From Lacunisphaera limnophila (GTDB taxonomy: Bacteria > Verrucomicrobiota > Verrucomicrobiia > Opitutales > Opitutaceae), in NCBI RefSeq assembly GCF_001746835.1, contig NZ_CP016094.1, positions 3,611,501 to 3,675,500 on the forward strand: 64,000 bases of DNA, read 5' to 3'. The position numbers and the translations under genes were made by a program. Positions 1-64,000 of the stretch are shown here, one piece after another (position 1 is the first letter of the stretch; each line of letters starts with the position of its first letter). The notes beneath the pieces are model-generated. The model was given only the letters and a program-made list of their open reading frames with translations, was not told the DNA's origin and searched no databases.

Positions 1-1
1 G

Positions 2-1087
2 TGGATCACGCAGGTCGCGATGAACCTGGCCCGCGACGCCCTTCGCCACCGCAAGATGGCCACCGGCAAGGAGGCCGCCATCATCACCCATCACGAGCAG
101 ACCACCGCCACGCCGGCCGTCGCCTGGGAGGCCGCGCACGGGATCCGCGACGATGCCCTCCGGCTCATGTTCGTCTGCGCCCATCCGGCCATCGCCCCCG
201 ATGCCCAGGTGATCCTCGCCCTGAAGATCCTCTGCGGTTTCAGTACCGGGGAAATTGCGCGCGCCTTCCTCGCGACCGAGGCCGCCATTGAAAAGCAGCT
301 CACGCGCACCAAGCAGCGCATCGCCGAGGCCGGCATCGGCTTCGAGCTGCCCGAGGGCGCGGACCTGGCCCCGCGACTCGACGGCGTGCTCGCCGCGATC
401 TACCAGCTCTTCAACGAGGGCTACAAGGCCTCCTCCGGCGACCGGCTCCTGCGCGAGGAGCTTTGCCAGGAGGCGGTCCGCCTCGGCCTGCAGCTGGTCG
501 CCCACCCGGCGGGACGCGCGCCGCGCTGCCACGCCCTGCTCGCGCTCATGCTGCTCACCATCGCCCGCTTCCCGTCGCGCCTCGATGAACAGGGCGCGGT
601 CCTGCGCCTCGACGCGCAGGACCGCAGCAAATGGAACCAGGCGCTCATCGCGCGCGGCCTCGTCCACCTCGCCGCGGCGGCCGAGGGGGACGCGCTCAGC
701 GAATACCACCTGCAGGCCGGCATCGCCGCCACGCACTGCCTGGCGCCCGATTACCTGTCCACCGACTGGGACCTCATCCTCCGCCACTACGACGAGCTCC
801 TACGCCTGAAACCCTCGCCCGTCGTCGCGCTGAACCGCGCCGTTGCTGTCGCCAACCGCAACGGCCCGCAGGCCGGCCTCGACGCCCTCGCGGCCATCGC
901 GCAGCGCGAGAAACTCGAGACCCACTACCTGCTCCACGCCGTGGAGGGAGAATTGCGCTGGCGGCTCGGCGAACCCGCCGCGGCAGCAGCGGGTTTCCGT
1001 CGCGCCCTGGCCCTCGCCCAGGTCGGCCCCGAAAAAGCCCACCTCACCCGCATGCTGGAGAGGTGCGAGGCTGCGGGAGTAATGTAG
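2..1087 (+). CDS. ECF RNA polymerase sigma factor, DUF6596 (ECF42-like) type, 5' end missing
   Basis: This is the C-terminal part of an extracytoplasmic-function sigma factor; the open frame runs in from the left edge. The first visible residues (WITQVAMNLARDALRHRK) match the end of sigma region 2. They are followed by the hallmark of the SigJ/DUF6596 group, LRLMFVCAHPAIAPDAQV, and a sigma-4 helix-turn-helix (GFSTGEIARAFLATEAAIEK). A long TPR-like C-terminal domain (LHAVEGELRWRLGEPAAAAA) replaces a classical anti-sigma partner in this family. Family knowledge says these sigma factors usually sit beside YCII/DGPF-domain genes, which would be upstream and outside the window. The TAG stop lies inside a dispersed GC-rich palindrome, so the last residues may be element-derived. 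Confidence 0.85.
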   Translation, partial: WITQVAMNLARDALRHRKMATGKEAAIITHHEQTTATPAVAWEAAHGIRDDALRLMFVCAHPAIAPDAQVILALKILCGFSTGEIARAFLATEAAIEKQLTRTKQRIAEAGIGFELPEGADLAPRLDGVLAAIYQLFNEGYKASSGDRLLREELCQEAVRLGLQLVAHPAGRAPRCHALLALMLLTIARFPSRLDEQGAVLRLDAQDRSKWNQALIARGLVHLAAAAEGDALSEYHLQAGIAATHCLAPDYLSTDWDLILRHYDELLRLKPSPVVALNRAVAVANRNGPQAGLDALAAIAQREKLETHYLLHAVEGELRWRLGEPAAAAAGFRRALALAQVGPEKAHLTRMLERCEAAGVM

Positions 1088-1110
1088 GGCGGGATTTCCA
1101 AATCCCGCCT
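1083..1110. repeat. REP-like GC palindrome, family A, single copy
   Basis: A single unit beginning TGTAGGGCGGGA with the complementary arm TCCCGCC, able to form a compact hairpin. The same unit recurs near 5.6, 13.7, 19.9, 41.2, 51.3, 56.7 and 58.4 kb. Its first TAG is the stop codon of the sigma factor gene. Confidence 0.75.
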
Positions 1111-1506
1111 TTGTTCGCTTTTTGCACAGCCATCGAACTGGCAAGCGTGTTCACAACCCGCGCATGGGCTTGGTTATCCCGCCGAGACAGGCAGCTCAGG
1201 CCCGGAGTATTGCCGCAAAAAGGCGCAAGACTTGGCCGCGGGTGAAGCTCTCAATGCGCCTATAGGCGCGCGGGTGACCCCAGCAGCAGGACAAAACACC
1301 TTTTGTGACTCTTTGCGGCCAGCTGGCCTTGATGCCTTGCTGGTGGGCGGGTTCGCGGCGTCACGCGAAAATCATCCAATCGTCACCGAATCCGTTACCG
1401 TTGGATGACAGTCGTGTTACGTCGGTGAAGAATGCGTGGCGGGAGCGCATCGGCCTTGAAACGGTGGAACCCGGAGCCAGTGGTCGGCGCGTCACCCGAC
1501 CACACC
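1111..1506. other. Intergenic region upstream of the TonB-dependent receptor
   Basis: About 400 bases without a convincing gene. Two small palindromes are visible: GCGCCTATAGGCGC at 1256-1269, and ACAAAA-CACC-TTTTGT at 1291-1306, a possible operator. The region presumably holds the receptor promoter, but I cannot place -35/-10 boxes with confidence. Short open frames crossing it have no recognisable protein features. Confidence 0.4.
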
Positions 1507-4500
1507 ATGCGCCACCACCAACCTCTCCCGCCCGCCGGATTTTTCTCCGGTCTTCCACGCCCGACGCTCGCCGTCGCTCTGCTTGCGCTGCTCGTCGCAC
1601 CGCTGTCCGCCCAGCTCGCCCGCTCCGGGGCCGGCGCCACCACGGCCGATGACCAGACCGTCGAGCTGCCCAAGGTGATCGTCACCGGCTCCAACATCCA
1701 ACGCCTCGACATGGAGAAGATCGCCCCGGTCACCGTGATCGACCAAGACGCCATGGAGGTGCGCAATGCCGTCCTGCCCGTGGATCTGCTGACTTCCCTG
1801 CCCTCCGTGGTCAGCCTCCCCGAAAACGAGACGCGCCTCGGTTCCTCCGGCGCCCGGGGTGACAACGCCAACATCAACCTTCGCAACATGGGCGCGACCG
1901 CCACGCTGATCCTCGTCAACGGCCGCCGCATGTCCATCAACCCCATGACGGCGGGCCTCTCGCAGGCCGTGAACGTCAACCAGCTGCCCACCCGCGGCAT
2001 CGAGCGCATCGAGGTGCTCCGCGACGGCGCCTCCGCCATCTACGGCTCCGACGCTGTCGGCGGCGTCATCAACTATGTCCTGAAGCGCGAGTTCACCGGC
2101 GCCGAGACGTCGCTGCGCTACGGCTGGCCCGAGCACGGCGGCGGCGAGAGCGTGCAGGCCACCCTCACCTTCGGCCAGAGCTTCGCGGCCGGCCGCGGCC
2201 GCTTCTTCGGCACGGTCGAGGCGCTCTACCGCGACTCCATCAATCTCACCCAGCGTGAATTCAGCGCGACCGCCAACACCTCCGACCGCGCCGAGGCCCC
2301 CTGGAACGTGCTCGGCGGGCCCTTCGACGCCCGCTCCGCCCGCGGCATCTGGCCGACCTTCCGCCTCGGTTCCGCCACGGCCAACAACTACTTCCGCCCC
2401 GTCAACGGCACCCCCACCCTCACCAACGTCGCGCCCACGCGCGCCGCGCACCCGGAGTTTTTCCTCGACCTGAACCAGTACGGCATGGCTTCGCCCCGCG
2501 TCCGCCGCGGCAACACCTTCCTCTCCGGGGAATATGACCTCAGCGACCGCCTCACGGCCTTCGCGGACTTCGGCTACTATAAATCCGAGTCCACCATGCG
2601 CCGCCAGCCGCTCGCCCTCAACGCGCCCACCTCCGACCAGCTCAAGGTCATGGCGGTCAACAATCCCTACAATCCCTACGGCTCCCGTTTCTACGATCCG
2701 GCTGGCGCGCCCAACGCCGACGGCACCGCCCGCCTCACCGGCACGCCGCGCACGGTCAGCTTCACCGCCATGACCCTTGCCGACCTCGCCGCCGAGACCG
2801 TCACCACCAAGGCCGATGTCGTGCGTCTGTCCGCCGGCCTGCGCGGCAAGCTCGGGGAATCCTGGACCTGGGAGTCCTCCGCCTTCTACAACCAGGTCAA
2901 GGGCCAGGACGACGCCTACCCGGATGTCCGCGAGAGCAAGCTGCAGGAAGTGCTCTCCCGCACCGACGCCACCGCCTACAACCCCTTTGGCTACACCTTC
3001 AAGGTGCAGGGCGGCGCGGTCGTCGCCGACGCCCCCTACACCAACCCCGCGGCCACCGTGGATGAATTTGCCGAGGTCTACTCGCGCAACGCCAAGAGCA
3101 GCATCACCAGCGGTGACCTCCGTTTCACCGGCCGCCTCTTCCGCCTGTGGGCGGGCGATGTCCAGGCCGCGATCGGGGCCGAGCATCGCAACGAGGACCT
3201 GGCCGACCTGCGCCCGCCGTTCAGCGGCGAGAACCCCGCCGGCTCCGGCCTCGATCCGACTAACAACGACTTCCTGTTGCACCCGCCCCGCCCCGACGTG
3301 ATCGGCGACCGGGACGTGACCAGCTTCTACGCCGAGGTGGTCGTGCCCCTCGTCGCCTCCACGCAGCAGATTCCGCTGATCAACACGTTCGAGGTTTCCG
3401 CCTCCGCCCGGCACGAGCGCTACAGCGACTTCGGCGACACGACCAAGCCCAAGCTCGGCCTCAACTGGCGCCCCGTCTCCTGGCTCATGCTCCGGGGCTC
3501 CTACAACGAGGGCTTCATGGCCCCGAGTCTCGCCGCGCTGTTCACGAGCCCGCGCTGGTCCATCAGCGCCGGCGCCGGTGACATCGACACCTACCGCAAC
3601 CCCGTCACCAACGAGGGTCCCTACGTCCAGCGCACCTACTTCGGCGGCAACCCGGACCTCAAGCCCCAGGAATCCGAGGGCACCACCTACGGGTTCGTGG
3701 TCGACGTGCCCGCGGTGAAAGGCCTCAGCCTGAGCGCCGACTGGTGGCGCATCAGCCGCACCAACCTGCTCGGTCAGCGCAGCGTGGCCCAGATCCGCGC
3801 CAGCGACGTCGCCCTGCTCAAGGCCTACACCCAGTCCCAACTCGCCGCCGGCGTGGCCATCGGCGCCATCGACACCGGCAGCGGCACCGCCGGCTACAAG
3901 GGCGACCCCGATGTGGTGCGCTTCACCCTCACGCCCGAGGACGCGACGGCCTTCGCCACCTACAATGCCGCCAACCCCGGCAACCTGCAGGGCGCCGCCG
4001 GCCGTATCTTCTCGGTCAACCGCCCCTTCGTGAACGTCTCGACCAGCGAGCATGAGGGCACCGATTTCGGTCTCCGCTACGCGCTGCCCCGCCTGGCCAT
4101 CGGCAGCGTGGTGCTGAATTCCGAGTGGGCCTACCTCTCCCGCTCCGAGTCCACCTTCGCTCCGGCCAACCTCGCGCCCACCGTGACCGACGGCCTCTAT
4201 TCCGGCGGGGCCGCCAAGTGGCGCTCCAACACCAGCGTCTCCTGGCGCCGGGGCGCGTGGTCCGCTTCGCTGGCGGCGTACCACGTGGGCAAGACCCATG
4301 ACTCGGGCGCGACCACCACCCAGGCCATCTACGATTCGCTGGGCCAGCCCACTTACATTGAGCCGTTCGAAACCGGTGGCCAGACGGTCTACCGCCGCGT
4401 GATGGACCCGGTCTGGAGCTACAACGCCACCTTCGGCTTCAACTTCGGCGCCGATGCCTCGCCCCTGCTCCGCGGCACCAAGGTCCGCCTCGGCATCATC

Positions 4501-4620
4501 AACCTGACCGACAAGGAGCCGCCCCTGGCCTCGTCCGAGGGCTTCAGCTACGACGCCTCCGTGCACCAAACCCTGCTGCCCGGCCGCACCTGGACGATCG
4601 AGTTCACGCGGATGTTCTGA
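1507..4620 (+). CDS. TonB-dependent outer-membrane receptor
   Basis: A large outer-membrane receptor of about 1037 residues for TonB-energised uptake of an unknown ligand. The start was placed at the ATG directly before a signal peptide (MRHHQPLPPAGFF, then a hydrophobic run ending in LSAQ); an upstream in-frame start only adds non-signal residues. The plug domain follows at about residues 35-190, with VIVTGSNIQRLD, the NLRNMG box, LILVNGRRM, and IEVLRDGASAIYGSDAVGG, typical of SusC-like/OMR receptors of the Xanthomonas-Caulobacter type. The rest is a 22-strand-type barrel rich in alternating aromatic segments, ending with the terminal phenylalanine (FTRMF) expected of outer-membrane barrels. 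A secreted protein gene follows after 19 bases and is probably cotranscribed. No TonB/ExbBD genes are adjacent; a TonB-like lipoprotein occurs near 41.3 kb. Confidence 0.93.
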   Translation: MRHHQPLPPAGFFSGLPRPTLAVALLALLVAPLSAQLARSGAGATTADDQTVELPKVIVTGSNIQRLDMEKIAPVTVIDQDAMEVRNAVLPVDLLTSLPSVVSLPENETRLGSSGARGDNANINLRNMGATATLILVNGRRMSINPMTAGLSQAVNVNQLPTRGIERIEVLRDGASAIYGSDAVGGVINYVLKREFTGAETSLRYGWPEHGGGESVQATLTFGQSFAAGRGRFFGTVEALYRDSINLTQREFSATANTSDRAEAPWNVLGGPFDARSARGIWPTFRLGSATANNYFRPVNGTPTLTNVAPTRAAHPEFFLDLNQYGMASPRVRRGNTFLSGEYDLSDRLTAFADFGYYKSESTMRRQPLALNAPTSDQLKVMAVNNPYNPYGSRFYDPAGAPNADGTARLTGTPRTVSFTAMTLADLAAETVTTKADVVRLSAGLRGKLGESWTWESSAFYNQVKGQDDAYPDVRESKLQEVLSRTDATAYNPFGYTFKVQGGAVVADAPYTNPAATVDEFAEVYSRNAKSSITSGDLRFTGRLFRLWAGDVQAAIGAEHRNEDLADLRPPFSGENPAGSGLDPTNNDFLLHPPRPDVIGDRDVTSFYAEVVVPLVASTQQIPLINTFEVSASARHERYSDFGDTTKPKLGLNWRPVSWLMLRGSYNEGFMAPSLAALFTSPRWSISAGAGDIDTYRNPVTNEGPYVQRTYFGGNPDLKPQESEGTTYGFVVDVPAVKGLSLSADWWRISRTNLLGQRSVAQIRASDVALLKAYTQSQLAAGVAIGAIDTGSGTAGYKGDPDVVRFTLTPEDATAFATYNAANPGNLQGAAGRIFSVNRPFVNVSTSEHEGTDFGLRYALPRLAIGSVVLNSEWAYLSRSESTFAPANLAPTVTDGLYSGGAAKWRSNTSVSWRRGAWSASLAAYHVGKTHDSGATTTQAIYDSLGQPTYIEPFETGGQTVYRRVMDPVWSYNATFGFNFGADASPLLRGTKVRLGIINLTDKEPPLASSEGFSYDASVHQTLLPGRTWTIEFTRMF

Positions 4621-4639
4621 GGGTTCAGTCCCACCCGCC

Positions 4640-5560
4640 ATGCCCTCCTTTAACCGACTGTTCCTTGGCCTGATCTGTTTCCTCCCCGGCCTGCGCGGGG
4701 AGGAAACAACCGAGGCCCTTGCTGCCCGCGTCGCCGCCAACCGCGCCTGGTACCAGGCTTTGCCCCCGGCGCCGGCGCCCGAGCTCACGCGCCACGGCCT
4801 CGTCGCCACCGAGTTGGCCCGCTGGCCGGTGCGCGGCGCCAACCAGGGCGTGGCCGTGGATGCGGAGCATTTCTACGGCATCGGGAACTTCGCGATCATC
4901 AAACACCGGAAGGACACCGGCGCGCCCGTGGCCGAGTGGCTCGGGCTCAAGGGCGGGCCCATCGTCCACTACAACGGCGGTTACGTGGCCGACGGCCGCC
5001 TGATCATCGCGCACTCCAACTTCGCCCAACTGCCGATGGCCAGCTCGCTGGAAACCCACGACACCGCCACGCTCGCCCCGGTGGCCACGCACAGCTTCGG
5101 CATCCGGCTCGGCTCCCTCACCTGGGCCGAACGCCGGGACGGCTTCTGGTGGGCCTGCTTCGCCAACTACAACGACACGGGCACCACACCCGGCTTCGAC
5201 AACCGCTGGACCTATGTCGGCAAGTTCGACGACCAATGGCAGATGGTCGAGTCCTGGTTGTTTCCACCCCAGGTCGTCGCGACCTGGGGCCGCAGCTCCT
5301 GCTCCGGCGGCAGCTGGGGCGACGACGGCCTGCTCTACGTGACCGGTCATGATGAGGCTCAACTCTACGTGCTCCGTTTGCCCAAGCAGGGCGTCGTGCT
5401 CGAGTATGTGACCACCCTCGACGTGCCCTTCGAGGGCCAGTCCTGGGCCTGGGACCGTTCGGCCGCCGGCGACCGGATCATCTATGGGATTAGCCGCGCC
5501 CGGCACGAGGTGATCGTCGCAAGGATTCCGGCTCTGCCGGCGGAGCTGCTCAAGCGGTGA
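4640..5560 (+). CDS. Secreted protein of unknown function, propeller-like
   Basis: A 306-residue protein with a short N-terminal hydrophobic leader (FLGLICFLPGL), suggesting export. I do not recognise a named family. The body has repeated sheet-forming segments rich in W, Y and G (FWWACFANYNDTG, SWGDDGLLYVTGHDEAQLY) resembling beta-propeller proteins that bind sugars or phenolics. Because it follows the TonB-dependent receptor by 19 bases on the same strand, it may process or bind the receptor's ligand; that role is inference only. Confidence 0.6.
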   Translation: MPSFNRLFLGLICFLPGLRGEETTEALAARVAANRAWYQALPPAPAPELTRHGLVATELARWPVRGANQGVAVDAEHFYGIGNFAIIKHRKDTGAPVAEWLGLKGGPIVHYNGGYVADGRLIIAHSNFAQLPMASSLETHDTATLAPVATHSFGIRLGSLTWAERRDGFWWACFANYNDTGTTPGFDNRWTYVGKFDDQWQMVESWLFPPQVVATWGRSSCSGGSWGDDGLLYVTGHDEAQLYVLRLPKQGVVLEYVTTLDVPFEGQSWAWDRSAAGDRIIYGISRARHEVIVARIPALPAELLKR

Positions 5561-5572
5561 CGGCTGCCTTGC

Positions 5573-5680
5573 TGTAGGGCGGGGTCGCCGAACCCCGCCT
5601 TCGGGCGATTATTATGCCGCGTTCGTGGCGGGATTGCTTCGCCATCTCCGCCAAGCCTCCGTCGGCGATCCCGCCCTACA
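5573..5680. repeat. REP-like palindrome pair, family A (BIME-like)
   Basis: Two inverted copies of the GC palindrome face each other (left TGTAGGGCGGGGTCGCC, right GGCGATCCCGCCCTACA) about 50 bases apart, so the whole segment can fold as one long hairpin. It lies between the 3' ends of two convergent genes and could act as a bidirectional terminator or mRNA-stabilising structure. Confidence 0.8.
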
Positions 5681-5704
5681 AAAGTCCAAACGGCGTCTTC
5701 GCCC

Positions 5705-6895
5705 TCACTTCTTCAGCGTCGCGCAGAAGCGCGCCAGGCGCTCGACCCCCTTGAGGATGATCGCGTCGCTCGTGGCGTAGCTGAGGCGCAGGTAACCCTC
5801 GAGACCGAAGGCGGAGCCGGGGACGGCCGCGACCTTCTCGGCCTCCAGCAGCTTGGCGCAGAAATCCGCATCCTTCAGGCCGAAGCTCGAAATGTTGGGG
5901 AAAAGGTAGAACGCACCCTCGGCGAGCAGACAGCTGACACCCGGGATCTTGTTGAGCTCGGCATGGAGCAGCTTCCGTCGGCGGTCGAAGGCGACGAGCA
6001 TCTCCTTGAGGGCGGCGGCCGTCTTCTCCTTCTCCTTGAGTGCCGCCAGCGCGCCGTACTGGGCGAAGGTGGTCACGTTCGAGGACATCTGGCTCTGGAT
6101 CTCGGCGATTGCCTTGGCGATGGGCAGCGGGGCCACCAGCGTGCCGATGCGCCAGCCGGTCATCGCGTAGGTCTTGGAGAACCCGGCGACCACAATCGTG
6201 CGCGCCTCGATCTCCGGGCTGAAGGTGGCGATGCAGGTCGGGGTCACGCCGTCATACACGAGGTGCTCGTACATCTCGTCGGAGAGGATGTAGAGGTTGT
6301 GCTTCAACGCTACGGCCGCGAGGGCCTGGAGCTCGGCGCGCGTGTAGACGGCGCCGGTCGGGTTGGAGGGGGAATTCAGGATGACCAGGCGCGTCTTCGG
6401 CGTGATCGCCGCCTCGAGCTGGGCGGGCGTCAGCTTGAACCCCGCGCGGTCGTCGCAAGCCACGAACTTGGGCGTGGCCCCGGCGAGCTTCACCATCTCC
6501 GGATAGCTGACCCAGTACGGCGCCGGGATAATGACCTCGTCGCCCGGCGAGCAGGTGGCCATGACGGCGAGGTGACAGGAAAACTTGCCACCCGGCGAAA
6601 CCACGACCTGCGCGGGCACGACCTTGAGGCCGTACTCGACGCCGTAGCGCTCGGCGATGGCCTGACGCAGCGGCTCGATGCCGGGCGTGGGCGCATACTT
6701 CGTCTTGCCGCCCTTGAGCGCGACGATGCACGCCTCCTTGATGTGCTCCGGCGTGTCGAAGTCCGGCTCGCCCGCGGCGAAACCGCACACATCCTCGCCC
6801 GCGGCGGCGAGGGCCTTGGCCTTGGCGTCGATGGCCAGGGTCGGCGAAGGCGAAACATTACGGGCCCAGACGGACAGGGGATACGGGGTGCTCAT
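5705..6895 (-). CDS. Class I pyridoxal-phosphate aminotransferase (aspartate type)
   Basis: A 396-residue cytosolic fold-type I aminotransferase, probably transferring the amino group of aspartate (or a prephenate-like acceptor) to 2-oxoglutarate. The substrate-binding and PLP motifs are clear: [16 protein letters not shown] near the N-terminus, [24 protein letters not shown], and the Schiff-base lysine in [14 protein letters not shown]. Length and start fit the AspB/AspC Ib subgroup found in most Gram-negative bacteria. It ends a run of minus-strand genes and its 3' end faces a paired palindrome. The exact amino-acid specificity cannot be told from sequence alone. Confidence 0.93.
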
Positions 6896-7037
6896 GGAGG
6901 TTGGTGAAGGGCAGGACTAAAGGGCTGCCGAAAACGAACGCAAGCCGACCGTTGCCGGTGCGGCTGTCATAGGCGGAAACCATCCCGGCTGTGCGGGCGG
7001 GGTCATGCGCGCCAACGGGATGTACGCCGCGACCGTT

Positions 7038-7061
7038 GTCGCGGCCCAAAGCCGCTCCCAC
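7038..7061. repeat. Short hairpin GTGGGAGCGGCTTTGGGCCGCGAC type
   Basis: On the minus strand this reads GTGGGAGCGGCTTTGG followed by GCCGCGAC, a short hairpin strongly resembling Pseudomonas-type REP sequences. A sister copy, GTGGGAGGGGCTTCACGCCC, lies at about 37.77 kb. It sits between the RHH protein gene and the aminotransferase gene. Confidence 0.5.
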
Positions 7062-7078
7062 GTCCCGAAGTCGTCCCC

Positions 7079-7534
7079 TCACCGCTTCGACTTCCGCTTG
7101 GCCACGGGCTTCTTCTTGGGCGCCGGTTTGCCGCTCTTCTTCTTCGGCTTCCGCTTCCGTTTCGGTGGCGGCGCCAACACGGACTCCGCCGCGGTCGGCG
7201 TGGGCACGTCCGGGATTTCGAGCTGCGCGGTGGCCCCGGTCTCCAACTGCGGCAAATAAGCCTCCACCGCCGCCCGCACCAACTGGCCGACGCTGGCGTG
7301 CTTCGTCCGCGAGATGCGTTTCAGGTTCTGCCGGATCGGCGCGGCCAGCCGCACCGAGATCTGCAGCATGGACGGACGCATCACGATCATGTTGGCGAAA
7401 TCGTAGCGCTCGAGGGCGGTGCGGATGATCTCGCTCACGGACTTGGCCCGGCCTTCGCGCACGGGCTCGCTCAGGCGGTCGAGAAACTCGACCTCCAGCT
7501 GGATCGGGAACGGCCGGGATCCTTTGTCGGGCAT
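7079..7534 (-). CDS. Tandem ribbon-helix-helix-like protein with lysine-rich H1-like tail
   Basis: A 151-residue probable DNA-binding protein. Two consecutive segments look like ribbon-helix-helix units: residues about 8-45 (PIQLEVEFLDRLSEPVRE, then SVSEIIRTALERYD) and about 60-95 (ISVRLAAPIRQNLKRISR, then SVGQLVRAAVEAYLPQL). The last 35 residues are almost pure lysine, arginine, proline and alanine (PPPKRKRKPKKKSGK and more), like eukaryotic histone H1 tails or bacterial Hc1/AlgR3-like proteins. This suggests an RHH regulator or nucleoid protein with a non-specific DNA-binding tail. Two bases separate it from the upstream LolA-like gene, so the two are cotranscribed. No toxin gene adjoins, which argues against a simple antitoxin. 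Confidence 0.6.
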   Translation of the reverse strand: MPDKGSRPFPIQLEVEFLDRLSEPVREGRAKSVSEIIRTALERYDFANMIVMRPSMLQISVRLAAPIRQNLKRISRTKHASVGQLVRAAVEAYLPQLETGATAQLEIPDVPTPTAAESVLAPPPKRKRKPKKKSGKPAPKKKPVAKRKSKR

Positions 7535-7536
7535 GG

Positions 7537-8391
7537 TCAGAAACGGACGACTTGGTCCGCGGGCACTCCCGGCGGCTGGGTGGTCAGCCCCTGCGGCGTG
7601 AACAAGGCGTCAGGCCAGGTCAGGTCGAGGGCCGCGGCCCGGACGGTGAAGCGGGTCTTGTCGCGGGTCCGGTGGTCGCGCACGTCGATGGATTTCACGA
7701 GCCACTGCTCGCCGACTTTCTTCAGGTCGAGCAACGCGATGGATTTGAGCACCTCGGCCTTCGCGCCGAGCAACTCGGCCTGCACCATGGCCTGAAACTG
7801 GGTGTCGATCAGCACCCGCACCCCGGTGAGTTCGGGCACCGGCACCGGCAGACCCGCCGGCGGGCGCAGGATGAAGCTGTCGGTGGGCCGGCCGCGCACC
7901 CGGGCCTGCCCCTCATAGGTGAAATCCTTCCAGTAGAGAAACGGCATCTGCAGGTCGAAGACCGTCAGTCCGGTGCCGGCCAGACCCTGCGCGGGCGAAG
8001 TCGCGACGGCAGTCCCGTTCTCCAGGGTCCAGGCATCGGGCATGGGCCCGGAAGCGATCAGCCAGAGTCCATCGCCGGCCGTCAGGCGGGACAAAGGGCC
8101 CCCCGGTCCGCGGGTGCCCAGCAAGGCGCCCAGGACCGTCCGCTCGGCGCCGTGGCGCGGCATCACGCGCAACTCGAACGCGAGCCAGTAGTCGCCGGCG
8201 ATGCCGGCCTGGCGAAATTCGCCGAGGATCCGGGCGCCTTCCGCCTGGTCGGCCGGGCCGGAGGCGGCGATTTCAGAGGGCACACCAAACTTGGCGGGCT
8301 GCGCCCAGACCGGGCTGACGGCCAGCACGACCAGCGCAAATAACAAAGCCCGGTGGCGAACCGGGCTTGGGAAATCAGGGCTTGGCTTCAC
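7537..8391 (-). CDS. Outer-membrane lipoprotein-sorting (LolA-like) family protein
   Basis: A 284-residue exported protein. A signal peptide is visible after a basic N-terminus (LLFALVVLAVSPVWAQ). The mature part resembles the LolA-like 'outer membrane lipoprotein-sorting protein' family: an open beta-barrel with DLQMPFLYWKDFTYEGQARVRGRP and, near the C-terminus, EQWLVKSIDVRDHRTRDKTRF. These proteins are thought to carry or bind lipids in the periplasm. The start is a GTG that lies inside the 3' end of secG (17-base overlap), indicating translational coupling. The family call rests on overall pattern, not on a diagnostic catalytic residue. Confidence 0.65.
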   Translation of the reverse strand: MKPSPDFPSPVRHRALLFALVVLAVSPVWAQPAKFGVPSEIAASGPADQAEGARILGEFRQAGIAGDYWLAFELRVMPRHGAERTVLGALLGTRGPGGPLSRLTAGDGLWLIASGPMPDAWTLENGTAVATSPAQGLAGTGLTVFDLQMPFLYWKDFTYEGQARVRGRPTDSFILRPPAGLPVPVPELTGVRVLIDTQFQAMVQAELLGAKAEVLKSIALLDLKKVGEQWLVKSIDVRDHRTRDKTRFTVRAAALDLTWPDALFTPQGLTTQPPGVPADQVVRF

Positions 8392-8755
8392 CCGATTGCG
8401 GGGCGGCGGGCTGCGTCGTCAGCGGCACGTCGAGCGCCGGGGCCGGGGCGGCACTGGTGGTGGCCGGAGCCGTGACCGTGGGCAGCGAGGCTTCCTCGGC
8501 CGCGCGGCTCTTGGCCTGGTGGATGTTGGCCAGGAACAGGCCGAAGCTGAGGACGAAGAAGACAATGGCGGCCTTGATGGTCGCGCCGCTGAGCACGTTG
8601 TTGGTCTCGGCGCCGAAGGCCGATTCCGTGGCGCCACCGGCCATGGCGGCACCAATGCCGCCGTCGGTCTTGGCCCGCTGCATGAGGACGATCATCACCA
8701 AAAAGATCGAGGTGAGGACCAGGATGAAAGTAAGGACGCCGATGACGAGACTCAT
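8375..8755 (-). CDS. secG: Protein translocase subunit SecG
   Basis: A 126-residue inner-membrane subunit of the SecYEG export channel. The start was set at the ATG immediately before the first membrane segment (MSLVIGVLTFILVLTSI). Then come the SecG signature LMQRAKTDGGIGAAMAGG, a phenylalanine-containing loop with GAETNNVL, and a second membrane segment (IKAAIVFFVLSFGLFLANI). The C-terminal tail is alanine/proline/threonine-rich and longer than in E. coli. Its end overlaps the start of the LolA-like gene. In many bacteria secG follows tpiA, but here about 235 bases of non-coding sequence lie upstream, so it probably has its own promoter. Confidence 0.92.
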   Translation of the reverse strand: MSLVIGVLTFILVLTSIFLVMIVLMQRAKTDGGIGAAMAGGATESAFGAETNNVLSGATIKAAIVFFVLSFGLFLANIHQAKSRAAEEASLPTVTAPATTSAAPAPALDVPLTTQPAAPQSGEAKP

Positions 8756-8990
8756 AAGGTGGCAGAAGAAGCTGAGTTCGATGGGCTTTGTCAACCAAAG
8801 TTCCGATGGAAAGGCGGCGGCGGGTCGATCGCGGGAATTCGGGTGGAGCCCGACCTGCAGCCGTCGCCAAGCCTATGGCTGCCATGCCGGGCGGGATGAA
8901 CGGCGCACAAAATGAAACATCGCCGGCCGCGTCCGCCATAGGCACGGCGACGGCGTAAGGTCAGGTGCCACCAAACTGGTCTGCAAGCAG

Positions 8991-9911
8991 TTACAAGTTC
9001 AGCCCCATCTTCCCCAGCACCCGGGCCAGATCATCGTTGCCGGCGTACTCGATGATGATGCGGCCGTGCTTGTCGGAATGGCGGAGCGTGGTCCGGGCCC
9101 CGAGGTGGGACGTGACCTTCTTCTCGATGTCGGCCAGCGCGGTCGCCGTGGCCCCGGGCATGCGGCGCTTCTTGCCGGCCTTGCCCGCGCCGGGATGGTG
9201 CCGGAGCAGTTCCTCCAGGGCGCGGACACTCAGGCCCTGTTCCAAGGAGCGGCGGGCCAGCACGAGGCGTTCGGCGGAGCCTTCGACACCCAGGAGAACC
9301 TTGGCGTGACCGACGCTGAGCAGGCCCTTGCCCACGTAGGCCTGCAACTCGGCCTCGAGGTTGAGCAGACGGAGGGAGTTCGCCACCGAGGCGCGGCCCT
9401 TGCCCACCCGCTGCGAGGCGGCGTCCTGGGTGAGATCAAAATCGCGGATGAGGCTGGCGTAACCATGAGCCTCCTCGATCGGGTTCAGGTCGGCGCGCTG
9501 GAGGTTCTCGATCAGCGCAAGCGAGGCCGACGAGGCGTCGCTGGAAGTCATGATGCGGGCCGGGATCGTCTTGATGCCCAGTTTCTGGAAGGCGCGCCAG
9601 CGGCGCTCGCCCGCGATCAGCTGGAAGCGGTCGCCCACGGGCCGCACCACGATCGGCTGCAGAAGCCCCTCGGCGCGAATGCTCTCGACCAACTCGGCCA
9701 GCGCTTCGTCGGAAAACTCCTTGCGCGGCTGGTAGGGATTGGGCTCGACCAGGGCAACGGTCACCTCGCGGTAGCCCGGCAGGCCGTCCATCACCGGGGC
9801 CGGGGCGGGCGGGGCGGGTGCAGCCGGCGCCGCGGGCTTGGGCGCGGCGGCGGCACTCGTGATCAGGGCGCCAAGGCCGCGGCCGAGACGGGAGGGGGTG
9901 GGTTTGGCCAT
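8991..9911 (-). CDS. parB: Chromosome-partitioning ParB/Noc-family protein
   Basis: A 306-residue CTPase/DNA-clamp protein that loads at parS sites and organises origin segregation. Order: N-terminal LGRGLGALI box, an Ala/Pro-rich linker, the ParB nuclease-like domain with NPYQPRKEFSDEALAEL and the CTP-binding GERRWRAFQKLG box, then ENLQRADLNPIEEA. A helix-turn-helix (LTQDAASQRVGKGRASVAN) follows, with a C-terminal dimerisation region. The usual parA partner is not adjacent; the upstream gene, two bases away, encodes a LysM protein. The operon order der-fmt-lysM-parB suggests that parA has been separated. No convincing parS 16-mer was spotted nearby by eye. Confidence 0.93.
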   Translation of the reverse strand: MAKPTPSRLGRGLGALITSAAAAPKPAAPAAPAPPAPAPVMDGLPGYREVTVALVEPNPYQPRKEFSDEALAELVESIRAEGLLQPIVVRPVGDRFQLIAGERRWRAFQKLGIKTIPARIMTSSDASSASLALIENLQRADLNPIEEAHGYASLIRDFDLTQDAASQRVGKGRASVANSLRLLNLEAELQAYVGKGLLSVGHAKVLLGVEGSAERLVLARRSLEQGLSVRALEELLRHHPGAGKAGKKRRMPGATATALADIEKKVTSHLGARTTLRHSDKHGRIIIEYAGNDDLARVLGKMGLNL

Positions 9912-9913
9912 GA

Positions 9914-10483
9914 TTATTTGCCCTGCGGGATGAACAGCGTCTGCCCGACCTGAATGCGGGTCGGGTCGGAGATCTTGTTGGCGTTCACGATGTCGGACAG
10001 CTTCGCGTTGTTCTTGCGCGCGATCACGGCCAGCGTGTCGCCGGCCTGCACCGTGTAGTTGATGCCTTCCTTGGGGAAATTGTCGCTGAAGGTCGTCTGC
10101 ACGACCGGCCGCGCGGCCTGGTTCTTGGCCACGGCCTCGAGGGCCGCGTTGGTCTGGCGGCCGAGTTTTTCCAGCTGGCCGGCGACCTGCGCGAGCACCT
10201 CGCGCTTCTGGTCGCCGAGTTCGGCCTGCAGCGTGCGGTTCATGTCGGCGACTGCCTTGTTGAGCTGGTCGACCGTCGCGTAGCTGCGGTTCGCCTTGTC
10301 CTGCAGGGCCTCGTTTTCCCGGTTGAGCTGCTCGACGGTCATCGTGAGTTCGCCGACGCGCTGGGTCAGCAGCATCACGTCCTGCCGGAGGGCGGCGAGC
10401 TCGGCGCGGGCATCCATCTGGGCGGAGGCGGAGACCGCCAGGAAAGCAAGGAGGGCGCCGCAGCGCAGGGAAAAGGCTCGCAT
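9914..10483 (-). CDS. Exported coiled-coil LysM peptidoglycan-binding protein
   Basis: A 189-residue protein with a signal peptide (CGALLAFLAVSASAQM), a central heptad-rich helix (AALRQDVMLLTQRVGEL through NRENEALQDKANRS) predicted to form a coiled coil, and one C-terminal LysM domain. The LysM begins YTVQAGDTLAVIARKNN and ends with VGQTLFIPQGK. It should sit in the periplasm and bind N-acetylglucosamine-containing glycan. The architecture is reminiscent of YbgF/CpoB-like N-termini or of division-associated LysM proteins. It lies between fmt and parB, two bases before parB. Confidence 0.8.
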   Translation of the reverse strand: MRAFSLRCGALLAFLAVSASAQMDARAELAALRQDVMLLTQRVGELTMTVEQLNRENEALQDKANRSYATVDQLNKAVADMNRTLQAELGDQKREVLAQVAGQLEKLGRQTNAALEAVAKNQAARPVVQTTFSDNFPKEGINYTVQAGDTLAVIARKNNAKLSDIVNANKISDPTRIQVGQTLFIPQGK

Positions 10484-10520
10484 GCGGTCAGGTTGGGAAA
10501 TTCACGGCCAAAAACAAGCC

Positions 10521-11528
10521 TTAGCCCTTGCGATAAGGGAACGCCTGAGCCGCCACCAGCGGGGGCATCGGCTGTGACGGCAGCAACGTCCCCGCCGCCA
10601 CCGGCCAACCGCGCAGAAACTCCGGCGCCGGGAGCAGCTTGCCCCCCGGACGTTGCAGCTTCCGCAGGCGCAGGGTCCCCTGCCCGGCCGCGACCAACAG
10701 GCCCTCGGCGTCCGCGCCCACCACGGTCCCGGGCGCGCCACCCGACTGTTCCAGGGCATCCGCCAACCCCAGCTTCACGGCCTGGCCGTTGATCATGACC
10801 GTGCAGCCGGGCCAAGGGTTGAGGCCGTTGATCCGGGCCGCGAGCACGCCGGCCGGCGCGGAGAAATCGAGGACGCCATCCGCCTTCTCCAGACGCCGGC
10901 AAAAGGTCGCAGCGGTGGGGTCCTGCGCAATGAAGGTCTGGCTGCCGGTCGCGATGGCGGGGAGCCCGCGGGCGAGCAGCGGCACACAGGCCTGCGCCAG
11001 TTTCGCCTCCACCTCGGCCGCGGTATCCAGTGGGGCGATGGCGACGCGCTCGACGTCGGCCACCGGGCCGGCGTCGAGCTGCCGGACGATTTTCATCAGC
11101 GTCACCCCGGTCACGCGGTCGCCGCAGGCGGTGGCGGTCTGGATCGGCGAGGCGCCACGGTAACGCGGCAGGATCGAGGTGTGCAGGTTGAGGGTGCCGA
11201 GCCGGGGGGTGTCGATCAGCTCCTGCCGCAAAATGTGCCCGTAGGCCATGATGAGGATCAGGTCGGGCGCGATCGCCGCGACCTGCGCCTGTTCCTCCGG
11301 CCCAACCTTGGCCGGTTGGTGCACGGGGATTCCCCTCGCCTGGGCCCAGACCTTGATGGCGTTGGCCTGGACCTGCTGGCCGCGGCCCGCGGCCCGGTCC
11401 GGCTGGGTAAACACGGCCACCACCTCGCCCAGCCCGCTGCCCACCTGCCCTGAGCCGGTCGAACGGGTGAGCCAGTCCAGCGCCGGCAGCGCGATGGCAT
11501 CGGAACCCATGAAAACAATCTTAAGCAT
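10521..11528 (-). CDS. fmt: Methionyl-tRNA formyltransferase
   Basis: A 335-residue enzyme that formylates initiator Met-tRNA using 10-formyl-tetrahydrofolate. The N-terminal Rossmann domain starts MLKIVFMGSDAIALPALDWL. The catalytic Asn-His region is visible as LNLHTSILPRYRGASPI, followed by GDRVTGVTLMKIVRQLDAGP, which contains the catalytic aspartate. The C-terminal OB-fold domain begins near GLNPWPGCTVMINGQAVKL. Length and start agree with the family (about 310-330). A def (peptide deformylase) gene is not next to it; it lies downstream of der. Confidence 0.95.
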   Translation of the reverse strand: MLKIVFMGSDAIALPALDWLTRSTGSGQVGSGLGEVVAVFTQPDRAAGRGQQVQANAIKVWAQARGIPVHQPAKVGPEEQAQVAAIAPDLILIMAYGHILRQELIDTPRLGTLNLHTSILPRYRGASPIQTATACGDRVTGVTLMKIVRQLDAGPVADVERVAIAPLDTAAEVEAKLAQACVPLLARGLPAIATGSQTFIAQDPTAATFCRRLEKADGVLDFSAPAGVLAARINGLNPWPGCTVMINGQAVKLGLADALEQSGGAPGTVVGADAEGLLVAAGQGTLRLRKLQRPGGKLLPAPEFLRGWPVAAGTLLPSQPMPPLVAAQAFPYRKG

Positions 11529-11608
11529 GGCGGATCTGGAAGGGCTCCGGCTCCCGCCGGGCCGCGGCCCGTCAGGCGACGGGCCCTCCTCCTTTGGTCA
11601 TTTCGGTC

Positions 11609-13108
11609 TCAATCATCCAGCAGACTCGGGTCGAAGTCGTCGGTGTCGTCCGCCAGCGCCGGCTTGCCGCTGTCGGCGGCGTCGCGGGCCTTGCGGTAGG
11701 CCAGGCGCTGCTCGACCGGCATCTTTTTCTTGCCGACGAGGTCGAAGTGCATCGGGCAGCCGTCGAGCTCGAACTCCTTGACGAGACCGGCCTCGAGATA
11801 GCGGCGGTAGGACTCCGTCAGGCTGCGCTCCTGGTTGCAAAACACCTTGAACCGGAAGGGCCGCGTGGAGGTCTGCGTGGCGTAGTAGATCTTGAACCGC
11901 TGGCCGCCGATGGCCGGCGGGGGCGTGCGGTCGGCGAGCTTGATGATCGCGGCGTTGAGCTTCGCCGTGGGGATCTTCGTGTCGAGGCGCCGGTTCAGCG
12001 CGCGGGCATTGCGCAGCATGCGCTCGATCTCGTGGCCGGTCAGGGCCGACACGAACATCACGGGCGCGCCCGGCGTGAAGAAGAGTTCGTCAAACATCGC
12101 CTTCTCGAACTTCTGCCGGAAGTCGCGGGCGCTCTTGTATTTTTTCATGCCCGGCAGGTTCGAGCGGAACGCCTCGTGCACCAGGTCCCACTTGTTGACC
12201 ACGATCACGATCGGCTTCTGCGCCTTCACGATCTCGCCGGCGATCGCCTTGTCCTGGCCGGTCACGCCGTCCATCGCGTCGAGCACCATGAACGCGACGT
12301 CGGACTGGTAGATGGCCTCGAGCGAGCGCAGCCGCGAGAAATACTCGACCGACGACGACAGCTTCGGCGCCGCCCGGATGCCGGCGGTGTCGATCAGGCG
12401 GAACGGCCACTCCTTGCCGTCCTTGGTCTTGAACACGAAGCTCAGCTCGACCGCGTCGCGGGTCGTGCCGGCGACGTCACTGACGATCAGCCGCTCGCTC
12501 TTCAGCACGCGGTTGCTCAGGGAGGATTTTCCGACATTCGGCCGGCCGACAAAGCAGATGTTCAGGCGTTCCTTGTCCCGCTCATCGGGCGCGGGCACCG
12601 GGCCCAGTTTCTCGAGCAGGGCGTTGCGCACCTCGGCCTCGCCGTTGCCGTGCTCCGCCGAAATGTAGAAGGGCTCGCCGAAACCCAGCCGGTAGAATTC
12701 CTCGATCTCCGCAATCTTCTCCTTCCCGCTGTCCGCCTTGTTGGCGATCAGCATCACCGTCTTCTTGCTGCGGCGGAGCATACCGGCGATGCGATCGTCG
12801 AGCGCCGTGACGCCTTCGCGCGCATCGACCACAAAGAGAATGACACTGGCCGTGGTGATGGCGAAGTGCACCTGCTGCTCGGACGCTTTCGTGATCAACG
12901 CCGGGGTATCGCTCCCGGTCAGACCCAAGCCACCGGTGTCCAGGAGCGTGAAGGCGCCGTCCTTCACTTCCGCATGCACCACGTCCCGCGTCACGCCCGG
13001 CTGGTCATGAACCACGGATATACGCTTCTGCGCCAATCGGTTAAAAAGGCGGCTCTTGCCCACGTTCGGGCGGCCCACGATGGCGACGATGCGCGATACA
13101 TTCTGCAT
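11609..13108 (-). CDS. der: Ribosome biogenesis GTPase Der (EngA)
   Basis: A 499-residue essential GTPase for 50S subunit maturation. Two tandem G domains are evident: the first from the chosen ATG (MQNVSRIVAIVGRPNVGKSR, with TLLDTGG and ANKADSGKEK), the second with ICFVGRPNVGKSSLSN, RLIDTAGIR and VVNKWDLVHEA. A C-terminal KH-like domain follows (FKIYYATQTSTRPFRFKVF). An upstream extension of the frame has no Der homology, so the ATG at 13108 is preferred. An acidic tail (DDTDDFDPSLLDD) closes the protein. It is transcribed divergently from the response regulator, with about 120 bases between them. Confidence 0.95.
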   Translation of the reverse strand: MQNVSRIVAIVGRPNVGKSRLFNRLAQKRISVVHDQPGVTRDVVHAEVKDGAFTLLDTGGLGLTGSDTPALITKASEQQVHFAITTASVILFVVDAREGVTALDDRIAGMLRRSKKTVMLIANKADSGKEKIAEIEEFYRLGFGEPFYISAEHGNGEAEVRNALLEKLGPVPAPDERDKERLNICFVGRPNVGKSSLSNRVLKSERLIVSDVAGTTRDAVELSFVFKTKDGKEWPFRLIDTAGIRAAPKLSSSVEYFSRLRSLEAIYQSDVAFMVLDAMDGVTGQDKAIAGEIVKAQKPIVIVVNKWDLVHEAFRSNLPGMKKYKSARDFRQKFEKAMFDELFFTPGAPVMFVSALTGHEIERMLRNARALNRRLDTKIPTAKLNAAIIKLADRTPPPAIGGQRFKIYYATQTSTRPFRFKVFCNQERSLTESYRRYLEAGLVKEFELDGCPMHFDLVGKKKMPVEQRLAYRKARDAADSGKPALADDTDDFDPSLLDD

Positions 13109-13228
13109 CCCCCGAGGTATCCTGTCCCTCAGGCAGCTTGCAAGCGATTGTTCCGGGGGGATTTGCCGGGATCGGCCGCTCAAGTTACGGCCGCCGGGGC
13201 CGATGAACCGGGCTCGGGCCATCGAGTT

Positions 13229-13609
13229 ATGAACATCCTTATCGCCGACGACGAGGCGCGCTACCGCGACTTGCTCACCCACCTGTTCGCCAAATGGCCC
13301 GAACACCAGCTGACGTTGGCCGGGGACGGACAGGAGGCCTGGGACCTGCTCGACGACCCCAAGCTCAAGTTCGATGTCGTGATTCTCGACCTAAACATGC
13401 CCAAGTGCAGCGGGCTCGACGTCCTCCGGCGCCTGCACGCCTCCCCTTTCCACCATTCGGTCGAAGCCATCATCTGCACCGCCCGCAACGACCGCGAGAC
13501 CATCACCCAGGTCATCGCCCTCGGCGCCCGGCACTACCTGGTGAAGCCCTGGTCCGAGAAGACCCTCGCCGACAAACTCCGCGGCATCGCGGAATCCCGC
13601 GCCGCCTGA
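13229..13609 (+). CDS. Single-domain response regulator (CheY-like receiver)
   Basis: A 126-residue stand-alone receiver domain. The acidic pocket (IADDEARYRDLL, D7/D8), the phospho-acceptor aspartate D54 in VVILDLNMP, the T/S switch (CTARNDRE) and the conserved lysine in HYLVKPWSEK are all present. There is no output domain, so it probably acts through protein contacts, as CheY or Spo0F do. No histidine kinase is adjacent. The start is the ATG at 13229; the same frame stays open far upstream antisense to der, which is not coding. Confidence 0.9.
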   Translation: MNILIADDEARYRDLLTHLFAKWPEHQLTLAGDGQEAWDLLDDPKLKFDVVILDLNMPKCSGLDVLRRLHASPFHHSVEAIICTARNDRETITQVIALGARHYLVKPWSEKTLADKLRGIAESRAA

Positions 13610-13649
13610 GAGCGAGACTGCCCCTTGGCAGGGTTCATTACCTGTTTGG

Positions 13650-13730
13650 TGTAGGGCGGGGTCGCCGAACCCCGCCACGACTGTGATATCACTTTCGGAC
13701 ACCGGCGGGGTTCGGCGACCCCGCCCTACC
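13650..13730. repeat. REP-like palindrome pair, family A (BIME-like)
   Basis: Near-perfect inverted pair: left TGTAGGGCGGGGTCGCCGAA and right TTCGGCGACCCCGCCCTAC, 20 bases each, around a short AT-richer spacer. It lies between the response regulator gene and ffh on the same strand. Confidence 0.85.
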
Positions 13731-13802
13731 ATCAAGCGTCCCTCCGCCCTCCCGAAGTTTAGTGTTTAAACGCGCCCGTTAGTGGTTTCAGTCCGGGTTC
13801 CC

Positions 13803-15146
13803 ATGTTCGAATCCCTGACCGAAAAACTGACCGGCGCCCTGCGCTCCCTGCGCGGCACCGGCGCCCTGACCGAGGCCAACATGGCCGACGCCCTGAAGGA
13901 AGTCCGCGCCGCCCTGCTCTCGGCCGACGTTCATTTCACGGTCGCCCGCGATTTCATCGCCCGCGTCCAGGCCGCATGCGTCGGCCAGGCCGTCCTCAAG
14001 TCCGTCTCCCCCGGCCAGCAGGTGGTCAAGATCATCAACGACGAGCTCGTGAAGCTCCTCGGCGAGGGCACGACCGAACTCGCCGCCAAGCGCCCGCTCA
14101 AGGTCCTGATGGTCGGTCTCCACGGCTCAGGCAAGACCACCTCCACCGCCAAGCTCGGCAAGCTGCTCAAGAAGAAGGGCGCCCGCCCCTTCGTCGTCGG
14201 CTGCGACATTTACCGCCCCGCCGCCATCGACCAGCTCGAGATCCTCGCGAAGCAGGAGGAACTCGGCTTCTACTCCGATCGCGTGACCAAGGACGTCCCC
14301 GCCCTCGGCACCACGGGCCTTGCAACCGCGCTGGCGCAGAACGCCGATGTCATCCTTTTCGACACCGCCGGCCGCCTCCAGATCGACACCGACCTCATCG
14401 AGGAGGTGAAGAAGCTGAAGGCCGCCGTCACGCCCGATGAGATCATCCTCGTCGCCGACGGCGCGCTCGGCCAGGAGGCCGTCAACGTGGCTAAGGCGTT
14501 CCACGACGCGCTTGGCCTCACCGGCCTCATCCTCACCAAGCTCGACGGCGACACCCGCGGCGGTGCGGCGCTCTCGATCAAGTCCGTCACCGGCGTGCCC
14601 ATCAAGTTCATCGGCGTCGGCGAGAAGACCGCCGACTTTGAGCCGTTCTATCCCGAGCGCCTCGCGTCGCGCATCCTCGGCATGGGCGACGTCGTCTCCC
14701 TCGTCGAGCGCGCCCAGGAAAACATCGACCAGGCCGAGGCCGAGAAGATGGCTGAGAAGCTCCGCAAGGCGGACTTCAACCTGGAGGACTTCCTCGCGCA
14801 AATGCAGCAGGTGAAGAAGATGGGCTCGATGCAGTCCATCATGGGCATGATGCCCGGCATGAGCGGCGTCCAGTTGCCCGGCGACGCCGAGAAGCAGATG
14901 AAACGCACCGAGGCCATCATCCAGTCGATGACGATCCAGGAGCGCCGCAAGCCCAGCCTGCTCAACGGCAACCGCCGCATGCGCATCGCCAATGGCGCCG
15001 GCGTGAAGGTCCTCGAGGTCAACCAGCTCATCAAGCAGTTCGAGCAGATGCAGAAGCTCATGAAGATGATGAAGGGCGGCAACCAGCAGAAGATGATGCG
15101 CCAGATGGAACAGATGAAACGCCGCGGCGGCATGCCCGGCTTCTGA
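13803..15146 (+). CDS. ffh: Signal recognition particle protein Ffh (SRP54)
   Basis: A 447-residue GTPase that, with 4.5S RNA, targets nascent membrane proteins to FtsY/SecYEG. The start was taken at ATG followed by [17 protein letters not shown], the usual N domain. The NG domain shows [18 protein letters not shown] (P-loop), [21 protein letters not shown] and [14 protein letters not shown]. The C-terminal M domain is methionine-rich ([20 protein letters not shown]) for signal-peptide binding and ends with a [14 protein letters not shown] run. The 4.5S RNA gene itself was not recognised in this window. Confidence 0.97.
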
Positions 15147-15179
15147 ACCGCCGCCGGGGCTTGATGCCCTGCTTGGGAC

Positions 15180-15437
15180 ATGCCCCGCTTCCTCCAACTC
15201 CTCCTCGCCCTCGCCGCTTTCCTCGCGGGCCTCTGGTGCCTCTATGCCGGCTACGGCCGCGGCGTCTCCCTGGCCGGCAAGACGGAAACCGGCCTCACGT
15301 ACCTCAAGACCGGGATCGATGGCAAAACCCGCGTGCTCACCCACCACAGCTATTATGCCGCGGGTTTTGTCCTGCTCCTGGGCAGTTCCTGGTGGCTCAT
15401 GAAGGGCGGTTCTCGACAGAAGCGTCGCGCGCGGTAG
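15180..15437 (+). CDS. Small two-helix membrane protein
   Basis: An 85-residue protein with two predicted membrane helices: FLQLLLALAAFLAGLWCLYAG at the N-terminus and YYAAGFVLLLGSSWWLM near the C-terminus. A short polar loop (TETGLTYLKTGIDGKTRVL) lies between them and a basic tail (RQKRRAR) follows. The arrangement recalls DUF3185-type small membrane proteins, but the match is weak. It starts 33 bases after ffh and may be cotranscribed. Confidence 0.5.
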   Translation: MPRFLQLLLALAAFLAGLWCLYAGYGRGVSLAGKTETGLTYLKTGIDGKTRVLTHHSYYAAGFVLLLGSSWWLMKGGSRQKRRAR

Positions 15438-15476
15438 CAGGCCGGTCACACCCGCCCGCAGGGGCCACAAAGTGGA

Positions 15477-16052
15477 TTGCACGACCCCGGACTTTGTGCG
15501 TTCTCAGCACCGGGCCGCCACCTTTCATCCCCCGTGCTTTTGCTGCGACGCCTCACCGCCTGGCTGGCCATCCTTTGGGCCGGTTTGTTCGATGTCACCC
15601 AGTCTCCGGCCCGCTACCTGCGCCGGGCGCTGCTCGTGGATCTGTCGATCTCGATGCCCATCGCCATCGCGGTCGGGTTGACCTTCCCGTCCGATACACC
15701 CGATTTCCGCGGCATGTCACCCCTCTTTATAGCCATCATGATTTGCGTCGTATCACCTCTGGTGGAGACGCTCATGATGGTCGTGCTTTTTGCCGGACTG
15801 CGCCTCTTCCTGAAAGGACAGGTTCCACTCGCCATCGTGTCCTGCCTGTTGTGGGCCGGCTTGCATTCACTGTCGGCGCCGGCCTGGGGACTTGGGGTTT
15901 TCTGGCCGTTCCTGATCTTCTCCATCTGCTACCTGAACTGGGAGACCCGCTCGCGGCGCCACGCCATTTACATGACGGCGGCGCTGCACGCCCTGCACAA
16001 CCTCGTTCCCTCCGTCCTGCTGCTCGTCGGCACCGCCATCGAAAACCAGTAA
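15477..16052 (+). CDS. CPBP-like (Abi/CAAX protease family) membrane protein, degenerate
   Basis: An integral membrane protein of up to 191 residues. It resembles CPBP intramembrane metalloproteases: an SPLVETLMMVVLFAGLRL segment in the place of the EExxxR motif, WAGLHSL in the place of FxxxH, and ALHNLVP matching HxxxN. The paired glutamates and arginine of the first motif are not intact (E-T, no R), so proteolytic activity is doubtful. The true start is unclear: a TTG at 15477 and a GTG at 15534 (the latter directly before LLLRRLTAWLAILWAG) are both possible, and neither has a strong ribosome-binding site. Confidence 0.55.
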   Translation: MHDPGLCAFSAPGRHLSSPVLLLRRLTAWLAILWAGLFDVTQSPARYLRRALLVDLSISMPIAIAVGLTFPSDTPDFRGMSPLFIAIMICVVSPLVETLMMVVLFAGLRLFLKGQVPLAIVSCLLWAGLHSLSAPAWGLGVFWPFLIFSICYLNWETRSRRHAIYMTAALHALHNLVPSVLLLVGTAIENQ

Positions 16053-16107
16053 ACAGGGAATCCGCGTCGGCTCCACCAGCCGGAACGCCGTTTCCTTTAC
16101 CTCACGC

Positions 16108-16778
16108 TCAACCGTAAGCCGGATTGCCCTGCTTCGTGGCCTGATGCAACGCGAGTACGAGGGCCTTGAGCTTCGCGGGATCCTTCACCCCCGGGGACTG
16201 CTCCACGCCGCTGTTCACGTCGAGGTACTTCGCCCCCGTGGCCGTGACGGCCGCGGCGACGTTGTCGGGTTTCAGTCCGCCGGAAAGGATCCACGTCTTC
16301 TTGGGGTGCGCGTCGCGGTGACGCTTGAACTTGGCCCAGTCGCCCGTCTCGCCCGTGCCGCCGAACTTGTCGGCATGGAAGGTGTCGAGCAGCAGGGTGT
16401 CGGCCAGCGGCAGCCAGTCGGCTTTCACGTCCTGCCCGGGGGCAGCTTCGGTGCGAGCCACAGACGCGACAGGCCCACCGTCTCCGCCCATGAGGCGACC
16501 AGGTAGGTCGGGGTGTCCGCGCTGAAATGGATTTGGAAGAAATCAAAGCCCGCGGCGGACTGCGCCGCGAGGTCAGCCGCTGCGGGCTCGACGCTCACCG
16601 CCACCTTCTTCCGCGGCGGCAGACGGTCTTTCATCGCGGCAAACTGCGTCAGCGTGATCCCGCGGGGCGACTTCGGATAAAAGATGAACCCCAGCGCATC
16701 CGCCCCGACGGCATCGGCCGCGTCGGCATCCACCAGCGAGGTGAGCCCGCACACCTTGAGTCTGACGCCATTGATCAT
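16108..16778 (-). pseudogene. trpF: Phosphoribosylanthranilate isomerase, single-base frameshift
   Basis: TrpF isomerises phosphoribosylanthranilate to CdRP in tryptophan synthesis. The 5' part (16425-16778) reads [19 protein letters not shown] with [16 protein letters not shown], then stops after [12 protein letters not shown]. The remaining half is in another frame (16108 to about 16440), reading [20 protein letters not shown], then TWILSGGLKPDNV and KYLDVNSGVE, all typical TrpF. One extra G or C in the run CCCCCGGG (about 16437-16444) restores a full protein of about 223 residues. This is either a real decay event or a homopolymer sequencing error. The N-terminal start lies six bases from a hairpin repeat. 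Confidence 0.85.
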
Positions 16779-16784
16779 CGAAAT

Positions 16785-16864
16785 TTAACCACCGAGGCAC
16801 AGAGAGCACAGAGTAACCCAGTTTGCTGCTTCATCTCTGTGTCCTCCGTGTCTCTGTGGTTAAA
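16785..16864. repeat. Hairpin element, family B (TTAACCACnGAGnCAC type)
   Basis: Imperfect inverted repeat: left arm TTAACCACCGAGGCACAGAG, and right arm (as reverse complement) TTAACCACAGAGACACGGAG. The right end supplies the TAA stop codon of the DegT-type aminotransferase gene. The other family B element is at 25.7 kb. Confidence 0.8.
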
Positions 16865-17954
16865 ACGCATTGATGGTTTTGATTACGTGCTCGATCTGCT
16901 CGTCGGTCAGCTCCGCGAAGATCGGCAGGCTCAGGCAGGTCGCACTCGTCTTCTCCGCGACCGGCAGGCTGCCGGCGGCGTAACCGAGCGAGGCATAACA
17001 TTCCTGCCGGTGCATCGGGCCCGGGTAGATGATCTCCGTGCCGATGCCGTGCTTCTCCAGGTGGGCCCGCAGGGCGTCCCGTTGCGGATGCAGCAAAGTG
17101 AACTGGTGCCAGACACTCTCGCCGTAAGCCGGAACGACCGGCAGCTGGACGTCCGCTCGCGTGATCCCGGCCCGATACTTCGCCGCAATCGCCCGGCGCC
17201 GGGCGGTCCACGCCGCGATGTGCTTCAGCTTGATGCCGAGGATCGCACCCTGGAACCCATCCATGCGGAAATTGAACCCGACCTCGCTGTGCGCGTAACG
17301 CCGGGGCGAACCGTGCACGCGCAGAAGCTGCGCCTTGGCCATCACCGCCTCGTGCTTCGAGACGAAGGCCCCGCCCTCGCCGCAGGCGCCGAGGTTCTTG
17401 GTCGGATAAAAACTGAAGGTGCCGCAATCACCGATCGCGCCGACGGGACGGTCCTTGTACCGGGCGCCGACCGCCTGCGCGCAGTCCTCGACGACGAACA
17501 GTTTGTGCTGCTGTGCAAGGGCCATGATTTCGTCCATCCGCGCCGGCTGGCCGAAGATATGCACGACCACGATGCCCTTGGTCTTCGGGGTGATCGCCCG
17601 GGCGATGGCCTCGGGGCTGATGCACCAGGTGTCGGGGTCGATGTCGACAAACACCGGCGTGGCGCCGACGTAGCTGATGCCCCAGCAGCTGGAGGCAAAG
17701 GTGAAGGGCGTGGTGATGATCTCGTCACCCGGGCCGAACCCGCCGCAGATCGACGCGACATGGAGGGGCGAGGTGCCGCTGTTCATCCCCAGCGTCCGCG
17801 GATGGCCGAACGCGGCGCTGAAGCCCTGCTCGAAGTTCTCCACGTCCTTGCCGAGGCAAAAGCGCGTGTTGTCGTAGGTGTCGGCCAGCGCCGCCAGCAC
17901 CTCCGCCCGGAGCGGCGCGTGCTGGAGTTTCAAATCGAGAAAGGGAACTTTCAT
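16860..17954 (-). CDS. DegT/DnrJ/EryC1/StrS-family aminotransferase
   Basis: A 364-residue PLP-dependent sugar aminotransferase of the kind that adds amino groups to nucleotide-linked keto-sugars for surface polysaccharides. Visible motifs: VPFLDLKLQHAPLRAEVLAA at the start, GMNSGTSPLHVASICGGFGPGDEIITT (split by the family's substrate loop), VVHIFGQPARMDEI, VEDCAQAVGARYKDRPVG and the PLP lysine in SFYPTKNLGACGEGG. No other sugar-modification genes are adjacent, so the pathway is unknown. The final codon abuts hairpin family B, whose first bases form the stop. Confidence 0.92.
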   Translation of the reverse strand: MKVPFLDLKLQHAPLRAEVLAALADTYDNTRFCLGKDVENFEQGFSAAFGHPRTLGMNSGTSPLHVASICGGFGPGDEIITTPFTFASSCWGISYVGATPVFVDIDPDTWCISPEAIARAITPKTKGIVVVHIFGQPARMDEIMALAQQHKLFVVEDCAQAVGARYKDRPVGAIGDCGTFSFYPTKNLGACGEGGAFVSKHEAVMAKAQLLRVHGSPRRYAHSEVGFNFRMDGFQGAILGIKLKHIAAWTARRRAIAAKYRAGITRADVQLPVVPAYGESVWHQFTLLHPQRDALRAHLEKHGIGTEIIYPGPMHRQECYASLGYAAGSLPVAEKTSATCLSLPIFAELTDEQIEHVIKTINAF

Positions 17955-17967
17955 GCAGAAGGATTCT

Positions 17968-18034
17968 CCGCGAATTACGCGGATGGACGCGGATAGGGCA
18001 AAACTTATCCGCGGTATCCGCGTTATCCGCGGGG
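17968..18034. repeat. Hairpin element, family D (CGCGGATnACGCGGAT type)
   Basis: Left arm CCGCGAATTACGCGGATGGA; the right arm, read as reverse complement, is CCCCGCGGATAACGCGGATA. A second member lies at 48.9-49.0 kb. Its right end encodes the last residues (PRG) and the TAA stop of hemD. Confidence 0.8.
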
Positions 18035-18814
18035 AAGCTTGGGCATCAGGGCCTCGACCAGCGAATCGAGGCTGGGCTCGGCGGCCTCAAAATCCACCGG
18101 CAGGCCGAGCTGCTTCATCGCGGCGGTCGTGGTCGACCCGATGCTGCCGGCGCGCGGCTTGCGGGCCTTGGCCCCGAGCTTGAGCGCCGCCGCCTGGTCG
18201 AAGAAGGACTGCACGGCGGATGGGCTGGCAAACAGGATGGCATCGGCCCCCTTGGCGCGGAAATCACCCGCCACCGGGTCGGCGGCCAGGTCGGTCTCCT
18301 CGGTCTTGTAGACTGGCAGGGTGTCCACGATCGTGCCCGACTCGTGGAGCTTCTCCACCAGGGCCTCGCGGTTGCGATTGCCCGTGATGACCAGGACCTT
18401 GGCGCTGTCCATCGCCTCGCGGTCGATCAATTCAAAGGCCAGTTCCTCCCCGGAGGCCTTTTTCGGCTGCAAATCCACGCGCAGGTGCTGCTCGCGCACC
18501 GCGGCGGCGGTCGCCTCGCCGACCGCGGCGATGCGCACCAGGCCGATCGAGCGGATGTCGTCATAGACCCGGTGGAACTCCTCGAAGAAGAACTTCACGC
18601 CGTTGACGCTCGTGAAGATGATCCACTCGTAGCTGCTCAGGCCCTCGAACACCTCGGTGAGGGTCTCGGGGTTCACGTCCTTGCTCACCTTGATCAGGGG
18701 CAGTTCAATGACCTCGGCGCCCAGCGTCTCGAGACGGGCCCGCCAGTCGGCGGACGAGCCCGCGGGACGGGTGATGACGATGCGGCGGCCGGAAAGTGAT
18801 TTTTTGTCAGACAT
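18023..18814 (-). CDS. hemD: Uroporphyrinogen-III synthase
   Basis: A 263-residue enzyme that cyclises hydroxymethylbilane with inversion of ring D. The start is at MSDKKSLSGRRIVITRP; upstream in-frame sequence is the end of hemC in another frame. Family landmarks are GRRIVITRPAGSSADWRARL, YEWIIFTSVNGVKFFFEEF, AAVGEATAAAVRE, VLVITGNRNREALVEKL and the C-terminal DAILFASPSAVQSFF and SIGSTTTAAMKQLGLP, which match HemD despite its low overall conservation. It follows hemC by 19 bases, giving a hemCD operon. The last three residues and the stop fall in a hairpin repeat. Confidence 0.92.
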   Translation of the reverse strand: MSDKKSLSGRRIVITRPAGSSADWRARLETLGAEVIELPLIKVSKDVNPETLTEVFEGLSSYEWIIFTSVNGVKFFFEEFHRVYDDIRSIGLVRIAAVGEATAAAVREQHLRVDLQPKKASGEELAFELIDREAMDSAKVLVITGNRNREALVEKLHESGTIVDTLPVYKTEETDLAADPVAGDFRAKGADAILFASPSAVQSFFDQAAALKLGAKARKPRAGSIGSTTTAAMKQLGLPVDFEAAEPSLDSLVEALMPKLPRG

Positions 18815-18833
18815 GGATGTGATGTGACTACCC

Positions 18834-19682
18834 TCAGAACCCCAACTCGCGCAGGATGCGCCCGGCCGCCGCCATCGGATCGGCGTAGTCCGTCTCGCTG
18901 AGCGGCAGCGTGCGGATGCCGGTCTTTTCGTGGAAAAAGTGCAGTGTGGCGCCGACGGCATGCGCCGCGAACGCGATCTGGCAGCCGGCGCCGATGCGCG
19001 CCTGGAAGGCGCGCTCGAGGTTCACGGCCCGGGCGGTGGCGGCGTCGAGCGCGGGTACAAACTTCCCCTCATCGCCGGCGCGACATTGCAGGGCGATGGC
19101 CCCCTGCCCCACGGCCGGGACGCTCTCGGCGAAGGTCAACGGACGGAACACGACGCCCGGCCAGCTCGTGATGCCCAGCCGCTTCATGCCGGCCCCGGCG
19201 AGGATGGTCGCATCGGCGTTGCCGGCGGCGATCTTCTTGAGGCGGGTGTCCACGTTGCCGCGGATCTCGGTGAAAGTCGCCTGCGGGAAGAGCTTGGCGA
19301 TCTGCTGCTGCCGGCGCGGGCTGCTGGTGCCAATCGTGGCGGGCACCGTTACCCCCTCGCGCAGGATCAACACGTCGTGCGTGACCTCGCGGGGCAGGAA
19401 CCCCGCGACCACCAGACCCGGGGGATTTTCGCCCGGCAGGTCCTTGCAGCTGTGCACGGCCAGGTCGGCCTCGCCCCGCAGGAGCGCCTGCTCCAGCTCG
19501 GCCGTGAACAGGCCCTTGCCCCCCTGCTTGGCCAGCGACCACTCGGCCTGCTTGTCGCCGGTGGTGACAATCTTCAGCAGCTCACAGTCCGCCCCGGGGA
19601 TGACCGCCCGGAAACGGGCCATGACCATTTCGGTCTGCGTCAGGGCCAGCGGGCTTTTGCGGGTGGCGAGGATGATTTTCAT
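18834..19682 (-). CDS. hemC: Porphobilinogen deaminase (hydroxymethylbilane synthase)
   Basis: A 282-residue enzyme that polymerises four porphobilinogens into hydroxymethylbilane. Motifs: MKIILATRKSPLALTQ, the catalytic aspartate region DLAVHSCKDLPGENPPGL, TSSPRRQQQIAKLFP, IRGNVDTRLKKI, and the dipyrromethane-binding cysteine in RIGAGCQIAF. It is shorter than the roughly 310 residues typical of the family; the shortfall is in domain 3 after the cofactor cysteine, where only about 47 residues remain. The gene starts 12 bases after the tRNA-Val 3' end, which suggests processing from a common transcript. Confidence 0.93.
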   Translation of the reverse strand: MKIILATRKSPLALTQTEMVMARFRAVIPGADCELLKIVTTGDKQAEWSLAKQGGKGLFTAELEQALLRGEADLAVHSCKDLPGENPPGLVVAGFLPREVTHDVLILREGVTVPATIGTSSPRRQQQIAKLFPQATFTEIRGNVDTRLKKIAAGNADATILAGAGMKRLGITSWPGVVFRPLTFAESVPAVGQGAIALQCRAGDEGKFVPALDAATARAVNLERAFQARIGAGCQIAFAAHAVGATLHFFHEKTGIRTLPLSETDYADPMAAAGRILRELGF

Positions 19683-19694
19683 AAAAAGGTGATA

Positions 19695-19768
19695 TGGACG
19701 CTGAGGGACTCGAACCCCCGACAGCCTCGGTGTAAGCGAGGTGCTCTAACCAACTGAGCTAAGCGTCC
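19695..19768 (-). tRNA. tRNA-Val (anticodon UAC)
   Basis: The minus strand folds into a standard 74-base cloverleaf. The acceptor stem GGACGCT pairs with AGCGTCC plus discriminator A. The D arm is GCTCAGTTGGTTAGAGC. The anticodon stem CCTCG/CGAGG encloses CTTACAC (anticodon TAC), and the T arm is GGGGGTTCGAGTCCCTC. The CCA end is not encoded. It lies directly upstream of hemC. Confidence 0.97.
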
Positions 19769-19885
19769 GGAAAAGCGCACGAAACGGAAACCCCGGGAGA
19801 GCCGCAAGGGTTTTGTAGGGTGTCCCGCGGCCGCGGGACCACCGGGCTGCCCTTGGAGGGCCCGCGTCTCTGCCAGCCGCCTTGT

Positions 19886-19966
19886 TGTAGGGCGGGATCG
19901 CCGAATCCCGCCTTCCTGCGAATGGGATGCTACGTACGCGGCGGGGTTCGGCGACCCCGCCCTACA
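19886..19966. repeat. REP-like palindrome pair, family A (BIME-like)
   Basis: Left copy TGTAGGGCGGGATCGCCGAA, right copy TTCGGCGACCCCGCCCTACA, with a spacer of about 40 bases. The right copy overlaps the 3' end of rluD and provides its TAG stop. A further palindrome, GTCCCGCGGCCGCGGGAC, lies just upstream at about 19.82-19.84 kb. Confidence 0.85.
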
Positions 19967-20918
19967 CCTTCACCTTCTTCAACGCCGCCAGCATCTGCTT
20001 GAAGTCCTTGGGCAGCGGGGCGTTCAGGTCGAGCACCTTGGCGCTGACGGGGTGGCTGAACACGAGGTGCTCGGCATGCAGCATCACCCGCGGCGGCACC
20101 GGCAGGGCCGGGTTCTGTTTCCAACCATAAGTCTCGTCCCCCAGCACCGGGTGCCCGAGCGATTTCATGTGCACCCGGATCTGGTGCGTGCGGCCCGTGT
20201 GAATGCGGCAACGCACCAGGGCGGCGTGCACCCCAAATTTCTTCTCCACTTCCCAGTCCGTCCGCGAGGGTCGTCCGCCCTCGCCCGTCGTCATCCGGTG
20301 CCGGTGCACGGGGTGGCGGCTGATGCTCCGGTCGATCGTGCCGCTGTCGGTCTTGGGCACGCCGGACACGATGGCGACGTATTCCTTGCGCAGGGTGCGC
20401 GAGGCAAACTGGTCCGCCAGCGCCCGGTGCGCGGCGTCGTTTTTCGCCACCACCAGCAGGCCGGTCGTCTCCTTGTCGAGCCGGTGGACGATGCCCGGAC
20501 GCTCCACGCCGCCGATGCCGCTCAGCTCGCCCTTACAATGGGCCAGGAGCGCATGAACCATGGTGTCCTCGCCCGTGCCGATGCCCGGATGGACCACCAT
20601 GCCGGCGGCCTTGTTGAGCACGATGAGGTGCTTGTCCTCAAAGATCACCTCGAGCGGGATGTCCACCGCCGTGATCACCGCGGCCGTCACTTCGGGAAAG
20701 CTGAACTCCAGGGTCTGACCGCCGCGCACCTCGTTGGCCTGGGAAATGACCACGCCGTCGGCCTTGACCAACCCCGCCTCCAGGGCGCGCTGGAACGCCG
20801 CGCGGCTGTGCTCCGGAAAGGCGGCGGCCAGCACCTTGTCGGCGCGTTCGCGGCGTTTCTCGGGCGGGATGAGGTAGGTGGTGGCTTGCAAGTGCCCGCA
20901 TGCTGCATGCCCGGGCAT
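19962..20918 (-). CDS. rluD: RluA/RluD-family 23S rRNA pseudouridine synthase
   Basis: About 318 residues. An N-terminal S4 RNA-binding domain (ERADKVLAAAFPEHSRAAFQ, with EAGLVKADG) is followed by the pseudouridine synthase catalytic domain. The catalytic aspartate is in GIVHRLDKETTGLLVVAKND; RIHTGRTHQIRVHMKSLGHP and GDETYG are also present. It most likely modifies helix 69 uridines (1911/1915/1917), but RluC specificity cannot be excluded. The start is uncertain: ATG at 20918, TTG at 20927 or TTG at 20891, because the 5' region overlaps a GC hairpin. The stop codon is part of a family A palindrome. Confidence 0.9.
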   Translation of the reverse strand: MPGHAACGHLQATTYLIPPEKRRERADKVLAAAFPEHSRAAFQRALEAGLVKADGVVISQANEVRGGQTLEFSFPEVTAAVITAVDIPLEVIFEDKHLIVLNKAAGMVVHPGIGTGEDTMVHALLAHCKGELSGIGGVERPGIVHRLDKETTGLLVVAKNDAAHRALADQFASRTLRKEYVAIVSGVPKTDSGTIDRSISRHPVHRHRMTTGEGGRPSRTDWEVEKKFGVHAALVRCRIHTGRTHQIRVHMKSLGHPVLGDETYGWKQNPALPVPPRVMLHAEHLVFSHPVSAKVLDLNAPLPKDFKQMLAALKKVKV

Positions 20919-21104
20919 CGCGTGCAAGCCCCACGGCGGGTCCGGCCCGGCGCGGGTCGAGCGGACCCGGTCCCTGTGGGCCAGCGAGCTTGCTCGCGCT
21001 CCAGCATGCCCACGCGCTCCCGGACATTCGACATCGTATCGCTTTGAGACGTCTCAGCGATCGAGCCCGCTCTCCCCGGAGCGCGACCAAGGTCGCTGGC
21101 CCAC
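20883..21104. repeat. Two hairpins upstream of rluD, family G included
   Basis: First hairpin, 20883-20930: GCTTGCAAGTGCCCGCATGC pairs with GCATGCCCGGGCATCGCGTGC-type sequence. Second, 20975-21104: TGTGGGCCAGCGAGCTTGCT at one end and GGTCGCTGGCCCAC at the other, with inner palindromes. The second resembles Pseudomonas REP sequences (GTGGGAGCGAGCTTGCTCGC). The rluD start and purH stop flank this region. Confidence 0.6.
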
Positions 21105-21128
21105 GTTGAGTTAAGGCTGCCCCGCCCC

Positions 21129-22676
21129 TCAGTGCTTAAAGTGCCGCACGCCGGTGAAGACCATCGCCATGCCGCGCTCGTCGGCGGCCTTGATGACCTC
21201 CTCGTCGCGCACCGAGCCACCGGGCTGGATGGCGCAGGTGGCGCCCGCGTCGGCGGCGGCGATCAGGCCGTCGGCAAAGGGAAACAGCGCCTCGCTGGCC
21301 ACGACCGAACCCTTCAAATCGAGCTTGGCCTCGCCCGCCTTCCAGACGGCGATGCGCGAGCTGTCCACGCGGGCCATCTGGCCGGCCCCGATGCCGAGGG
21401 TCTGCTCGCCGCGGCAGTAGACGATGGCATTGGACTTTACGTGCTTGCCGACCTTCCAGCCGAAGAGCATCGCGGCCCATTCCTCGGGCGTGGGCTCGCG
21501 CTTGGTCACCACCTTGCAGCCCGCCGGCTTTTCCATCGAGCGGTCCCGGTCCTGCACCAGCACGCCGCCGATGACTGACCGCACCTCCTGGAGCGCGTCG
21601 GCGCCGATGCCTTCCTTGGCGATCATGAGGCGAAGGTTCTTTTTCTTGGCGAAGATCGCCAGCGCCTCGTCCGAGAAGCGCGGGGCGATGATCACCTCGG
21701 TGAAGATGTCCTTGATCTGCTCGGCCAGGTCGAGGCCGAGGGTCTGGTTCACCACGATGATGCCGCCGAAGGGCGCCTGGCGGTCCGTGGCGTAGGCCTT
21801 GTGCCACGCCTCGATCAGGGTGTCGGCGCTGGCGACGCCGCAGGGGTTCGTGTGCTTCAGGATCGCCACCGTCGGACGCTCGAACTCGCCGATCAGGTAG
21901 GTGGCCGAGGTGATGTCCAGGATGTTGTTATAGCTGAGTTCCTTGCCCTGCAGCTGGGAGAAATGCTCGTGGAACGTGCCGTAGAGCGCCGCCTTCTGGT
22001 GCGGGTTCTCGCCGTAACGCAGGCTCTGGGCCTTCTTGAGCGAGACCGCATAGGTCGCCGGGAAACCGCTCATCGCCTCCAAGTCGGGCTCGGCCTGCTG
22101 GCCCTCGAGGTATTTCGCGATCGCCGTGTCGTAGGCGCCCGTGCGCTGGAAGACCTTGAGCGCGAGCTTGCGCCGCAGCGCCCCCATGCCGGCCGGGTTC
22201 GCCAGCCCCACCACGACGGCGGCGTAATCGGCCGGGTCGCACACGACGGTCACGCTCTCATGGTTCTTGGCCGCGCTGCGCAGCATCGACGGGCCGCCGA
22301 TGTCGATGTTCTCGATCGCCTCCTCGAACTCCACGTGCGGCTTGGCGACCGTCTGCTCGAAGGGATAAAGGTTCACCACCACCAGGTCGATCAGGGCGAT
22401 CCCGTGCGCCGCCGCGGCGGCCAGGTGGTCGGCTTTGTCCCGGCGGCACAGCAGCCCGCCGTGGATCTTGGGATGCAGGGTCTTCACGCGCCCTTCCATC
22501 ATCTCCGGGAAACCCGTGTGCTGGCTTACCTCCGTCACGGGCAGCCCGGCGTCGGCGAGGAGCTTGGCCGTGCCGCCGGTCGAGAGCAGGCGGTAACCAT
22601 GCTGTTTCACGAGCGCCGTGGCAAAATCCACGAGGCCGCGTTTGTCACTGACCGAGAGCAGCGCGAGCTTTTCCAT
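21129..22676 (-). CDS. purH: Bifunctional AICAR formyltransferase / IMP cyclohydrolase
   Basis: A 515-residue enzyme catalysing the last two steps of purine synthesis. The start is [19 protein letters not shown]. The N-terminal IMP cyclohydrolase (MGS-like) domain has [15 protein letters not shown] and [15 protein letters not shown]. The C-terminal AICAR transformylase has [27 protein letters not shown] (catalytic Lys-His), [20 protein letters not shown] and GSVRDEEVI. Length matches the family (about 520). The region upstream toward apaG carries another inverted repeat. Confidence 0.97.
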
Positions 22677-22747
22677 AGGAACAGCCTTTGTGCGTTCGGC
22701 CCAAAGCCTCCGCAAGCCGAAAGCCGGCCGGCAGCCGGCTCCGCGTG

Positions 22748-22819
22748 TCATTCCGGGCGCAGCGGAGAATCCAGCCTGAGAACCGCGGCGGTGATAGTGG
22801 CGGATCCTTCGCTGCGCCC
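22748..22819. repeat. Inverted repeat of GCGCAGCGGAGAATCC type
   Basis: The left arm GGGCGCAGCGGAGAATCC faces the right arm GGATCCTTCGCTGCGCCC with an approximately 37-base loop, giving a long stem with a few mismatches. It lies in the purH-apaG divergent intergenic region. I saw no second member of this type in the window. Confidence 0.6.
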
Positions 22820-22898
22820 AAGATGCCCGCCCGATGGTTTTATGGGCTGGCCTCAGGTTTCAGGTTTCAAGTTTCCGGTTTCCCTGCATCCTCCCCTC

Positions 22899-23281
22899 AT
22901 GTCCGCCTCGCTCGAACTGCCCGGTCTCCGGGTCGAACTCGACAACCTCGTCTACCGCCACGGGGCAGCGACCTGCCGCCCGACCAGCCGCACGCGTTCA
23001 TCTATTTCCTGAGCATCCACAATGACTCCGACCGCACCGTGACCCTCCTGGGCCGGAAATGGATCATCGAGCACGCCGACGGCACCCGGCTGGTGGTCGA
23101 GGGCGACAAGATCGTCGGCGAGACCCCCACCCTCGCCCCCGGCGAGCACTTTTCCTACAACAGCTACCACGTCGGTTCCGGCGACGCCCGCGCCCACGGC
23201 AGCTTTCACGGCCTCGACGAACACGGCGCCCGGATCTTCGTCCGCATCCCGCCCTTCGACCTGAACGTCCCGCGGAACTGA
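22899..23281 (+). pseudogene. apaG: ApaG-family (DUF525) protein, single-base frameshift
   Basis: ApaG is a fibronectin-III-fold protein linked to Co2+/Mg2+ handling and Ap4A metabolism. The start is ATG with MSASLELPGLRVELDNLVYR. After HGA the frame is lost, and the rest (SDLPPDQPHAFIYFLSIHN, then LLGRKWIIEHADGTRLVVEG, LAPGEHFSYNSYH and RIPPFDLNVPRN) is one frame away. Adding one G to the GGGG run at about 22963-22966 restores a continuous ApaG of about 128 residues. The last 100 residues are intact, so this may be a sequencing error in a homopolymer rather than a dead gene. Confidence 0.8.
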
Positions 23282-23292
23282 GGGAGATCCCG

Positions 23293-23374
23293 GAAGTAAG
23301 AATTAAGAAGGAAGAATTAAGAAACCGGATCGATCCGCTTCCGATTTCTTCCTTCTTAATTCTTACTTCTTCCT
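23293..23374. repeat. Hairpin element, family C (AAGTAAGAATTAAGAAGG type)
   Basis: Left arm GAAGTAAGAATTAAGAAGGA and complementary right arm TCCTTCTTAATTCTTACTTC around a short GATCGATC-containing loop. It is strikingly AT-rich in a GC-rich genome. Further copies lie at about 26.95, 27.67 and 31.02 kb. Confidence 0.85.
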
Positions 23375-23465
23375 TTCGCGCCGCCGGCCGGCCCTCTCGG
23401 GCGCGAAATCCCGTCCGACAAAAACTTGCACCCGCCCGGCCTGCCCGCCTGTCTGTAGCCGCCCC

Positions 23466-24824
23466 ATGAAGCTCATTGACCTCAACAGCGACGGCGGCAT
23501 CGGCGCCAACTCGCTCTACGTCCAGCTCGGCGATTTCCACCTCGTCATCGACAGCGGCCTGCACCCCAAGAAATCCGGCCGCGAGGCCGCCCCGGATCTC
23601 AGCCCGCTGGAGGGCGTGAAGCTCGACCTGATCATCATCACGCACTGCCACCTCGACCACATCGGCTCCCTGCCCCTGTTGATGCGCCGGTACCCCGACG
23701 TGCCCGTCATCATGACCCCGGCCAGCCGGATCCTGATCGAGCGCATGCTCCATAACTCCGTCAGCGTGATGACCCGCGAGCGCGAGGAGAAGGGCACACC
23801 CGACTACCCGCTCTTCACCCGCGACGAGGTCAACCGCGGCCTCGCCCGGATGTACGCCCAGCCGACCGGCCACGCCAAGAAATTCTCCGGGGCCAAGGAC
23901 GAGATCGAGTTCATCCTCCACCCGGCCGGCCACATCCCCGGGGCCGCCGCCGTCGAGGTCATCCACAAGCACCGCCGCCTCTTCTTCACCGGCGACGTCC
24001 TCTTCAACACCCAGCGCATCATCCCCGGCGCCAAGTTCCCGTCCGCCCGCTTCGACACCCTCGTCACCGAAACCACCCGCGGCGCCACCGAGAGCACCCC
24101 CGGCGTCACCCGGTCCACGGAAATGATCCGCCTGGTGGACACGATCAACGCCACGATCCAGCGGGGTGGCTCCGTCCTCATCCCGGTTTTCGCTCTCGGC
24201 CGCATGCAGGAGATCATGGCGATCCTCCATGATGCCCGGAAATTCCACAAGCTGGTGGACGCCCCGATCTTCGCCTCCGGCCTGGGCATGGACATCGCCG
24301 ACCTCTTCGACGACATCGCCAAGAAGACCGGCACCGTGCACTTCACCCGCACCATCCTGAAGGAACTCGGCGTCCGCAAGACGCCCCGCGACACCGTCGC
24401 CGGCAAGGAGCCCGGCCAGCAGGGCATCTACGTCGTGAGCGCGGGCATGCTCGTGGAGCGCACGCCCTCCTACACCCTCGCCGCCTCCCTCGCCGCCTCG
24501 CCCAAGCACAGCATCTGCTTCGTCGGCTACTGCGACCCCGACACCCCCGGTGGCCACCTCCTCGCCGCGCGGAGCGGCGAACCCTTCCTCTTTGAGGCCG
24601 CCAACGTGAAGGTGAAGCTCCGCTGCCAGGTCGAGCGCTTCGAACTCAGCGGCCACGCCGACCGCGAGGAACTCCTCGCTTACGCCGTGCAGTGCAACCC
24701 CCGCTCCATCGTCCTCACCCACGGCGACCCGCCCGCCCGCGCCTGGTTCATGGAGCAGCTCAGGGAAAAGCTTCCCAACGCCAAGGTCCTCGATCCGGTG
24801 CCCTTGCAGTCGTATCTGGTGTGA
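23466..24824 (+). CDS. MBL-fold beta-CASP RNA-processing nuclease (CPSF/Ysh1-like)
   Basis: A 452-residue metallo-beta-lactamase-fold hydrolase. Zinc motifs are THCHLDHIGS (motif 2), LHPAGHIPGA, the aspartate in FFTGDVL, and a C-terminal FELSGHADREELL histidine. The beta-CASP region includes GGSVLIPVFALGRMQEIMA and VSAGMLVERTPSYTL. These features match the archaeal/bacterial CPSF-like exonuclease/endonuclease group acting on RNA. It is monocistronic, in front of convergent suhB. A more compact MBL exonuclease of a different subfamily occurs at 47.9 kb. Confidence 0.88.
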   Translation: MKLIDLNSDGGIGANSLYVQLGDFHLVIDSGLHPKKSGREAAPDLSPLEGVKLDLIIITHCHLDHIGSLPLLMRRYPDVPVIMTPASRILIERMLHNSVSVMTREREEKGTPDYPLFTRDEVNRGLARMYAQPTGHAKKFSGAKDEIEFILHPAGHIPGAAAVEVIHKHRRLFFTGDVLFNTQRIIPGAKFPSARFDTLVTETTRGATESTPGVTRSTEMIRLVDTINATIQRGGSVLIPVFALGRMQEIMAILHDARKFHKLVDAPIFASGLGMDIADLFDDIAKKTGTVHFTRTILKELGVRKTPRDTVAGKEPGQQGIYVVSAGMLVERTPSYTLAASLAASPKHSICFVGYCDPDTPGGHLLAARSGEPFLFEAANVKVKLRCQVERFELSGHADREELLAYAVQCNPRSIVLTHGDPPARAWFMEQLREKLPNAKVLDPVPLQSYLV

Positions 24825-24907
24825 TTGCCCAAGCGGGCGAGGTCGCGCCCGCGCTCCATTGAACCCGCAGGCCGCTCCGCTAACGCCTCGGTCGACTCGC
24901 CGTGGTC

Positions 24908-25708
24908 TTACCGGCCCAAGATTTCCCGCAGCTTCGCCACCATCGCCTTGCTGCCCGTCACGTACTGGACCCGGGCGGACTTGAGGGAGAATTCCTTCAT
25001 CGGGAACGGCGGGGCGGCAAAATAGTGGATCTCGGCGCCGGACTCCTCGACGAGGGCGCAGGAGGCGGCGATGTCCCAGATCTTGTTGTTGTGCTCCACC
25101 ACCCCGTCCAGCAGGCCGACGGCCACGTAGGCCAGGTGCAAGGTGCTGCTGCCAAGGCCGCGGATCTTGAAATTCTCGATCACCCGCCGGCCCTCGTCGG
25201 CGTAAATCTTCTCCACCGGCGAATGGAAGCCGATCAGGCTGTGCCGGTCCGGACCCTCCGGCCGCGAGCGGACCTGGTTCTCACCATCCCACACCCCAAA
25301 GCCCGGGCCGCCGTGGATCAGCGTCCGCCGGGCCAGATCATAAATCACTCCGTAAACCGGTTTGCCGTGCTCGAGCAGGGCGAGCGAGATGGCGCAGTGG
25401 GCGATCCCGTTCGCATAATTGTTCGTCCCGTCGATCGGGTCGCACACCCAACAGAACCGGGAGGTCACGGGCACGGGCTCGGCCGTCGGGGCGAGTTCCT
25501 CGCTGAAAAACTGGTCGGACGGGAACGCCTGCGCGATGGCCGCCATCAGGTGCTCCGAGATGGCGATGTCCACCGGCGTCACCTTGGTGCCGTCATGCTT
25601 GATCACCGACCGCGCCCGCCCGAACTCCCGGTGCATGAGCGCCGTCTCGGCCTGGACGGCCTGCTTGGCGACGACGATGCGTTGTTCGATTTCGGATTTG
25701 TTAACCAC
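24908..25708 (-). CDS. Inositol monophosphatase family protein (SuhB-like)
   Basis: A 266-residue Mg2+-dependent phosphatase of the SuhB/CysQ fold. The metal-site motif WVCDPIDGTNNYANGIAHCA is intact and the C-terminal signature KIWDIAASCALVEESGAEI is present. Likely substrates are inositol-1-phosphate, PAP or related sugar phosphates. The start is a GTG at 25708 that lies within the outer bases of hairpin family B; the next clear methionine (MHREFGRARSV) would remove part of the first helix. The start codon therefore appears to be supplied by the repeat. Confidence 0.88.
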   Translation of the reverse strand: MVNKSEIEQRIVVAKQAVQAETALMHREFGRARSVIKHDGTKVTPVDIAISEHLMAAIAQAFPSDQFFSEELAPTAEPVPVTSRFCWVCDPIDGTNNYANGIAHCAISLALLEHGKPVYGVIYDLARRTLIHGGPGFGVWDGENQVRSRPEGPDRHSLIGFHSPVEKIYADEGRRVIENFKIRGLGSSTLHLAYVAVGLLDGVVEHNNKIWDIAASCALVEESGAEIHYFAAPPFPMKEFSLKSARVQYVTGSKAMVAKLREILGR

Positions 25709-25777
25709 GGATTACACGGATGAACACGGATAAAAAAAGAGAAAGCCTTAATCTGTGCTATCCGTGTAATCCGTGGT
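25701..25777. repeat. Hairpin element, family B (ACCACGGATTACACGGAT type)
   Basis: Left arm TTAACCACGGATTACACGGA; the right arm, read as reverse complement, is GACCACGGATTACACGGATA. It lies between suhB and dinB. One end encodes the last residues (DHGLHG) and stop of DinB; the other end contains the GTG used as start by suhB. Confidence 0.85.
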
Positions 25778-26945
25778 CCTCAGTCTTGCCTAGCTGGTGC
25801 CCGTGCCGGACCACCCCTTTCTTCCCCTGGTCGTTGAGCTTGTCCAGGACCGCGGCCAGCCGCCGCTTCTTCTCGTCGGTCTGGGCGAACATCTCCAACT
25901 GCGCCCCCTTCTCCTCCACGCCCGAAAACCGCACGCTCACCAACCGCAGCGGCCGGCGCTTCGTCCACGCGGCCGGCAGGAGCGTCCTCACCAGCGGATA
26001 AAACGGCGCCTCCAGGTCCGTCGCCTCGGTCAGGCTGCGTCCGGCCGTGCTGTTCTCCATGCCGGGATAACGCACCTTCACCGTCATGGTCTTCACCCGT
26101 TTCCCGTCGGCTCGGATGGCCGGCATCAGTTCGTCGATCATCCGCTTGGCGATGCACTCGATCTCGGCGAAATCACTGATGTCCTGCCCGAAGGTCTCCT
26201 GCACGGAATAGCTCTTGGCGTCCTCATGGTCGGTCTCCACCGGCCGGTCGTCCTCGCCGCGGGCCATCTCCAGCATCTCCGACCACGCGCTCCCGAACAG
26301 CGCCTTCAAATCCCCCTCGCTGCGGGTAAACAGGTCGCTGACCAGGCGGATACCCGCGGCGGCCAGTCGTTCCTCGCTCTTCTTCCCGACGCCCGGGATG
26401 ACGCTGATCTTGAGCGGCGCCAGAAACGCCGCTTCCTGCCCCGGGGGCACGACCGTGAATCCCTTGGGCTTGCGCGCCTTGCTGGCGATGGCGGATACAA
26501 GCTTGTTGCTCGCGATGCCGAACGAGGTCGGGATCTGCAGCTCATCCCAGAGCTGCTGCTGCAGGGCCCGCATCCGCCGCTCGATTTCCGCCGCCGTCTT
26601 GAATCCGCAGGGCCCGAGGTCGAGGTACCCCTCGTCGATGGAATTGCGCTGCACCAGCGGCGTGACCGACTCGCACCGGTCGAACATCTCGCGCGACTTC
26701 TTGCTGTAGATGCCCGAGGTATGCGGGAGCAAAATCAGGTCCGGGCACACCTTCAGCGCCAGCTTCGTCGGCATTGGCGTGTAGACGCCGCAGGCCCGGG
26801 CCTCGTAGCTGGCGGAAGAAATGATCCCGCGCTCGCGGCCACCCACCGCGCACTTCGTCCCCCGCAGCTCCGGCCGCACCGACAGCTCGCAGGATACGAA
26901 GAAAGCATCGGCATCAAGGTGGACGATAAGGGGAAGGACGGACAC
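25758..26945 (-). CDS. dinB: DNA polymerase IV (Y-family translesion polymerase)
   Basis: A 395-residue error-prone polymerase. Catalytic residues are seen in VHLDADAFFVSCELSVRPEL and NSIDEGYLDLGP. The finger region SSASYEARACGVYTPMPTKL, the helix-hairpin-helix VIPGVGKKSEERLAAAGI and the little-finger domain (VRYPGMENSTAGRSL) are also present. It begins at a GTG (SVLPLIVHLDAD). The C-terminus reads straight into a family B hairpin, adding the tail DHGLHG before the element-borne TAG. No beta-clamp motif is obvious at the extreme end, so a native clamp-binding tail may have been displaced. An SOS/LexA site was not recognised. Confidence 0.94.
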   Translation of the reverse strand: MSVLPLIVHLDADAFFVSCELSVRPELRGTKCAVGGRERGIISSASYEARACGVYTPMPTKLALKVCPDLILLPHTSGIYSKKSREMFDRCESVTPLVQRNSIDEGYLDLGPCGFKTAAEIERRMRALQQQLWDELQIPTSFGIASNKLVSAIASKARKPKGFTVVPPGQEAAFLAPLKISVIPGVGKKSEERLAAAGIRLVSDLFTRSEGDLKALFGSAWSEMLEMARGEDDRPVETDHEDAKSYSVQETFGQDISDFAEIECIAKRMIDELMPAIRADGKRVKTMTVKVRYPGMENSTAGRSLTEATDLEAPFYPLVRTLLPAAWTKRRPLRLVSVRFSGVEEKGAQLEMFAQTDEKKRRLAAVLDKLNDQGKKGVVRHGHQLGKTEDHGLHG

Positions 26946-26950
26946 GCGGA

Positions 26951-27040
26951 AAAGTAAGAAGGATGAATTAAGAATTATGAAGTCCAGAGATGTCTGATCC
27001 CTGTCCCTTTCTTAATTCCTCCTTCTTCCTTCTTCCTTTC
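26951..27040. repeat. Hairpin element, family C
   Basis: AAAGTAAGAAGGATGAATTA on the left and TCTTAATTCCTCCTTCTTCC on the right form an imperfect stem. It fills the whole gap between dinB and the downstream-facing 3' end of the 210-residue protein gene, whose TGA stop abuts the right end. Confidence 0.75.
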
Positions 27041-27671
27041 AGAGCGCCAGCTTTGCCAGCTTCACCTTCTTCCCGAACCCGCCCTCCGGCATGTGCCGTT
27101 CCGCGAGCTTCAATAGGGTTCCCGCGTCCACGTTGGTTGAGACGATGACCATCTCGTCGCCATCCACGACCGCGAGGCAGAGATCCATGCGGTCACCGGT
27201 GTCGATGGCGTCCGTGGCGTAAACCAGGACGGCCTGGTTTTCCTCGGTCACCCCGACGAGCCTCGTCCAGCCGCGTTTCCGCATGCGTTCATCGGTCTTG
27301 GTCAGCAGCTGGTCGCGGGACCAGGACTGGCCTCGACTGACCTTGTCGTAGACGCCTACGCTGACGTTGCGCACGGAGGAAAGCGCCAGCCGGGCATCAT
27401 CCATGTTTTCATGTTGCACGAAACGCAGCCCCGTCCGGACGAGACCCAACGAGACCCAACCCGCGCTGACCTGGACCTTGGTGCTCCACTCGGCGTCGGT
27501 CGCCGCCATGACCTCGCGGCGGAGGGCGGCGGCATCGCGATCGAGCCGGAACATCGAGACCACCCCGACCCCGACGACCACGATGGGAGCAACCAGCATC
27601 ACGATAACCAGCATCATCCAGCGGGCCAGGCGACGCTCGGACTTGATCACAGGAGGTGTGGCGGAGGTCAT
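27039..27671 (-). CDS. Membrane-anchored DUF4252-like protein
   Basis: A 210-residue protein with one N-terminal membrane helix (ARWMMLVIVMLVAPIVVVGVGVV) and an extracytoplasmic domain. The domain has ALSSVRNVSVGVYDKVSRG, then RMRKRGWTRLVGVTEENQAVLVY and DLCLAVVDGDEMVIVSTNVD. This layout parallels the neighbouring exported DUF4252 protein: a 'vkvnV' strand, a helix with 'GW' and a 'vvv...iG.ld' strand. I infer a paralogous pair with a shared unknown envelope role. It lies downstream of the other member on the same strand, separated by a family C hairpin. Confidence 0.6.
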   Translation of the reverse strand: MTSATPPVIKSERRLARWMMLVIVMLVAPIVVVGVGVVSMFRLDRDAAALRREVMAATDAEWSTKVQVSAGWVSLGLVRTGLRFVQHENMDDARLALSSVRNVSVGVYDKVSRGQSWSRDQLLTKTDERMRKRGWTRLVGVTEENQAVLVYATDAIDTGDRMDLCLAVVDGDEMVIVSTNVDAGTLLKLAERHMPEGGFGKKVKLAKLAL

Positions 27672-27672
27672 G

Positions 27673-27779
27673 GGAAAGTAAGAAGGAAGAAGGATGAATT
27701 AAGAAGGGAGGAAGCGACGCGGCTCGGTTCTAACAAGGGTCCGGTGATTCATCCTTCTTCCTTCATCCTTCTTAATTGG
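27673..27779. repeat. Hairpin element, family C
   Basis: Left AAAGTAAGAAGGAAGAAGGA and right ATCCTTCTTCCTTCATCCTT arms around a GC-rich loop. It separates the two DUF4252-type genes, where it could attenuate transcription into the second. Confidence 0.75.
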
Positions 27780-27786
27780 TTTTTGT

Positions 27787-28371
27787 TCAGGCTTCGTCCC
27801 CGGACTTGTCCTCGCCCTTGTTCATCTTCAGGCGGACGTTTTTGAGGGGCTGGATGTCCAGGTTCTCGGCCAGGGTGGCGATCTGGTCGGCATTGATGTG
27901 GCCGACGATGTTCACAAAGACGGCCTCACCTTTGCGGTCCAGGACGGTGACGACGACGCCGTCGATGACATCCTCGCTGCGCTGCATCACGTGGACGTCG
28001 ACATTGTCGCCTTCCTCGCCTTCGCGCACGGTCACCATCTTGGTCCAGCCTTGGGACTCGAGCTTGCGACGGATGCCCTCGATCTGGGCGACCGTGCCTT
28101 CCCGGTTGGAATCATCCATGGCCACGACGTTGACCCGGACCCGCTTCAGGCTGCTGAGCAGCGCGGCGGCCTCGGGCTCCTGTTTGGCCGCGATCTTGGC
28201 GGCAAACTTGAGCATGCCCGAGGAGATGTTGACCTCGACAAACTCGCCCTTCGCGGAGGGCATCAGCTGGCCGATGTCGATGTAACCGGCTTCGGATTCA
28301 GCGGCAAAGGACGAAACGGACAACGCGGCAGCAAGGCCGGCGGCAACGATCAGGGTATGGAGGGATTTCAT
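27787..28371 (-). CDS. Exported DUF4252 domain protein
   Basis: A 194-residue protein. The start at MKSLHTLIVAAGLAAALSV gives a proper signal peptide ending at SFAAES. The mature domain fits DUF4252: YIDIGQLMPSAKGEFVEVNI, LLSSLKRVRVNVVAMDD, KLESQGWTKMVTVREGEE, VDGVVVTVLDR-like strands (here IDGVVVTVLDRKGEAVFVNI) and a final helix. The acidic C-terminus (KGEDKSGDEA) is unusual. The family is common in Bacteroidota and Verrucomicrobiota, often near sigma factor or stress loci, but has no assigned function. Confidence 0.75.
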   Translation of the reverse strand: MKSLHTLIVAAGLAAALSVSSFAAESEAGYIDIGQLMPSAKGEFVEVNISSGMLKFAAKIAAKQEPEAAALLSSLKRVRVNVVAMDDSNREGTVAQIEGIRRKLESQGWTKMVTVREGEEGDNVDVHVMQRSEDVIDGVVVTVLDRKGEAVFVNIVGHINADQIATLAENLDIQPLKNVRLKMNKGEDKSGDEA

Positions 28372-28421
28372 GGGTGGTTTGATTGAGGTTGGGCGGTCGG
28401 CCGATTGGCCGGATGCCGTAA

Positions 28422-34005
<5,584 letters not shown>

Positions 34006-34205
34006 GGGGGGAAGGTTGCCGATTCGACGCGTGGGTCAAAACGCTATTCCGGAAAAGAATACACACCCGGCCAGGGCCCTTTGGCACTTGTCTTTATGAC
34101 AAAATCGCAACTTCATCCCCCACCCACCGCAGGCATCGGCCTGCCCCTACCCCCAACCCCTGCCACCGTCCTGCGGGCCTGACTGTGCCCACGCCTCATT
34201 CTACT

Positions 34206-36170
34206 ATGAACCCAAGCTATGCCATCTCACTCCGCCTGCGCCGGTCCTTGTTTGCCGTCGCGGCCCTCGCCGGTGTCGCACCCTTTGCCTCGGCGGCCGT
34301 CTTTGAAATCGGCGAACTCAAGGGCAGCTTCGACACCACCCTGTCCGTCGGCGGCCTCTACCGCCTGAACGACCCCTCGCGGCAGTACTACAGCATCTCC
34401 GCCGGCGGCCTCCAGCGCTCCTCCAATGCCGATGATGGCAATCTGAACTATGGCCAGGGCATGGCCTCGTTCCTCGTCAAGGCCAGCCACGACCTCCAGC
34501 TCGACTACCGCAACGCCGGCCTCTTCGTCCGCGGCTATTACTTCAACGACTTCGTCAACACCAACGGCACCCGCGAGCGCACCCCGCTCAGCGACGACGC
34601 GCTCGACCTCGTCGGCGAGGGCGGCGAGCTGCTCGACGCCTACGTCTACTACAAGACCGACCTCGGCACCATGCCCGCGACCTTCCGCCTCGGCCAGCAG
34701 GTCCTCAGCTGGGGCGAGAGCACCTTCATCCCCAACGGCATCAACTCCGTCAACCCGATCGATGTTGCCAAGCTGCGCACGCCCGGTTCCGAACTCAAGG
34801 AAGCCCTGCTCCCGGTGAACATGGTCTCCGGCTCCCTCAGCCTGACCGAGAACCTCAGCCTCGAGGCCTTCTACCTCCTCGACTGGAAGCGCACCCGCGT
34901 CGACCCCCCGGGCACCTTTTTCAGCACCAATGACTTTGTCGCCAAGGGCGGCCGCAAGGTCTACCTCGGCTTCGGCGCCATCGCCGACACTGCCCCGCTC
35001 GGCCCCGTCACGCGCGGGCCCGACGGCGTGCCCGATGACTCCGGCCAGTACGGGGTGAATTTCCGTTATTTCGCCGAGCACCTCAACAGCACGGAATTCG
35101 GCCTGTTCTACATGAACTACCACAGCCGGCTGCCCACGATCTCGGCCCGGACCCCGCGCTCCGCCATCAGCACCGCTCTGGTCGTCTCCACGGCGACGTC
35201 CCTCGCCACCGCCAACCTGGCCCCGGCGCTGGTCCCCGTCTTCGGCGCTGCCACCCCCACTGTCCTGCAGACCCTCGTCGGCGCCGCCCTCACGAGTGTG
35301 CCGATCGGCGCCTTGCCGGCCAATATGCAGCCGTTCTACCCCGCGGCCCAGACCATCGCCGCGGGCGCCCGCACCATCGGCTTCCTCACCTCGGCCCAGA
35401 CGGCCAACTACCTGATCGAGTTCCCGGAGGACATCCACCTCGTCGGCGCCAGCTTCAACACCAGCCTCAAGGGCATCGCGTTCCAGGGCGAGCTCAGCTA
35501 CCGCTCCAACCAGCCCCTCCAGGTGGACGACGTCGAGCTGCTCTTCGCCGCCCTCTCCTCGATCAACCCCGCCTTCGGGACCAACAACCAGCTTGGCAAC
35601 TACGGTGGCCAGCTGAACACCCGCATCGAGGGTTTCCGCCGCCACAAGGTCATCACCGGCCAACTCACCGCCACCAAGGTCGGTCGGGGCATCCTCGGGG
35701 CCGCCCAGTCCACCTTCATCGCCGAGACCGGCTTCGTCAGCGCCGACCTGCCGGCCAAGAACGTCCTCCGCTACGAGGGCGCCGGCACCTTCGTCGGCGG
35801 CGAGCTCGCCTACATGAACGGCTCCGGCAGCAACACCGCCGGCACCATGCCGCTCAGCGAACCGTCCGAGGCCTTCGCCGACGACTTCTCCTGGGGCTAC
35901 GCCCTCGTCGGCCGCCTCGACTACAACAACCTTTTCGCCGGCGTGAACGTCTCCCCCCTCGTCGTCTTCGCCCACGACGTCGGCGGCAACACCCCCGCCC
36001 CGCTCGGCAACTTCCTCCACGGCCGCAAGACCGTCACCCTCGGTGCCGACTTCACCTACCAGAACGCCTGGGCCGTCGAGCTGCGCTACGTGAACTTCAC
36101 CGGCGCCGGCCGCTACAACCTCCTCGGCGACCGCGACTACGTCTCCGCCACCCTGAAGTATTCGTTCTAA
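34206..36170 (+). CDS. DUF1302 family outer-membrane protein
   Basis: A 654-residue exported protein. The start is ATG before NPSYAISLRLRRSLF, and the signal peptide ends near PFASAA. DUF1302 hallmarks: FEIGELKGSFDTTLSVGGLY, LRLGQQVLSWGES-like text (here FRLGQQVLSWGESTFIPNGI), INSVNPIDVAKLRTPG, EDIHLVGASFNTSLKGIAF and a C-terminal aromatic strand (DYVSATLKYSF) ending in Phe. It is probably a beta-barrel in the outer membrane. It is followed after 26 bases by a DUF1329 gene, as in many proteobacterial operons that also contain an RND/MMPL exporter. Confidence 0.9.
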   Translation: MNPSYAISLRLRRSLFAVAALAGVAPFASAAVFEIGELKGSFDTTLSVGGLYRLNDPSRQYYSISAGGLQRSSNADDGNLNYGQGMASFLVKASHDLQLDYRNAGLFVRGYYFNDFVNTNGTRERTPLSDDALDLVGEGGELLDAYVYYKTDLGTMPATFRLGQQVLSWGESTFIPNGINSVNPIDVAKLRTPGSELKEALLPVNMVSGSLSLTENLSLEAFYLLDWKRTRVDPPGTFFSTNDFVAKGGRKVYLGFGAIADTAPLGPVTRGPDGVPDDSGQYGVNFRYFAEHLNSTEFGLFYMNYHSRLPTISARTPRSAISTALVVSTATSLATANLAPALVPVFGAATPTVLQTLVGAALTSVPIGALPANMQPFYPAAQTIAAGARTIGFLTSAQTANYLIEFPEDIHLVGASFNTSLKGIAFQGELSYRSNQPLQVDDVELLFAALSSINPAFGTNNQLGNYGGQLNTRIEGFRRHKVITGQLTATKVGRGILGAAQSTFIAETGFVSADLPAKNVLRYEGAGTFVGGELAYMNGSGSNTAGTMPLSEPSEAFADDFSWGYALVGRLDYNNLFAGVNVSPLVVFAHDVGGNTPAPLGNFLHGRKTVTLGADFTYQNAWAVELRYVNFTGAGRYNLLGDRDYVSATLKYSF

Positions 36171-36196
36171 ACCGCCGCCCCTCCCCTTACGCATCC

Positions 36197-37552
36197 ATGA
36201 AAACGACTCTTCCTCTGGTCTCCGTCCTTTGTCTTTTGACCTCGGTGCAAGCGGCCGACCCCGCCCGCCTCGGCGCCGACCTCACCCCGCTCGGCGGGGA
36301 GATCGCCGGCAACGCCGACGGTTCCATCCCGGCCTGGACCGGCGGTCTCACCGCCGCCCCCGCCGGCTTCCAGCCCGGCTCCCACCACCCCGATCCCTTC
36401 GCCGGCGAAACCCCGCTGTTTACCATCACCGCGGACAACGCCGCGCAGTATGCCGACAAGCTCACCGCCGGCCAGCAGGCGCTCCTCAAGGCCTACCCCG
36501 GCACCTACAAGCTCCCGGTCTACCGCTCCCACCGCACCGCCTCAAACCCCCAGTCGGTCTACGACGCCACCAAGAAGTACGCCACGACGGCCGCGCTCAC
36601 CGAGGGCGGCAACGGCATCAGCGGCTGCGTCCTCGGCATCCCCTTCACCCAGCCGACCACCGGCCTCGAGGTGATCTGGAACCACCTGGTGCGCTACCGC
36701 GGCATCGCCGCCGAGCGCTTCATCGGCCAGGCCGCCCCCCAGCGCGACGGCAGCTACAACCTCGTGCAGTTCGAGGACGAGTTCCTCTTCAACTACTGCC
36801 GCGATGACATCCCGCAGGAGCAGTTGCTCAAGGAACTCGCCGAGCAAAACGTGCTCATCTACTTCAAGCAGGCCGTCACCGCCCCCGCCCGCCTCGCCGG
36901 CTCCATCCTCGTCGTCCACGAGACCATGGACCAGGTGAAGGAAAAGCGCCGCGCCTGGATCTACAACGCCGGCCAGCGCCGCGTCCGCCTCGCGCCCTCC
37001 GTCGAGTACGACAACCCCGGCACCGCCTCCGACGGCATGCGTACCTCCGACCAGTTCGACATGTTCAACGGCGCCACCGATCGCTACGACTGGAAGCTCG
37101 TCGGCAAAAAGGAAATGTACGTCCCCTACAATTCCTACCGCCTGCACAGCGGTGACGTGAAGACGGCCGACATCATCAAGCCGCTCCACATCAACCAAGA
37201 CCTCACCCGCTACGAGTTGCACCGCGTGTGGGTCGTGGAAGCCACGCTCAAGCCCGGCACCAACCACGTCTACTCCCGCCGCACCTTCTACATCGACGAG
37301 GACAGCTGGCAGGCCGTCGCCGTTGATCAGTATGACGGCCGCGGCCAGCTCTGGCGCGCCTCCGAGGCCCATTGCATCAACTACTACGACGCGCAGATCT
37401 TCTGGAGCACCCTCGAGGTGCACACCGATCTGCTCGCCGGCCGCTACCTGGCCATCGGCCTCGATAACGAGCAGAAGATGTACAACTACGGCCTGAAGCG
37501 CACCCCGCAGGACTACACCCCCGCCAAGCTCCGCCAGGAAGGCGTGCGCTGA
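36197..37552 (+). CDS. DUF1329 family periplasmic protein
   Basis: A 451-residue exported protein. Signal peptide KTTLPLVSVLCLLTSVQAAD; conserved DUF1329 features ARLGADLTPLGGEIAGNADG, IPAWTGGL, PDPFAGETPLFTITADNA-like text, RRAWIYNAGQRRVRLAPSVE, DMFNGATDRYDWKLVGKKEM and VYSRRTFYIDEDSWQAVAVD. The family is thought to have a LolA/LolB-like lipid-binding fold, so it may carry a hydrophobic compound across the periplasm to the DUF1302 barrel. A strong terminator follows 24 bases downstream. Confidence 0.9.
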   Translation: MKTTLPLVSVLCLLTSVQAADPARLGADLTPLGGEIAGNADGSIPAWTGGLTAAPAGFQPGSHHPDPFAGETPLFTITADNAAQYADKLTAGQQALLKAYPGTYKLPVYRSHRTASNPQSVYDATKKYATTAALTEGGNGISGCVLGIPFTQPTTGLEVIWNHLVRYRGIAAERFIGQAAPQRDGSYNLVQFEDEFLFNYCRDDIPQEQLLKELAEQNVLIYFKQAVTAPARLAGSILVVHETMDQVKEKRRAWIYNAGQRRVRLAPSVEYDNPGTASDGMRTSDQFDMFNGATDRYDWKLVGKKEMYVPYNSYRLHSGDVKTADIIKPLHINQDLTRYELHRVWVVEATLKPGTNHVYSRRTFYIDEDSWQAVAVDQYDGRGQLWRASEAHCINYYDAQIFWSTLEVHTDLLAGRYLAIGLDNEQKMYNYGLKRTPQDYTPAKLRQEGVR

Positions 37553-37575
37553 ACGGGTAGCCAGCCCCATCCCGA

Positions 37576-37607
37576 CCCGGCCGGACAATATTCCGGCCGG
37601 GTTTTTC
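37576..37607 (+). terminator. Rho-independent terminator after the DUF1329 gene
   Basis: A perfect 9-bp stem, CCCGGCCGG / CCGGCCGGG, with loop ACAATATT, followed by TTTTTC. It should end the DUF1302-DUF1329 transcript and separates it from the YCF48-MMPL pair. Confidence 0.9.
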
Positions 37608-37660
37608 ATTTAATGCGCCGTGCTTTGGCTTGCGGGCCCCGTGAACCGAAACAACATTCC

Positions 37661-38815
37661 GGAATGCTCCGCCTGCCCCAGGCTGTTGTGACGACCCCTG
37701 ACCGCCGATTTCCCATCCCCGCGGCCTTCCCTACCCGCTCCCGGATAAGTGCATTCCTCGGCAGAACGTGGGAGGGGCTTCACGCCCCGACTCCGACTGC
37801 ACGCTCCTCCCCCCTGTGGGCAGCCCGCTCGCGGGCGCTCTGTGCAGGCGAGCGCAAGCGCGCTGACCCACAGAACAACCTGTCCCGGCGGGTCCTGGCC
37901 TGTCTTACTCTCACTTTCCTCCTCCCTTTCGCTCCGGCCCACGCCGCCGAATCCTCCGAGCCCGCCCCGCTCGCCGCCCAATCCCTCCTGCTCGATGTCA
38001 CCCGCGCCGGCCCGCGCCTCGTCGCCGTCGGCGACCGCGGCCACGTGCTGCTTTCGGATGATGAGGGCGTCACCTGGCGCCAGATCATCGTCCCCACCCG
38101 CGCCATGCTCACCGGCGTGGCCTTCGGCGACGCCACCCACGGCTGGGCCGTCGGCCATGACGGCGTGATCCTCCACACCGCCGACGCCGGCCTCACCTGG
38201 ACCCAACAGCCCTCCGGCCAGGACCTCGAGACCGTCCTGCTTGACGTCGCCTTTGCCGATGCCCAACACGGCTTCGTCGTCGGCGCCTACGGCAAATGTC
38301 TCGTCACGACCGACGGCGGCCGGATCTGGACCTCATACTCGCCTAGCGCGGAGGAGATGCATCTCAACCAGATCGCCCGCTCGCCCGACGGCACCCTCTA
38401 CCTCGCCGGCGAAATGGGCACCCTGCTCACCGCCCGCAACCCCGCCGGTCCGTGGACTATCCTCGATGCCCCCTACGACGGCTCCCTCCACGGCCTGCTG
38501 CCCCTCGATGCCTCCCGCCTCCTCGTCTACGGCCTGCGCGGACGCGTCTTCGCCTCGGACGACGCCGGCGCCACCTGGTCTCCGCGTGAGACCAAGGTCC
38601 CCGTTCTTCTGATGGCCGGCGTCTCTCTGAAGGCCGGCCCGATCGTGCTCGCCGGCCTCGGCGGCAATTTCAACATCAGCCGCGACGCCGGCGCGACCTT
38701 CACCCCCTGGCAACCCCTCACTTACACCGGCGGCGTCAGCGCCCTCCTCGAGGCCACCGACGGCGCCCTCGTCGTCGTCGGCGAAAAAGGCGTCGCCCGC
38801 CTCACCCTGCCATGA
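37661..38815 (+). CDS. YCF48/BNR-repeat beta-propeller protein, exported
   Basis: A protein of about 385-400 residues, mature part from about AHAAESSEPAPLA. Repeated propeller blades carry the BNR-like pattern (LLSDDEGVTWRQ, LHTADAGLTWTQQ, LVTTDGGRIWTSY, FASDDAGATWSPRE, NISRDAGATFTPW), matching YCF48/HCF136-type photosystem assembly propellers. These are found beside MMPL/RND exporters in many Gram-negatives. The true start is uncertain: ATGs at 37613 and 37661 lie before two hairpin repeats read in frame, while the signal peptide core (VLACLTLTFLLPFAPAHA) starts only near 37890 without an ATG. The 3' end overlaps the MMPL gene by four bases, so the two are translationally coupled. Confidence 0.8.
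   Translation, partial: GMLRLPQAVVTTPDRRFPIPAAFPTRSRISAFLGRTWEGLHAPTPTARSSPLWAARSRALCAGERKRADPQNNLSRRVLACLTLTFLLPFAPAHAAESSEPAPLAAQSLLLDVTRAGPRLVAVGDRGHVLLSDDEGVTWRQIIVPTRAMLTGVAFGDATHGWAVGHDGVILHTADAGLTWTQQPSGQDLETVLLDVAFADAQHGFVVGAYGKCLVTTDGGRIWTSYSPSAEEMHLNQIARSPDGTLYLAGEMGTLLTARNPAGPWTILDAPYDGSLHGLLPLDASRLLVYGLRGRVFASDDAGATWSPRETKVPVLLMAGVSLKAGPIVLAGLGGNFNISRDAGATFTPWQPLTYTGGVSALLEATDGALVVVGEKGVARLTLP
37768..37873. repeat. Two adjacent REP-like hairpins inside the YCF48 5' region
   Basis: 37768-37792 reads CGTGGGAGGGGCTTCACGCC then CCGAC, sister of the 7.04 kb hairpin. 37814-37873 has CTGTGGGCAGCCCGCTCGCG at one end and GCGCTGACCCACAG at the other (family G). Their presence inside the nominal N-terminus argues that this part of the frame is not native protein. 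Confidence 0.6.
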
Positions 38816-41151
38816 TCGCCCGCCTCGAGGAAATCATCTTCCGCCACCGCCTGCTCACGCTGGCCGTCTTCGCCCTGATCACCGCCTGGCTCGGCTGGTT
38901 CGCCGCCAAGACCCGCGTGGACGCCAGCTTCGACAAGCAGCTCCCCACCGACCACGAGTACATCGACAACTTCAAGAAGCATCGCACGCAGTTCGGCGGC
39001 GCCAATCGCGTCGTCATCGCCCTGGTCGCGAAGAATGGCGACATCTTCACCCCGGAATTCTTCAAAACCCTCAAGGCCGTCACCGACGAGACCTACTACC
39101 TGCCCGGCGTCGACCGCGCCCAGGTGATGTCCATCTTCACCCCCAACGTCCGCTACATCGAGGTCGTCGAGGAGGGCCTGCAGGGCGGCAACGTCATCCC
39201 CGCCGACTTCGCCCCCACGCCCGCCGGGTTTGAGCAGGTCCGGCAGAACATCGTGAAGTCCGGACGCCTCGGCATGCTTGTAGCCAACGACTACACCGGC
39301 GCCGCCGTCATTGCCTCGCTCCAGGAGGTCGACCCGCAGACCGGCCGCACCCTCGACTACGCCCAGGTCGCCGCCGCCCTAGAGACCACCATCCGCGCCA
39401 AGTTCCAGTCCGACACGATCAGCGTGCATGTCATCGGCTTCGCCAAGGTCATCGGCGACATCACCGACGGCGCCAAGGGCGTCCTCGTGTTCTTCGCGAT
39501 CGCCCTCGTGATCTCCGCCGTCCTGCTCTTCTACTTCTCGCAGTCCCTGATGCTGACGGTGCTGCCGCTGCTCACGTCCTTCTGCGCCGTGGTGTGGCAA
39601 TTCGGCATCCTCAACCTCCTCGGCTTCGGCATCGACCCGCTCTCCATCCTCGTCCCGTTCCTGATCTTCGCCATCGCCCTGAGCCACGCGACGCAGATGC
39701 TCCGGTCGTTCCGCTTCGAGATCAACATGGGCAAGGATGAACATGCCGCCGCCCGCGCCTCGTTCAGCAACCTCTTCATCCCCGGCTGCGTGGCCATCCT
39801 CACCGGCACCGTCGGCTTCAGCACGATCTACCTCGTGCACGTGCCCACCATCCAGGAACTCGCCATCACCGCCAGCCTCGGCGTCTTCCTCATCATCTTC
39901 ACCGACCGCTTCCTGCTGCCCGTGCTCATCTCCTACACGAAGATGTCACCCGGCTTCCGCAAGCGCGTGAACTTCCGCCGCTTCGCCCTCCAGCCCTGGT
40001 GGCGCCGCCTCGTCAACTTCACCACCGGCCCGCGCAGCTCGGTCGTGATCATCGTGGTCTCCCTCGCGCTCCTCGTCTTCGGCTGGGTCAAGTCCTCCCA
40101 GGTCAAGATTGGCGACCTCCACGCCGGCGTGCCCGAACTCCGCCAAGACTCGCGCTACAACCGCGACACCGCCGTCATCACCAAGGAATTCAGCATCGGC
40201 GTGGACGTCATCACCGTCCTGGCCGAGACCGTGCCCAACGGCGTCGTCGAGCACGACGTCATGACCCTGATCGACACCTTCGCCTGGCGCATGCGCAACG
40301 TCGAGGGCGTCCAGTCCACCGCCGCCCTCACCGACTACGCCCGCACCATTAACGCCGGCTGGAACGAGGGCAGCCTCAAGTGGCGCGTCATCCCCCGCAA
40401 CCAGCACGCCCTCGCCCAGGCCGTCTCGCCCGTCGAGACCTCCAGCGGCTTCCTCAACAACGACGGTAGCGTCATCCCCGTGATGATCTATCTCAAGGAC
40501 CACAAGGCCGAGACCATCAAGCGCGTCATCGCCGCCGTGAAGGACTTCCGCGCCACCCACGACAACCCGCGCGTTAAGCTCCAGCTCGCCACCGGCAACA
40601 TCGGCGTGATGGCCGCGACCAACGAGGTCGTCGCCGCCGCTCAGACGCCCATGATCCTCTGGGTCTACGCCGCCGTGATCGTGCTCTGCCTCATCTCGTT
40701 CCGTTCCTGGCGCGGCGCGCTCTGCGTGATCGTCCCGCTCGTCGTGGTTTCCTACCTCGGCTACGCCCTGAAATTCTACCTCAACATCGGCCTCAAGACC
40801 TCCACCCTCCCCGTCATCGCCCTCGGCGTCGGCATCGGCGTGGACTACGGCATCTACCTGTTCTCCGCCATCCAGGAACGCTTGGCGCAAGGCGACACCT
40901 TCGAGGACGCCCTCTGCTTCGCCTTCGGCACCATGGGCACCTCGGTGATGTTCACCGGCAGCGCCCTCGCCGCCGGCGTCGGCACCTGGGCCTGGTCCAC
41001 ACTGAAGTTTCAGGCCGACATGGGCATCCTTCTCAGCTTTCTCTTTTTCTTCAACATGCTCGGCGCGATGCTCCTGATGCCCGCCCTCGGCCGCTGGCTC
41101 TTCCACTCCCAGCTCGCCCACCGCCTGAAGCCCGCCTCCTCCTCGCCCTAA
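38812..41151 (+). CDS. RND/MMPL-family exporter
   Basis: A 779-residue inner-membrane transporter of the hydrophobe/MMPL branch of RND. There are two repeats, each with one helix, a large periplasmic loop and a five-helix bundle: first helix HRLLTLAVFALITAWLGWFA, then FFAIALVISAVLLFYFSQSL. The second half begins near SSVVIIVVSLALLVFGWV and has VYAAVIVLCLISFRSWRGAL and GVGIGVDYGIYLFS, with the proton-relay aspartate in VDYG. It resembles HpnN and the DUF1302/DUF1329-linked exporters, suggesting export of lipids or sterol-like hydrophobic substrates. Start ATG overlaps the preceding gene's stop (ATGA). Confidence 0.93.
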   Translation: MIARLEEIIFRHRLLTLAVFALITAWLGWFAAKTRVDASFDKQLPTDHEYIDNFKKHRTQFGGANRVVIALVAKNGDIFTPEFFKTLKAVTDETYYLPGVDRAQVMSIFTPNVRYIEVVEEGLQGGNVIPADFAPTPAGFEQVRQNIVKSGRLGMLVANDYTGAAVIASLQEVDPQTGRTLDYAQVAAALETTIRAKFQSDTISVHVIGFAKVIGDITDGAKGVLVFFAIALVISAVLLFYFSQSLMLTVLPLLTSFCAVVWQFGILNLLGFGIDPLSILVPFLIFAIALSHATQMLRSFRFEINMGKDEHAAARASFSNLFIPGCVAILTGTVGFSTIYLVHVPTIQELAITASLGVFLIIFTDRFLLPVLISYTKMSPGFRKRVNFRRFALQPWWRRLVNFTTGPRSSVVIIVVSLALLVFGWVKSSQVKIGDLHAGVPELRQDSRYNRDTAVITKEFSIGVDVITVLAETVPNGVVEHDVMTLIDTFAWRMRNVEGVQSTAALTDYARTINAGWNEGSLKWRVIPRNQHALAQAVSPVETSSGFLNNDGSVIPVMIYLKDHKAETIKRVIAAVKDFRATHDNPRVKLQLATGNIGVMAATNEVVAAAQTPMILWVYAAVIVLCLISFRSWRGALCVIVPLVVVSYLGYALKFYLNIGLKTSTLPVIALGVGIGVDYGIYLFSAIQERLAQGDTFEDALCFAFGTMGTSVMFTGSALAAGVGTWAWSTLKFQADMGILLSFLFFFNMLGAMLLMPALGRWLFHSQLAHRLKPASSSP

Positions 41152-41184
41152 GTGGAGGTCCCGCGTCCCTGCGGACTTGTCGGA

Positions 41185-41239
41185 TGTAGGGCGGGGTCGC
41201 CGACGCAGGCTTGGCGGAGATGGCGAAGCAACCCCGCCT
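41185..41239. repeat. REP-like palindrome, family A, degenerate pair
   Basis: Starts TGTAGGGCGGGGTCGCCGA, continues through CAGGCTTGGCGGAGATGGCG (also present in the 5.6 kb element, inverted) and closes with ACCCCGCC. A partial extra copy (TGTAGGGCCCCAC) follows. It lies between convergent MMPL and TonB-like genes. Confidence 0.7.
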
Positions 41240-41317
41240 GTTTGATGTAGGGCCCCACAAGTGAGGTCATTCCGCCCTCCGCCCTCTGCCCTCTGCCTTC
41301 CGTCCTCCGCCGTCGAT

Positions 41318-41869
41318 TCACTTCCCCGCTTCCACCTTCCCCGCCGTCGTGAAGGTAAACGCCAGGTCGAACTCCGCCTCCACCGTCTCCGTGTGCAGCA
41401 CGCGCGAGTAAGCGACCCCTCCGCCGGTGACGATCTCGATGTCCTCCACCCGCGCCGGCCGGAACTTCCACTGCCGCACCGCCCCCTCCACCGCCTCCCG
41501 GAAGTCATCCGCAAACGCCGGCGGCGTGATACTGATCGCCAGCATGCTCGGCCGGACCGCCGTGACATTTCCCTGCGCGTCCACCGTGACCCGCACCCCG
41601 ACCTGCGCCGCCCCCGCCTTCGCCGCCAAGGCCCGCGCCGGATAAACGGGCAAAACCGGGTCACCGATTATCTGCGCCTCCCGAAACTGGCTCTGCCGGC
41701 TCGGCTCGACGACCTCGGCCGATGAACCCTTTGGCGCCGGCCCCGGCGGCGGCTCCACCAAAACGAACGCACTCCGTCCGGAGTCTGGGGGTGGTGCATG
41801 CCGGCAGCCGACGGCCAGCACCAGCAAGACCAGCCATCGCCCAAGGTTCGATCCTGAAAGCCCTTTCAC
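41318..41869 (-). CDS. TonB C-terminal-like lipoprotein
   Basis: A 183-residue protein starting at GTG (41869). A lipoprotein signal is visible: LGRWLVLLVLAVGCRHAPPP, lipobox LAVGC. A proline-rich linker leads to a TonB/energy-transducer-type C-terminal domain: PVLPVYPARALAAKAGAAQV, VRVTVDAQGNVTAVRP and REAVEGAVRQWKFRPARVED. Lacking a transmembrane anchor, it is unlikely to be a classical TonB and may act as an envelope adaptor. It lies 16 bases after the ADOP permease gene and is probably in the PadR-controlled operon. Confidence 0.75.
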   Translation of the reverse strand: MKGLSGSNLGRWLVLLVLAVGCRHAPPPDSGRSAFVLVEPPPGPAPKGSSAEVVEPSRQSQFREAQIIGDPVLPVYPARALAAKAGAAQVGVRVTVDAQGNVTAVRPSMLAISITPPAFADDFREAVEGAVRQWKFRPARVEDIEIVTGGGVAYSRVLHTETVEAEFDLAFTFTTAGKVEAGK

Positions 41870-41885
41870 GCCGTCCAGCCAAGCC

Positions 41886-44552
41886 TCACTCCGCCCGCAG
41901 CGCAACCATCGGATCCGCCTTCGCCGCCCGCCGCGCCGGCAGCAGCGTCGCCAGCAGGGTCGCCAGCAGCACCAACCCGCTGAGCGCGCCATAGGTCAGC
42001 GGATCCACCGCGCTGACGTCGTAGAGCTGGCTCCGCAGCAACCGCGCCAGTCCCGCGGCCAGCACCAGACCCAGGCCTATGCCCATCACCGCCAGACGGA
42101 TTCCTTGGCCCAGCATGAGGCGATAAAGCTCCGCCGGCCGCGCCCCCAACGCGGCCCGGATGCCCATCTCCTGCCGCCGGCTGGCCGCGTGATGACTCAT
42201 GACCCCGTAGAGCCCTACCAACGTGAGCACGAGGGCCGTGCCGGAAAACAACCCGAGCAACACGGCGGCCAGCCGCTGGCCGGACAGGGCCCGCTCGCGA
42301 TAATCCGCCAGGGCCCGGATCTCCGTGACCGGCATGCCGGGGTCCAGCCGCCACACCTCACGCCGGATGGACTCCGCCAGCGCCTCCGGACGCACCGCGG
42401 TGCGCACCACCAGCGTGATTCCCGCATTGGCGAATTGGGCCTGCGGCACGTACACTTCGGGGCGCGGCGTGTCGCCGGGTGACCGATGCCGCACATCCGC
42501 CACCACGCCGACGATTTCCTTGGGCGTGAAACCGCCCCAGCCCATCCGCAGGTGGAGCCCAAGGGGATTCCGGCCGGCGAGGGCCTCGCGAACAAAGGCC
42601 TCGTTGACCAGCGCTACCGCCGGTGCCGCGGGGCCGTCGTGTGCGGTGAAGCCGCGGCCCGCAACCACGGGTATGCCCAGCGTGTCCAGGTAGTCATGCG
42701 CGACGAAGCGCAGCTGCGCCGAGGGCTTGCTCCCGGGCTCCGTCGGTACCTCCACCACCGCATAGCTCGTGTTGTTCTCGACGCCGGTCAGGGGCACGCT
42801 CTGGGCATGGCTCACGGCGGAAACCCCGGGGATCCGGGCCAACGCCTCGGTCAGCCGGGTCATGAAATGATTCACCGCCGTCGGCTCGAAATCCTCCCGC
42901 ATGTAGCGCTGGCCCGTCAGGGCGATCTGCGCGGTGAGGATGTTCTCCACCTGATAGCCCGGCTGCACCTGCTGCAGCCGCCCCAGGCTGCGCAGCATCA
43001 GGCCCGCCGCCACGAGCAGTGCCAGCGACAGCGCGATCTGGCCGACCACCAGCGCATGTCTCAGCCGGTTGTGCCGACCACCGCTGCTGCCGCGGCCGCC
43101 CGCCTTGAGCGCGTCGATCGGCCGGGTCGTGCCCCCCACCAGGGCGGGCAGCCAACCGCAGAACAGTCCGGTCAGGACCACCACGCCGCCGCAAAACAGC
43201 AGGACCCGTCCCTCCGGGACCAGACCGGCCAGCCGGGGCAGTCCCTCGGGCAGGTACGTTTCCGCCAGACCGATCATCCAAGCCGCCAGCAACAAGCCGA
43301 ATCCGCCGCCGAGCGTCGCCAGCACGAAAGTCTCCGCCATGGCCTGCCGGATCAGGTCCCGGCGGCTGGCGCCGAGTGCGCTGCGCACGGCCAGCTCCCG
43401 CTGCCGGGTGATCGCCCGGCTGAGCAGCAGGTTGGCCACGTTCAAGCAGGCGATGAGCAGCACCAGCCCGACCACCGCCGCCAGCAGCCCGAGCTTCGGG
43501 CCGTGATCCCCGACCAGTAAGGCCCGCAACGGGCTGATCCGCACGGTCAGGTCGCGACCGATCTCCGGGTGCGCGGTCCGGATGGCCACATGCAGCGCCT
43601 CCAACTCGGCCTGCGCCTGCCCGAGACTCACGCCGGGCCGCAGCCGGGCCAGCGCCCCGATATAGGGCCGGTAGGCCCGGCTGGCATTGGCGCTGCCCTC
43701 CCGCGCGGGGTCGCCCAAAATGACCGGCGGCAGCCAGATATCCACCGGCTCCGGCTCGACCGGAAACAGTCCGGCGGGCGTGACGCCCACGATCTCGCAG
43801 GGCATTTCGCTGATCTCCAGCTGGCGGCCGATCACCGCGGGGTCGGCGTTGAACAGCCCGACCCAGGTCGCGTGCGTCAGCATGGCCGGCGTCACGCCCT
43901 GCAGCCCGCCGGGAAGTTCCTCCGCCGGCAGAAACGAACGGCCCAGCAGAGGCTGGATGCCGGCGACCGGGAAAAACTCGGGCGACACCAGGGCCGCCCG
44001 GACCCGCACCGCGCGATCTTGCAGCATCAGTACCAGTTCCGATTCGGCCACCGCCGCCATGCCCGAAAAAGACGTCGTGCCGGCGCGCCAGTCGGCGAAA
44101 TTCAGATACGAGAGTCCGGCCGAGTTGCCGCCCGTCGCCCGGTCCTCGGTCTGCAGCACCACCAGCCGGTCCTCATCGTGCACCGCCAGCGGGCGGAAAA
44201 GCACCGCGTTCACGAGCGTGAAGATCGCGGCGTTGGCGCCGATGCCCAGCGCGAGCGTTAGCACGACCACGGCCGCAAAGCCCGGCTGGTGCCGCAACCC
44301 GCGCAGCGCCTGCCGCAAGTCGCGGAGCGCGGCCTCCACCGCCAGCCAGCCGCGTTGCTCGCGGACCCGCCCTTGCACGCTGCCCACGTTGCCAAATTCC
44401 CGCAGCGCCGCGCTCCGGGCTTCCGCCTCACTCAGGCCGGCCCGGCGGTTCTGCTCGGTCAGGAGCTCAACATGATGCGCCATCTCCTCGGCCATCTCGG
44501 CGTTGAGGCGATCACGGCGGAAGAGGTACCCAAGATTGCGAAACCAGGACAT
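41886..44552 (-). CDS. ADOP-type (duplicated MacB-like) ABC permease
   Basis: An 888-residue membrane protein of the 'acidobacterial duplicated orphan permease' group. The N-terminal helical cap (LFRRDRLNAEMAEEMAHHVE, then GLSEAEARSAALREFGN) is characteristic. It is followed by two FtsX/MacB-type permease units: helices at GFAAVVVLTLALGIGANAAI and VGLVLLIACLNVANLLLSRA, then in the second half LVVGQIALSLALLVAAGLML and VLLGLFSGTALVLTLVGLYG. Each unit carries a periplasmic MacB_PCD domain. No ATPase gene is adjacent, as usual for ADOPs. Such proteins are presumed to act in macrolide or peptide efflux or envelope mechanotransmission, but this is unproven. Confidence 0.93.
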   Translation of the reverse strand: MSWFRNLGYLFRRDRLNAEMAEEMAHHVELLTEQNRRAGLSEAEARSAALREFGNVGSVQGRVREQRGWLAVEAALRDLRQALRGLRHQPGFAAVVVLTLALGIGANAAIFTLVNAVLFRPLAVHDEDRLVVLQTEDRATGGNSAGLSYLNFADWRAGTTSFSGMAAVAESELVLMLQDRAVRVRAALVSPEFFPVAGIQPLLGRSFLPAEELPGGLQGVTPAMLTHATWVGLFNADPAVIGRQLEISEMPCEIVGVTPAGLFPVEPEPVDIWLPPVILGDPAREGSANASRAYRPYIGALARLRPGVSLGQAQAELEALHVAIRTAHPEIGRDLTVRISPLRALLVGDHGPKLGLLAAVVGLVLLIACLNVANLLLSRAITRQRELAVRSALGASRRDLIRQAMAETFVLATLGGGFGLLLAAWMIGLAETYLPEGLPRLAGLVPEGRVLLFCGGVVVLTGLFCGWLPALVGGTTRPIDALKAGGRGSSGGRHNRLRHALVVGQIALSLALLVAAGLMLRSLGRLQQVQPGYQVENILTAQIALTGQRYMREDFEPTAVNHFMTRLTEALARIPGVSAVSHAQSVPLTGVENNTSYAVVEVPTEPGSKPSAQLRFVAHDYLDTLGIPVVAGRGFTAHDGPAAPAVALVNEAFVREALAGRNPLGLHLRMGWGGFTPKEIVGVVADVRHRSPGDTPRPEVYVPQAQFANAGITLVVRTAVRPEALAESIRREVWRLDPGMPVTEIRALADYRERALSGQRLAAVLLGLFSGTALVLTLVGLYGVMSHHAASRRQEMGIRAALGARPAELYRLMLGQGIRLAVMGIGLGLVLAAGLARLLRSQLYDVSAVDPLTYGALSGLVLLATLLATLLPARRAAKADPMVALRAE

Positions 44553-44559
44553 GGCGAAA

Positions 44560-44892
44560 TCAGGCGTGACCCAACACCAGGTTGATGGCGGTGGAGAGCT
44601 TGGCCCAGCTCTGCTCCTCGGCGGCCAGCTGCTTGCGCCCCGTGGCGCTCAGCGTGTAGAACTTCGCCTTCCGGTTGTTGTCGGAGACGCCCCACTCCGA
44701 TTTGATCCAGCCCTGGTCCTCCAATCGGTAGAGCGCCGGATAAAGCGAGCCCTGCTCGACGGTCAGCATTTCCCGGGACATCTGCCGGATCCGCAGCGAA
44801 ATCCCGAAGCCGTGCATCGGTTCGTGCTGGAGCGATTTGAGGATGAGCAGGTCGAGGGTCCCCTGCAGCAGATCAGCTTTGTTGGTGGCCAT
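44560..44892 (-). CDS. PadR-family transcriptional regulator
   Basis: A 110-residue winged-helix repressor. It starts MATNKADLLQGTLDLLILKS (the standard PadR/ADOP-linked start), then HGFGISLRIRQMSREMLTVE, the recognition helix and wing QGSLYPALYRLEDQGWIKSE and KAKFYTLSATGRKQL. It probably represses its own operon with the ADOP permease, which begins seven bases downstream. Two palindromic operators lie directly upstream of its start. A longer open frame upstream is not supported. Confidence 0.93.
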   Translation of the reverse strand: MATNKADLLQGTLDLLILKSLQHEPMHGFGISLRIRQMSREMLTVEQGSLYPALYRLEDQGWIKSEWGVSDNNRKAKFYTLSATGRKQLAAEEQSWAKLSTAINLVLGHA

Positions 44893-44896
44893 GGTT

Positions 44897-44948
44897 TCTC
44901 CTAGATTGGCTAGGAGAGAACCGCCCTCCCCTAGATTGTCAAGGGGAG
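44897..44948 (-). promoter_or_regulatory. Tandem PadR operator palindromes with -35 box
   Basis: Two inverted repeats with centres 30 bp apart, so on the same helix face: 44897-44917, TCTCCTAG-ATTGG-CTAGGAGA (perfect 8-bp arms), and 44926-44948, CTCCCCTAG-ATTGTC-AAGGGGAG. On the minus strand the distal one contains TTGACA (44937-44942), a consensus -35 box. Repressor binding would block the promoter of padR-ADOP. The proximal site ends five bases before the padR start codon, so it may also mask the ribosome-binding region. Confidence 0.8.
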
Positions 44949-44966
44949 AACCTGCAATCCCTATGA

Positions 44967-45038
44967 GTGTGGGCGGCGAGCTCGCTCGCGCCACGAGGGC
45001 GGCATCCCATTCGTGGCGCCAGCCAGCTGGCCGCCCAC
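44967..45038. repeat. REP-like hairpin, family G
   Basis: GTGTGGGCGGCGAGCTCGCT at one end and CAGCTGGCCGCCCAC at the other, with an inner palindrome around CGCCACGAGGGCGGC. It lies between the padR promoter and the 3' end of the exported protein gene. Confidence 0.6.
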
Positions 45039-45059
45039 CCCGGGGCCCTAACACAGCCG

Positions 45060-45980
45060 CTACTTCGCTTTCGGCGCCTCCGGCTGATTCTCCACCGTCC
45101 CCAGCACCTTGAAGTCCTCCATCTTCACCTCGACCTCGCGGTCGTTGACGCGGACGCGCTGCAGGCCGTCCAGCGACTTGCCGTAGACGTCCGCCCCCGC
45201 GAAGGCCAGGGCCGGGAGCGCTTCGGTGAAATTGTTGCCCGGCGAGCGCATGCTGAGCCGCGTGACCCACAGTAGCTTCGGTTTCTTTTCCCGGCGCATG
45301 AACTGGTAATCATAGGCCATGAGCACGACGAAATAACGCTCCTCGTTCAGCTCCACGCTCATCGTGAGCTCCTGCGTGCTGGGCCGCGCCTTGGTCCGTT
45401 CCTTGTCCAGCGAACGCCGGTAACCAAGCAGGGCGGCGTTGCGCTCCATCATCGCATGCTGGCTGGTCTGCGCCGTGCCCAGCCGGTCCAGCGAGGCGTT
45501 CAGGTCCCCCACATCCGCGTTCTGCGTGTCAGCGTACGTGCTGCTGAAGGTGCCCAGTGCGGCATTCAGGGACTCAATCTCCGCCTGCCGGCGCGAGTCA
45601 TCATAGATCAGGGTCGAGCCCCAGAAAACACGGATCAGGATGTTCGCCGCGGGCACGTCCTTGGTCGGATAATACTCCTGCTTGGCCAGATTCACCGCCA
45701 GCATCTTGGTGATATCACCAAAGGTCATCGCCTCCTGGCCACGATCCGCCGTGCCTCCGCCCAGGCGCACCCCCTCGGCAAAAACATACGTCTCGGGCTG
45801 CAGTCGGCCCTGCGGATCGGTGGGCCGGACGTAGCTCGGGGCCGAGGTGGCACTGATGGCAATCGAGTCTCCCCAGCCGGCCTGCAGCAGGGTCGCCGGG
45901 AGCAGGGCGAGGATCAAGTACCGGCCGGACACCCTCCAGCCAGGGAAAAAGACAGAGCCGGGGCGAAGCGTCGTAGTCAT
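45060..45980 (-). CDS. Exported protein of unknown function
   Basis: A 306-residue protein starting at ATG (MTTTLRPGSVFFPGWRVSGR). The signal peptide is YLILALLPATLLQAGWG. The mature region has SYVRPTDPQGRLQPETYVFA, then AVNLAKQEYYPTKDVPAANI, LIRVFWGSTLIYDDSRRQAE and VVLMAYDYQFMRREKKPKLL. It is mixed alpha/beta with no recognised family; the length and leader suggest periplasmic or outer-membrane location. It is divergent from the AI-2E permease gene with about 214 bases between them. Confidence 0.65.
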   Translation of the reverse strand: MTTTLRPGSVFFPGWRVSGRYLILALLPATLLQAGWGDSIAISATSAPSYVRPTDPQGRLQPETYVFAEGVRLGGGTADRGQEAMTFGDITKMLAVNLAKQEYYPTKDVPAANILIRVFWGSTLIYDDSRRQAEIESLNAALGTFSSTYADTQNADVGDLNASLDRLGTAQTSQHAMMERNAALLGYRRSLDKERTKARPSTQELTMSVELNEERYFVVLMAYDYQFMRREKKPKLLWVTRLSMRSPGNNFTEALPALAFAGADVYGKSLDGLQRVRVNDREVEVKMEDFKVLGTVENQPEAPKAK

Positions 45981-46194
45981 GGGGGTACAGGGAGAGTACC
46001 GGGGGTGGCCCTTCCCGCCAGCACCGCGCAGCCTGACCGTCCGGCTGCCGATGTCAAAGGGCGGCTGGGCCTGGTTCGATGGTGGAACCTGCCTTCCGTC
46101 CTTTACCAAGCCTTCGGACGACAGGCCGGGCAGGTGGCCCCGAGGCCAATCGCCTGAGCTTGCGTGACAGCCGGGCCCCCGCTTCTCTCCGCCC

Positions 46195-47343
46195 ATGGCC
46201 GAAGCCGACGCCCCCCTGCTCTCCCCCGCCCAGCGCCGGCTGGTCGGCTTCGCCCTCGGCTTCGGCGCCATCGTCACGATCTTCGCCCTGCTGGCGCTCA
46301 TCCTCATCGGCCTCGGCCGCTTCATCGGCGAGTTCTCCAGCGTGATCTGGCCCATCGCCACCGCCGGCATCCTGGCCCTCATCCTCCGGCCGGTCGTCAC
46401 CATTTTTCAGAATCGCCTCAAGCTGGGCCGGCTCAGCGCCGTGATCTTGCTTTACGGCCTGTTTGTCCTGCTCGTCGCCGGGGTGCTCTTCGCCTTCGCC
46501 CCGGCCATCATCTCGCAGGTCATCGATTTCATCGCCTACCTGCCGAAGCTCTGGGAAAGCAGCCTCAAATGGGGCGAAACCCACTTCCCTGAATGGCTGG
46601 CTGTCGCGCGCCAGCATCTGGAGAACCCGGCCATCAAGGGCGCGCTCGAGACCGTCACGCAACAGGCGCAGGACTTCGTTGCCCAACTCGCACCCTCCCT
46701 CAAGCAGGCCGGCGCCAGCATTTTTGGTTTCTTCGGCTTGATCGCCTCCCTGGCCATCATTCCTGTCTACCTTTTCTTCTTCCTCCTGTCCGGCACCGAC
46801 GACCCGGTCAAGAAGCTGCCGGAGCACCTGAGCTTCCTGAATACCGATCACCGCGAAGACGTGATGTTCCTCCTGCGGGAGTTCCTCGGCATCATCGTGG
46901 CTTTCTTCCGCGGCCAGATCCTGATCGGCTTCATCATGGGCGTGCTGCTGGCCCTCGGCTTTACTCTGGGCGGCCTGCGCTTCGGTCTGGCCTTGGGTCT
47001 GATCGTCGGCCTGCTCAATATCGTACCCTACCTCGGGTCCATTCTCGGCCTGAGTGTCGTGATTCCCCTCGCCCTGCTCCAGGAGGGTGGCGGGCTCAGT
47101 CTGGTGGGCCTCTGCCTCGGGGTGTTTGTGGCGGTGCAGCTGATCGAGGGCTGGTTGCTCACCCCGCGCATCATGGGCCAGCAGACCGGCCTGCACCCGG
47201 TGGCGATCATCTTCGCCGTCTTCTTCTGGGGCCACGCCTTCGGCGGCGTGCTCGGCATGCTGCTCGCCGTGCCACTCACCGCCTTCTTCGTGACCGCCTG
47301 GCGCCTGGCCCGGCACAAGTACCTGCGCAAACCCGCAACCTAG
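46195..47343 (+). CDS. AI-2E family transporter (PerM/YdgG superfamily)
   Basis: A 382-residue polytopic membrane protein. N-terminal helices GFALGFGAIVTIFALLALIL and FSSVIWPIATAGILALILRP, a long extramembranous helical region (LPKLWESSLKWGETHFPEWL), then five C-terminal helices including FGLIASLAIIPVYLFFFLL, LIVGLLNIVPYLGSILG and VAIIFAVFFWGHAFGG. The GLLNIVPYLGS and FWGHAFG motifs are diagnostic. Family members export autoinducer-2 or act as Na+/H+ antiporters; substrate here is unknown. Confidence 0.9.
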   Translation: MAEADAPLLSPAQRRLVGFALGFGAIVTIFALLALILIGLGRFIGEFSSVIWPIATAGILALILRPVVTIFQNRLKLGRLSAVILLYGLFVLLVAGVLFAFAPAIISQVIDFIAYLPKLWESSLKWGETHFPEWLAVARQHLENPAIKGALETVTQQAQDFVAQLAPSLKQAGASIFGFFGLIASLAIIPVYLFFFLLSGTDDPVKKLPEHLSFLNTDHREDVMFLLREFLGIIVAFFRGQILIGFIMGVLLALGFTLGGLRFGLALGLIVGLLNIVPYLGSILGLSVVIPLALLQEGGGLSLVGLCLGVFVAVQLIEGWLLTPRIMGQQTGLHPVAIIFAVFFWGHAFGGVLGMLLAVPLTAFFVTAWRLARHKYLRKPAT

Positions 47344-47378
47344 CCTCGAGGCTGGTGTCACAGGCCCCACCCCTCCCC

Positions 47379-47744
47379 ATGAAAAGCCTGATCATCGTTC
47401 CCTGTCTCGCGGCCTCCGCCGCCGTCGCCGCCGAACTCAAGGACCCCACGGCCGTCGCCCAGGAATGGCAGCAAGCGGCCGAACAAGCCCGCCAACCGTT
47501 GGGACCCTCCCGCACCCTGGCCGCGCTCAGCGATGACCTGACCACCACGCCGCTGGAGCGCATCTTCAGCCCGGACAACCTGCCGCCCCTCCCGCCCCCG
47601 GCCGTCCGGCCGCCGCTCCTGGACGCCCCCAGCACCAAGATTCCCGACCACCTGCCCAACCTCCGCCCCCGCGGCGCCGTTCCCTACGAATACAACGGCG
47701 AGGTCTACTGGCTCGTACCCTTGAGCACTCCGGCCCGAAAGTGA
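47379..47744 (+). CDS. Small exported proline-rich protein
   Basis: A 121-residue protein with signal peptide KSLIIVPCLAASAAVAAEL and a mature chain rich in proline and leucine (SPDNLPPLPPPAVRPP, LPNLRPRGAVPYEYNG), ending EVYWLVPLSTPARK. Unrecognised. It lies 35 bases after the AI-2E transporter gene and may share its transcript. Confidence 0.55.
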   Translation: MKSLIIVPCLAASAAVAAELKDPTAVAQEWQQAAEQARQPLGPSRTLAALSDDLTTTPLERIFSPDNLPPLPPPAVRPPLLDAPSTKIPDHLPNLRPRGAVPYEYNGEVYWLVPLSTPARK

Positions 47745-47808
47745 AGTACCCGTGGCCCGCCATCAGGAACAAAGCATAGGGATGTGGCCAATGCTTCTGT
47801 GGAATGAT

Positions 47809-47841
47809 GGTGTCTCCTGACGCCCCGCTGTCAGGAGCACC
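47809..47841. repeat. Hairpin GGTGTCTCCTGAC / GTCAGGAGCACC
   Basis: A 12-bp stem (one bulge) around loop GCCCCGCT between the small exported protein gene and the MBL exonuclease gene. No T-run follows, so it is not a canonical terminator; it may be another dispersed element or an operator. Confidence 0.5.
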
Positions 47842-47889
47842 GGTGCCCACCTTTGACTTCCGCCGGCCGACGCTCCCTTGTCAGGGTCC

Positions 47890-48873
47890 ATGCCTTGGGA
47901 AGTGCATCAACACAAGGGACTCAACCTGCCGCAGATCGGCTGGTGGCTCGATGCCCAGCGCGCGCAATCCCGCTGTTTCATCTCCCACGCGCATTCCGAT
48001 CACATCGGCCCGCACCGTGAGATCGTCGCCACCCGCGCCACCGCCAGCCTCATGCGCCTGCGGATGGCCGGCAAACGCGTCGAGACCATCCTGGAATACA
48101 ACCAGCCTTGGACCGCGGACTTCGGCTGCGAATTCCGCCTGCACCCCGCCGGCCACATCTTCGGCTCGGCCATGCTCGAGGCCCGGAGCGAACACGGCAC
48201 CCTGCTCTACACCGGCGACTTCAAGCTCCGCCCCAGCCTCGCCGCCGAGACCTGCGCCACCCCGCGCGCCGATGTGCTCATCATGGAGACGACCTTCGGC
48301 CTGCCGAAATACGCCTTCCCGCCCGATGCCGAGATCGAGCACCAGATCGTGGATTTCTGCCGGTCCGCCCTCGCCGACCAGGTTACTCCCGTGCTCTACG
48401 CCTACAGCCTGGGCAAGACCCAGGAGCTGCTGCAGATCGTCGGTCGCGCCGGCCTGCCGGTTATGATCCATGCCCACGGCTACCGGCTGACCCAGCGCTA
48501 CGCCGAGCTGGGCATGAAGCTGCCGCCCTTCAAGGAACTCGATTTGCACCACCACGCCGGCCACGTCGTCATCGCCCCGCCGATGACCGGCGCCACCGAG
48601 CCACTGACCTGGATCAACCCGAAGCGTACCGCCGTCGCCACCGGCTGGGCCATCGATGGCGGCGCCAAGTACCAATACGGCTGCGATGCGGCGTTCCCCC
48701 TCTCCGACCACGCCGACTATCCCGACCTCCTGGCCTTCGTGGACCGCGTGCAGCCGAAACTCGTCTACACGGTCCACGGCTTCGCCAAGGAATTCGCCTC
48801 CACCCTCCGCGCCCGCGGCATCGAGGCCTGGGCCCTCGGCCAGCAAAACCAGATGGACCTCGGCCTGGGCTGA
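47890..48873 (+). CDS. MBL-fold exonuclease (SNM1/ligase-associated-like)
   Basis: A 327-residue metallo-beta-lactamase hydrolase. Start ATG (PWEVHQHKGLNLPQIGWW). The metal motif FISHAHSDHIGPHREIV, then LHPAGHIFGSAMLEA and LLYTGDFKLRPS, ETTFGLPKYAF and the C-terminal PLSDHADYPDLLAFV fit the TIGR04122-type 'ligase-associated DNA damage response exonuclease' or a related RNA exonuclease. No LigD/Lhr partner adjoins, so its substrate is open. A family D hairpin begins five bases after the stop. Confidence 0.85.
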   Translation: MPWEVHQHKGLNLPQIGWWLDAQRAQSRCFISHAHSDHIGPHREIVATRATASLMRLRMAGKRVETILEYNQPWTADFGCEFRLHPAGHIFGSAMLEARSEHGTLLYTGDFKLRPSLAAETCATPRADVLIMETTFGLPKYAFPPDAEIEHQIVDFCRSALADQVTPVLYAYSLGKTQELLQIVGRAGLPVMIHAHGYRLTQRYAELGMKLPPFKELDLHHHAGHVVIAPPMTGATEPLTWINPKRTAVATGWAIDGGAKYQYGCDAAFPLSDHADYPDLLAFVDRVQPKLVYTVHGFAKEFASTLRARGIEAWALGQQNQMDLGLG

Positions 48874-48877
48874 TTTT

Positions 48878-49040
48878 CCCGCGGATCACGCGGATTCGCG
48901 CGGATGAGACAAACCACCGGACAAGTTACCGCGACCAGCTAGCAACCCGTAACCAGGACATGGTCAATTCGTGCCCCGTGAGGGTGGATCCGTGGTTAAA
49001 CCTGGATCGAATCCGCGTCCATCCGCGCCATCTGCGGAGA
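48878..49040. repeat. Hairpin element, family D, long loop
   Basis: Left arm CCCGCGGATCACGCGGATTC; right arm GAATCCGCGTCCATCCGCGC followed by CATCTGCGGA. About 100 bases lie in the loop, which includes a CCGTGGTTAAACCTGGAT segment reminiscent of family B. Sister of the 18.0 kb element. Confidence 0.75.
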
Positions 49041-49093
49041 ATTTGCCGGTTCTGCTCTCCACCAAATCCTCGACGCCCGGTGCACATTTGCCC

Positions 49094-49867
49094 ATGGCTG
49101 GTGTCAGCACCCGCGTGAAATCCCTCCTCCTCTTCCTCCTCCTACCTGGCCTCGCCCTCGCGGCGCCGTTCACCGCCATCCGTGACGGGGAGAGTTTCAC
49201 CTACAAGGTCGGCTTCGCCATTTTCAGCCACGCGGGTAACATCACCCTCTCCGGCCAGGCTGAAACCACGCCCGGTCAAGACCGCATCCGCGTCACGGCC
49301 GACACCCGCTCGCGCGGCATGGTCCGCGGGCTCTACGAATTCGACAGCACCGCCGTCGCGCTGATCGACCGGCCGACCGGCCGCCTGTTGGGCGTGAAGG
49401 AGACCGGCGCCGACCCGAAGCGCCCGATCGACAACGAATTTCAGATCGACTACGAAAAACGCGTTGCGACGTTCACCGACCGCGTTCGCACCCACCGCAG
49501 CGCGACCCTGCCGCTGCCCGGCGATTCCGACCCGATCGACCTGATCAGCGCCCTCGTCCAGACGCGCGACTGGGACCTCAAGCCCGGGGAGAAACGCGAT
49601 CTCGTTGTCCAGTTCGGCCGGGACTTCTACCCGCTGTCGATCCACGCCGAGGGTTATGAGGAAGTGCGCACGCCCATGGGAAAATACCGCACCCTCGTCC
49701 TCGTGCCCCGCATGGACCCGGCGAAGGCCAAGGGCCTCTTCAAGCGCGGCGGCGAGATCAAGGTCTGGATCGCCCAGGACGGCAGCAAACTCCCCGTGAA
49801 GATGCAGCTGAAACTGAATTTCGGCGCCGCCACCCTGCTGCTCAGCGAGTATCAGCCGCCGAAGTGA
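49094..49867 (+). CDS. DUF3108 domain protein, exported
   Basis: A 257-residue protein. Start ATG before AGVSTRVKSLLLFLLLPGLA; signal peptide ends near LALAAP. The mature domain matches DUF3108: TAIRDGESFTYKVGFAIF, SHAGNITLSGQAE, LLGVKETGADPKRPIDNEF, SALVQTRDWDLKPGEKRD and EIKVWIAQDGSKLPVKMQLK. It is a lipocalin-like beta-barrel thought to sit in the periplasm; function unknown. Confidence 0.85.
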   Translation: MAGVSTRVKSLLLFLLLPGLALAAPFTAIRDGESFTYKVGFAIFSHAGNITLSGQAETTPGQDRIRVTADTRSRGMVRGLYEFDSTAVALIDRPTGRLLGVKETGADPKRPIDNEFQIDYEKRVATFTDRVRTHRSATLPLPGDSDPIDLISALVQTRDWDLKPGEKRDLVVQFGRDFYPLSIHAEGYEEVRTPMGKYRTLVLVPRMDPAKAKGLFKRGGEIKVWIAQDGSKLPVKMQLKLNFGAATLLLSEYQPPK

Positions 49868-49883
49868 GTCTTTTCATTTTCAT

Positions 49884-49955
49884 GGAGGCGGGGTGCCCCC
49901 ACCCCGCGTGTCTTGATGTGATCCAGCAGAAGCGGGGTGAAGGCACCCCGCCTCC
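49884..49955. repeat. GC-rich inverted repeat, GGAGGCGGGGTGCC type
   Basis: GGAGGCGGGGTGCCCCCACC faces GGGGTGAAGGCACCCCGCC-type sequence with a TCTTGATGTG-containing loop. It lies between the DUF3108 gene and the convergent mpg gene, whose TGA stop is three bases beyond its right end. Confidence 0.75.
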
Positions 49956-49958
49956 AAA

Positions 49959-50486
49959 TCAAGCCTCCACCCAAAACCGCCACGGTTTCTCCGCCCACCC
50001 CGGCCCGGCGTAATCCACCCCGATCCGCGGACCCGACTTGATCCGGCCGCGCGGCACCTTAATCCCATGATCCTCCACATGCAGCCCGCTCGCGGGCACC
50101 GCCTGCTGGCCGTTTAGTTTCCGATCAATCCGCAACCGCTTCGTCAACCGGCCCGGCCCGGCGACCGCGTCCACTCCCCGGATCAGCACCGCCGCCGGGT
50201 GCTCCGCCGGCCCCGTCACCAGATTCAGCATCTCGTGCACGCCGTAACAGAGATAGACATACCAGCATCCGCCCGGCTTATACATCACCGCCGTGCGCGA
50301 CGTGCGTCCCTTGCTCGCATGACAGGCCCGGTCCGTCTCGCCGTGGTAGGCTTCGACCTCGGTGATCATATGCTCACATCGTGCCCCGCCGGCGGCCGTC
50401 CTCACTAACACCTTGCCCAAGAGCCACCTTGCCAAGGCCGGGGTGTTGCGGACCTGCAGTTCGGCGGGCTGGACGATGCGCTTCAT
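49959..50486 (-). CDS. mpg: 3-methyladenine DNA glycosylase, AAG/MPG type
   Basis: A 175-residue base-excision enzyme removing alkylated purines. The AAG signature is intact: VRTAAGGARCEHMITEVEAY (with the catalytic Glu and DNA-intercalating region), HGETDRACHASKGRTSRTAV, YKPGGCWYVYLCYGVHEMLN and HPAAVLIRG. Slightly shorter than the 190-210 usual, with the C-terminus cut close (RIGVDYAGPGWAEKPWRFW). It is monocistronic. Confidence 0.93.
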   Translation of the reverse strand: MKRIVQPAELQVRNTPALARWLLGKVLVRTAAGGARCEHMITEVEAYHGETDRACHASKGRTSRTAVMYKPGGCWYVYLCYGVHEMLNLVTGPAEHPAAVLIRGVDAVAGPGRLTKRLRIDRKLNGQQAVPASGLHVEDHGIKVPRGRIKSGPRIGVDYAGPGWAEKPWRFWVEA

Positions 50487-50630
50487 GGCCGGTAAAAGAT
50501 GCCCCTTATTTCAGCCCTTCAGCCGATCCGCGTCGCGCAAATTCCCTCGCGACGCAGCGATTTCGCGGGAATGGTAAATAAAGCCTTGATTACCCATGGC
50601 CTACTCACCTTATTTCGCCCCTTTGAACTT

Positions 50631-50945
50631 ATGAAAGCCACTATCAAAACACAGGGGAAGCAGTTCTCGGTCAGCGAGGGCGACATCCTCATCGTGGATC
50701 GCTATCCCAAGACGGAAGCCGGTTCCACGGTCGAAATCAACGAGGTCCTCGCTGCGGGCGAGGGCGAAAATTTCAAGGTCGGCACCCCCTTCCTCACCGG
50801 CGCCTCGGTCAAGGCCAAGGTCCTCGAGAACAAGCGCGGCAAGAAGGTGATCGTCTTCAAGAAGAAGAAGCGCAAGGGCATGGAGCGCAAACGCGGCCAC
50901 CGCCAGGAGCTCTCGGTCATCAAGATCGAGTCCATCACGGCTTAA
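50631..50945 (+). CDS. rplU: 50S ribosomal protein L21
   Basis: A 104-residue ribosomal protein. Start ATG with [20 protein letters not shown]; motifs [39 protein letters not shown] and [16 protein letters not shown] match L21. It is followed 24 bases later by rpmA, the universal rplU-rpmA pair. Upstream sequence TTGATT with TTATTT 18 bases later may be a promoter. Confidence 0.97.
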
Positions 50946-50969
50946 TCCCTTTAAAAAGGAACCACTACC

Positions 50970-51209
50970 ATGGCACATAAGAAAGGTCAGGGCACATCCT
51001 CCAACGGTCGCGACAGCCATTCCCAGCGTCTCGGCGTCAAGGTTTTCGGCGGCGAGAAGATCATCGCCGGCGGCATCATCGTCCGTCAGCGCGGCTCCAA
51101 GCACCACGCCGGCAAGGGCGTCGGCACCGGCCGCGATTGGACGCTCTTCGCGCTTAAGGACGGCACCGTCCAGTTCGACAAGGCCCACCGCAAGGTGAAC
51201 GTCGTCTAA
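50970..51209 (+). CDS. rpmA: 50S ribosomal protein L27
   Basis: A 79-residue ribosomal protein. [60 protein letters not shown] are classical L27. An AAAGGA ribosome-binding site lies 9 bases before ATG. A strong terminator follows. Confidence 0.97.
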
Positions 51210-51231
51210 GCGAATCGTTGCTTTCATTCTC

Positions 51232-51263
51232 AGGCGCACCCGCAAGGTGCGCCTTTTGTTTTG
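51232..51263 (+). terminator. Rho-independent terminator of rplU-rpmA
   Basis: Stem AGGCGCACC / GGTGCGCCT (9 bp, loop CGCAA) followed by TTTTGTTTT. Confidence 0.88.
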
Positions 51264-51321
51264 GCGGAGCCAAAACAATCGCGCCGAAGCCCGCAGGGCG
51301 AAGGCGGATCGCCGCGCATGC

Positions 51322-51403
51322 TGTAGGGCGGGATCGCCGTATCCCGCCTTCGTTCGAAGCGTATGCCGCGTTCTTGGCGGGGGTTCGGAGACACCACCCT
51401 CCA
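51322..51403. repeat. REP-like palindrome, family A
   Basis: TGTAGGGCGGGATCGCCGTA with arm TCCCGCC, a spacer containing ATGCCGCGTTCTTGGCGGG (also in the 5.6 kb pair) and a degraded right copy ending ACCACCCTCCA. Confidence 0.7.
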
Positions 51404-51453
51404 CCCCCAACCCCATCCTTGCCCCGCTCCCCACCTTCCGCCTGACTTTCTGC

Positions 51454-51786
51454 ATGTCGTCCGACCGGCTCACCGAACTCCAGCGCCAGCGCGCCCTCGC
51501 GCAGGAACAACTCGCCTGGTTCGACCGCGAGATCGCTCGGGAGTCCGCCGGTCAACCGCCCGCGGCCACCCCGCCGCCGACGCCAGCCACGCCCGCCGCC
51601 CCGTCCGCCGCTGCCGCGCCGGAATCAGCGGCCGTCGATCGCGAGGCCGAGAAGATCCTCGCCTCCTACCGCCAAACCAGCCGCCCGATCAAGGACGAGG
51701 TGAAGAAGGGCTGCCTGCTCTACTTTTTCAGCGCCTTCGGCCTGCTGATCCTGGCCCTCGCCGCCTTCTGGTTCCTGCGCCGCTGA
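51454..51786 (+). CDS. Small single-helix membrane protein
   Basis: A 110-residue protein: N-terminal coiled-coil-like helix (SSDRLTELQRQRALAQEQLA, then WFDREIARE), a Pro/Ala/Thr-rich linker and a C-terminal membrane anchor (CLLYFFSAFGLLILALAAFW) with FLRR at the end. Tail-anchored or single-pass; family unknown. Confidence 0.55.
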   Translation: MSSDRLTELQRQRALAQEQLAWFDREIARESAGQPPAATPPPTPATPAAPSAAAAPESAAVDREAEKILASYRQTSRPIKDEVKKGCLLYFFSAFGLLILALAAFWFLRR

Positions 51787-51888
51787 GGACTTTGCCCGCA
51801 CGGTTCCCCAAGGTGGAACCAGGCCTCCGGACGGATTGTTCGGACAATCGAACGAAGCCAGCCCGAAGCCCCGATTCCCACCAGCCCC

Positions 51889-52791
51889 TTACGCCTCGGT
51901 CGTCGTAGGCGGGGCATCCGCGGCCGGCGTCTCCACCGGCGCAGCCGCTTCCGCGGGCGATTCGACCGCAACCGGCGTCGACTCCGTCTGCTTCAGCGTC
52001 AGCTGGTCTTCCTCCGTCTCGTCGAGGCCCATGTCGGAATCACCCGCGGCCCGCGGATTGGCGGAGGTCTGCAGCCATGCATCGATCTGGCGCGGCGACA
52101 GCACGTCGGACGCCGGCAGCTCGTCGAGCGACTTGATGCCCACAAATTCCAGGAACGCCTCGGTCGTCCCATATTGGATCGGACGTCCCGGCAGGTCGGC
52201 CCGCCCAACAATATAAACGAGATCGCGCTCCTGCAGCTTCTGCAGGCCGGCATCCGCCGACACCCCGCGGATCTGCTCGATGTCCGCCCGGGTCACCGGC
52301 TGGCGATACGCCACGACGGCCAGCGTCTCGAGGGCCGACGGGCTCAGGCGCACCGGCGGGGGCTCGTTACGCAGCAGGCGCACCCAGCGCGCATAACGCG
52401 GATGCGTGGCCAGGCGCCAACCGTTGGTGCCCTCAATCAAAACCACCTCGCTGTCCGCCGCCCGCATCTCGAGCGCCAGGGTGTCCATCGTCTCCCGGAT
52501 TTGCGCCGCGGGAATCAAGGTCGGCACGTCGCGATAAGATTCATCATCCTCAGACGGATCGACGAGGGGCACCTCGGCGGCTTCCACCGGGACTTCGCCC
52601 GTGGCCGGCACCGCCGGCACGACCGCCTCGCCCCCGCCCTCGGCGCCGGCCTCGGGCGCGGCCTCCTCCAGCGGCAGGCTCGTGGCCTGCTCATGGAAAC
52701 GGCTCACGGCCGTCTGGATGTCTTTCACCGAAAGGGGACCGTTCGAGGCGAACAGCATCACTTTCAAAACGCGCTTGAGATCAAAGGCCAT
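51889..52791 (-). CDS. scpB: Segregation and condensation protein B
   Basis: A 300-residue subunit of the SMC-ScpAB condensin. Two winged-helix units are seen: MAFDLKRVLKVMLFASNGPL with VKDIQTAV, and LSPSALETLAVVAYRQPVTR with ADIEQIRGVSADAGLQKLQE and DLVYIVGRADLPGRPIQYGT. Between them, residues about 42-85 form an unusual acidic/proline insertion (EEAAPEAGAEGGGEAVVPAV and onward). The last 60 residues are a low-complexity tail (PAEAAAPVETPAADAPPTTT). Typical ScpB is about 200 residues, so this is enlarged by disordered segments. scpA is not adjacent. Confidence 0.93.
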   Translation of the reverse strand: MAFDLKRVLKVMLFASNGPLSVKDIQTAVSRFHEQATSLPLEEAAPEAGAEGGGEAVVPAVPATGEVPVEAAEVPLVDPSEDDESYRDVPTLIPAAQIRETMDTLALEMRAADSEVVLIEGTNGWRLATHPRYARWVRLLRNEPPPVRLSPSALETLAVVAYRQPVTRADIEQIRGVSADAGLQKLQERDLVYIVGRADLPGRPIQYGTTEAFLEFVGIKSLDELPASDVLSPRQIDAWLQTSANPRAAGDSDMGLDETEEDQLTLKQTESTPVAVESPAEAAAPVETPAADAPPTTTEA

Positions 52792-52922
52792 GCTTTAAGC
52801 CACCCAGTGAATGAGGCCGTCTCGCACCCTAGCAACCCATAAAATCCGCGCACCCCTCCGGGACAAATTTGTCCCTTTTCGGGCTAGCCGCCCCGCCCCG
52901 CCCCGGATATTCCTGACCCACT

Positions 52923-54512
52923 ATGACGTGGGATCGCTTCAAGTCGCTGTACTACACCAACGCCCGCCTCGGCCTGTCACTCGACATCAGCCGCATGCCC
53001 TTCCCTGAGGACTTCCTCACCGGGATGCAGCCCAAGCTCCAGCAGGCCTTCGCCGACATGGCCGCCCTCGAGGGGGGCGCCATCGCCAATCCCGACGAGA
53101 AGCGCATGGTCGGCCACTACTGGCTCCGTAACGCCGAGCTGGCCCCCACCCCCGAGCTCCGCACCGCCATCACCGACACCCTGGAGGCCATCAAGGTCTT
53201 CACCGCCAAGGTCCACAAGGGCGAGATCGCCGCCCCCGCCGGCAAGTTCAAGGAGGTCCTCGTGATCGGCATCGGCGGCTCCGCCCTCGGACCCCAGCTC
53301 GTCAGCCACGCCCTCGGCCGGATCAAGGGCAACCGCGACAAGCTGCGCGTCTCCTTCTTCGACAACACCGACCCCGACGGCATGGACTACGTGCTCAAGG
53401 AACTCGGCAGCCGCCTCAAGCAGACCCTCGTCATCGTCATCTCCAAGTCCGGCGGCACCGCCGAGACCCGCAACGGTATGCTCGAGACCCAGGCCGTCTT
53501 CAAGGCCGCCGGCCTCGACCACGCCAAGCAGTTCGTCGCCGTCACCGGCGAGGGCTCCAAGCTCGACCAGGTCGCCGTCGCCGAGGGCTGGCTCGCCCGC
53601 TTCCCCATGTGGGACTGGGTCGGCGGCCGCACCTCCGAACTCTGCGCGGTCGGCCTCCTGCCCGCCGCCCTCCAGGGCATCAAGATCGACCAGATGCTCG
53701 CCGGCGCCGCCGCCATGGACGAGGTCACCCGCAAGAAATCCCTCCGCGACAACCCCGCCGCCCTCCTCGCCCTCATGTGGTACTGGGCCACGGACGGCAA
53801 GGGCACCAAGGACATGGTCGTCCTGCCCTACAAGGACCGCTTCCTCCTCTTCTCGCGCTACCTCCAGCAACTCGTCATGGAATCGCTGGGCAAGGAGCTC
53901 GATCTCGCCGGCAACGTCGTCAACCAGGGCATCGCCGTCTACGGCAACAAGGGCTCCACCGACCAGCACGCCTACGTCCAGCAGCTGCGCGAGGGCGTGA
54001 ACAACTTCTTCGTCACTTTCATCGAGGTGCTCAAGGACCGCGTCGCCGACGATTCCATGGAGGTCGAGCCGGGCGTCACCAGCGGTGACTTCCTCCAGGG
54101 CTTCTTCCTCGGCACCCGCGACGCCCTCAGCGAGAAGAACCGCCACTCGATCACGATCACGGTCAACGAGGTGTCCCCCCGCTCGCTCGGCCAGCTGATC
54201 GCCCTCTACGAGCGCGCCGTCGGTCTCTACGCCTCCCTGGTCGGCATCAACGCCTACCACCAGCCCGGGGTCGAGGCCGGCAAAAAGGCCGCCGGCAGCG
54301 TCATCGCCCTCAAGCTCAAGATTGCCGCCGCCCTCCAAGCCGCCCAGGGCCGGGAATTCACCGCCGAGACCCTCGCCGCCCAGCTCAATCAGCCCGAGCG
54401 CACCGAACTCATCTTCAAGGTCCTCGAGCACCTCGCCGCCAACCCCGGCAGCAAGGTCGTGAAGACCGTCCGCAAGCCCTGGTCCGACTCCACCTACGCC
54501 GCCAAGATCTGA
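52923..54512 (+). CDS. pgi: Glucose-6-phosphate isomerase
   Basis: A 529-residue glycolytic isomerase. Motifs: [77 protein letters not shown] and the catalytic lysine region near [18 protein letters not shown]. It belongs to the clade with [10 protein letters not shown] found in Cyanobacteria/Chlamydiae-like Pgi. The start ([20 protein letters not shown]) is well supported. Confidence 0.96.
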
Positions 54513-54604
54513 TTCCACCGGCCAAGGAACCAACCCCCGTTTCCCCGTTCCCACCTGAAACGACTGTTGCAGTACCCGGTTATAGTCGTATCTCACCTCT
54601 AGTC

Positions 54605-54757
54605 ATGCCCTCCTCCCGCAAAACGCTCTTTGCCCTGTTGCTCCTGACCCTCTCGCTCTTTGGCTTCTCCGGCTGCGTGGATCCCAAGCAGGATTCCTCC
54701 ATTCCGTGGAACCGCCCCGCGACGTGGGAAGGCCGCATCCCCGGCATGGGCCAGTAA
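54605..54757 (+). CDS. Tiny lipoprotein (50 residues)
   Basis: A 50-residue product: signal peptide SSRKTLFALLLLTLSLFGF, lipobox FSGC, and a mature peptide of 27 residues (CVDPKQDSSIPWNRPATWEG and GMGQ). The SSIPWNRPxxWEG phrase is reminiscent of short lipoproteins seen in Verrucomicrobia. It is placed between pgi and rsmI, 34 bases before rsmI. Its size makes it easy to miss in automatic annotation. Confidence 0.65.
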   Translation: MPSSRKTLFALLLLTLSLFGFSGCVDPKQDSSIPWNRPATWEGRIPGMGQ

Positions 54758-54791
54758 CCCGGCGCCCGCCCACGGCCGACCCCGTGCCGTC

Positions 54792-55514
54792 ATGAACGCG
54801 CCAGCCGTCAATCCTTCGCTGACGCCCCAGCCCGGCCATCTCTACGTGGTGGCCACGCCCATCGGCAATCTCGCCGATCTCACCGACCGGGCCAAGGCCA
54901 TCCTCGGCGCCGTCGATCTCGTCGCCTGCGAGGACACCCGCACCACCGGCGCCATGCTCACGCGCCTCGGCCTCCATCGCGAACTGGCCGCCTACCACGA
55001 GCACAACGAGACCGAGGCTGCCGACCGCCTCGCCGAATTCATCGCCAACGGCAAATCCGTCGCCGTCGTCAGCGACGCCGGCACCCCCGGCCTCAGCGAT
55101 CCGGGTTTCCGCATCGTCCGCGCCTGCCGCCGCCGCAGCCTGCCCGTCATCCCCGTCCCCGGCGCCTGCGCCCTCACTGCCGTGCTCTCCGCCGCCGGTC
55201 TGCCGACCAATGGTTTCCTCTTCGCGGGTTTCCTCCCGCCCAAATCCGCCGCGCGCATCGGTTTCCTGACGAAATACCGCGACTTCGACTACACGCTCGC
55301 CCTCTACGAGAGCTGCCACCGCATCGACAAGTTCGCCGCCGAGATCGTCGCGACGCTCGGCCCCGACCGTGTCATCTGCATCGCCAAGGAGGTCACCAAG
55401 CTCCACGAGACCTTCCACGTCGGCCTGGCCTCCGAGGTCCTGGCCAAGCTCACCGCTGGCAGCCTCAAGGGCGAATTCGTCGTCCTGATCGCCCCGAAGG
55501 ACTTCACCTTGTAA
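54792..55514 (+). CDS. rsmI: 16S rRNA (cytidine-1402 2'-O)-methyltransferase
   Basis: A 240-residue SAM-dependent enzyme of the tetrapyrrole-methylase fold. Start ATG (NAPAVNPSLTPQPGHLYVVA). Conserved blocks: HLYVVATPIGNLADLTDRAK, CEDTRTTGAMLTRLGLHREL, NGKSVAVVSDAGTPGLSDPG, VIPVPGACALTAVLSAAGLP and LYESCHRIDKFAAEI. It lacks the C-terminal HTH extension of E. coli RsmI. A hairpin repeat begins four bases after the stop. Confidence 0.95.
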   Translation: MNAPAVNPSLTPQPGHLYVVATPIGNLADLTDRAKAILGAVDLVACEDTRTTGAMLTRLGLHRELAAYHEHNETEAADRLAEFIANGKSVAVVSDAGTPGLSDPGFRIVRACRRRSLPVIPVPGACALTAVLSAAGLPTNGFLFAGFLPPKSAARIGFLTKYRDFDYTLALYESCHRIDKFAAEIVATLGPDRVICIAKEVTKLHETFHVGLASEVLAKLTAGSLKGEFVVLIAPKDFTL

Positions 55515-55517
55515 AGA

Positions 55518-55601
55518 AATCGCGGAAGCACGGAAGGACGGAAACACGCAATCCGCCGCCCCCTTCGCTCCCCCACTCCGCGCTTTCGCGTTTCCGCGAT
55601 T
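55518..55601. repeat. Hairpin element, AATCGCGGAAGCACGG type
   Basis: AATCGCGGAAGCACGGAAGG on the left and CGCGCTTTCGCGTTTCCGCG on the right pair imperfectly around a C-rich loop. Related in style to families B and D. Confidence 0.65.
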
Positions 55602-55653
55602 AATTCCAAGTTTTCTCTTTGCCCCTTGCCCGCCTTTTTGTGGCCATAGACCC

Positions 55654-56598
55654 ATGGCTATCCCTCCCCGCGTCGCCGTCATCGATATCGGCAGCAACTC
55701 CATCAAGGTGCTGATCGTCGCCCGCGCCCCCACCGGGCAGTACCGGGTCCTCAAGAACCGCACCCTCGACGCCCGCATCAGCGCCGGCATCAGCGAGGAA
55801 AAGCCCGTCCTGAGCGAGGTCGGCATGACCCGCGCCCTCGGCGCCATCCGCGAACTCGTTTCCGAGGCCTCCGAATACGCCGTGGGCAAGACCCTGCTCG
55901 TCGCCACCAGCGCCATCCGCGACGCCAGCAACGGCCCCGCTTTCTGCCAGCGCGTCAAGGCCGCCACCAAGCAGGACATCCGCATCCTGACCGGCGACGA
56001 GGAAGCCAATTACATCGGCCGCGGGCTCACCTGCGATCCCGAGCTCGCTGATCTCCAGGATTTCTACGTGTTCGACCTCGGCGGCGGCAGCCTCGAGTGC
56101 CTGTCCTTCAAGAAGCGCAAGATGACCCAGGCCGTCAGCCTCCAGCTGGGCTGCGTGCGCCTGACCGAAAAATTCATGAAGGATCCCGGCGCCCCGCTGC
56201 AGCAGCCGGAACTCGCCGCCCTCGCCGGCCACGTCATCACCGAACTCAAGGCCAGCGGCTTCAAGTTCGCGCCCACGGCCCCCGCCGCCGTCTTCATGGG
56301 CGGCAGCATGAGCACTGTCCGCGCCGTGATGGGCGCCCGCGAGCAGCAGAAGATGGAGGACACCCCGCCGGTCATCGACGTCGAGACCATCGGCGGCGTC
56401 CTCGAGGAACTCGCCCCGCTCAACCTCGACCAGCGCAAGGCCATCCCCGGCCTCCCCTCCGCCCGCGCCGACGTCTTCCCCGCCGCCATCGTGACCATGC
56501 TGGCCGTGGCCAACTACGCCAAGATCGCGAGCTTCCACCACTCCCTCTACAACCTCCGCTGGGGCGTCGCCGACAAGCTCCTCGACCAGTTGCAGTAA
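55654..56598 (+). CDS. Ppx/GppA phosphatase family protein
   Basis: A 314-residue ASKHA-fold phosphatase acting on exopolyphosphate or pppGpp. Motifs: VAVIDIGSNSIKVLIVARAP, ATSAIRDASNGPAFCQRVKA, GDEEANYIGRGLTCDPELAD, YVFDLGGGSLECLSFKK and MGGSMSTVRAVMGAREQ. It carries only the two catalytic lobes (no HD-like C-terminal domain), as in short Ppx forms. Confidence 0.9.
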   Translation: MAIPPRVAVIDIGSNSIKVLIVARAPTGQYRVLKNRTLDARISAGISEEKPVLSEVGMTRALGAIRELVSEASEYAVGKTLLVATSAIRDASNGPAFCQRVKAATKQDIRILTGDEEANYIGRGLTCDPELADLQDFYVFDLGGGSLECLSFKKRKMTQAVSLQLGCVRLTEKFMKDPGAPLQQPELAALAGHVITELKASGFKFAPTAPAAVFMGGSMSTVRAVMGAREQQKMEDTPPVIDVETIGGVLEELAPLNLDQRKAIPGLPSARADVFPAAIVTMLAVANYAKIASFHHSLYNLRWGVADKLLDQLQ

Positions 56599-56652
56599 CG
56601 TCCACGGAGCGGGCTGTGGGTGGGAGTCGCTTTATGCCCCGACGAGCCCGGT

Positions 56653-56740
56653 TGTAGGGCGGGATTTTCAAATCCCGCCTGCCTTGAAAGTCAGCCTGTG
56701 GGAGCGAAGCAAAGGCGGGGTTTTGAAACCCCGCCCTCCA
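56653..56740. repeat. REP-like palindrome pair, family A
   Basis: TGTAGGGCGGGATTTTCAAA left and TTTTGAAACCCCGCCCTCCA right, spacer about 40 bases including CTGTGGGAGCGAAGC. It sits between convergent ppx/gppA and asd genes. Confidence 0.85.
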
Positions 56741-56765
56741 CTCTCAATCAACGCCGTCGGCCCCC

Positions 56766-57800
56766 TTACTTCGCCTTGAGCGGAATCCCCGCCTTGATCA
56801 TCGCCTCGGCGATCTGGATCGAGTTGAGAGCGGCCCCCTTCCACAGGTTGTCGCCGCTCACCCAGAAGGCCAGGCCGTTGTCCAGCGCGGTGTCGTGACG
56901 CAACCGGCCCACGCCGCACTTCACCTGTCGGCTGAAATCCAGCGGGGTCGGATAAACCTTGTTGGCCGGATCATCGAGCAGGCTCGCGCCCGGGAAGGCG
57001 GCCAGCGCCTGCCGCGCGGCGGCCAGGTCGACCGGACGCTCAAACTCGGCGTTGACCGCCACGGAGTGCGCCCGCACCACCGGCACGCGCACGCAGGTCG
57101 CCGAGACCTTCAGCGCGGGCAGGCCCATGATCTTGCGGCTCTCCTCCCGCATCTTTGTCTCCTCGCCCGTGTACCCGTCGCCCCCGAAGGAATCGATGTG
57201 CGGGATCACGTTCTGGAAAATCTGGTACGGATAGACCTTCTTCGTCAGCGCCTCGCCCTTGGCGTAGGCCTGCGTCTGCGCCTCGAGCTCGTCGATGGCA
57301 TCGGCGCCGGTGCCGGAAACCGACTGGTACGTGGCGAAGAACGCCCGCTTCACGCCGAAGAGCTGGTGCAACGGATAGAGGCCCATCAGGGCGATGGCCG
57401 TCGAGCAGTTCGGGCTGGCGATGATGCCGCGATGGCTGCGCGTGGCCTCGAGGTTGATCTCGGGCACCACCAGCGGGATCGTCGGGTCCATGCGGAAGGC
57501 CGAGCTCTTGTCGAGCACGAGGCAGCCGCGCTTGACCGCCTCGGGCGCCAGCGCCTTCGCGATCGCGCCCTCGGCGGCGAACAGGGCGATGTCCAGCCCG
57601 TCAAAGGCCTCGGGCTTCGCTTCCTGCACCGTGAGCTTTTTGCCCCCCACTTCCATGGTGCGACCCGCGGAACGAGCGGAGGCCAGCAGCCTCAGCTCCG
57701 CGAGCGGGAACGAGCGCGCCAGCAGCAGACCGATCAGCTCTTGACCGACTGCGCCCGTCGCACCGACGATACCGACTCTATAGGAGGATGTATTACTCAC
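56766..57800 (-). CDS. asd: Aspartate-semialdehyde dehydrogenase
   Basis: A 344-residue NADP enzyme of the lysine/threonine/methionine and diaminopimelate pathway. Start GTG (SNTSSYRVGIVGATGAVGQE). Motifs GIVGATGAVGQELIGLLLAR, LDKSSAFRMDPTIPLVVPEI, IASPNCSTAIALMGLYPLHQ (catalytic Cys) and TCVRVPVVRAHSVAVNAEFE. Its start codon abuts that of the divergent L,D-transpeptidase gene with no intergenic base, so one of the two starts may lie further in or the transcripts are leaderless. Confidence 0.94.
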   Translation of the reverse strand: MSNTSSYRVGIVGATGAVGQELIGLLLARSFPLAELRLLASARSAGRTMEVGGKKLTVQEAKPEAFDGLDIALFAAEGAIAKALAPEAVKRGCLVLDKSSAFRMDPTIPLVVPEINLEATRSHRGIIASPNCSTAIALMGLYPLHQLFGVKRAFFATYQSVSGTGADAIDELEAQTQAYAKGEALTKKVYPYQIFQNVIPHIDSFGGDGYTGEETKMREESRKIMGLPALKVSATCVRVPVVRAHSVAVNAEFERPVDLAAARQALAAFPGASLLDDPANKVYPTPLDFSRQVKCGVGRLRHDTALDNGLAFWVSGDNLWKGAALNSIQIAEAMIKAGIPLKAK

Positions 57801-58352
57801 GTGAATGAAGGATTGGAACGGATCAAAGAAAAGTGTCACGCGCTCGGACTCAAGCCGACAACGCGGCTTATTACCGTATCCATTGCCCGACAGTTGCTTG
57901 GATTTTACCGGGACGGCTGTTTGGTCCGGTCCCACGTCATCTCCACCTCCCTGCGGCCGCCCTCCAACGTGAAGGATTCGCTCGGCACGCCCCGCGGCCT
58001 GCACGAGATCGCCGAGAAGGTCGGCGCCGGCCAGCCCCCGGGCATCGTGTTCAAGGCCCGGGTCGCCACCGGCCAGCATTATTCCGAGCTCAGCGCCGCG
58101 GAACAGGCCCGCAACCTGATCACCACCCGCATCCTCTGGCTGCGCGGCCTGGAACCCGGTCACAACGCCGGCACCGCTGCCACCGGCGAGGTCGTCGATA
58201 CCTACGCCCGCTACGTCTATATCCACGGGACCAACCACGAGGAACGCCTCGGCCGGCCCTTCAGCGGCGGCTGCATCGAGATGAACAACCTCGAGATCCT
58301 CGCCCTCTTCGACGAGATCCGCCCCCGCGACCAGGTCTGGATCGAGGACTGA
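57801..58352 (+). CDS. L,D-transpeptidase (YkuD family)
   Basis: About 183 residues, GTG start (NEGLERIKEKCHALGLKPTT). The YkuD domain begins at LITVSIARQLLGFYRDGCLV and carries the catalytic HGT...SGGCIEMNN box (YIHGTNHEERLGRPFSGGCI). It forms 3-3 peptidoglycan cross-links or links lipoproteins to the wall. No signal peptide is obvious in the chosen frame, which is odd for a periplasmic enzyme; an alternative TTG at 57813 does not help. Divergent and adjacent to asd, whose product feeds mDAP synthesis. Confidence 0.85.
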   Translation: MNEGLERIKEKCHALGLKPTTRLITVSIARQLLGFYRDGCLVRSHVISTSLRPPSNVKDSLGTPRGLHEIAEKVGAGQPPGIVFKARVATGQHYSELSAAEQARNLITTRILWLRGLEPGHNAGTAATGEVVDTYARYVYIHGTNHEERLGRPFSGGCIEMNNLEILALFDEIRPRDQVWIED

Positions 58353-58356
58353 ACGT

Positions 58357-58383
58357 TGTCGGGCGGGATTGCCCAATCCCGCC
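58357..58383. repeat. REP-like palindrome, family A, next to the RAYT gene
   Basis: TGTCGGGCGGGATTGCCCAA with TCCCGCC closing arm. It lies 27 bases from the 3' end of the RAYT-like gene, the arrangement typical of RAYT/REP systems. Confidence 0.75.
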
Positions 58384-58410
58384 TTTCGCCGCCAACGAAC
58401 CTGAGCGGTG

Positions 58411-58932
58411 TCACTTCTCCACCGTCAGCCCCGCAAACTTCTCCTCCGGCCACGCGATCCACTCGGCCGGCGGCAACCCCTCGGGACTGAGCGCGCCGGG
58501 AAATTGAAACACCGCGGCCTCCGGCACCCACCAGCCCGGCCACTTTTCCTCCGCCGGGATCAGGCCCGCCCGGTACGGACACAGATACAGATACAAACCG
58601 TAGTCCTCTGCCTTCTCCGTCTCCCGGAGGCGGTGTCCGACAAAATCCCGCTCAAAGGTCTCCGGGTAACCGGCGCCCCGGCGCAGCGCCGCCTTCCAGT
58701 TCGCCACGACCTGCGCGGCCGTGATGTTGCCCGCCAGTTCCAGCAGCACGTGCACGCGGTCCGGCAGGGCCATCGCGGCGAGGATGCGTCCATTGCGCTC
58801 CATGTGCCAGGTCCGCAGCACCGCCAGCAACACATCCCGGGTGCGCGGGACCGCGAGCCACGGTTGGCGGTCCTGGATGTTTAGGGTCAGGAGAAAGAGT
58901 CCACCGGCCGGGGTGTTGCGCTCAGGGTACAT
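58411..58932 (-). CDS. REP-associated tyrosine transposase (RAYT)-like protein, degenerate
   Basis: A 173-residue protein resembling Y1-transposase/RAYT proteins. The region LRTWHMERNGRILAAMALPD, RVHVLLEL corresponds to the HUH strand 'MPDHVHLLL', but the first histidine is arginine (R59-V60-H61). The segment DYGLYLYLCPYRAGLIPAEE (110-129) aligns with the 'YIHYNPVKHGLV' tyrosine helix; Tyr114 fits the nucleophile while the usual Asn is Cys118. It is therefore probably inactive as a nickase or evolved to a new role. A GC palindrome of the dispersed family A lies just beyond its 3' end, consistent with a REP/RAYT pairing. Confidence 0.7.
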   Translation of the reverse strand: MYPERNTPAGGLFLLTLNIQDRQPWLAVPRTRDVLLAVLRTWHMERNGRILAAMALPDRVHVLLELAGNITAAQVVANWKAALRRGAGYPETFERDFVGHRLRETEKAEDYGLYLYLCPYRAGLIPAEEKWPGWWVPEAAVFQFPGALSPEGLPPAEWIAWPEEKFAGLTVEK

Positions 58933-59047
58933 GCGTGGGAGTCGGACTAGCTAGGCGGCGTTTCCCCCGGTTGCAAGTGCGCCGAAGCCCCGCGCCACGG
59001 GCCAACATCCCGACCGCGTTCAACCGGGCGACGTCCTCCTGCCTTTC

Positions 59048-61285
59048 TCACGTGTTGCGCCCGAAGAGCAGCCGCAACGAATTCAGGCAGACCACCAGCG
59101 TGCTGCCCTCGTGCGCGGCCACACCCACCGCCAAGGGCACTGCGCCAATCGCCGTCGCGAGCACCATGATGATCACCACCCCGAGCGAAATCGTCAGGTT
59201 CTGCCGGATGATGGCCTTGGCCCGCCGGCTCAGCCGCTCCGCCGAGAGAAAATTCTCGATGCGATCATGCATCAAAATGACCTCGGCCTGTTCCAGCGCC
59301 GCATCACTGCCCCGCGCGCCCATGGCCACGCTGACGTCGGCGGCTGCAAGACTCGGGGCGTCATTCACGCCGTCGCCCATCATCGCCACGCGGTTGCCGC
59401 CCTGGCGCAGTTCCTGAATCGCCGCCACCTTCTGCTCCGGCGTGAGCGCCGCCCGAACCTCGTCGAGCCCGAGCTCCTTGGCCACGGCCTCCGCCGCCTG
59501 CCGCCGGTCGCCGGTGAGCATCACGGTGCGGATGCCCATCTTCTTCAATTCCGCCAGCACGCCCTTGGACTCGGCCCGGATCTGGTCCCGCAGCAGCACC
59601 CGGCCCAGCATGTCCTTGCCCACCACCCAGACCTCCGACAAATCCGCCGCCGCCGGCGGCAGCTTCTCCGCCCAGCCCGCCAGCGGCCCGGTCTCCAGCA
59701 GTTCGCGCCGGCCCAGCAGTGCCTGCGCCCCGCCGTAGCTGCCGCGCACGCCCTGGCCCACGATGTTCTTGAATTCCGACAGCTCGATCTGCCGCACGCC
59801 CCGCGCCTTGGCGTCGCGCACAATGGCGCGCGCCAACGGGTGCTCCGATTTGCTCTCCAGCGCGTAGGCCAGCTCCATGACCTCGGTCTCGCGCCCGGCG
59901 GGAAAACTCTCGTAACCCACGACCGCCAGCTCGCCGGTCGTGAGCGTGCCGGTCTTGTCCAGCGCCACGACCGTGATGTCCGCCAGCTTCTCGATGGCCG
60001 CCCCACCGCGGAACAGCACGCCGTGCTTCGCGCCCCAGGCGATCGCCGCGAGGATCGCCGAAGGAATCGACAGCACCAGCGCGCACGGGCTGGCCACGAC
60101 CATCAGGGTCATCGCCCGGTAGAACGCCGAGCGCAGTTCCGGCGTATTCGTGAAGGCCGGCAGGCCGAAGCCCAGCCACCAGACCAAAAACATCGCAAAC
60201 GACCCGCCGATGACGGCATAGGTGTAACCCGTGCCAAACCGGTCGGTGAAACGCTCGCTCGGTGCCTTCAGCTTCTGTGCCGTCTGGATCAGGCGGATGA
60301 TCTTCTGCAGCGTGCTCTCGCCCGGCGGGCGCACGACCGTATAGTCGACCGAGCCCCAGAGGTTGAGCGTACCGCTGAACACCTGGTCGCCGACTTTCTT
60401 CTCCACCGGGGTCGCCTCCCCGGTCAGGTTGGCCTCGTCGCTCGCACTCTGGCCGTCCACGATCAGGCCGTCGGCCGCGAAGGCCCCGCCCGGCCGCACG
60501 CGCACGCGCTGCCCGACCTGCAGGGTCTCGACCGCCACCTCGCGCTCCTGCCCGCTGGCGTCGACGACCAGCGCCGTCTTCGGTGCGGACTTCAGCAGCG
60601 AACTCACCTCGCGCTGCGTCCGGTCCAGCGCGTACTCCTCCATCGCCCCCGAGGCCGAGAACAGGAACAGCAGCAGCACCGCCTCCCCCCAGGCCCCGAT
60701 GAATATCGCGCCCACGGCCACCGCCAGCATCAGGAAATGGATGTCGATCTCGCGCTTCTTCAGGTTGGCCCACGTGTCGACCGCGGCATCCCAGCCGCCG
60801 GTGACCACCCCCAGCAGGTAGAAACCTTTCGCCAGCCACGGCAGTTCCGGGGCGAAGGTGGAGCTCAGCATCCCAGCTATGCCTGCCCCGCCGCAACAGG
60901 CCGCAAAACGCGCCAGCGTGCGCCACTCCTGGTCCTCCGCCGTCGGCTCGGCCTTGATCTCCGGCCACTCCATCTCCCGCCACAGCCACAACGATTCCGC
61001 CGTCGCGCCCATGTTGCGGCCGATGACCACGGCCTTGCCCTCCCGTTTCAGGGAAAATCCCGCCGCCGCCAGCTTGGCGGGTTGGTCGGCAAAGCGCGCC
61101 TCCACCGCCGCGATCGTCGCCGCCAGCTGCGACTCCAGCACCGTCAGGTCCACCGCGCCGAGCGTCGCCACCGACACCTTGTGGGCCCCCGGATCCAATC
61201 GCACCGCCCCCACGCCCGGTTGCTCGCAGAGAAAGCGCACTAGTTCGTCGGTCCAGTTGGCCGCGTTGGTTGGATTGGTCTTCAA
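59048..61285 (-). CDS. P1B-4-type heavy-metal ATPase (Co/Fe/Zn exporter)
   Basis: About 745 residues. P-type ATPase landmarks: SDEANLTGEATPVEKKVGDQ (actuator), ASPCALVLSIPSAI (SPC in membrane helix 6), the phosphorylated aspartate in ALDKTGTLTTGELAV, SEHPLARAI (nucleotide-binding HP) and MMGDGVNDAPSLAAADV. HEGSTLVVCLNSLRLL in the last helix, with SPC, assigns subclass P1B-4, exporters of Co2+, Fe2+ or Zn2+. The N-terminus has a ferredoxin-like fold lacking CxxC (ELVRFLCEQPGVGAVRLDPG). A longer frame begins at a GTG (61360) that lies in a family G hairpin; the TTG at 61285 (LKTNPTNAANWTDELV) avoids this. Confidence 0.92.
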   Translation of the reverse strand: MKTNPTNAANWTDELVRFLCEQPGVGAVRLDPGAHKVSVATLGAVDLTVLESQLAATIAAVEARFADQPAKLAAAGFSLKREGKAVVIGRNMGATAESLWLWREMEWPEIKAEPTAEDQEWRTLARFAACCGGAGIAGMLSSTFAPELPWLAKGFYLLGVVTGGWDAAVDTWANLKKREIDIHFLMLAVAVGAIFIGAWGEAVLLLFLFSASGAMEEYALDRTQREVSSLLKSAPKTALVVDASGQEREVAVETLQVGQRVRVRPGGAFAADGLIVDGQSASDEANLTGEATPVEKKVGDQVFSGTLNLWGSVDYTVVRPPGESTLQKIIRLIQTAQKLKAPSERFTDRFGTGYTYAVIGGSFAMFLVWWLGFGLPAFTNTPELRSAFYRAMTLMVVASPCALVLSIPSAILAAIAWGAKHGVLFRGGAAIEKLADITVVALDKTGTLTTGELAVVGYESFPAGRETEVMELAYALESKSEHPLARAIVRDAKARGVRQIELSEFKNIVGQGVRGSYGGAQALLGRRELLETGPLAGWAEKLPPAAADLSEVWVVGKDMLGRVLLRDQIRAESKGVLAELKKMGIRTVMLTGDRRQAAEAVAKELGLDEVRAALTPEQKVAAIQELRQGGNRVAMMGDGVNDAPSLAAADVSVAMGARGSDAALEQAEVILMHDRIENFLSAERLSRRAKAIIRQNLTISLGVVIIMVLATAIGAVPLAVGVAAHEGSTLVVCLNSLRLLFGRNT

Positions 61286-61307
61286 GAATGGATGAGCCGC
61301 GGTTTCT

Positions 61308-61360
61308 TGTGGGCTGCCTGCTTGCAGGCGCAGATCCGCGCGAGCAAGCTCGCTGCCCAC
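61308..61360. repeat. REP-like hairpin, family G
   Basis: TGTGGGCTGCCTGCTTGCAG at one end and GAGCAAGCTCGCTGCCCAC at the other. It overlaps the nominal N-terminus of the metal ATPase reading frame. Confidence 0.6.
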
Positions 61361-61450
61361 CCGCTAGCGGCGGCTCCAGCCACTATGATCGCCGCGCGCC
61401 CATGTGCAATTTGATTTGCGCCCGCCCGCCGCGACCCGCTGATTCGCCGG

Positions 61451-63517
61451 ATGATTGGGCTCACCGAAGACGACGGCGCCAAGCCGTCACGCCTCCGGGA
61501 ACTCGCGCGGGATATCTTCGCCGAGTCCGGGACGCTCTGCGACGCCCTGCACATGGAGCACCGGCCGGAACAGGAGCAGATGGCCCGGGCCGTGGCCGCC
61601 GCCCTCGCCGGCGACACCTCCCTGCTCTTCGAGGCCGGCACCGGCGTCGGCAAGAGCCTCGCCTACCTCGTGCCCGGCATCATCCACGCCGTGGACCAGA
61701 GTCGGCAGCTCATCGTCTCCAGCCACACCATTTCCCTCCAGGAACAGCTCGAGCAGAAAGACCTGCCGCTCTGCCGCCGGCTCTTCAAATCCGACCCCGC
61801 GGGCGCACCCTACGCCGAGTTCAAATCCACCGTCCTCGTCGGCAAGTCCAACTACCTCTGCCCCACCCGCCTCAGCCACGCCCTGGCCGATCGCGCCAGT
61901 CTCTTTGCCGACGCCGATTACGCCGAACTCCAGCGCATCGCCGACTGGGCCGACACCACCAAGTCCGGCCTCCGCCACGAGCTGAAGCCGCCCCCGCGCC
62001 CCGAGATCTGGGACGCCGTCAACGCCGACTCCTCCGCCTGCTCGCGCAAGCACTGCGACTGCGAGAAATGCCATTACCAGCGCGCCCGCGCCCGGCTGCG
62101 CACCTCGCAGGTCGTCATCGTCAACCACGCCCTGCTCTTCGCCCTCATCAACGCCGGCGGCGCCCAGGCCCAAGGCGGTGACCGCGAGACCCGCGGCGTG
62201 CTCTTCCCCGACGATTTCCTCGTCCTCGACGAGGCCCACACCGTCCCCGAGGTCGCCACCGCCAACTTCGGCCTCTCCCTCAGCAGCTATGGCGTCGATC
62301 GCGCCTTGAAGTACCTCTACAACCCGAAGACCAAGCGCGGGGTCATGAAGAAACACGGCGGCCCCGCCGGCCAGCAGCTCGTGGTCGACGCCCTCGACGC
62401 CGCCAAGCAGTTCTTCGATTTCATCGCCACGCGCATCCTGGACCAGCGCGCCATCGTCCGCATCCGCGAGATCGGGGTGGCCGAGCCCATGCTCGACGGC
62501 CCGCTGGGGGCCCTCTCCCGTCTGCTCGCCAACGTGGCCGACAAGCTGCCGGAGGGCCGCGACCACGATGAGGTGCAGGAACAGAAGCAACGCATCAAGG
62601 GCCTCCAGGCCGGCCTCACCGAGTGGCTCACGCTCGGCGACAAAGGCCACGTCTACTGGACCGAGCGCAGCGGCCGCAAGCAGACCATTGTTTCCCTCCG
62701 CAGCGCGCCCATCGACGTGGCGCCCGAGCTCCGCAAGCATCTCTTCGGCTGCGGCACCAGCGTCGTCTGCACCAGCGCCACCCTCGCGATGGGCGGCACC
62801 ATCGAGCCCTTCGCTGCCCGCATCGGGGCCGACCACGCCGAAGCCGTGGCGGTGAAGTCGCCCTTCGATTTCGAGCGCAACATGCGCGTCTATGTCGCAA
62901 CCGACGTGCCCCTGCCCTCGCCCCAGGAGGCGAAACTCGCCCTCGACACCCTCGTCGACTACATCCGCTTCTGCACGGAACGCGTCCGCGGCGGCTCCCT
63001 CGTTCTCTTCACCAGCTACACCGACATGCGCGCCGTGGCCGCCACCCTCGAGCCCGAGTGGCGCAAGGCCGGTCGCCCCTTCCTCCTGCAGGGCGCCGAC
63101 CTCTCCCGCACCGAGCTGACCCAGCAGATGCGCTCGCTCGGCAACGCCGTGCTCTTCGGCACCGACAGCTTCTGGACCGGCGTGGACGTCCCCGGCGCGG
63201 CCCTCTCCCAGGTCATCATCACCCGACTGCCCTTCGACCCGCCCACGCACCCCATCACCGAGGCCAAGTGCGAGCACATCCGCGACGCCGGCGGCAACCC
63301 CTTCAACGAGCTCACCCTGCCCGACGCCCTGATCAAGTTCCGCCAAGGCGTCGGCCGCCTCATCCGCAGCAAGACGGATTGCGGCCTGGTCACCATTCTG
63401 GACTCGCGGGTGCTGGCCAAAACCTACGGCCGGGAGTTTCTGGGCAGCCTGCCGACCACCGAATACGAGCGGCTGGATCGTAAAAACCGGGAGCAGGTGT
63501 TTAGGCCTTTCCCTTGA
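61451..63517 (+). CDS. dinG: DinG/XPD-family ATP-dependent DNA helicase
   Basis: A 688-residue superfamily 2 helicase with an iron-sulphur cluster. Walker A is in FEAGTGVGKSLAYLVPGI, the DEAH box in LVLDEAHTVPEVATA. Cluster cysteines are seen in KSNYLCPTRLS and the SACSRKHCDCEKCHYQRARA run. Motifs V and VI are FGTDSFWTGVDVPGAALSQV and FRQGVGRLIRSKTDCGLVTI. It is likely to act in DNA repair or R-loop/G-quadruplex unwinding. Start ATG (IGLTEDDGAKPSRLRELARD). Confidence 0.92.
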   Translation: MIGLTEDDGAKPSRLRELARDIFAESGTLCDALHMEHRPEQEQMARAVAAALAGDTSLLFEAGTGVGKSLAYLVPGIIHAVDQSRQLIVSSHTISLQEQLEQKDLPLCRRLFKSDPAGAPYAEFKSTVLVGKSNYLCPTRLSHALADRASLFADADYAELQRIADWADTTKSGLRHELKPPPRPEIWDAVNADSSACSRKHCDCEKCHYQRARARLRTSQVVIVNHALLFALINAGGAQAQGGDRETRGVLFPDDFLVLDEAHTVPEVATANFGLSLSSYGVDRALKYLYNPKTKRGVMKKHGGPAGQQLVVDALDAAKQFFDFIATRILDQRAIVRIREIGVAEPMLDGPLGALSRLLANVADKLPEGRDHDEVQEQKQRIKGLQAGLTEWLTLGDKGHVYWTERSGRKQTIVSLRSAPIDVAPELRKHLFGCGTSVVCTSATLAMGGTIEPFAARIGADHAEAVAVKSPFDFERNMRVYVATDVPLPSPQEAKLALDTLVDYIRFCTERVRGGSLVLFTSYTDMRAVAATLEPEWRKAGRPFLLQGADLSRTELTQQMRSLGNAVLFGTDSFWTGVDVPGAALSQVIITRLPFDPPTHPITEAKCEHIRDAGGNPFNELTLPDALIKFRQGVGRLIRSKTDCGLVTILDSRVLAKTYGREFLGSLPTTEYERLDRKNREQVFRPFP

Positions 63518-63551
63518 AGGGAAAGCTGCCACTAATCCCTTGGATAACCTG

Positions 63552-64000
63552 ATGAAGCTTCGCTCTTTCGCCCACACCGACATCGGTCGCGTCCGTTCCG
63601 AGAATGAGGACAGTTACCTCTGCAATGACACCATCGGCCTTTACGCAGTCGCCGACGGTATCGGCGGCCTGCCCTCCGGCGCCCAGGCCAGCCAGCTCAC
63701 GGTTCAGACACTGCAGAAAATCGTCGGCGAGCACGCGGTCGGCAACAAGCTCAACTACGAGCGCATCCTCACCGAGATCAACGACCAGGTATTCCAACTC
63801 GGCCGCGTGATCAGCCCGCAGTTCGGCATCGGCTCCACCCTCACCTTCGCCCACGTCGTCGGCGTGAAGCTCCATTTCGGCCACGTCGGTGATTCCACCG
63901 GACTGCGCCTGCGCTCGAAGGTCCTTCAGCAACTGACCACCGACCACACGATCGAGACCGAGCTGAAGGCCCGGGCCGCCCGCGGCGAGCCGCTCGGCAT
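63552..64000 (+). CDS. PP2C-type serine/threonine phosphatase, 3' end missing
   Basis: The first 149 residues of a PP2C/Stp1-like phosphatase. MKLRSFAHTDIGRVRSENED carries the metal-binding Asp/Asn-Glu-Asp box, then LYAVADGIGGLPSGAQASQL (VADGxGG motif) and GIGSTLTFAHVVGVKLHFGH with VGDSTGLRL. The reading frame runs off the right edge. Such enzymes often pair with Hanks-type kinases controlling cell-wall growth; the partner is not in view. Confidence 0.9.
   Translation, partial: MKLRSFAHTDIGRVRSENEDSYLCNDTIGLYAVADGIGGLPSGAQASQLTVQTLQKIVGEHAVGNKLNYERILTEINDQVFQLGRVISPQFGIGSTLTFAHVVGVKLHFGHVGDSTGLRLRSKVLQQLTTDHTIETELKARAARGEPLG

Follow-up and report, generated by a model that had tools for sequence, protein, structure and literature searches.

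The two facing palindromes at positions 5573 to 5680 of the window (the whole stretch of 64,000 nucleotides of the Lacunisphaera limnophila chromosome analyzed here) form one of approximately 90 to 98 inverted pairs found in this chromosome among the sites listed. These pairs are very probably REPINs, linked to a RAYT transposase encoded in the same genome. While the REPIN/RAYT system is of a known type, the long, loop-inserted arms found in a minority of elements showed an unexpected polarity relative to replication in this single genome.

Structure of the repeat unit

The repeat unit consists of an arm, a 27-nt linker and an inverted arm. Arms occur in a short form (S, 27 nt) and in two loop-inserted forms (M, 54 nt, and N, 58 nt). 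The S arm is represented by TGTAGGGCGGGGTCGCCGAACCCCGCC and variants of this sequence, in which, according to the fold, an 8-bp stem comes after a GTAG foot; the M arm has 27 extra nt between GA and A, and the N arm has 31 extra nt in the loop. The pair at 5573 to 5680 combines a short and a long arm, as follows.

5573 to 5599, plus strand: short REP arm (S) with a TGTAG foot and an 8-bp hairpin (direct reading, fold and arm variants)
5600 to 5626, no strand: 27-nt linker, a diverged copy of the quasi-palindromic consensus (pair reading and linker comparison)
5627 to 5680, minus strand: REP arm of the long type (M, 54 nt), equivalent to an S arm plus a 27-nt loop insertion (arm comparison and pair reading)
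5635 to 5661, minus strand: the 27-nt loop insertion CGGAGGCTTGGCGGAGATGGCGAAGCA, between GA and A (comparison of S and M arms)

In the arm alignment, GTAG occupies columns 2-5 and the hairpin begins at column 6, placing GTAG directly 5' of the hairpin. The 8 pairs of the S stem are unbroken. In the 13 distinct variants of the arm, columns 12 and 21 of the stem pair as A-T 8 times and as G-C 5 times, and in one of them a stem G-C is replaced by C-G; stem pairs 6-11 were set by the rule used to select the arms and are therefore without evidential value for pairing. When secondary structure was modeled, as an earlier sequence-only reading of this DNA had proposed, a composed consensus 81-mer folded as a single hairpin (z -13.4). 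On its own, the 27-nt cassette forms a weak fold (-4.0 kcal/mol, z -1.55) made up of a GGAG foot and a hairpin.

Other elements of this family in the window are as follows.

1083 to 1109, plus strand: lone S arm; an ORF that ends at 1087 takes its stop codon from the TAG of the GTAG foot
13650 to 13730, no strand: 81-bp S-S pair with right foot GGTAG
19886 to 19966, no strand: 81-bp S-S pair; its right foot provides the stop codon (19962-19964) of the minus-strand ORF 19962-20891
41185 to 41238, plus strand: lone long arm (M) with no recognisable partner
51322 to 51404, no strand: S arm and decayed right arm (chromosome position 3662822); in the relative G235, the corresponding site carries a long arm
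56653 to 56740, no strand: 88-bp S-S pair with a 34-nt linker and right foot TGGAG
58357 to 58383, plus strand: degenerate single S arm (TGTCGGGCGGG...)

What the sequence-only reading had observed is real in the main, and was partly confirmed. It had reported facing copies of TGTAGGGCGGG, which are present at 5573/5680, 13650/13730, 19886/19966 and 56653/56740, and the copies at 41185 and 51322, where it had described a decayed second copy, are indeed single or decayed; the arms at 1083-1109 and 58357-58383 were absent from it. The spacer of 40-60 bases that it gave has to be revised, as the two 11-mers are 59-86 bases apart and the hairpins are joined by a linker of 27 nt, or of 34 nt at 56.7 kb. 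Of the two phrases that it assigned to the spacer, GCTTGGCGGAGATGGCGAAGC actually lies in the M-arm loop, on the minus strand at 5.6 kb and on the plus strand at 41.2 kb, while GCCGCGTTC(G/T)TGGCGGG does represent the 3' end of the linker but also takes in the start of the next arm (5.6 and 51.3 kb). These phrases were said to recur in three elements; each is found in two window elements, and three elements carry them jointly. A named RNA family was rejected as an identity for the palindromes, since the only match to Rfam in the window at gathering thresholds was a tRNA at 19695-19768.

Genome-wide census and conservation of arms and linkers

In the 4,199,284-bp chromosome, the exact 11-mer TGTAGGGCGGG was found in 197 copies (97 + 100) compared to 7 copies (2 + 5) of the reversed control, and the 18-position arm pattern GTAGGGCGGGNTCNCCGA was found 154 times compared to 0 for its control. 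These counts already refute the idea that the elements are chance palindromes or a simple GC-rich motif, the probability of which we consider practically nil, even though the window is GC-rich and the 11-mer is common when 2 mismatches are allowed (29.35 matches expected in the window; 58 were found, and none of 100 shuffles reached as many).

The sites for the census were the union of three pattern listings, which included 185 of the 197 exact feet. Among the sites listed, the rule applied by the script gave 98 inverted pairs and 38 singles; 9 of these pairs were accepted with 3 mismatches in the partner foot, at least one other pair (2682965) seems spurious, and several of the singles represent chance hits, double-foot palindromes or long-arm cases. 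Single copies greatly outnumbering pairs, which the sequence-only reading had named as evidence against a paired unit, were thus not found. Pair sizes were discrete: among the sites listed, the length is exactly 81 bp in 41 pairs, 107-108 bp in 22 and 112 bp in 6 (one of which, at 3662822, is a misclassified decayed S pair). The remaining pairs are spread between 56 and 131 bp, a range that leaves no room for a gene inside the mobile unit. Three palindromes of approximately 31 bp, at 2682991, 3386624 and 1424271 (loci L215, L226 and L188), carry GTAG feet on both sides; double-foot REPs have been proposed to arise by central deletion of a pair (PMC6006769).

A total of 64 linkers of 27 nt, once oriented, gave the nearly palindromic consensus TCGAACGCGATATCGCGTTCGAACGAA. 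Among the 41 S-S elements, mean pairwise identity was 58% for the linkers and 90-92% for the arms, while shuffled linkers showed approximately 26% identity. Therefore, the paired unit is real, and no part of it is less conserved than the inner spacer. The linkers do share a consensus, and the genome-wide comparison of pairs did find similarity among spacers, the lack of which had been named as a refutation; the claim of a conserved inner spacer is nevertheless not supported, since the arms are far better conserved and one of the two phrases belongs to a loop insertion. As in other REPINs, two REPs in inverted orientation (98 pairs) make up a unit that, judging from the composed consensus, folds as a whole, and its ends are more conserved than its spacer (0.90-0.92 versus 0.58 in the 41 S-S elements). 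At 514486, 710070 and 1555246, linkers are enlarged by a nested palindrome (e.g., GTAGGGTCGCCGC...GCGCCGACCCTAC at 710070), which suggests that REPs may insert into REPINs.

RAYT genes and their flanking repeats

Two genes in the genome match PF01797. The main RAYT, a protein of 155 aa encoded at 2,125,100-2,125,564 on the minus strand, scored 31 bits with PF01797 (cut-off 23) and 115.3 bits with NF047646, the NCBIfam model "REP-associated tyrosine transposase" (cut-off 80); its score under the IS200 model, 26.8 bits, is below the cut-off of 55. Its best match in the PDB is 4er8, TnpArep (E 1.8e-7). This gene is flanked by an M-S pair on one side and an S-S pair on the other, as expected of a cognate RAYT, and it most likely amplified the REPINs of this chromosome.

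RAYT flanks were compared across 93 other distinct loci, including the second RAYT of the same genome. Feet of the GTAGGGCGG type were found on both sides at 7 of 12 loci with at least 54% identity, at 4 of 45 loci with 50-54% identity and at 4 of 36 loci with less than 50% identity; 4 of the 12 closest RAYTs had this foot on neither side. Across 200 genomes of the family, the number of GTAGGGCGG feet is only loosely coupled to RAYT similarity, and no RAYT match was found in G023, a genome that is 95% complete and has 12 feet, or in G180, which is 74% complete and has 18 feet.

The second RAYT, at 63506-64018 (63.5 kb), scored 77.1 bits, just below the NCBIfam cut-off. It is flanked by a different, GGAG-footed palindrome, GGAGGCGGGGTGCCCTCACCCCGC, with 21 copies in the genome at up to 2 mismatches. 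This family is also REPIN-like, with several facing pairs, including one in the window at 49884-49955. Feet described in the literature consulted are GTAG or GT[AG]G, and no word beginning with GGAG occurs in the available main text of PMC8266576 or PMC6006769.

Siting at gene ends and matching slots in relatives

For analysis of genomic context, the 136 elements were reduced to 130 by dropping three singles judged to be chance hits (89345, 474104 and 1274798) and by merging sites within 60 bp. Based on our own simple gene calls, 124 of the 130 elements are located outside called genes (63 between convergent genes, 58 between codirectional genes and 3 between divergent genes) and 6 are inside gene calls; among adjacent gene pairs of the window segment, by contrast, only 9 of 57 converge. 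With the same gene calls, the median distance to the 3' end of a gene was 14 bp, with 102 of 184 distances being 20 bp or less. The TAG of the foot serves as the stop codon for 12 genes, at 10 of the 130 elements. The same placement has been reported for GTAG REPs (PMC3733652).

The sequence-only reading had proposed a comparison of occupied and empty sites, which was carried out here against relatives. Both flanks could be matched in a relative for 21 sites, in a non-random sample of relative stretches, and no such element was visible in 16 of these, as judged on the first 260 nt between the flanks (the gaps at 1539679, 1755980, 3055768 and 3986444 exceed this length). At 4 sites (253419, 3000111, 3662822 and 3975233), a similar arm could be seen, and site 1538479, where presence of an arm is ambiguous, falls in neither group. 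At 3244953, for example, an 81-bp element is found here and 15 nt separate the matched flanks in G161, and no such element is present between the flanks matching site 13650 in the relatives G161 and G071. Flank identity at the empty slots is mostly 68-93%, and the neighborhoods are partly rearranged. For the pair at 5573, the two relatives listed first (G235 and G161) could be matched at the gene downstream but not at the gene upstream, so a clean empty site is not available there. That the paired form looks like the mobile unit, as had been suggested from the window, is supported by the absence of elements from matching slots, the discrete pair sizes, the single-hairpin fold of the consensus and the pairs flanking the RAYT, on which mobility would depend. 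In G235 (locus L293), the slot of the REPIN at 388249 is occupied by another palindromic pair, also with GTAG feet (GTAGCGGCGGTC...), as if intergenic slots could be reused.

Replication polarity of the long arms

GC skew is negative from 0 to 1.28 Mb and from 3.45 Mb onwards, and positive from 1.35 to 3.4 Mb, with some 150-kb bins lacking data. Taking these switches of sign as a guide, the origin and terminus were placed near 1.3 and 3.4 Mb; dnaA, at 464, is distant from the skew switch. Among the sites listed, 32 of 35 long arms (28 M and 7 N) lie opposite to the leading strand as defined by GC skew (Fisher p 7e-7), with 18 on the plus and 1 on the minus strand in the left replichore and 2 on the plus and 14 on the minus strand in the right replichore. 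This count excludes row 3620406, which has 14 mismatches and no GTAG foot (32/36 if included), and it was constant over 9 choices of origin and terminus. The exceptions are 1538368, 1539599 and 3617180, the last of which is the pair at 5573 to 5680; as the element at 1538368/1538506 has two long arms, the count without it is 31/33. By local skew alone, which matches the replichore in 92 of 105 segments, the polarity is followed by 29 of 35 long arms. It is seen in 19 of 20 cases at convergent genes and in 13 of 15 cases where genes are codirectional; in 7 of these 15, the genes are on the leading strand. A hand count gave 29 long arms, out of the 35, with a recognisable short partner, and the polarity holds for 27 of them. 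Single S arms lean the same way weakly (19/27, p 0.05), after exclusion of 11 of the 38 single rows as chance hits, double-foot palindromes, long arms or partners of long arms, and the linkers of symmetric pairs are weakly polar (25/41, p 0.2).

Polarity by local skew was followed by 7 of 9 copies in G161 (5 of 7 among hand-sorted REP-type copies) and by 5 of 15 in G235, where contigs are small and skew is weak. For copies of the cassette in relatives, the respective numbers were 16 of 37 overall, including copies outside REPs, and 9 of 14 for those with a GGGCGG arm. A scan of E. coli K-12 for REP motifs, covering 8 segments of 50 kb each (400 kb in total), gave 30 REPs, among which 7 simple Y/Z heterodimers were usable and showed orientations of 4:3. 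The polarity, which was noticed post hoc and in one genome, is thus a strong single-genome result; its generality in relatives or E. coli was not reproduced convincingly.

Replication polarity of REPs was not found in the literature searched, which left most subscription journals out of reach, and the available text of PMC3733652 on GTAG REPs makes no mention of it. In Pseudomonas fluorescens SBW25, tandem REP arrays have been reported to be oppositely oriented on opposite sides of the genome (PMC3116915), and an E. coli intergenic triplex repeat, which is not a REP, has been reported to show no strand bias (PMC4666352).

Origin of the loop insertion

Linker identity was 0.570 for M-M, 0.584 for S-S and 0.574 for S-M comparisons (permutation p 0.61), the orientation of the linker relative to the long arm was mixed (16:7), and sites 3662822 and 3975233 have a short arm here and a long arm in G235. 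Because linker identities are equal, linker orientation is mixed and short and long arms alternate with G235, the loop insertion appears to have been gained, lost or exchanged in place, which suggests that long and short arms may interchange in place. The possibility that the long-arm elements represent one lineage was rejected on the same three observations.

The 27-nt cassette is also found outside REPs in relatives, likewise between GA and A and often in a ccacGA/A context (37 copies outside this genome were examined, out of 39 listed or counted). At six such non-REP loci in other genomes of the family (L298, L295, L296, L297, L305 and L306), the cassette adjoins this recurring intergenic context, and in some (such as L298) it is followed by tggacacgaatg repeats. 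A search for the loop cassette in part of the other loci gave nothing clear. That the cassette is a minimal REP nested in a REP is only a guess.

Possible mechanism and alternative explanations

A REPIN/RAYT system combined with a replication-coupled account of the polarity is, as a whole, the explanation that we favor with considerable confidence. The RAYT would recognize the GTAG foot and hairpin arm in single-stranded DNA, chiefly on the lagging-strand template, and would copy the doublet into intergenic slots. On this template, the first arm in the direction of the fork has the GTAG-hairpin form, and this is the S arm for 27 of the 29 long arms with a short partner. The loop insertion would change in place, by gain, loss or exchange, rather than being inherited as a separate lineage. 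TnpAREP proteins that have been tested process the REP strand and not its inverse (PMC8266576), and IS200/IS605 relatives are reported to act and insert on the lagging-strand template (PMC6006769). Taken together, these properties lead to two versions of the polarity account, one in which insertion or template switching at the fork is strand-biased and one in which the arm readable by the RAYT is retained on the lagging template. Certain loop positions are intolerant of change in 2 of 3 models, and the E. coli loop sequence is reported to have no specific role (PMC8266576). The evidence for change in place slightly favors a strand bias at the fork. The replication-coupled account itself is tentative, and we place it somewhat below an even chance. 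More doubtful still is the idea that the elements carry a built-in compass, in which a 27- or 31-nt cassette repeatedly enters one loop in place, almost always (32 of 35 long arms) choosing the arm that would be unreadable to the RAYT on the lagging template, and so may turn a symmetric palindrome into a directional one that records fork-coupled REP processing; the 27-nt cassette may here be a nested minimal REP.

Polarity could also arise if the long-arm elements were a separate REPIN lineage, copied as a unit and inserted with fixed polarity in the lagging-strand template, as has been described for IS200/IS605 (PMC6006769). The discrete sizes of 107-108 and 112 bp are consistent with such a lineage, but the orientation of the linker relative to the long arm varies, linkers of long-arm elements are no more alike than others, and S and M arms alternate at the matching sites of a relative; we regard this possibility as rather unlikely, if with a sizeable share of the probability. 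Much less probable is that the polarity merely follows from the direction of genes or from base skew. In its favor, the long-arm insertion has a G-rich strand, which is that of the arm itself, and the elements sit close to gene ends; this G-rich strand, however, runs against the chromosomal skew. Gene orientation was rejected as the cause, since neighboring gene calls of 300 bp or more show no strand preference (100 plus and 88 minus in the left replichore, 68 plus and 78 minus in the right) and since convergent genes, which supply no direction, show the polarity at 19 of 20 sites.

With regard to the presence of the elements at gene ends, the hairpins could be kept chiefly as RNA elements, such as terminators or stabilizers of mRNA 3' ends, with mobility being a matter of the past. 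The closeness to gene 3' ends seen with our own gene calls, the use of the foot TAG as a stop codon, the rarity of divergent sites (3/130) and the higher conservation of arms compared to linkers would all fit an RNA role. Insertion that avoids promoters and genes would yield the same siting, however, and the absence of the element from 16 of 21 matched sites makes a fixed function at each site unlikely. In addition, conservation of GTAG outside the hairpin is a requirement of a RAYT and not of an RNA hairpin. We consider a predominant RNA role unlikely, and REPINs mobilized by a RAYT remain the preferred reading.

Relation to known repeat systems

The elements share with the REPINs of P. fluorescens SBW25 (Bertels and Rainey 2011, PMC3116915) inverted REPs with highly conserved ends and a less conserved spacer, a hairpin formed by the whole unit, over-representation of doublets and a link to a RAYT. 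They differ in sequence and host, and in that a minority of elements carry a replication-polar 27- or 31-nt loop insertion in one arm. With the GTAG REP super-family (PMC3733652), they share the GTAG foot, a stem within the 6-9 bp range, homo- and heterodimers in opposite orientation and sites at the ends of convergent and codirectional genes. In the same study, Opitutus terrae was described as highly enriched in GTAG repeats.

Inverted REP pairs, unequal loop lengths and a cognate TnpAREP are also features of E. coli BIMEs (PMC8266576, PMC3733652), and REP pairs in opposite orientation are found here as in BIMEs. However, E. coli REPs require a bulge in the stem (PMC8266576), whereas the S stem is unbroken and of a different sequence. 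The comparison to BIMEs made by the sequence-only reading therefore holds for the general class, BIME and REPIN being equivalent, and not for a specific tie to enterobacteria; overall, its interpretation is partly supported, since it named the right kind of element (a REPIN or BIME unit) but erred in calling the spacer conserved. IS200/IS605 elements such as IS608 and ISDra2 have in common with this system related Y1 HUH transposases and hairpins in the single-stranded lagging template (PMC6006769). Unlike these elements, the REPINs are gene-free and carry no transposase of their own, and the RAYT falls below the cut-off of the IS200 model.

These findings provide a clean REPIN/RAYT system in the Opitutaceae, with one high-scoring RAYT and a second RAYT that has its own GGAG-footed repeat. 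If the polarity of the long arms is also true in other isolates, it would represent genome-scale evidence for REP processing on the lagging-strand template, which, in the literature consulted, has so far been backed mainly by IS200/IS605 relatives and by in-vitro work.
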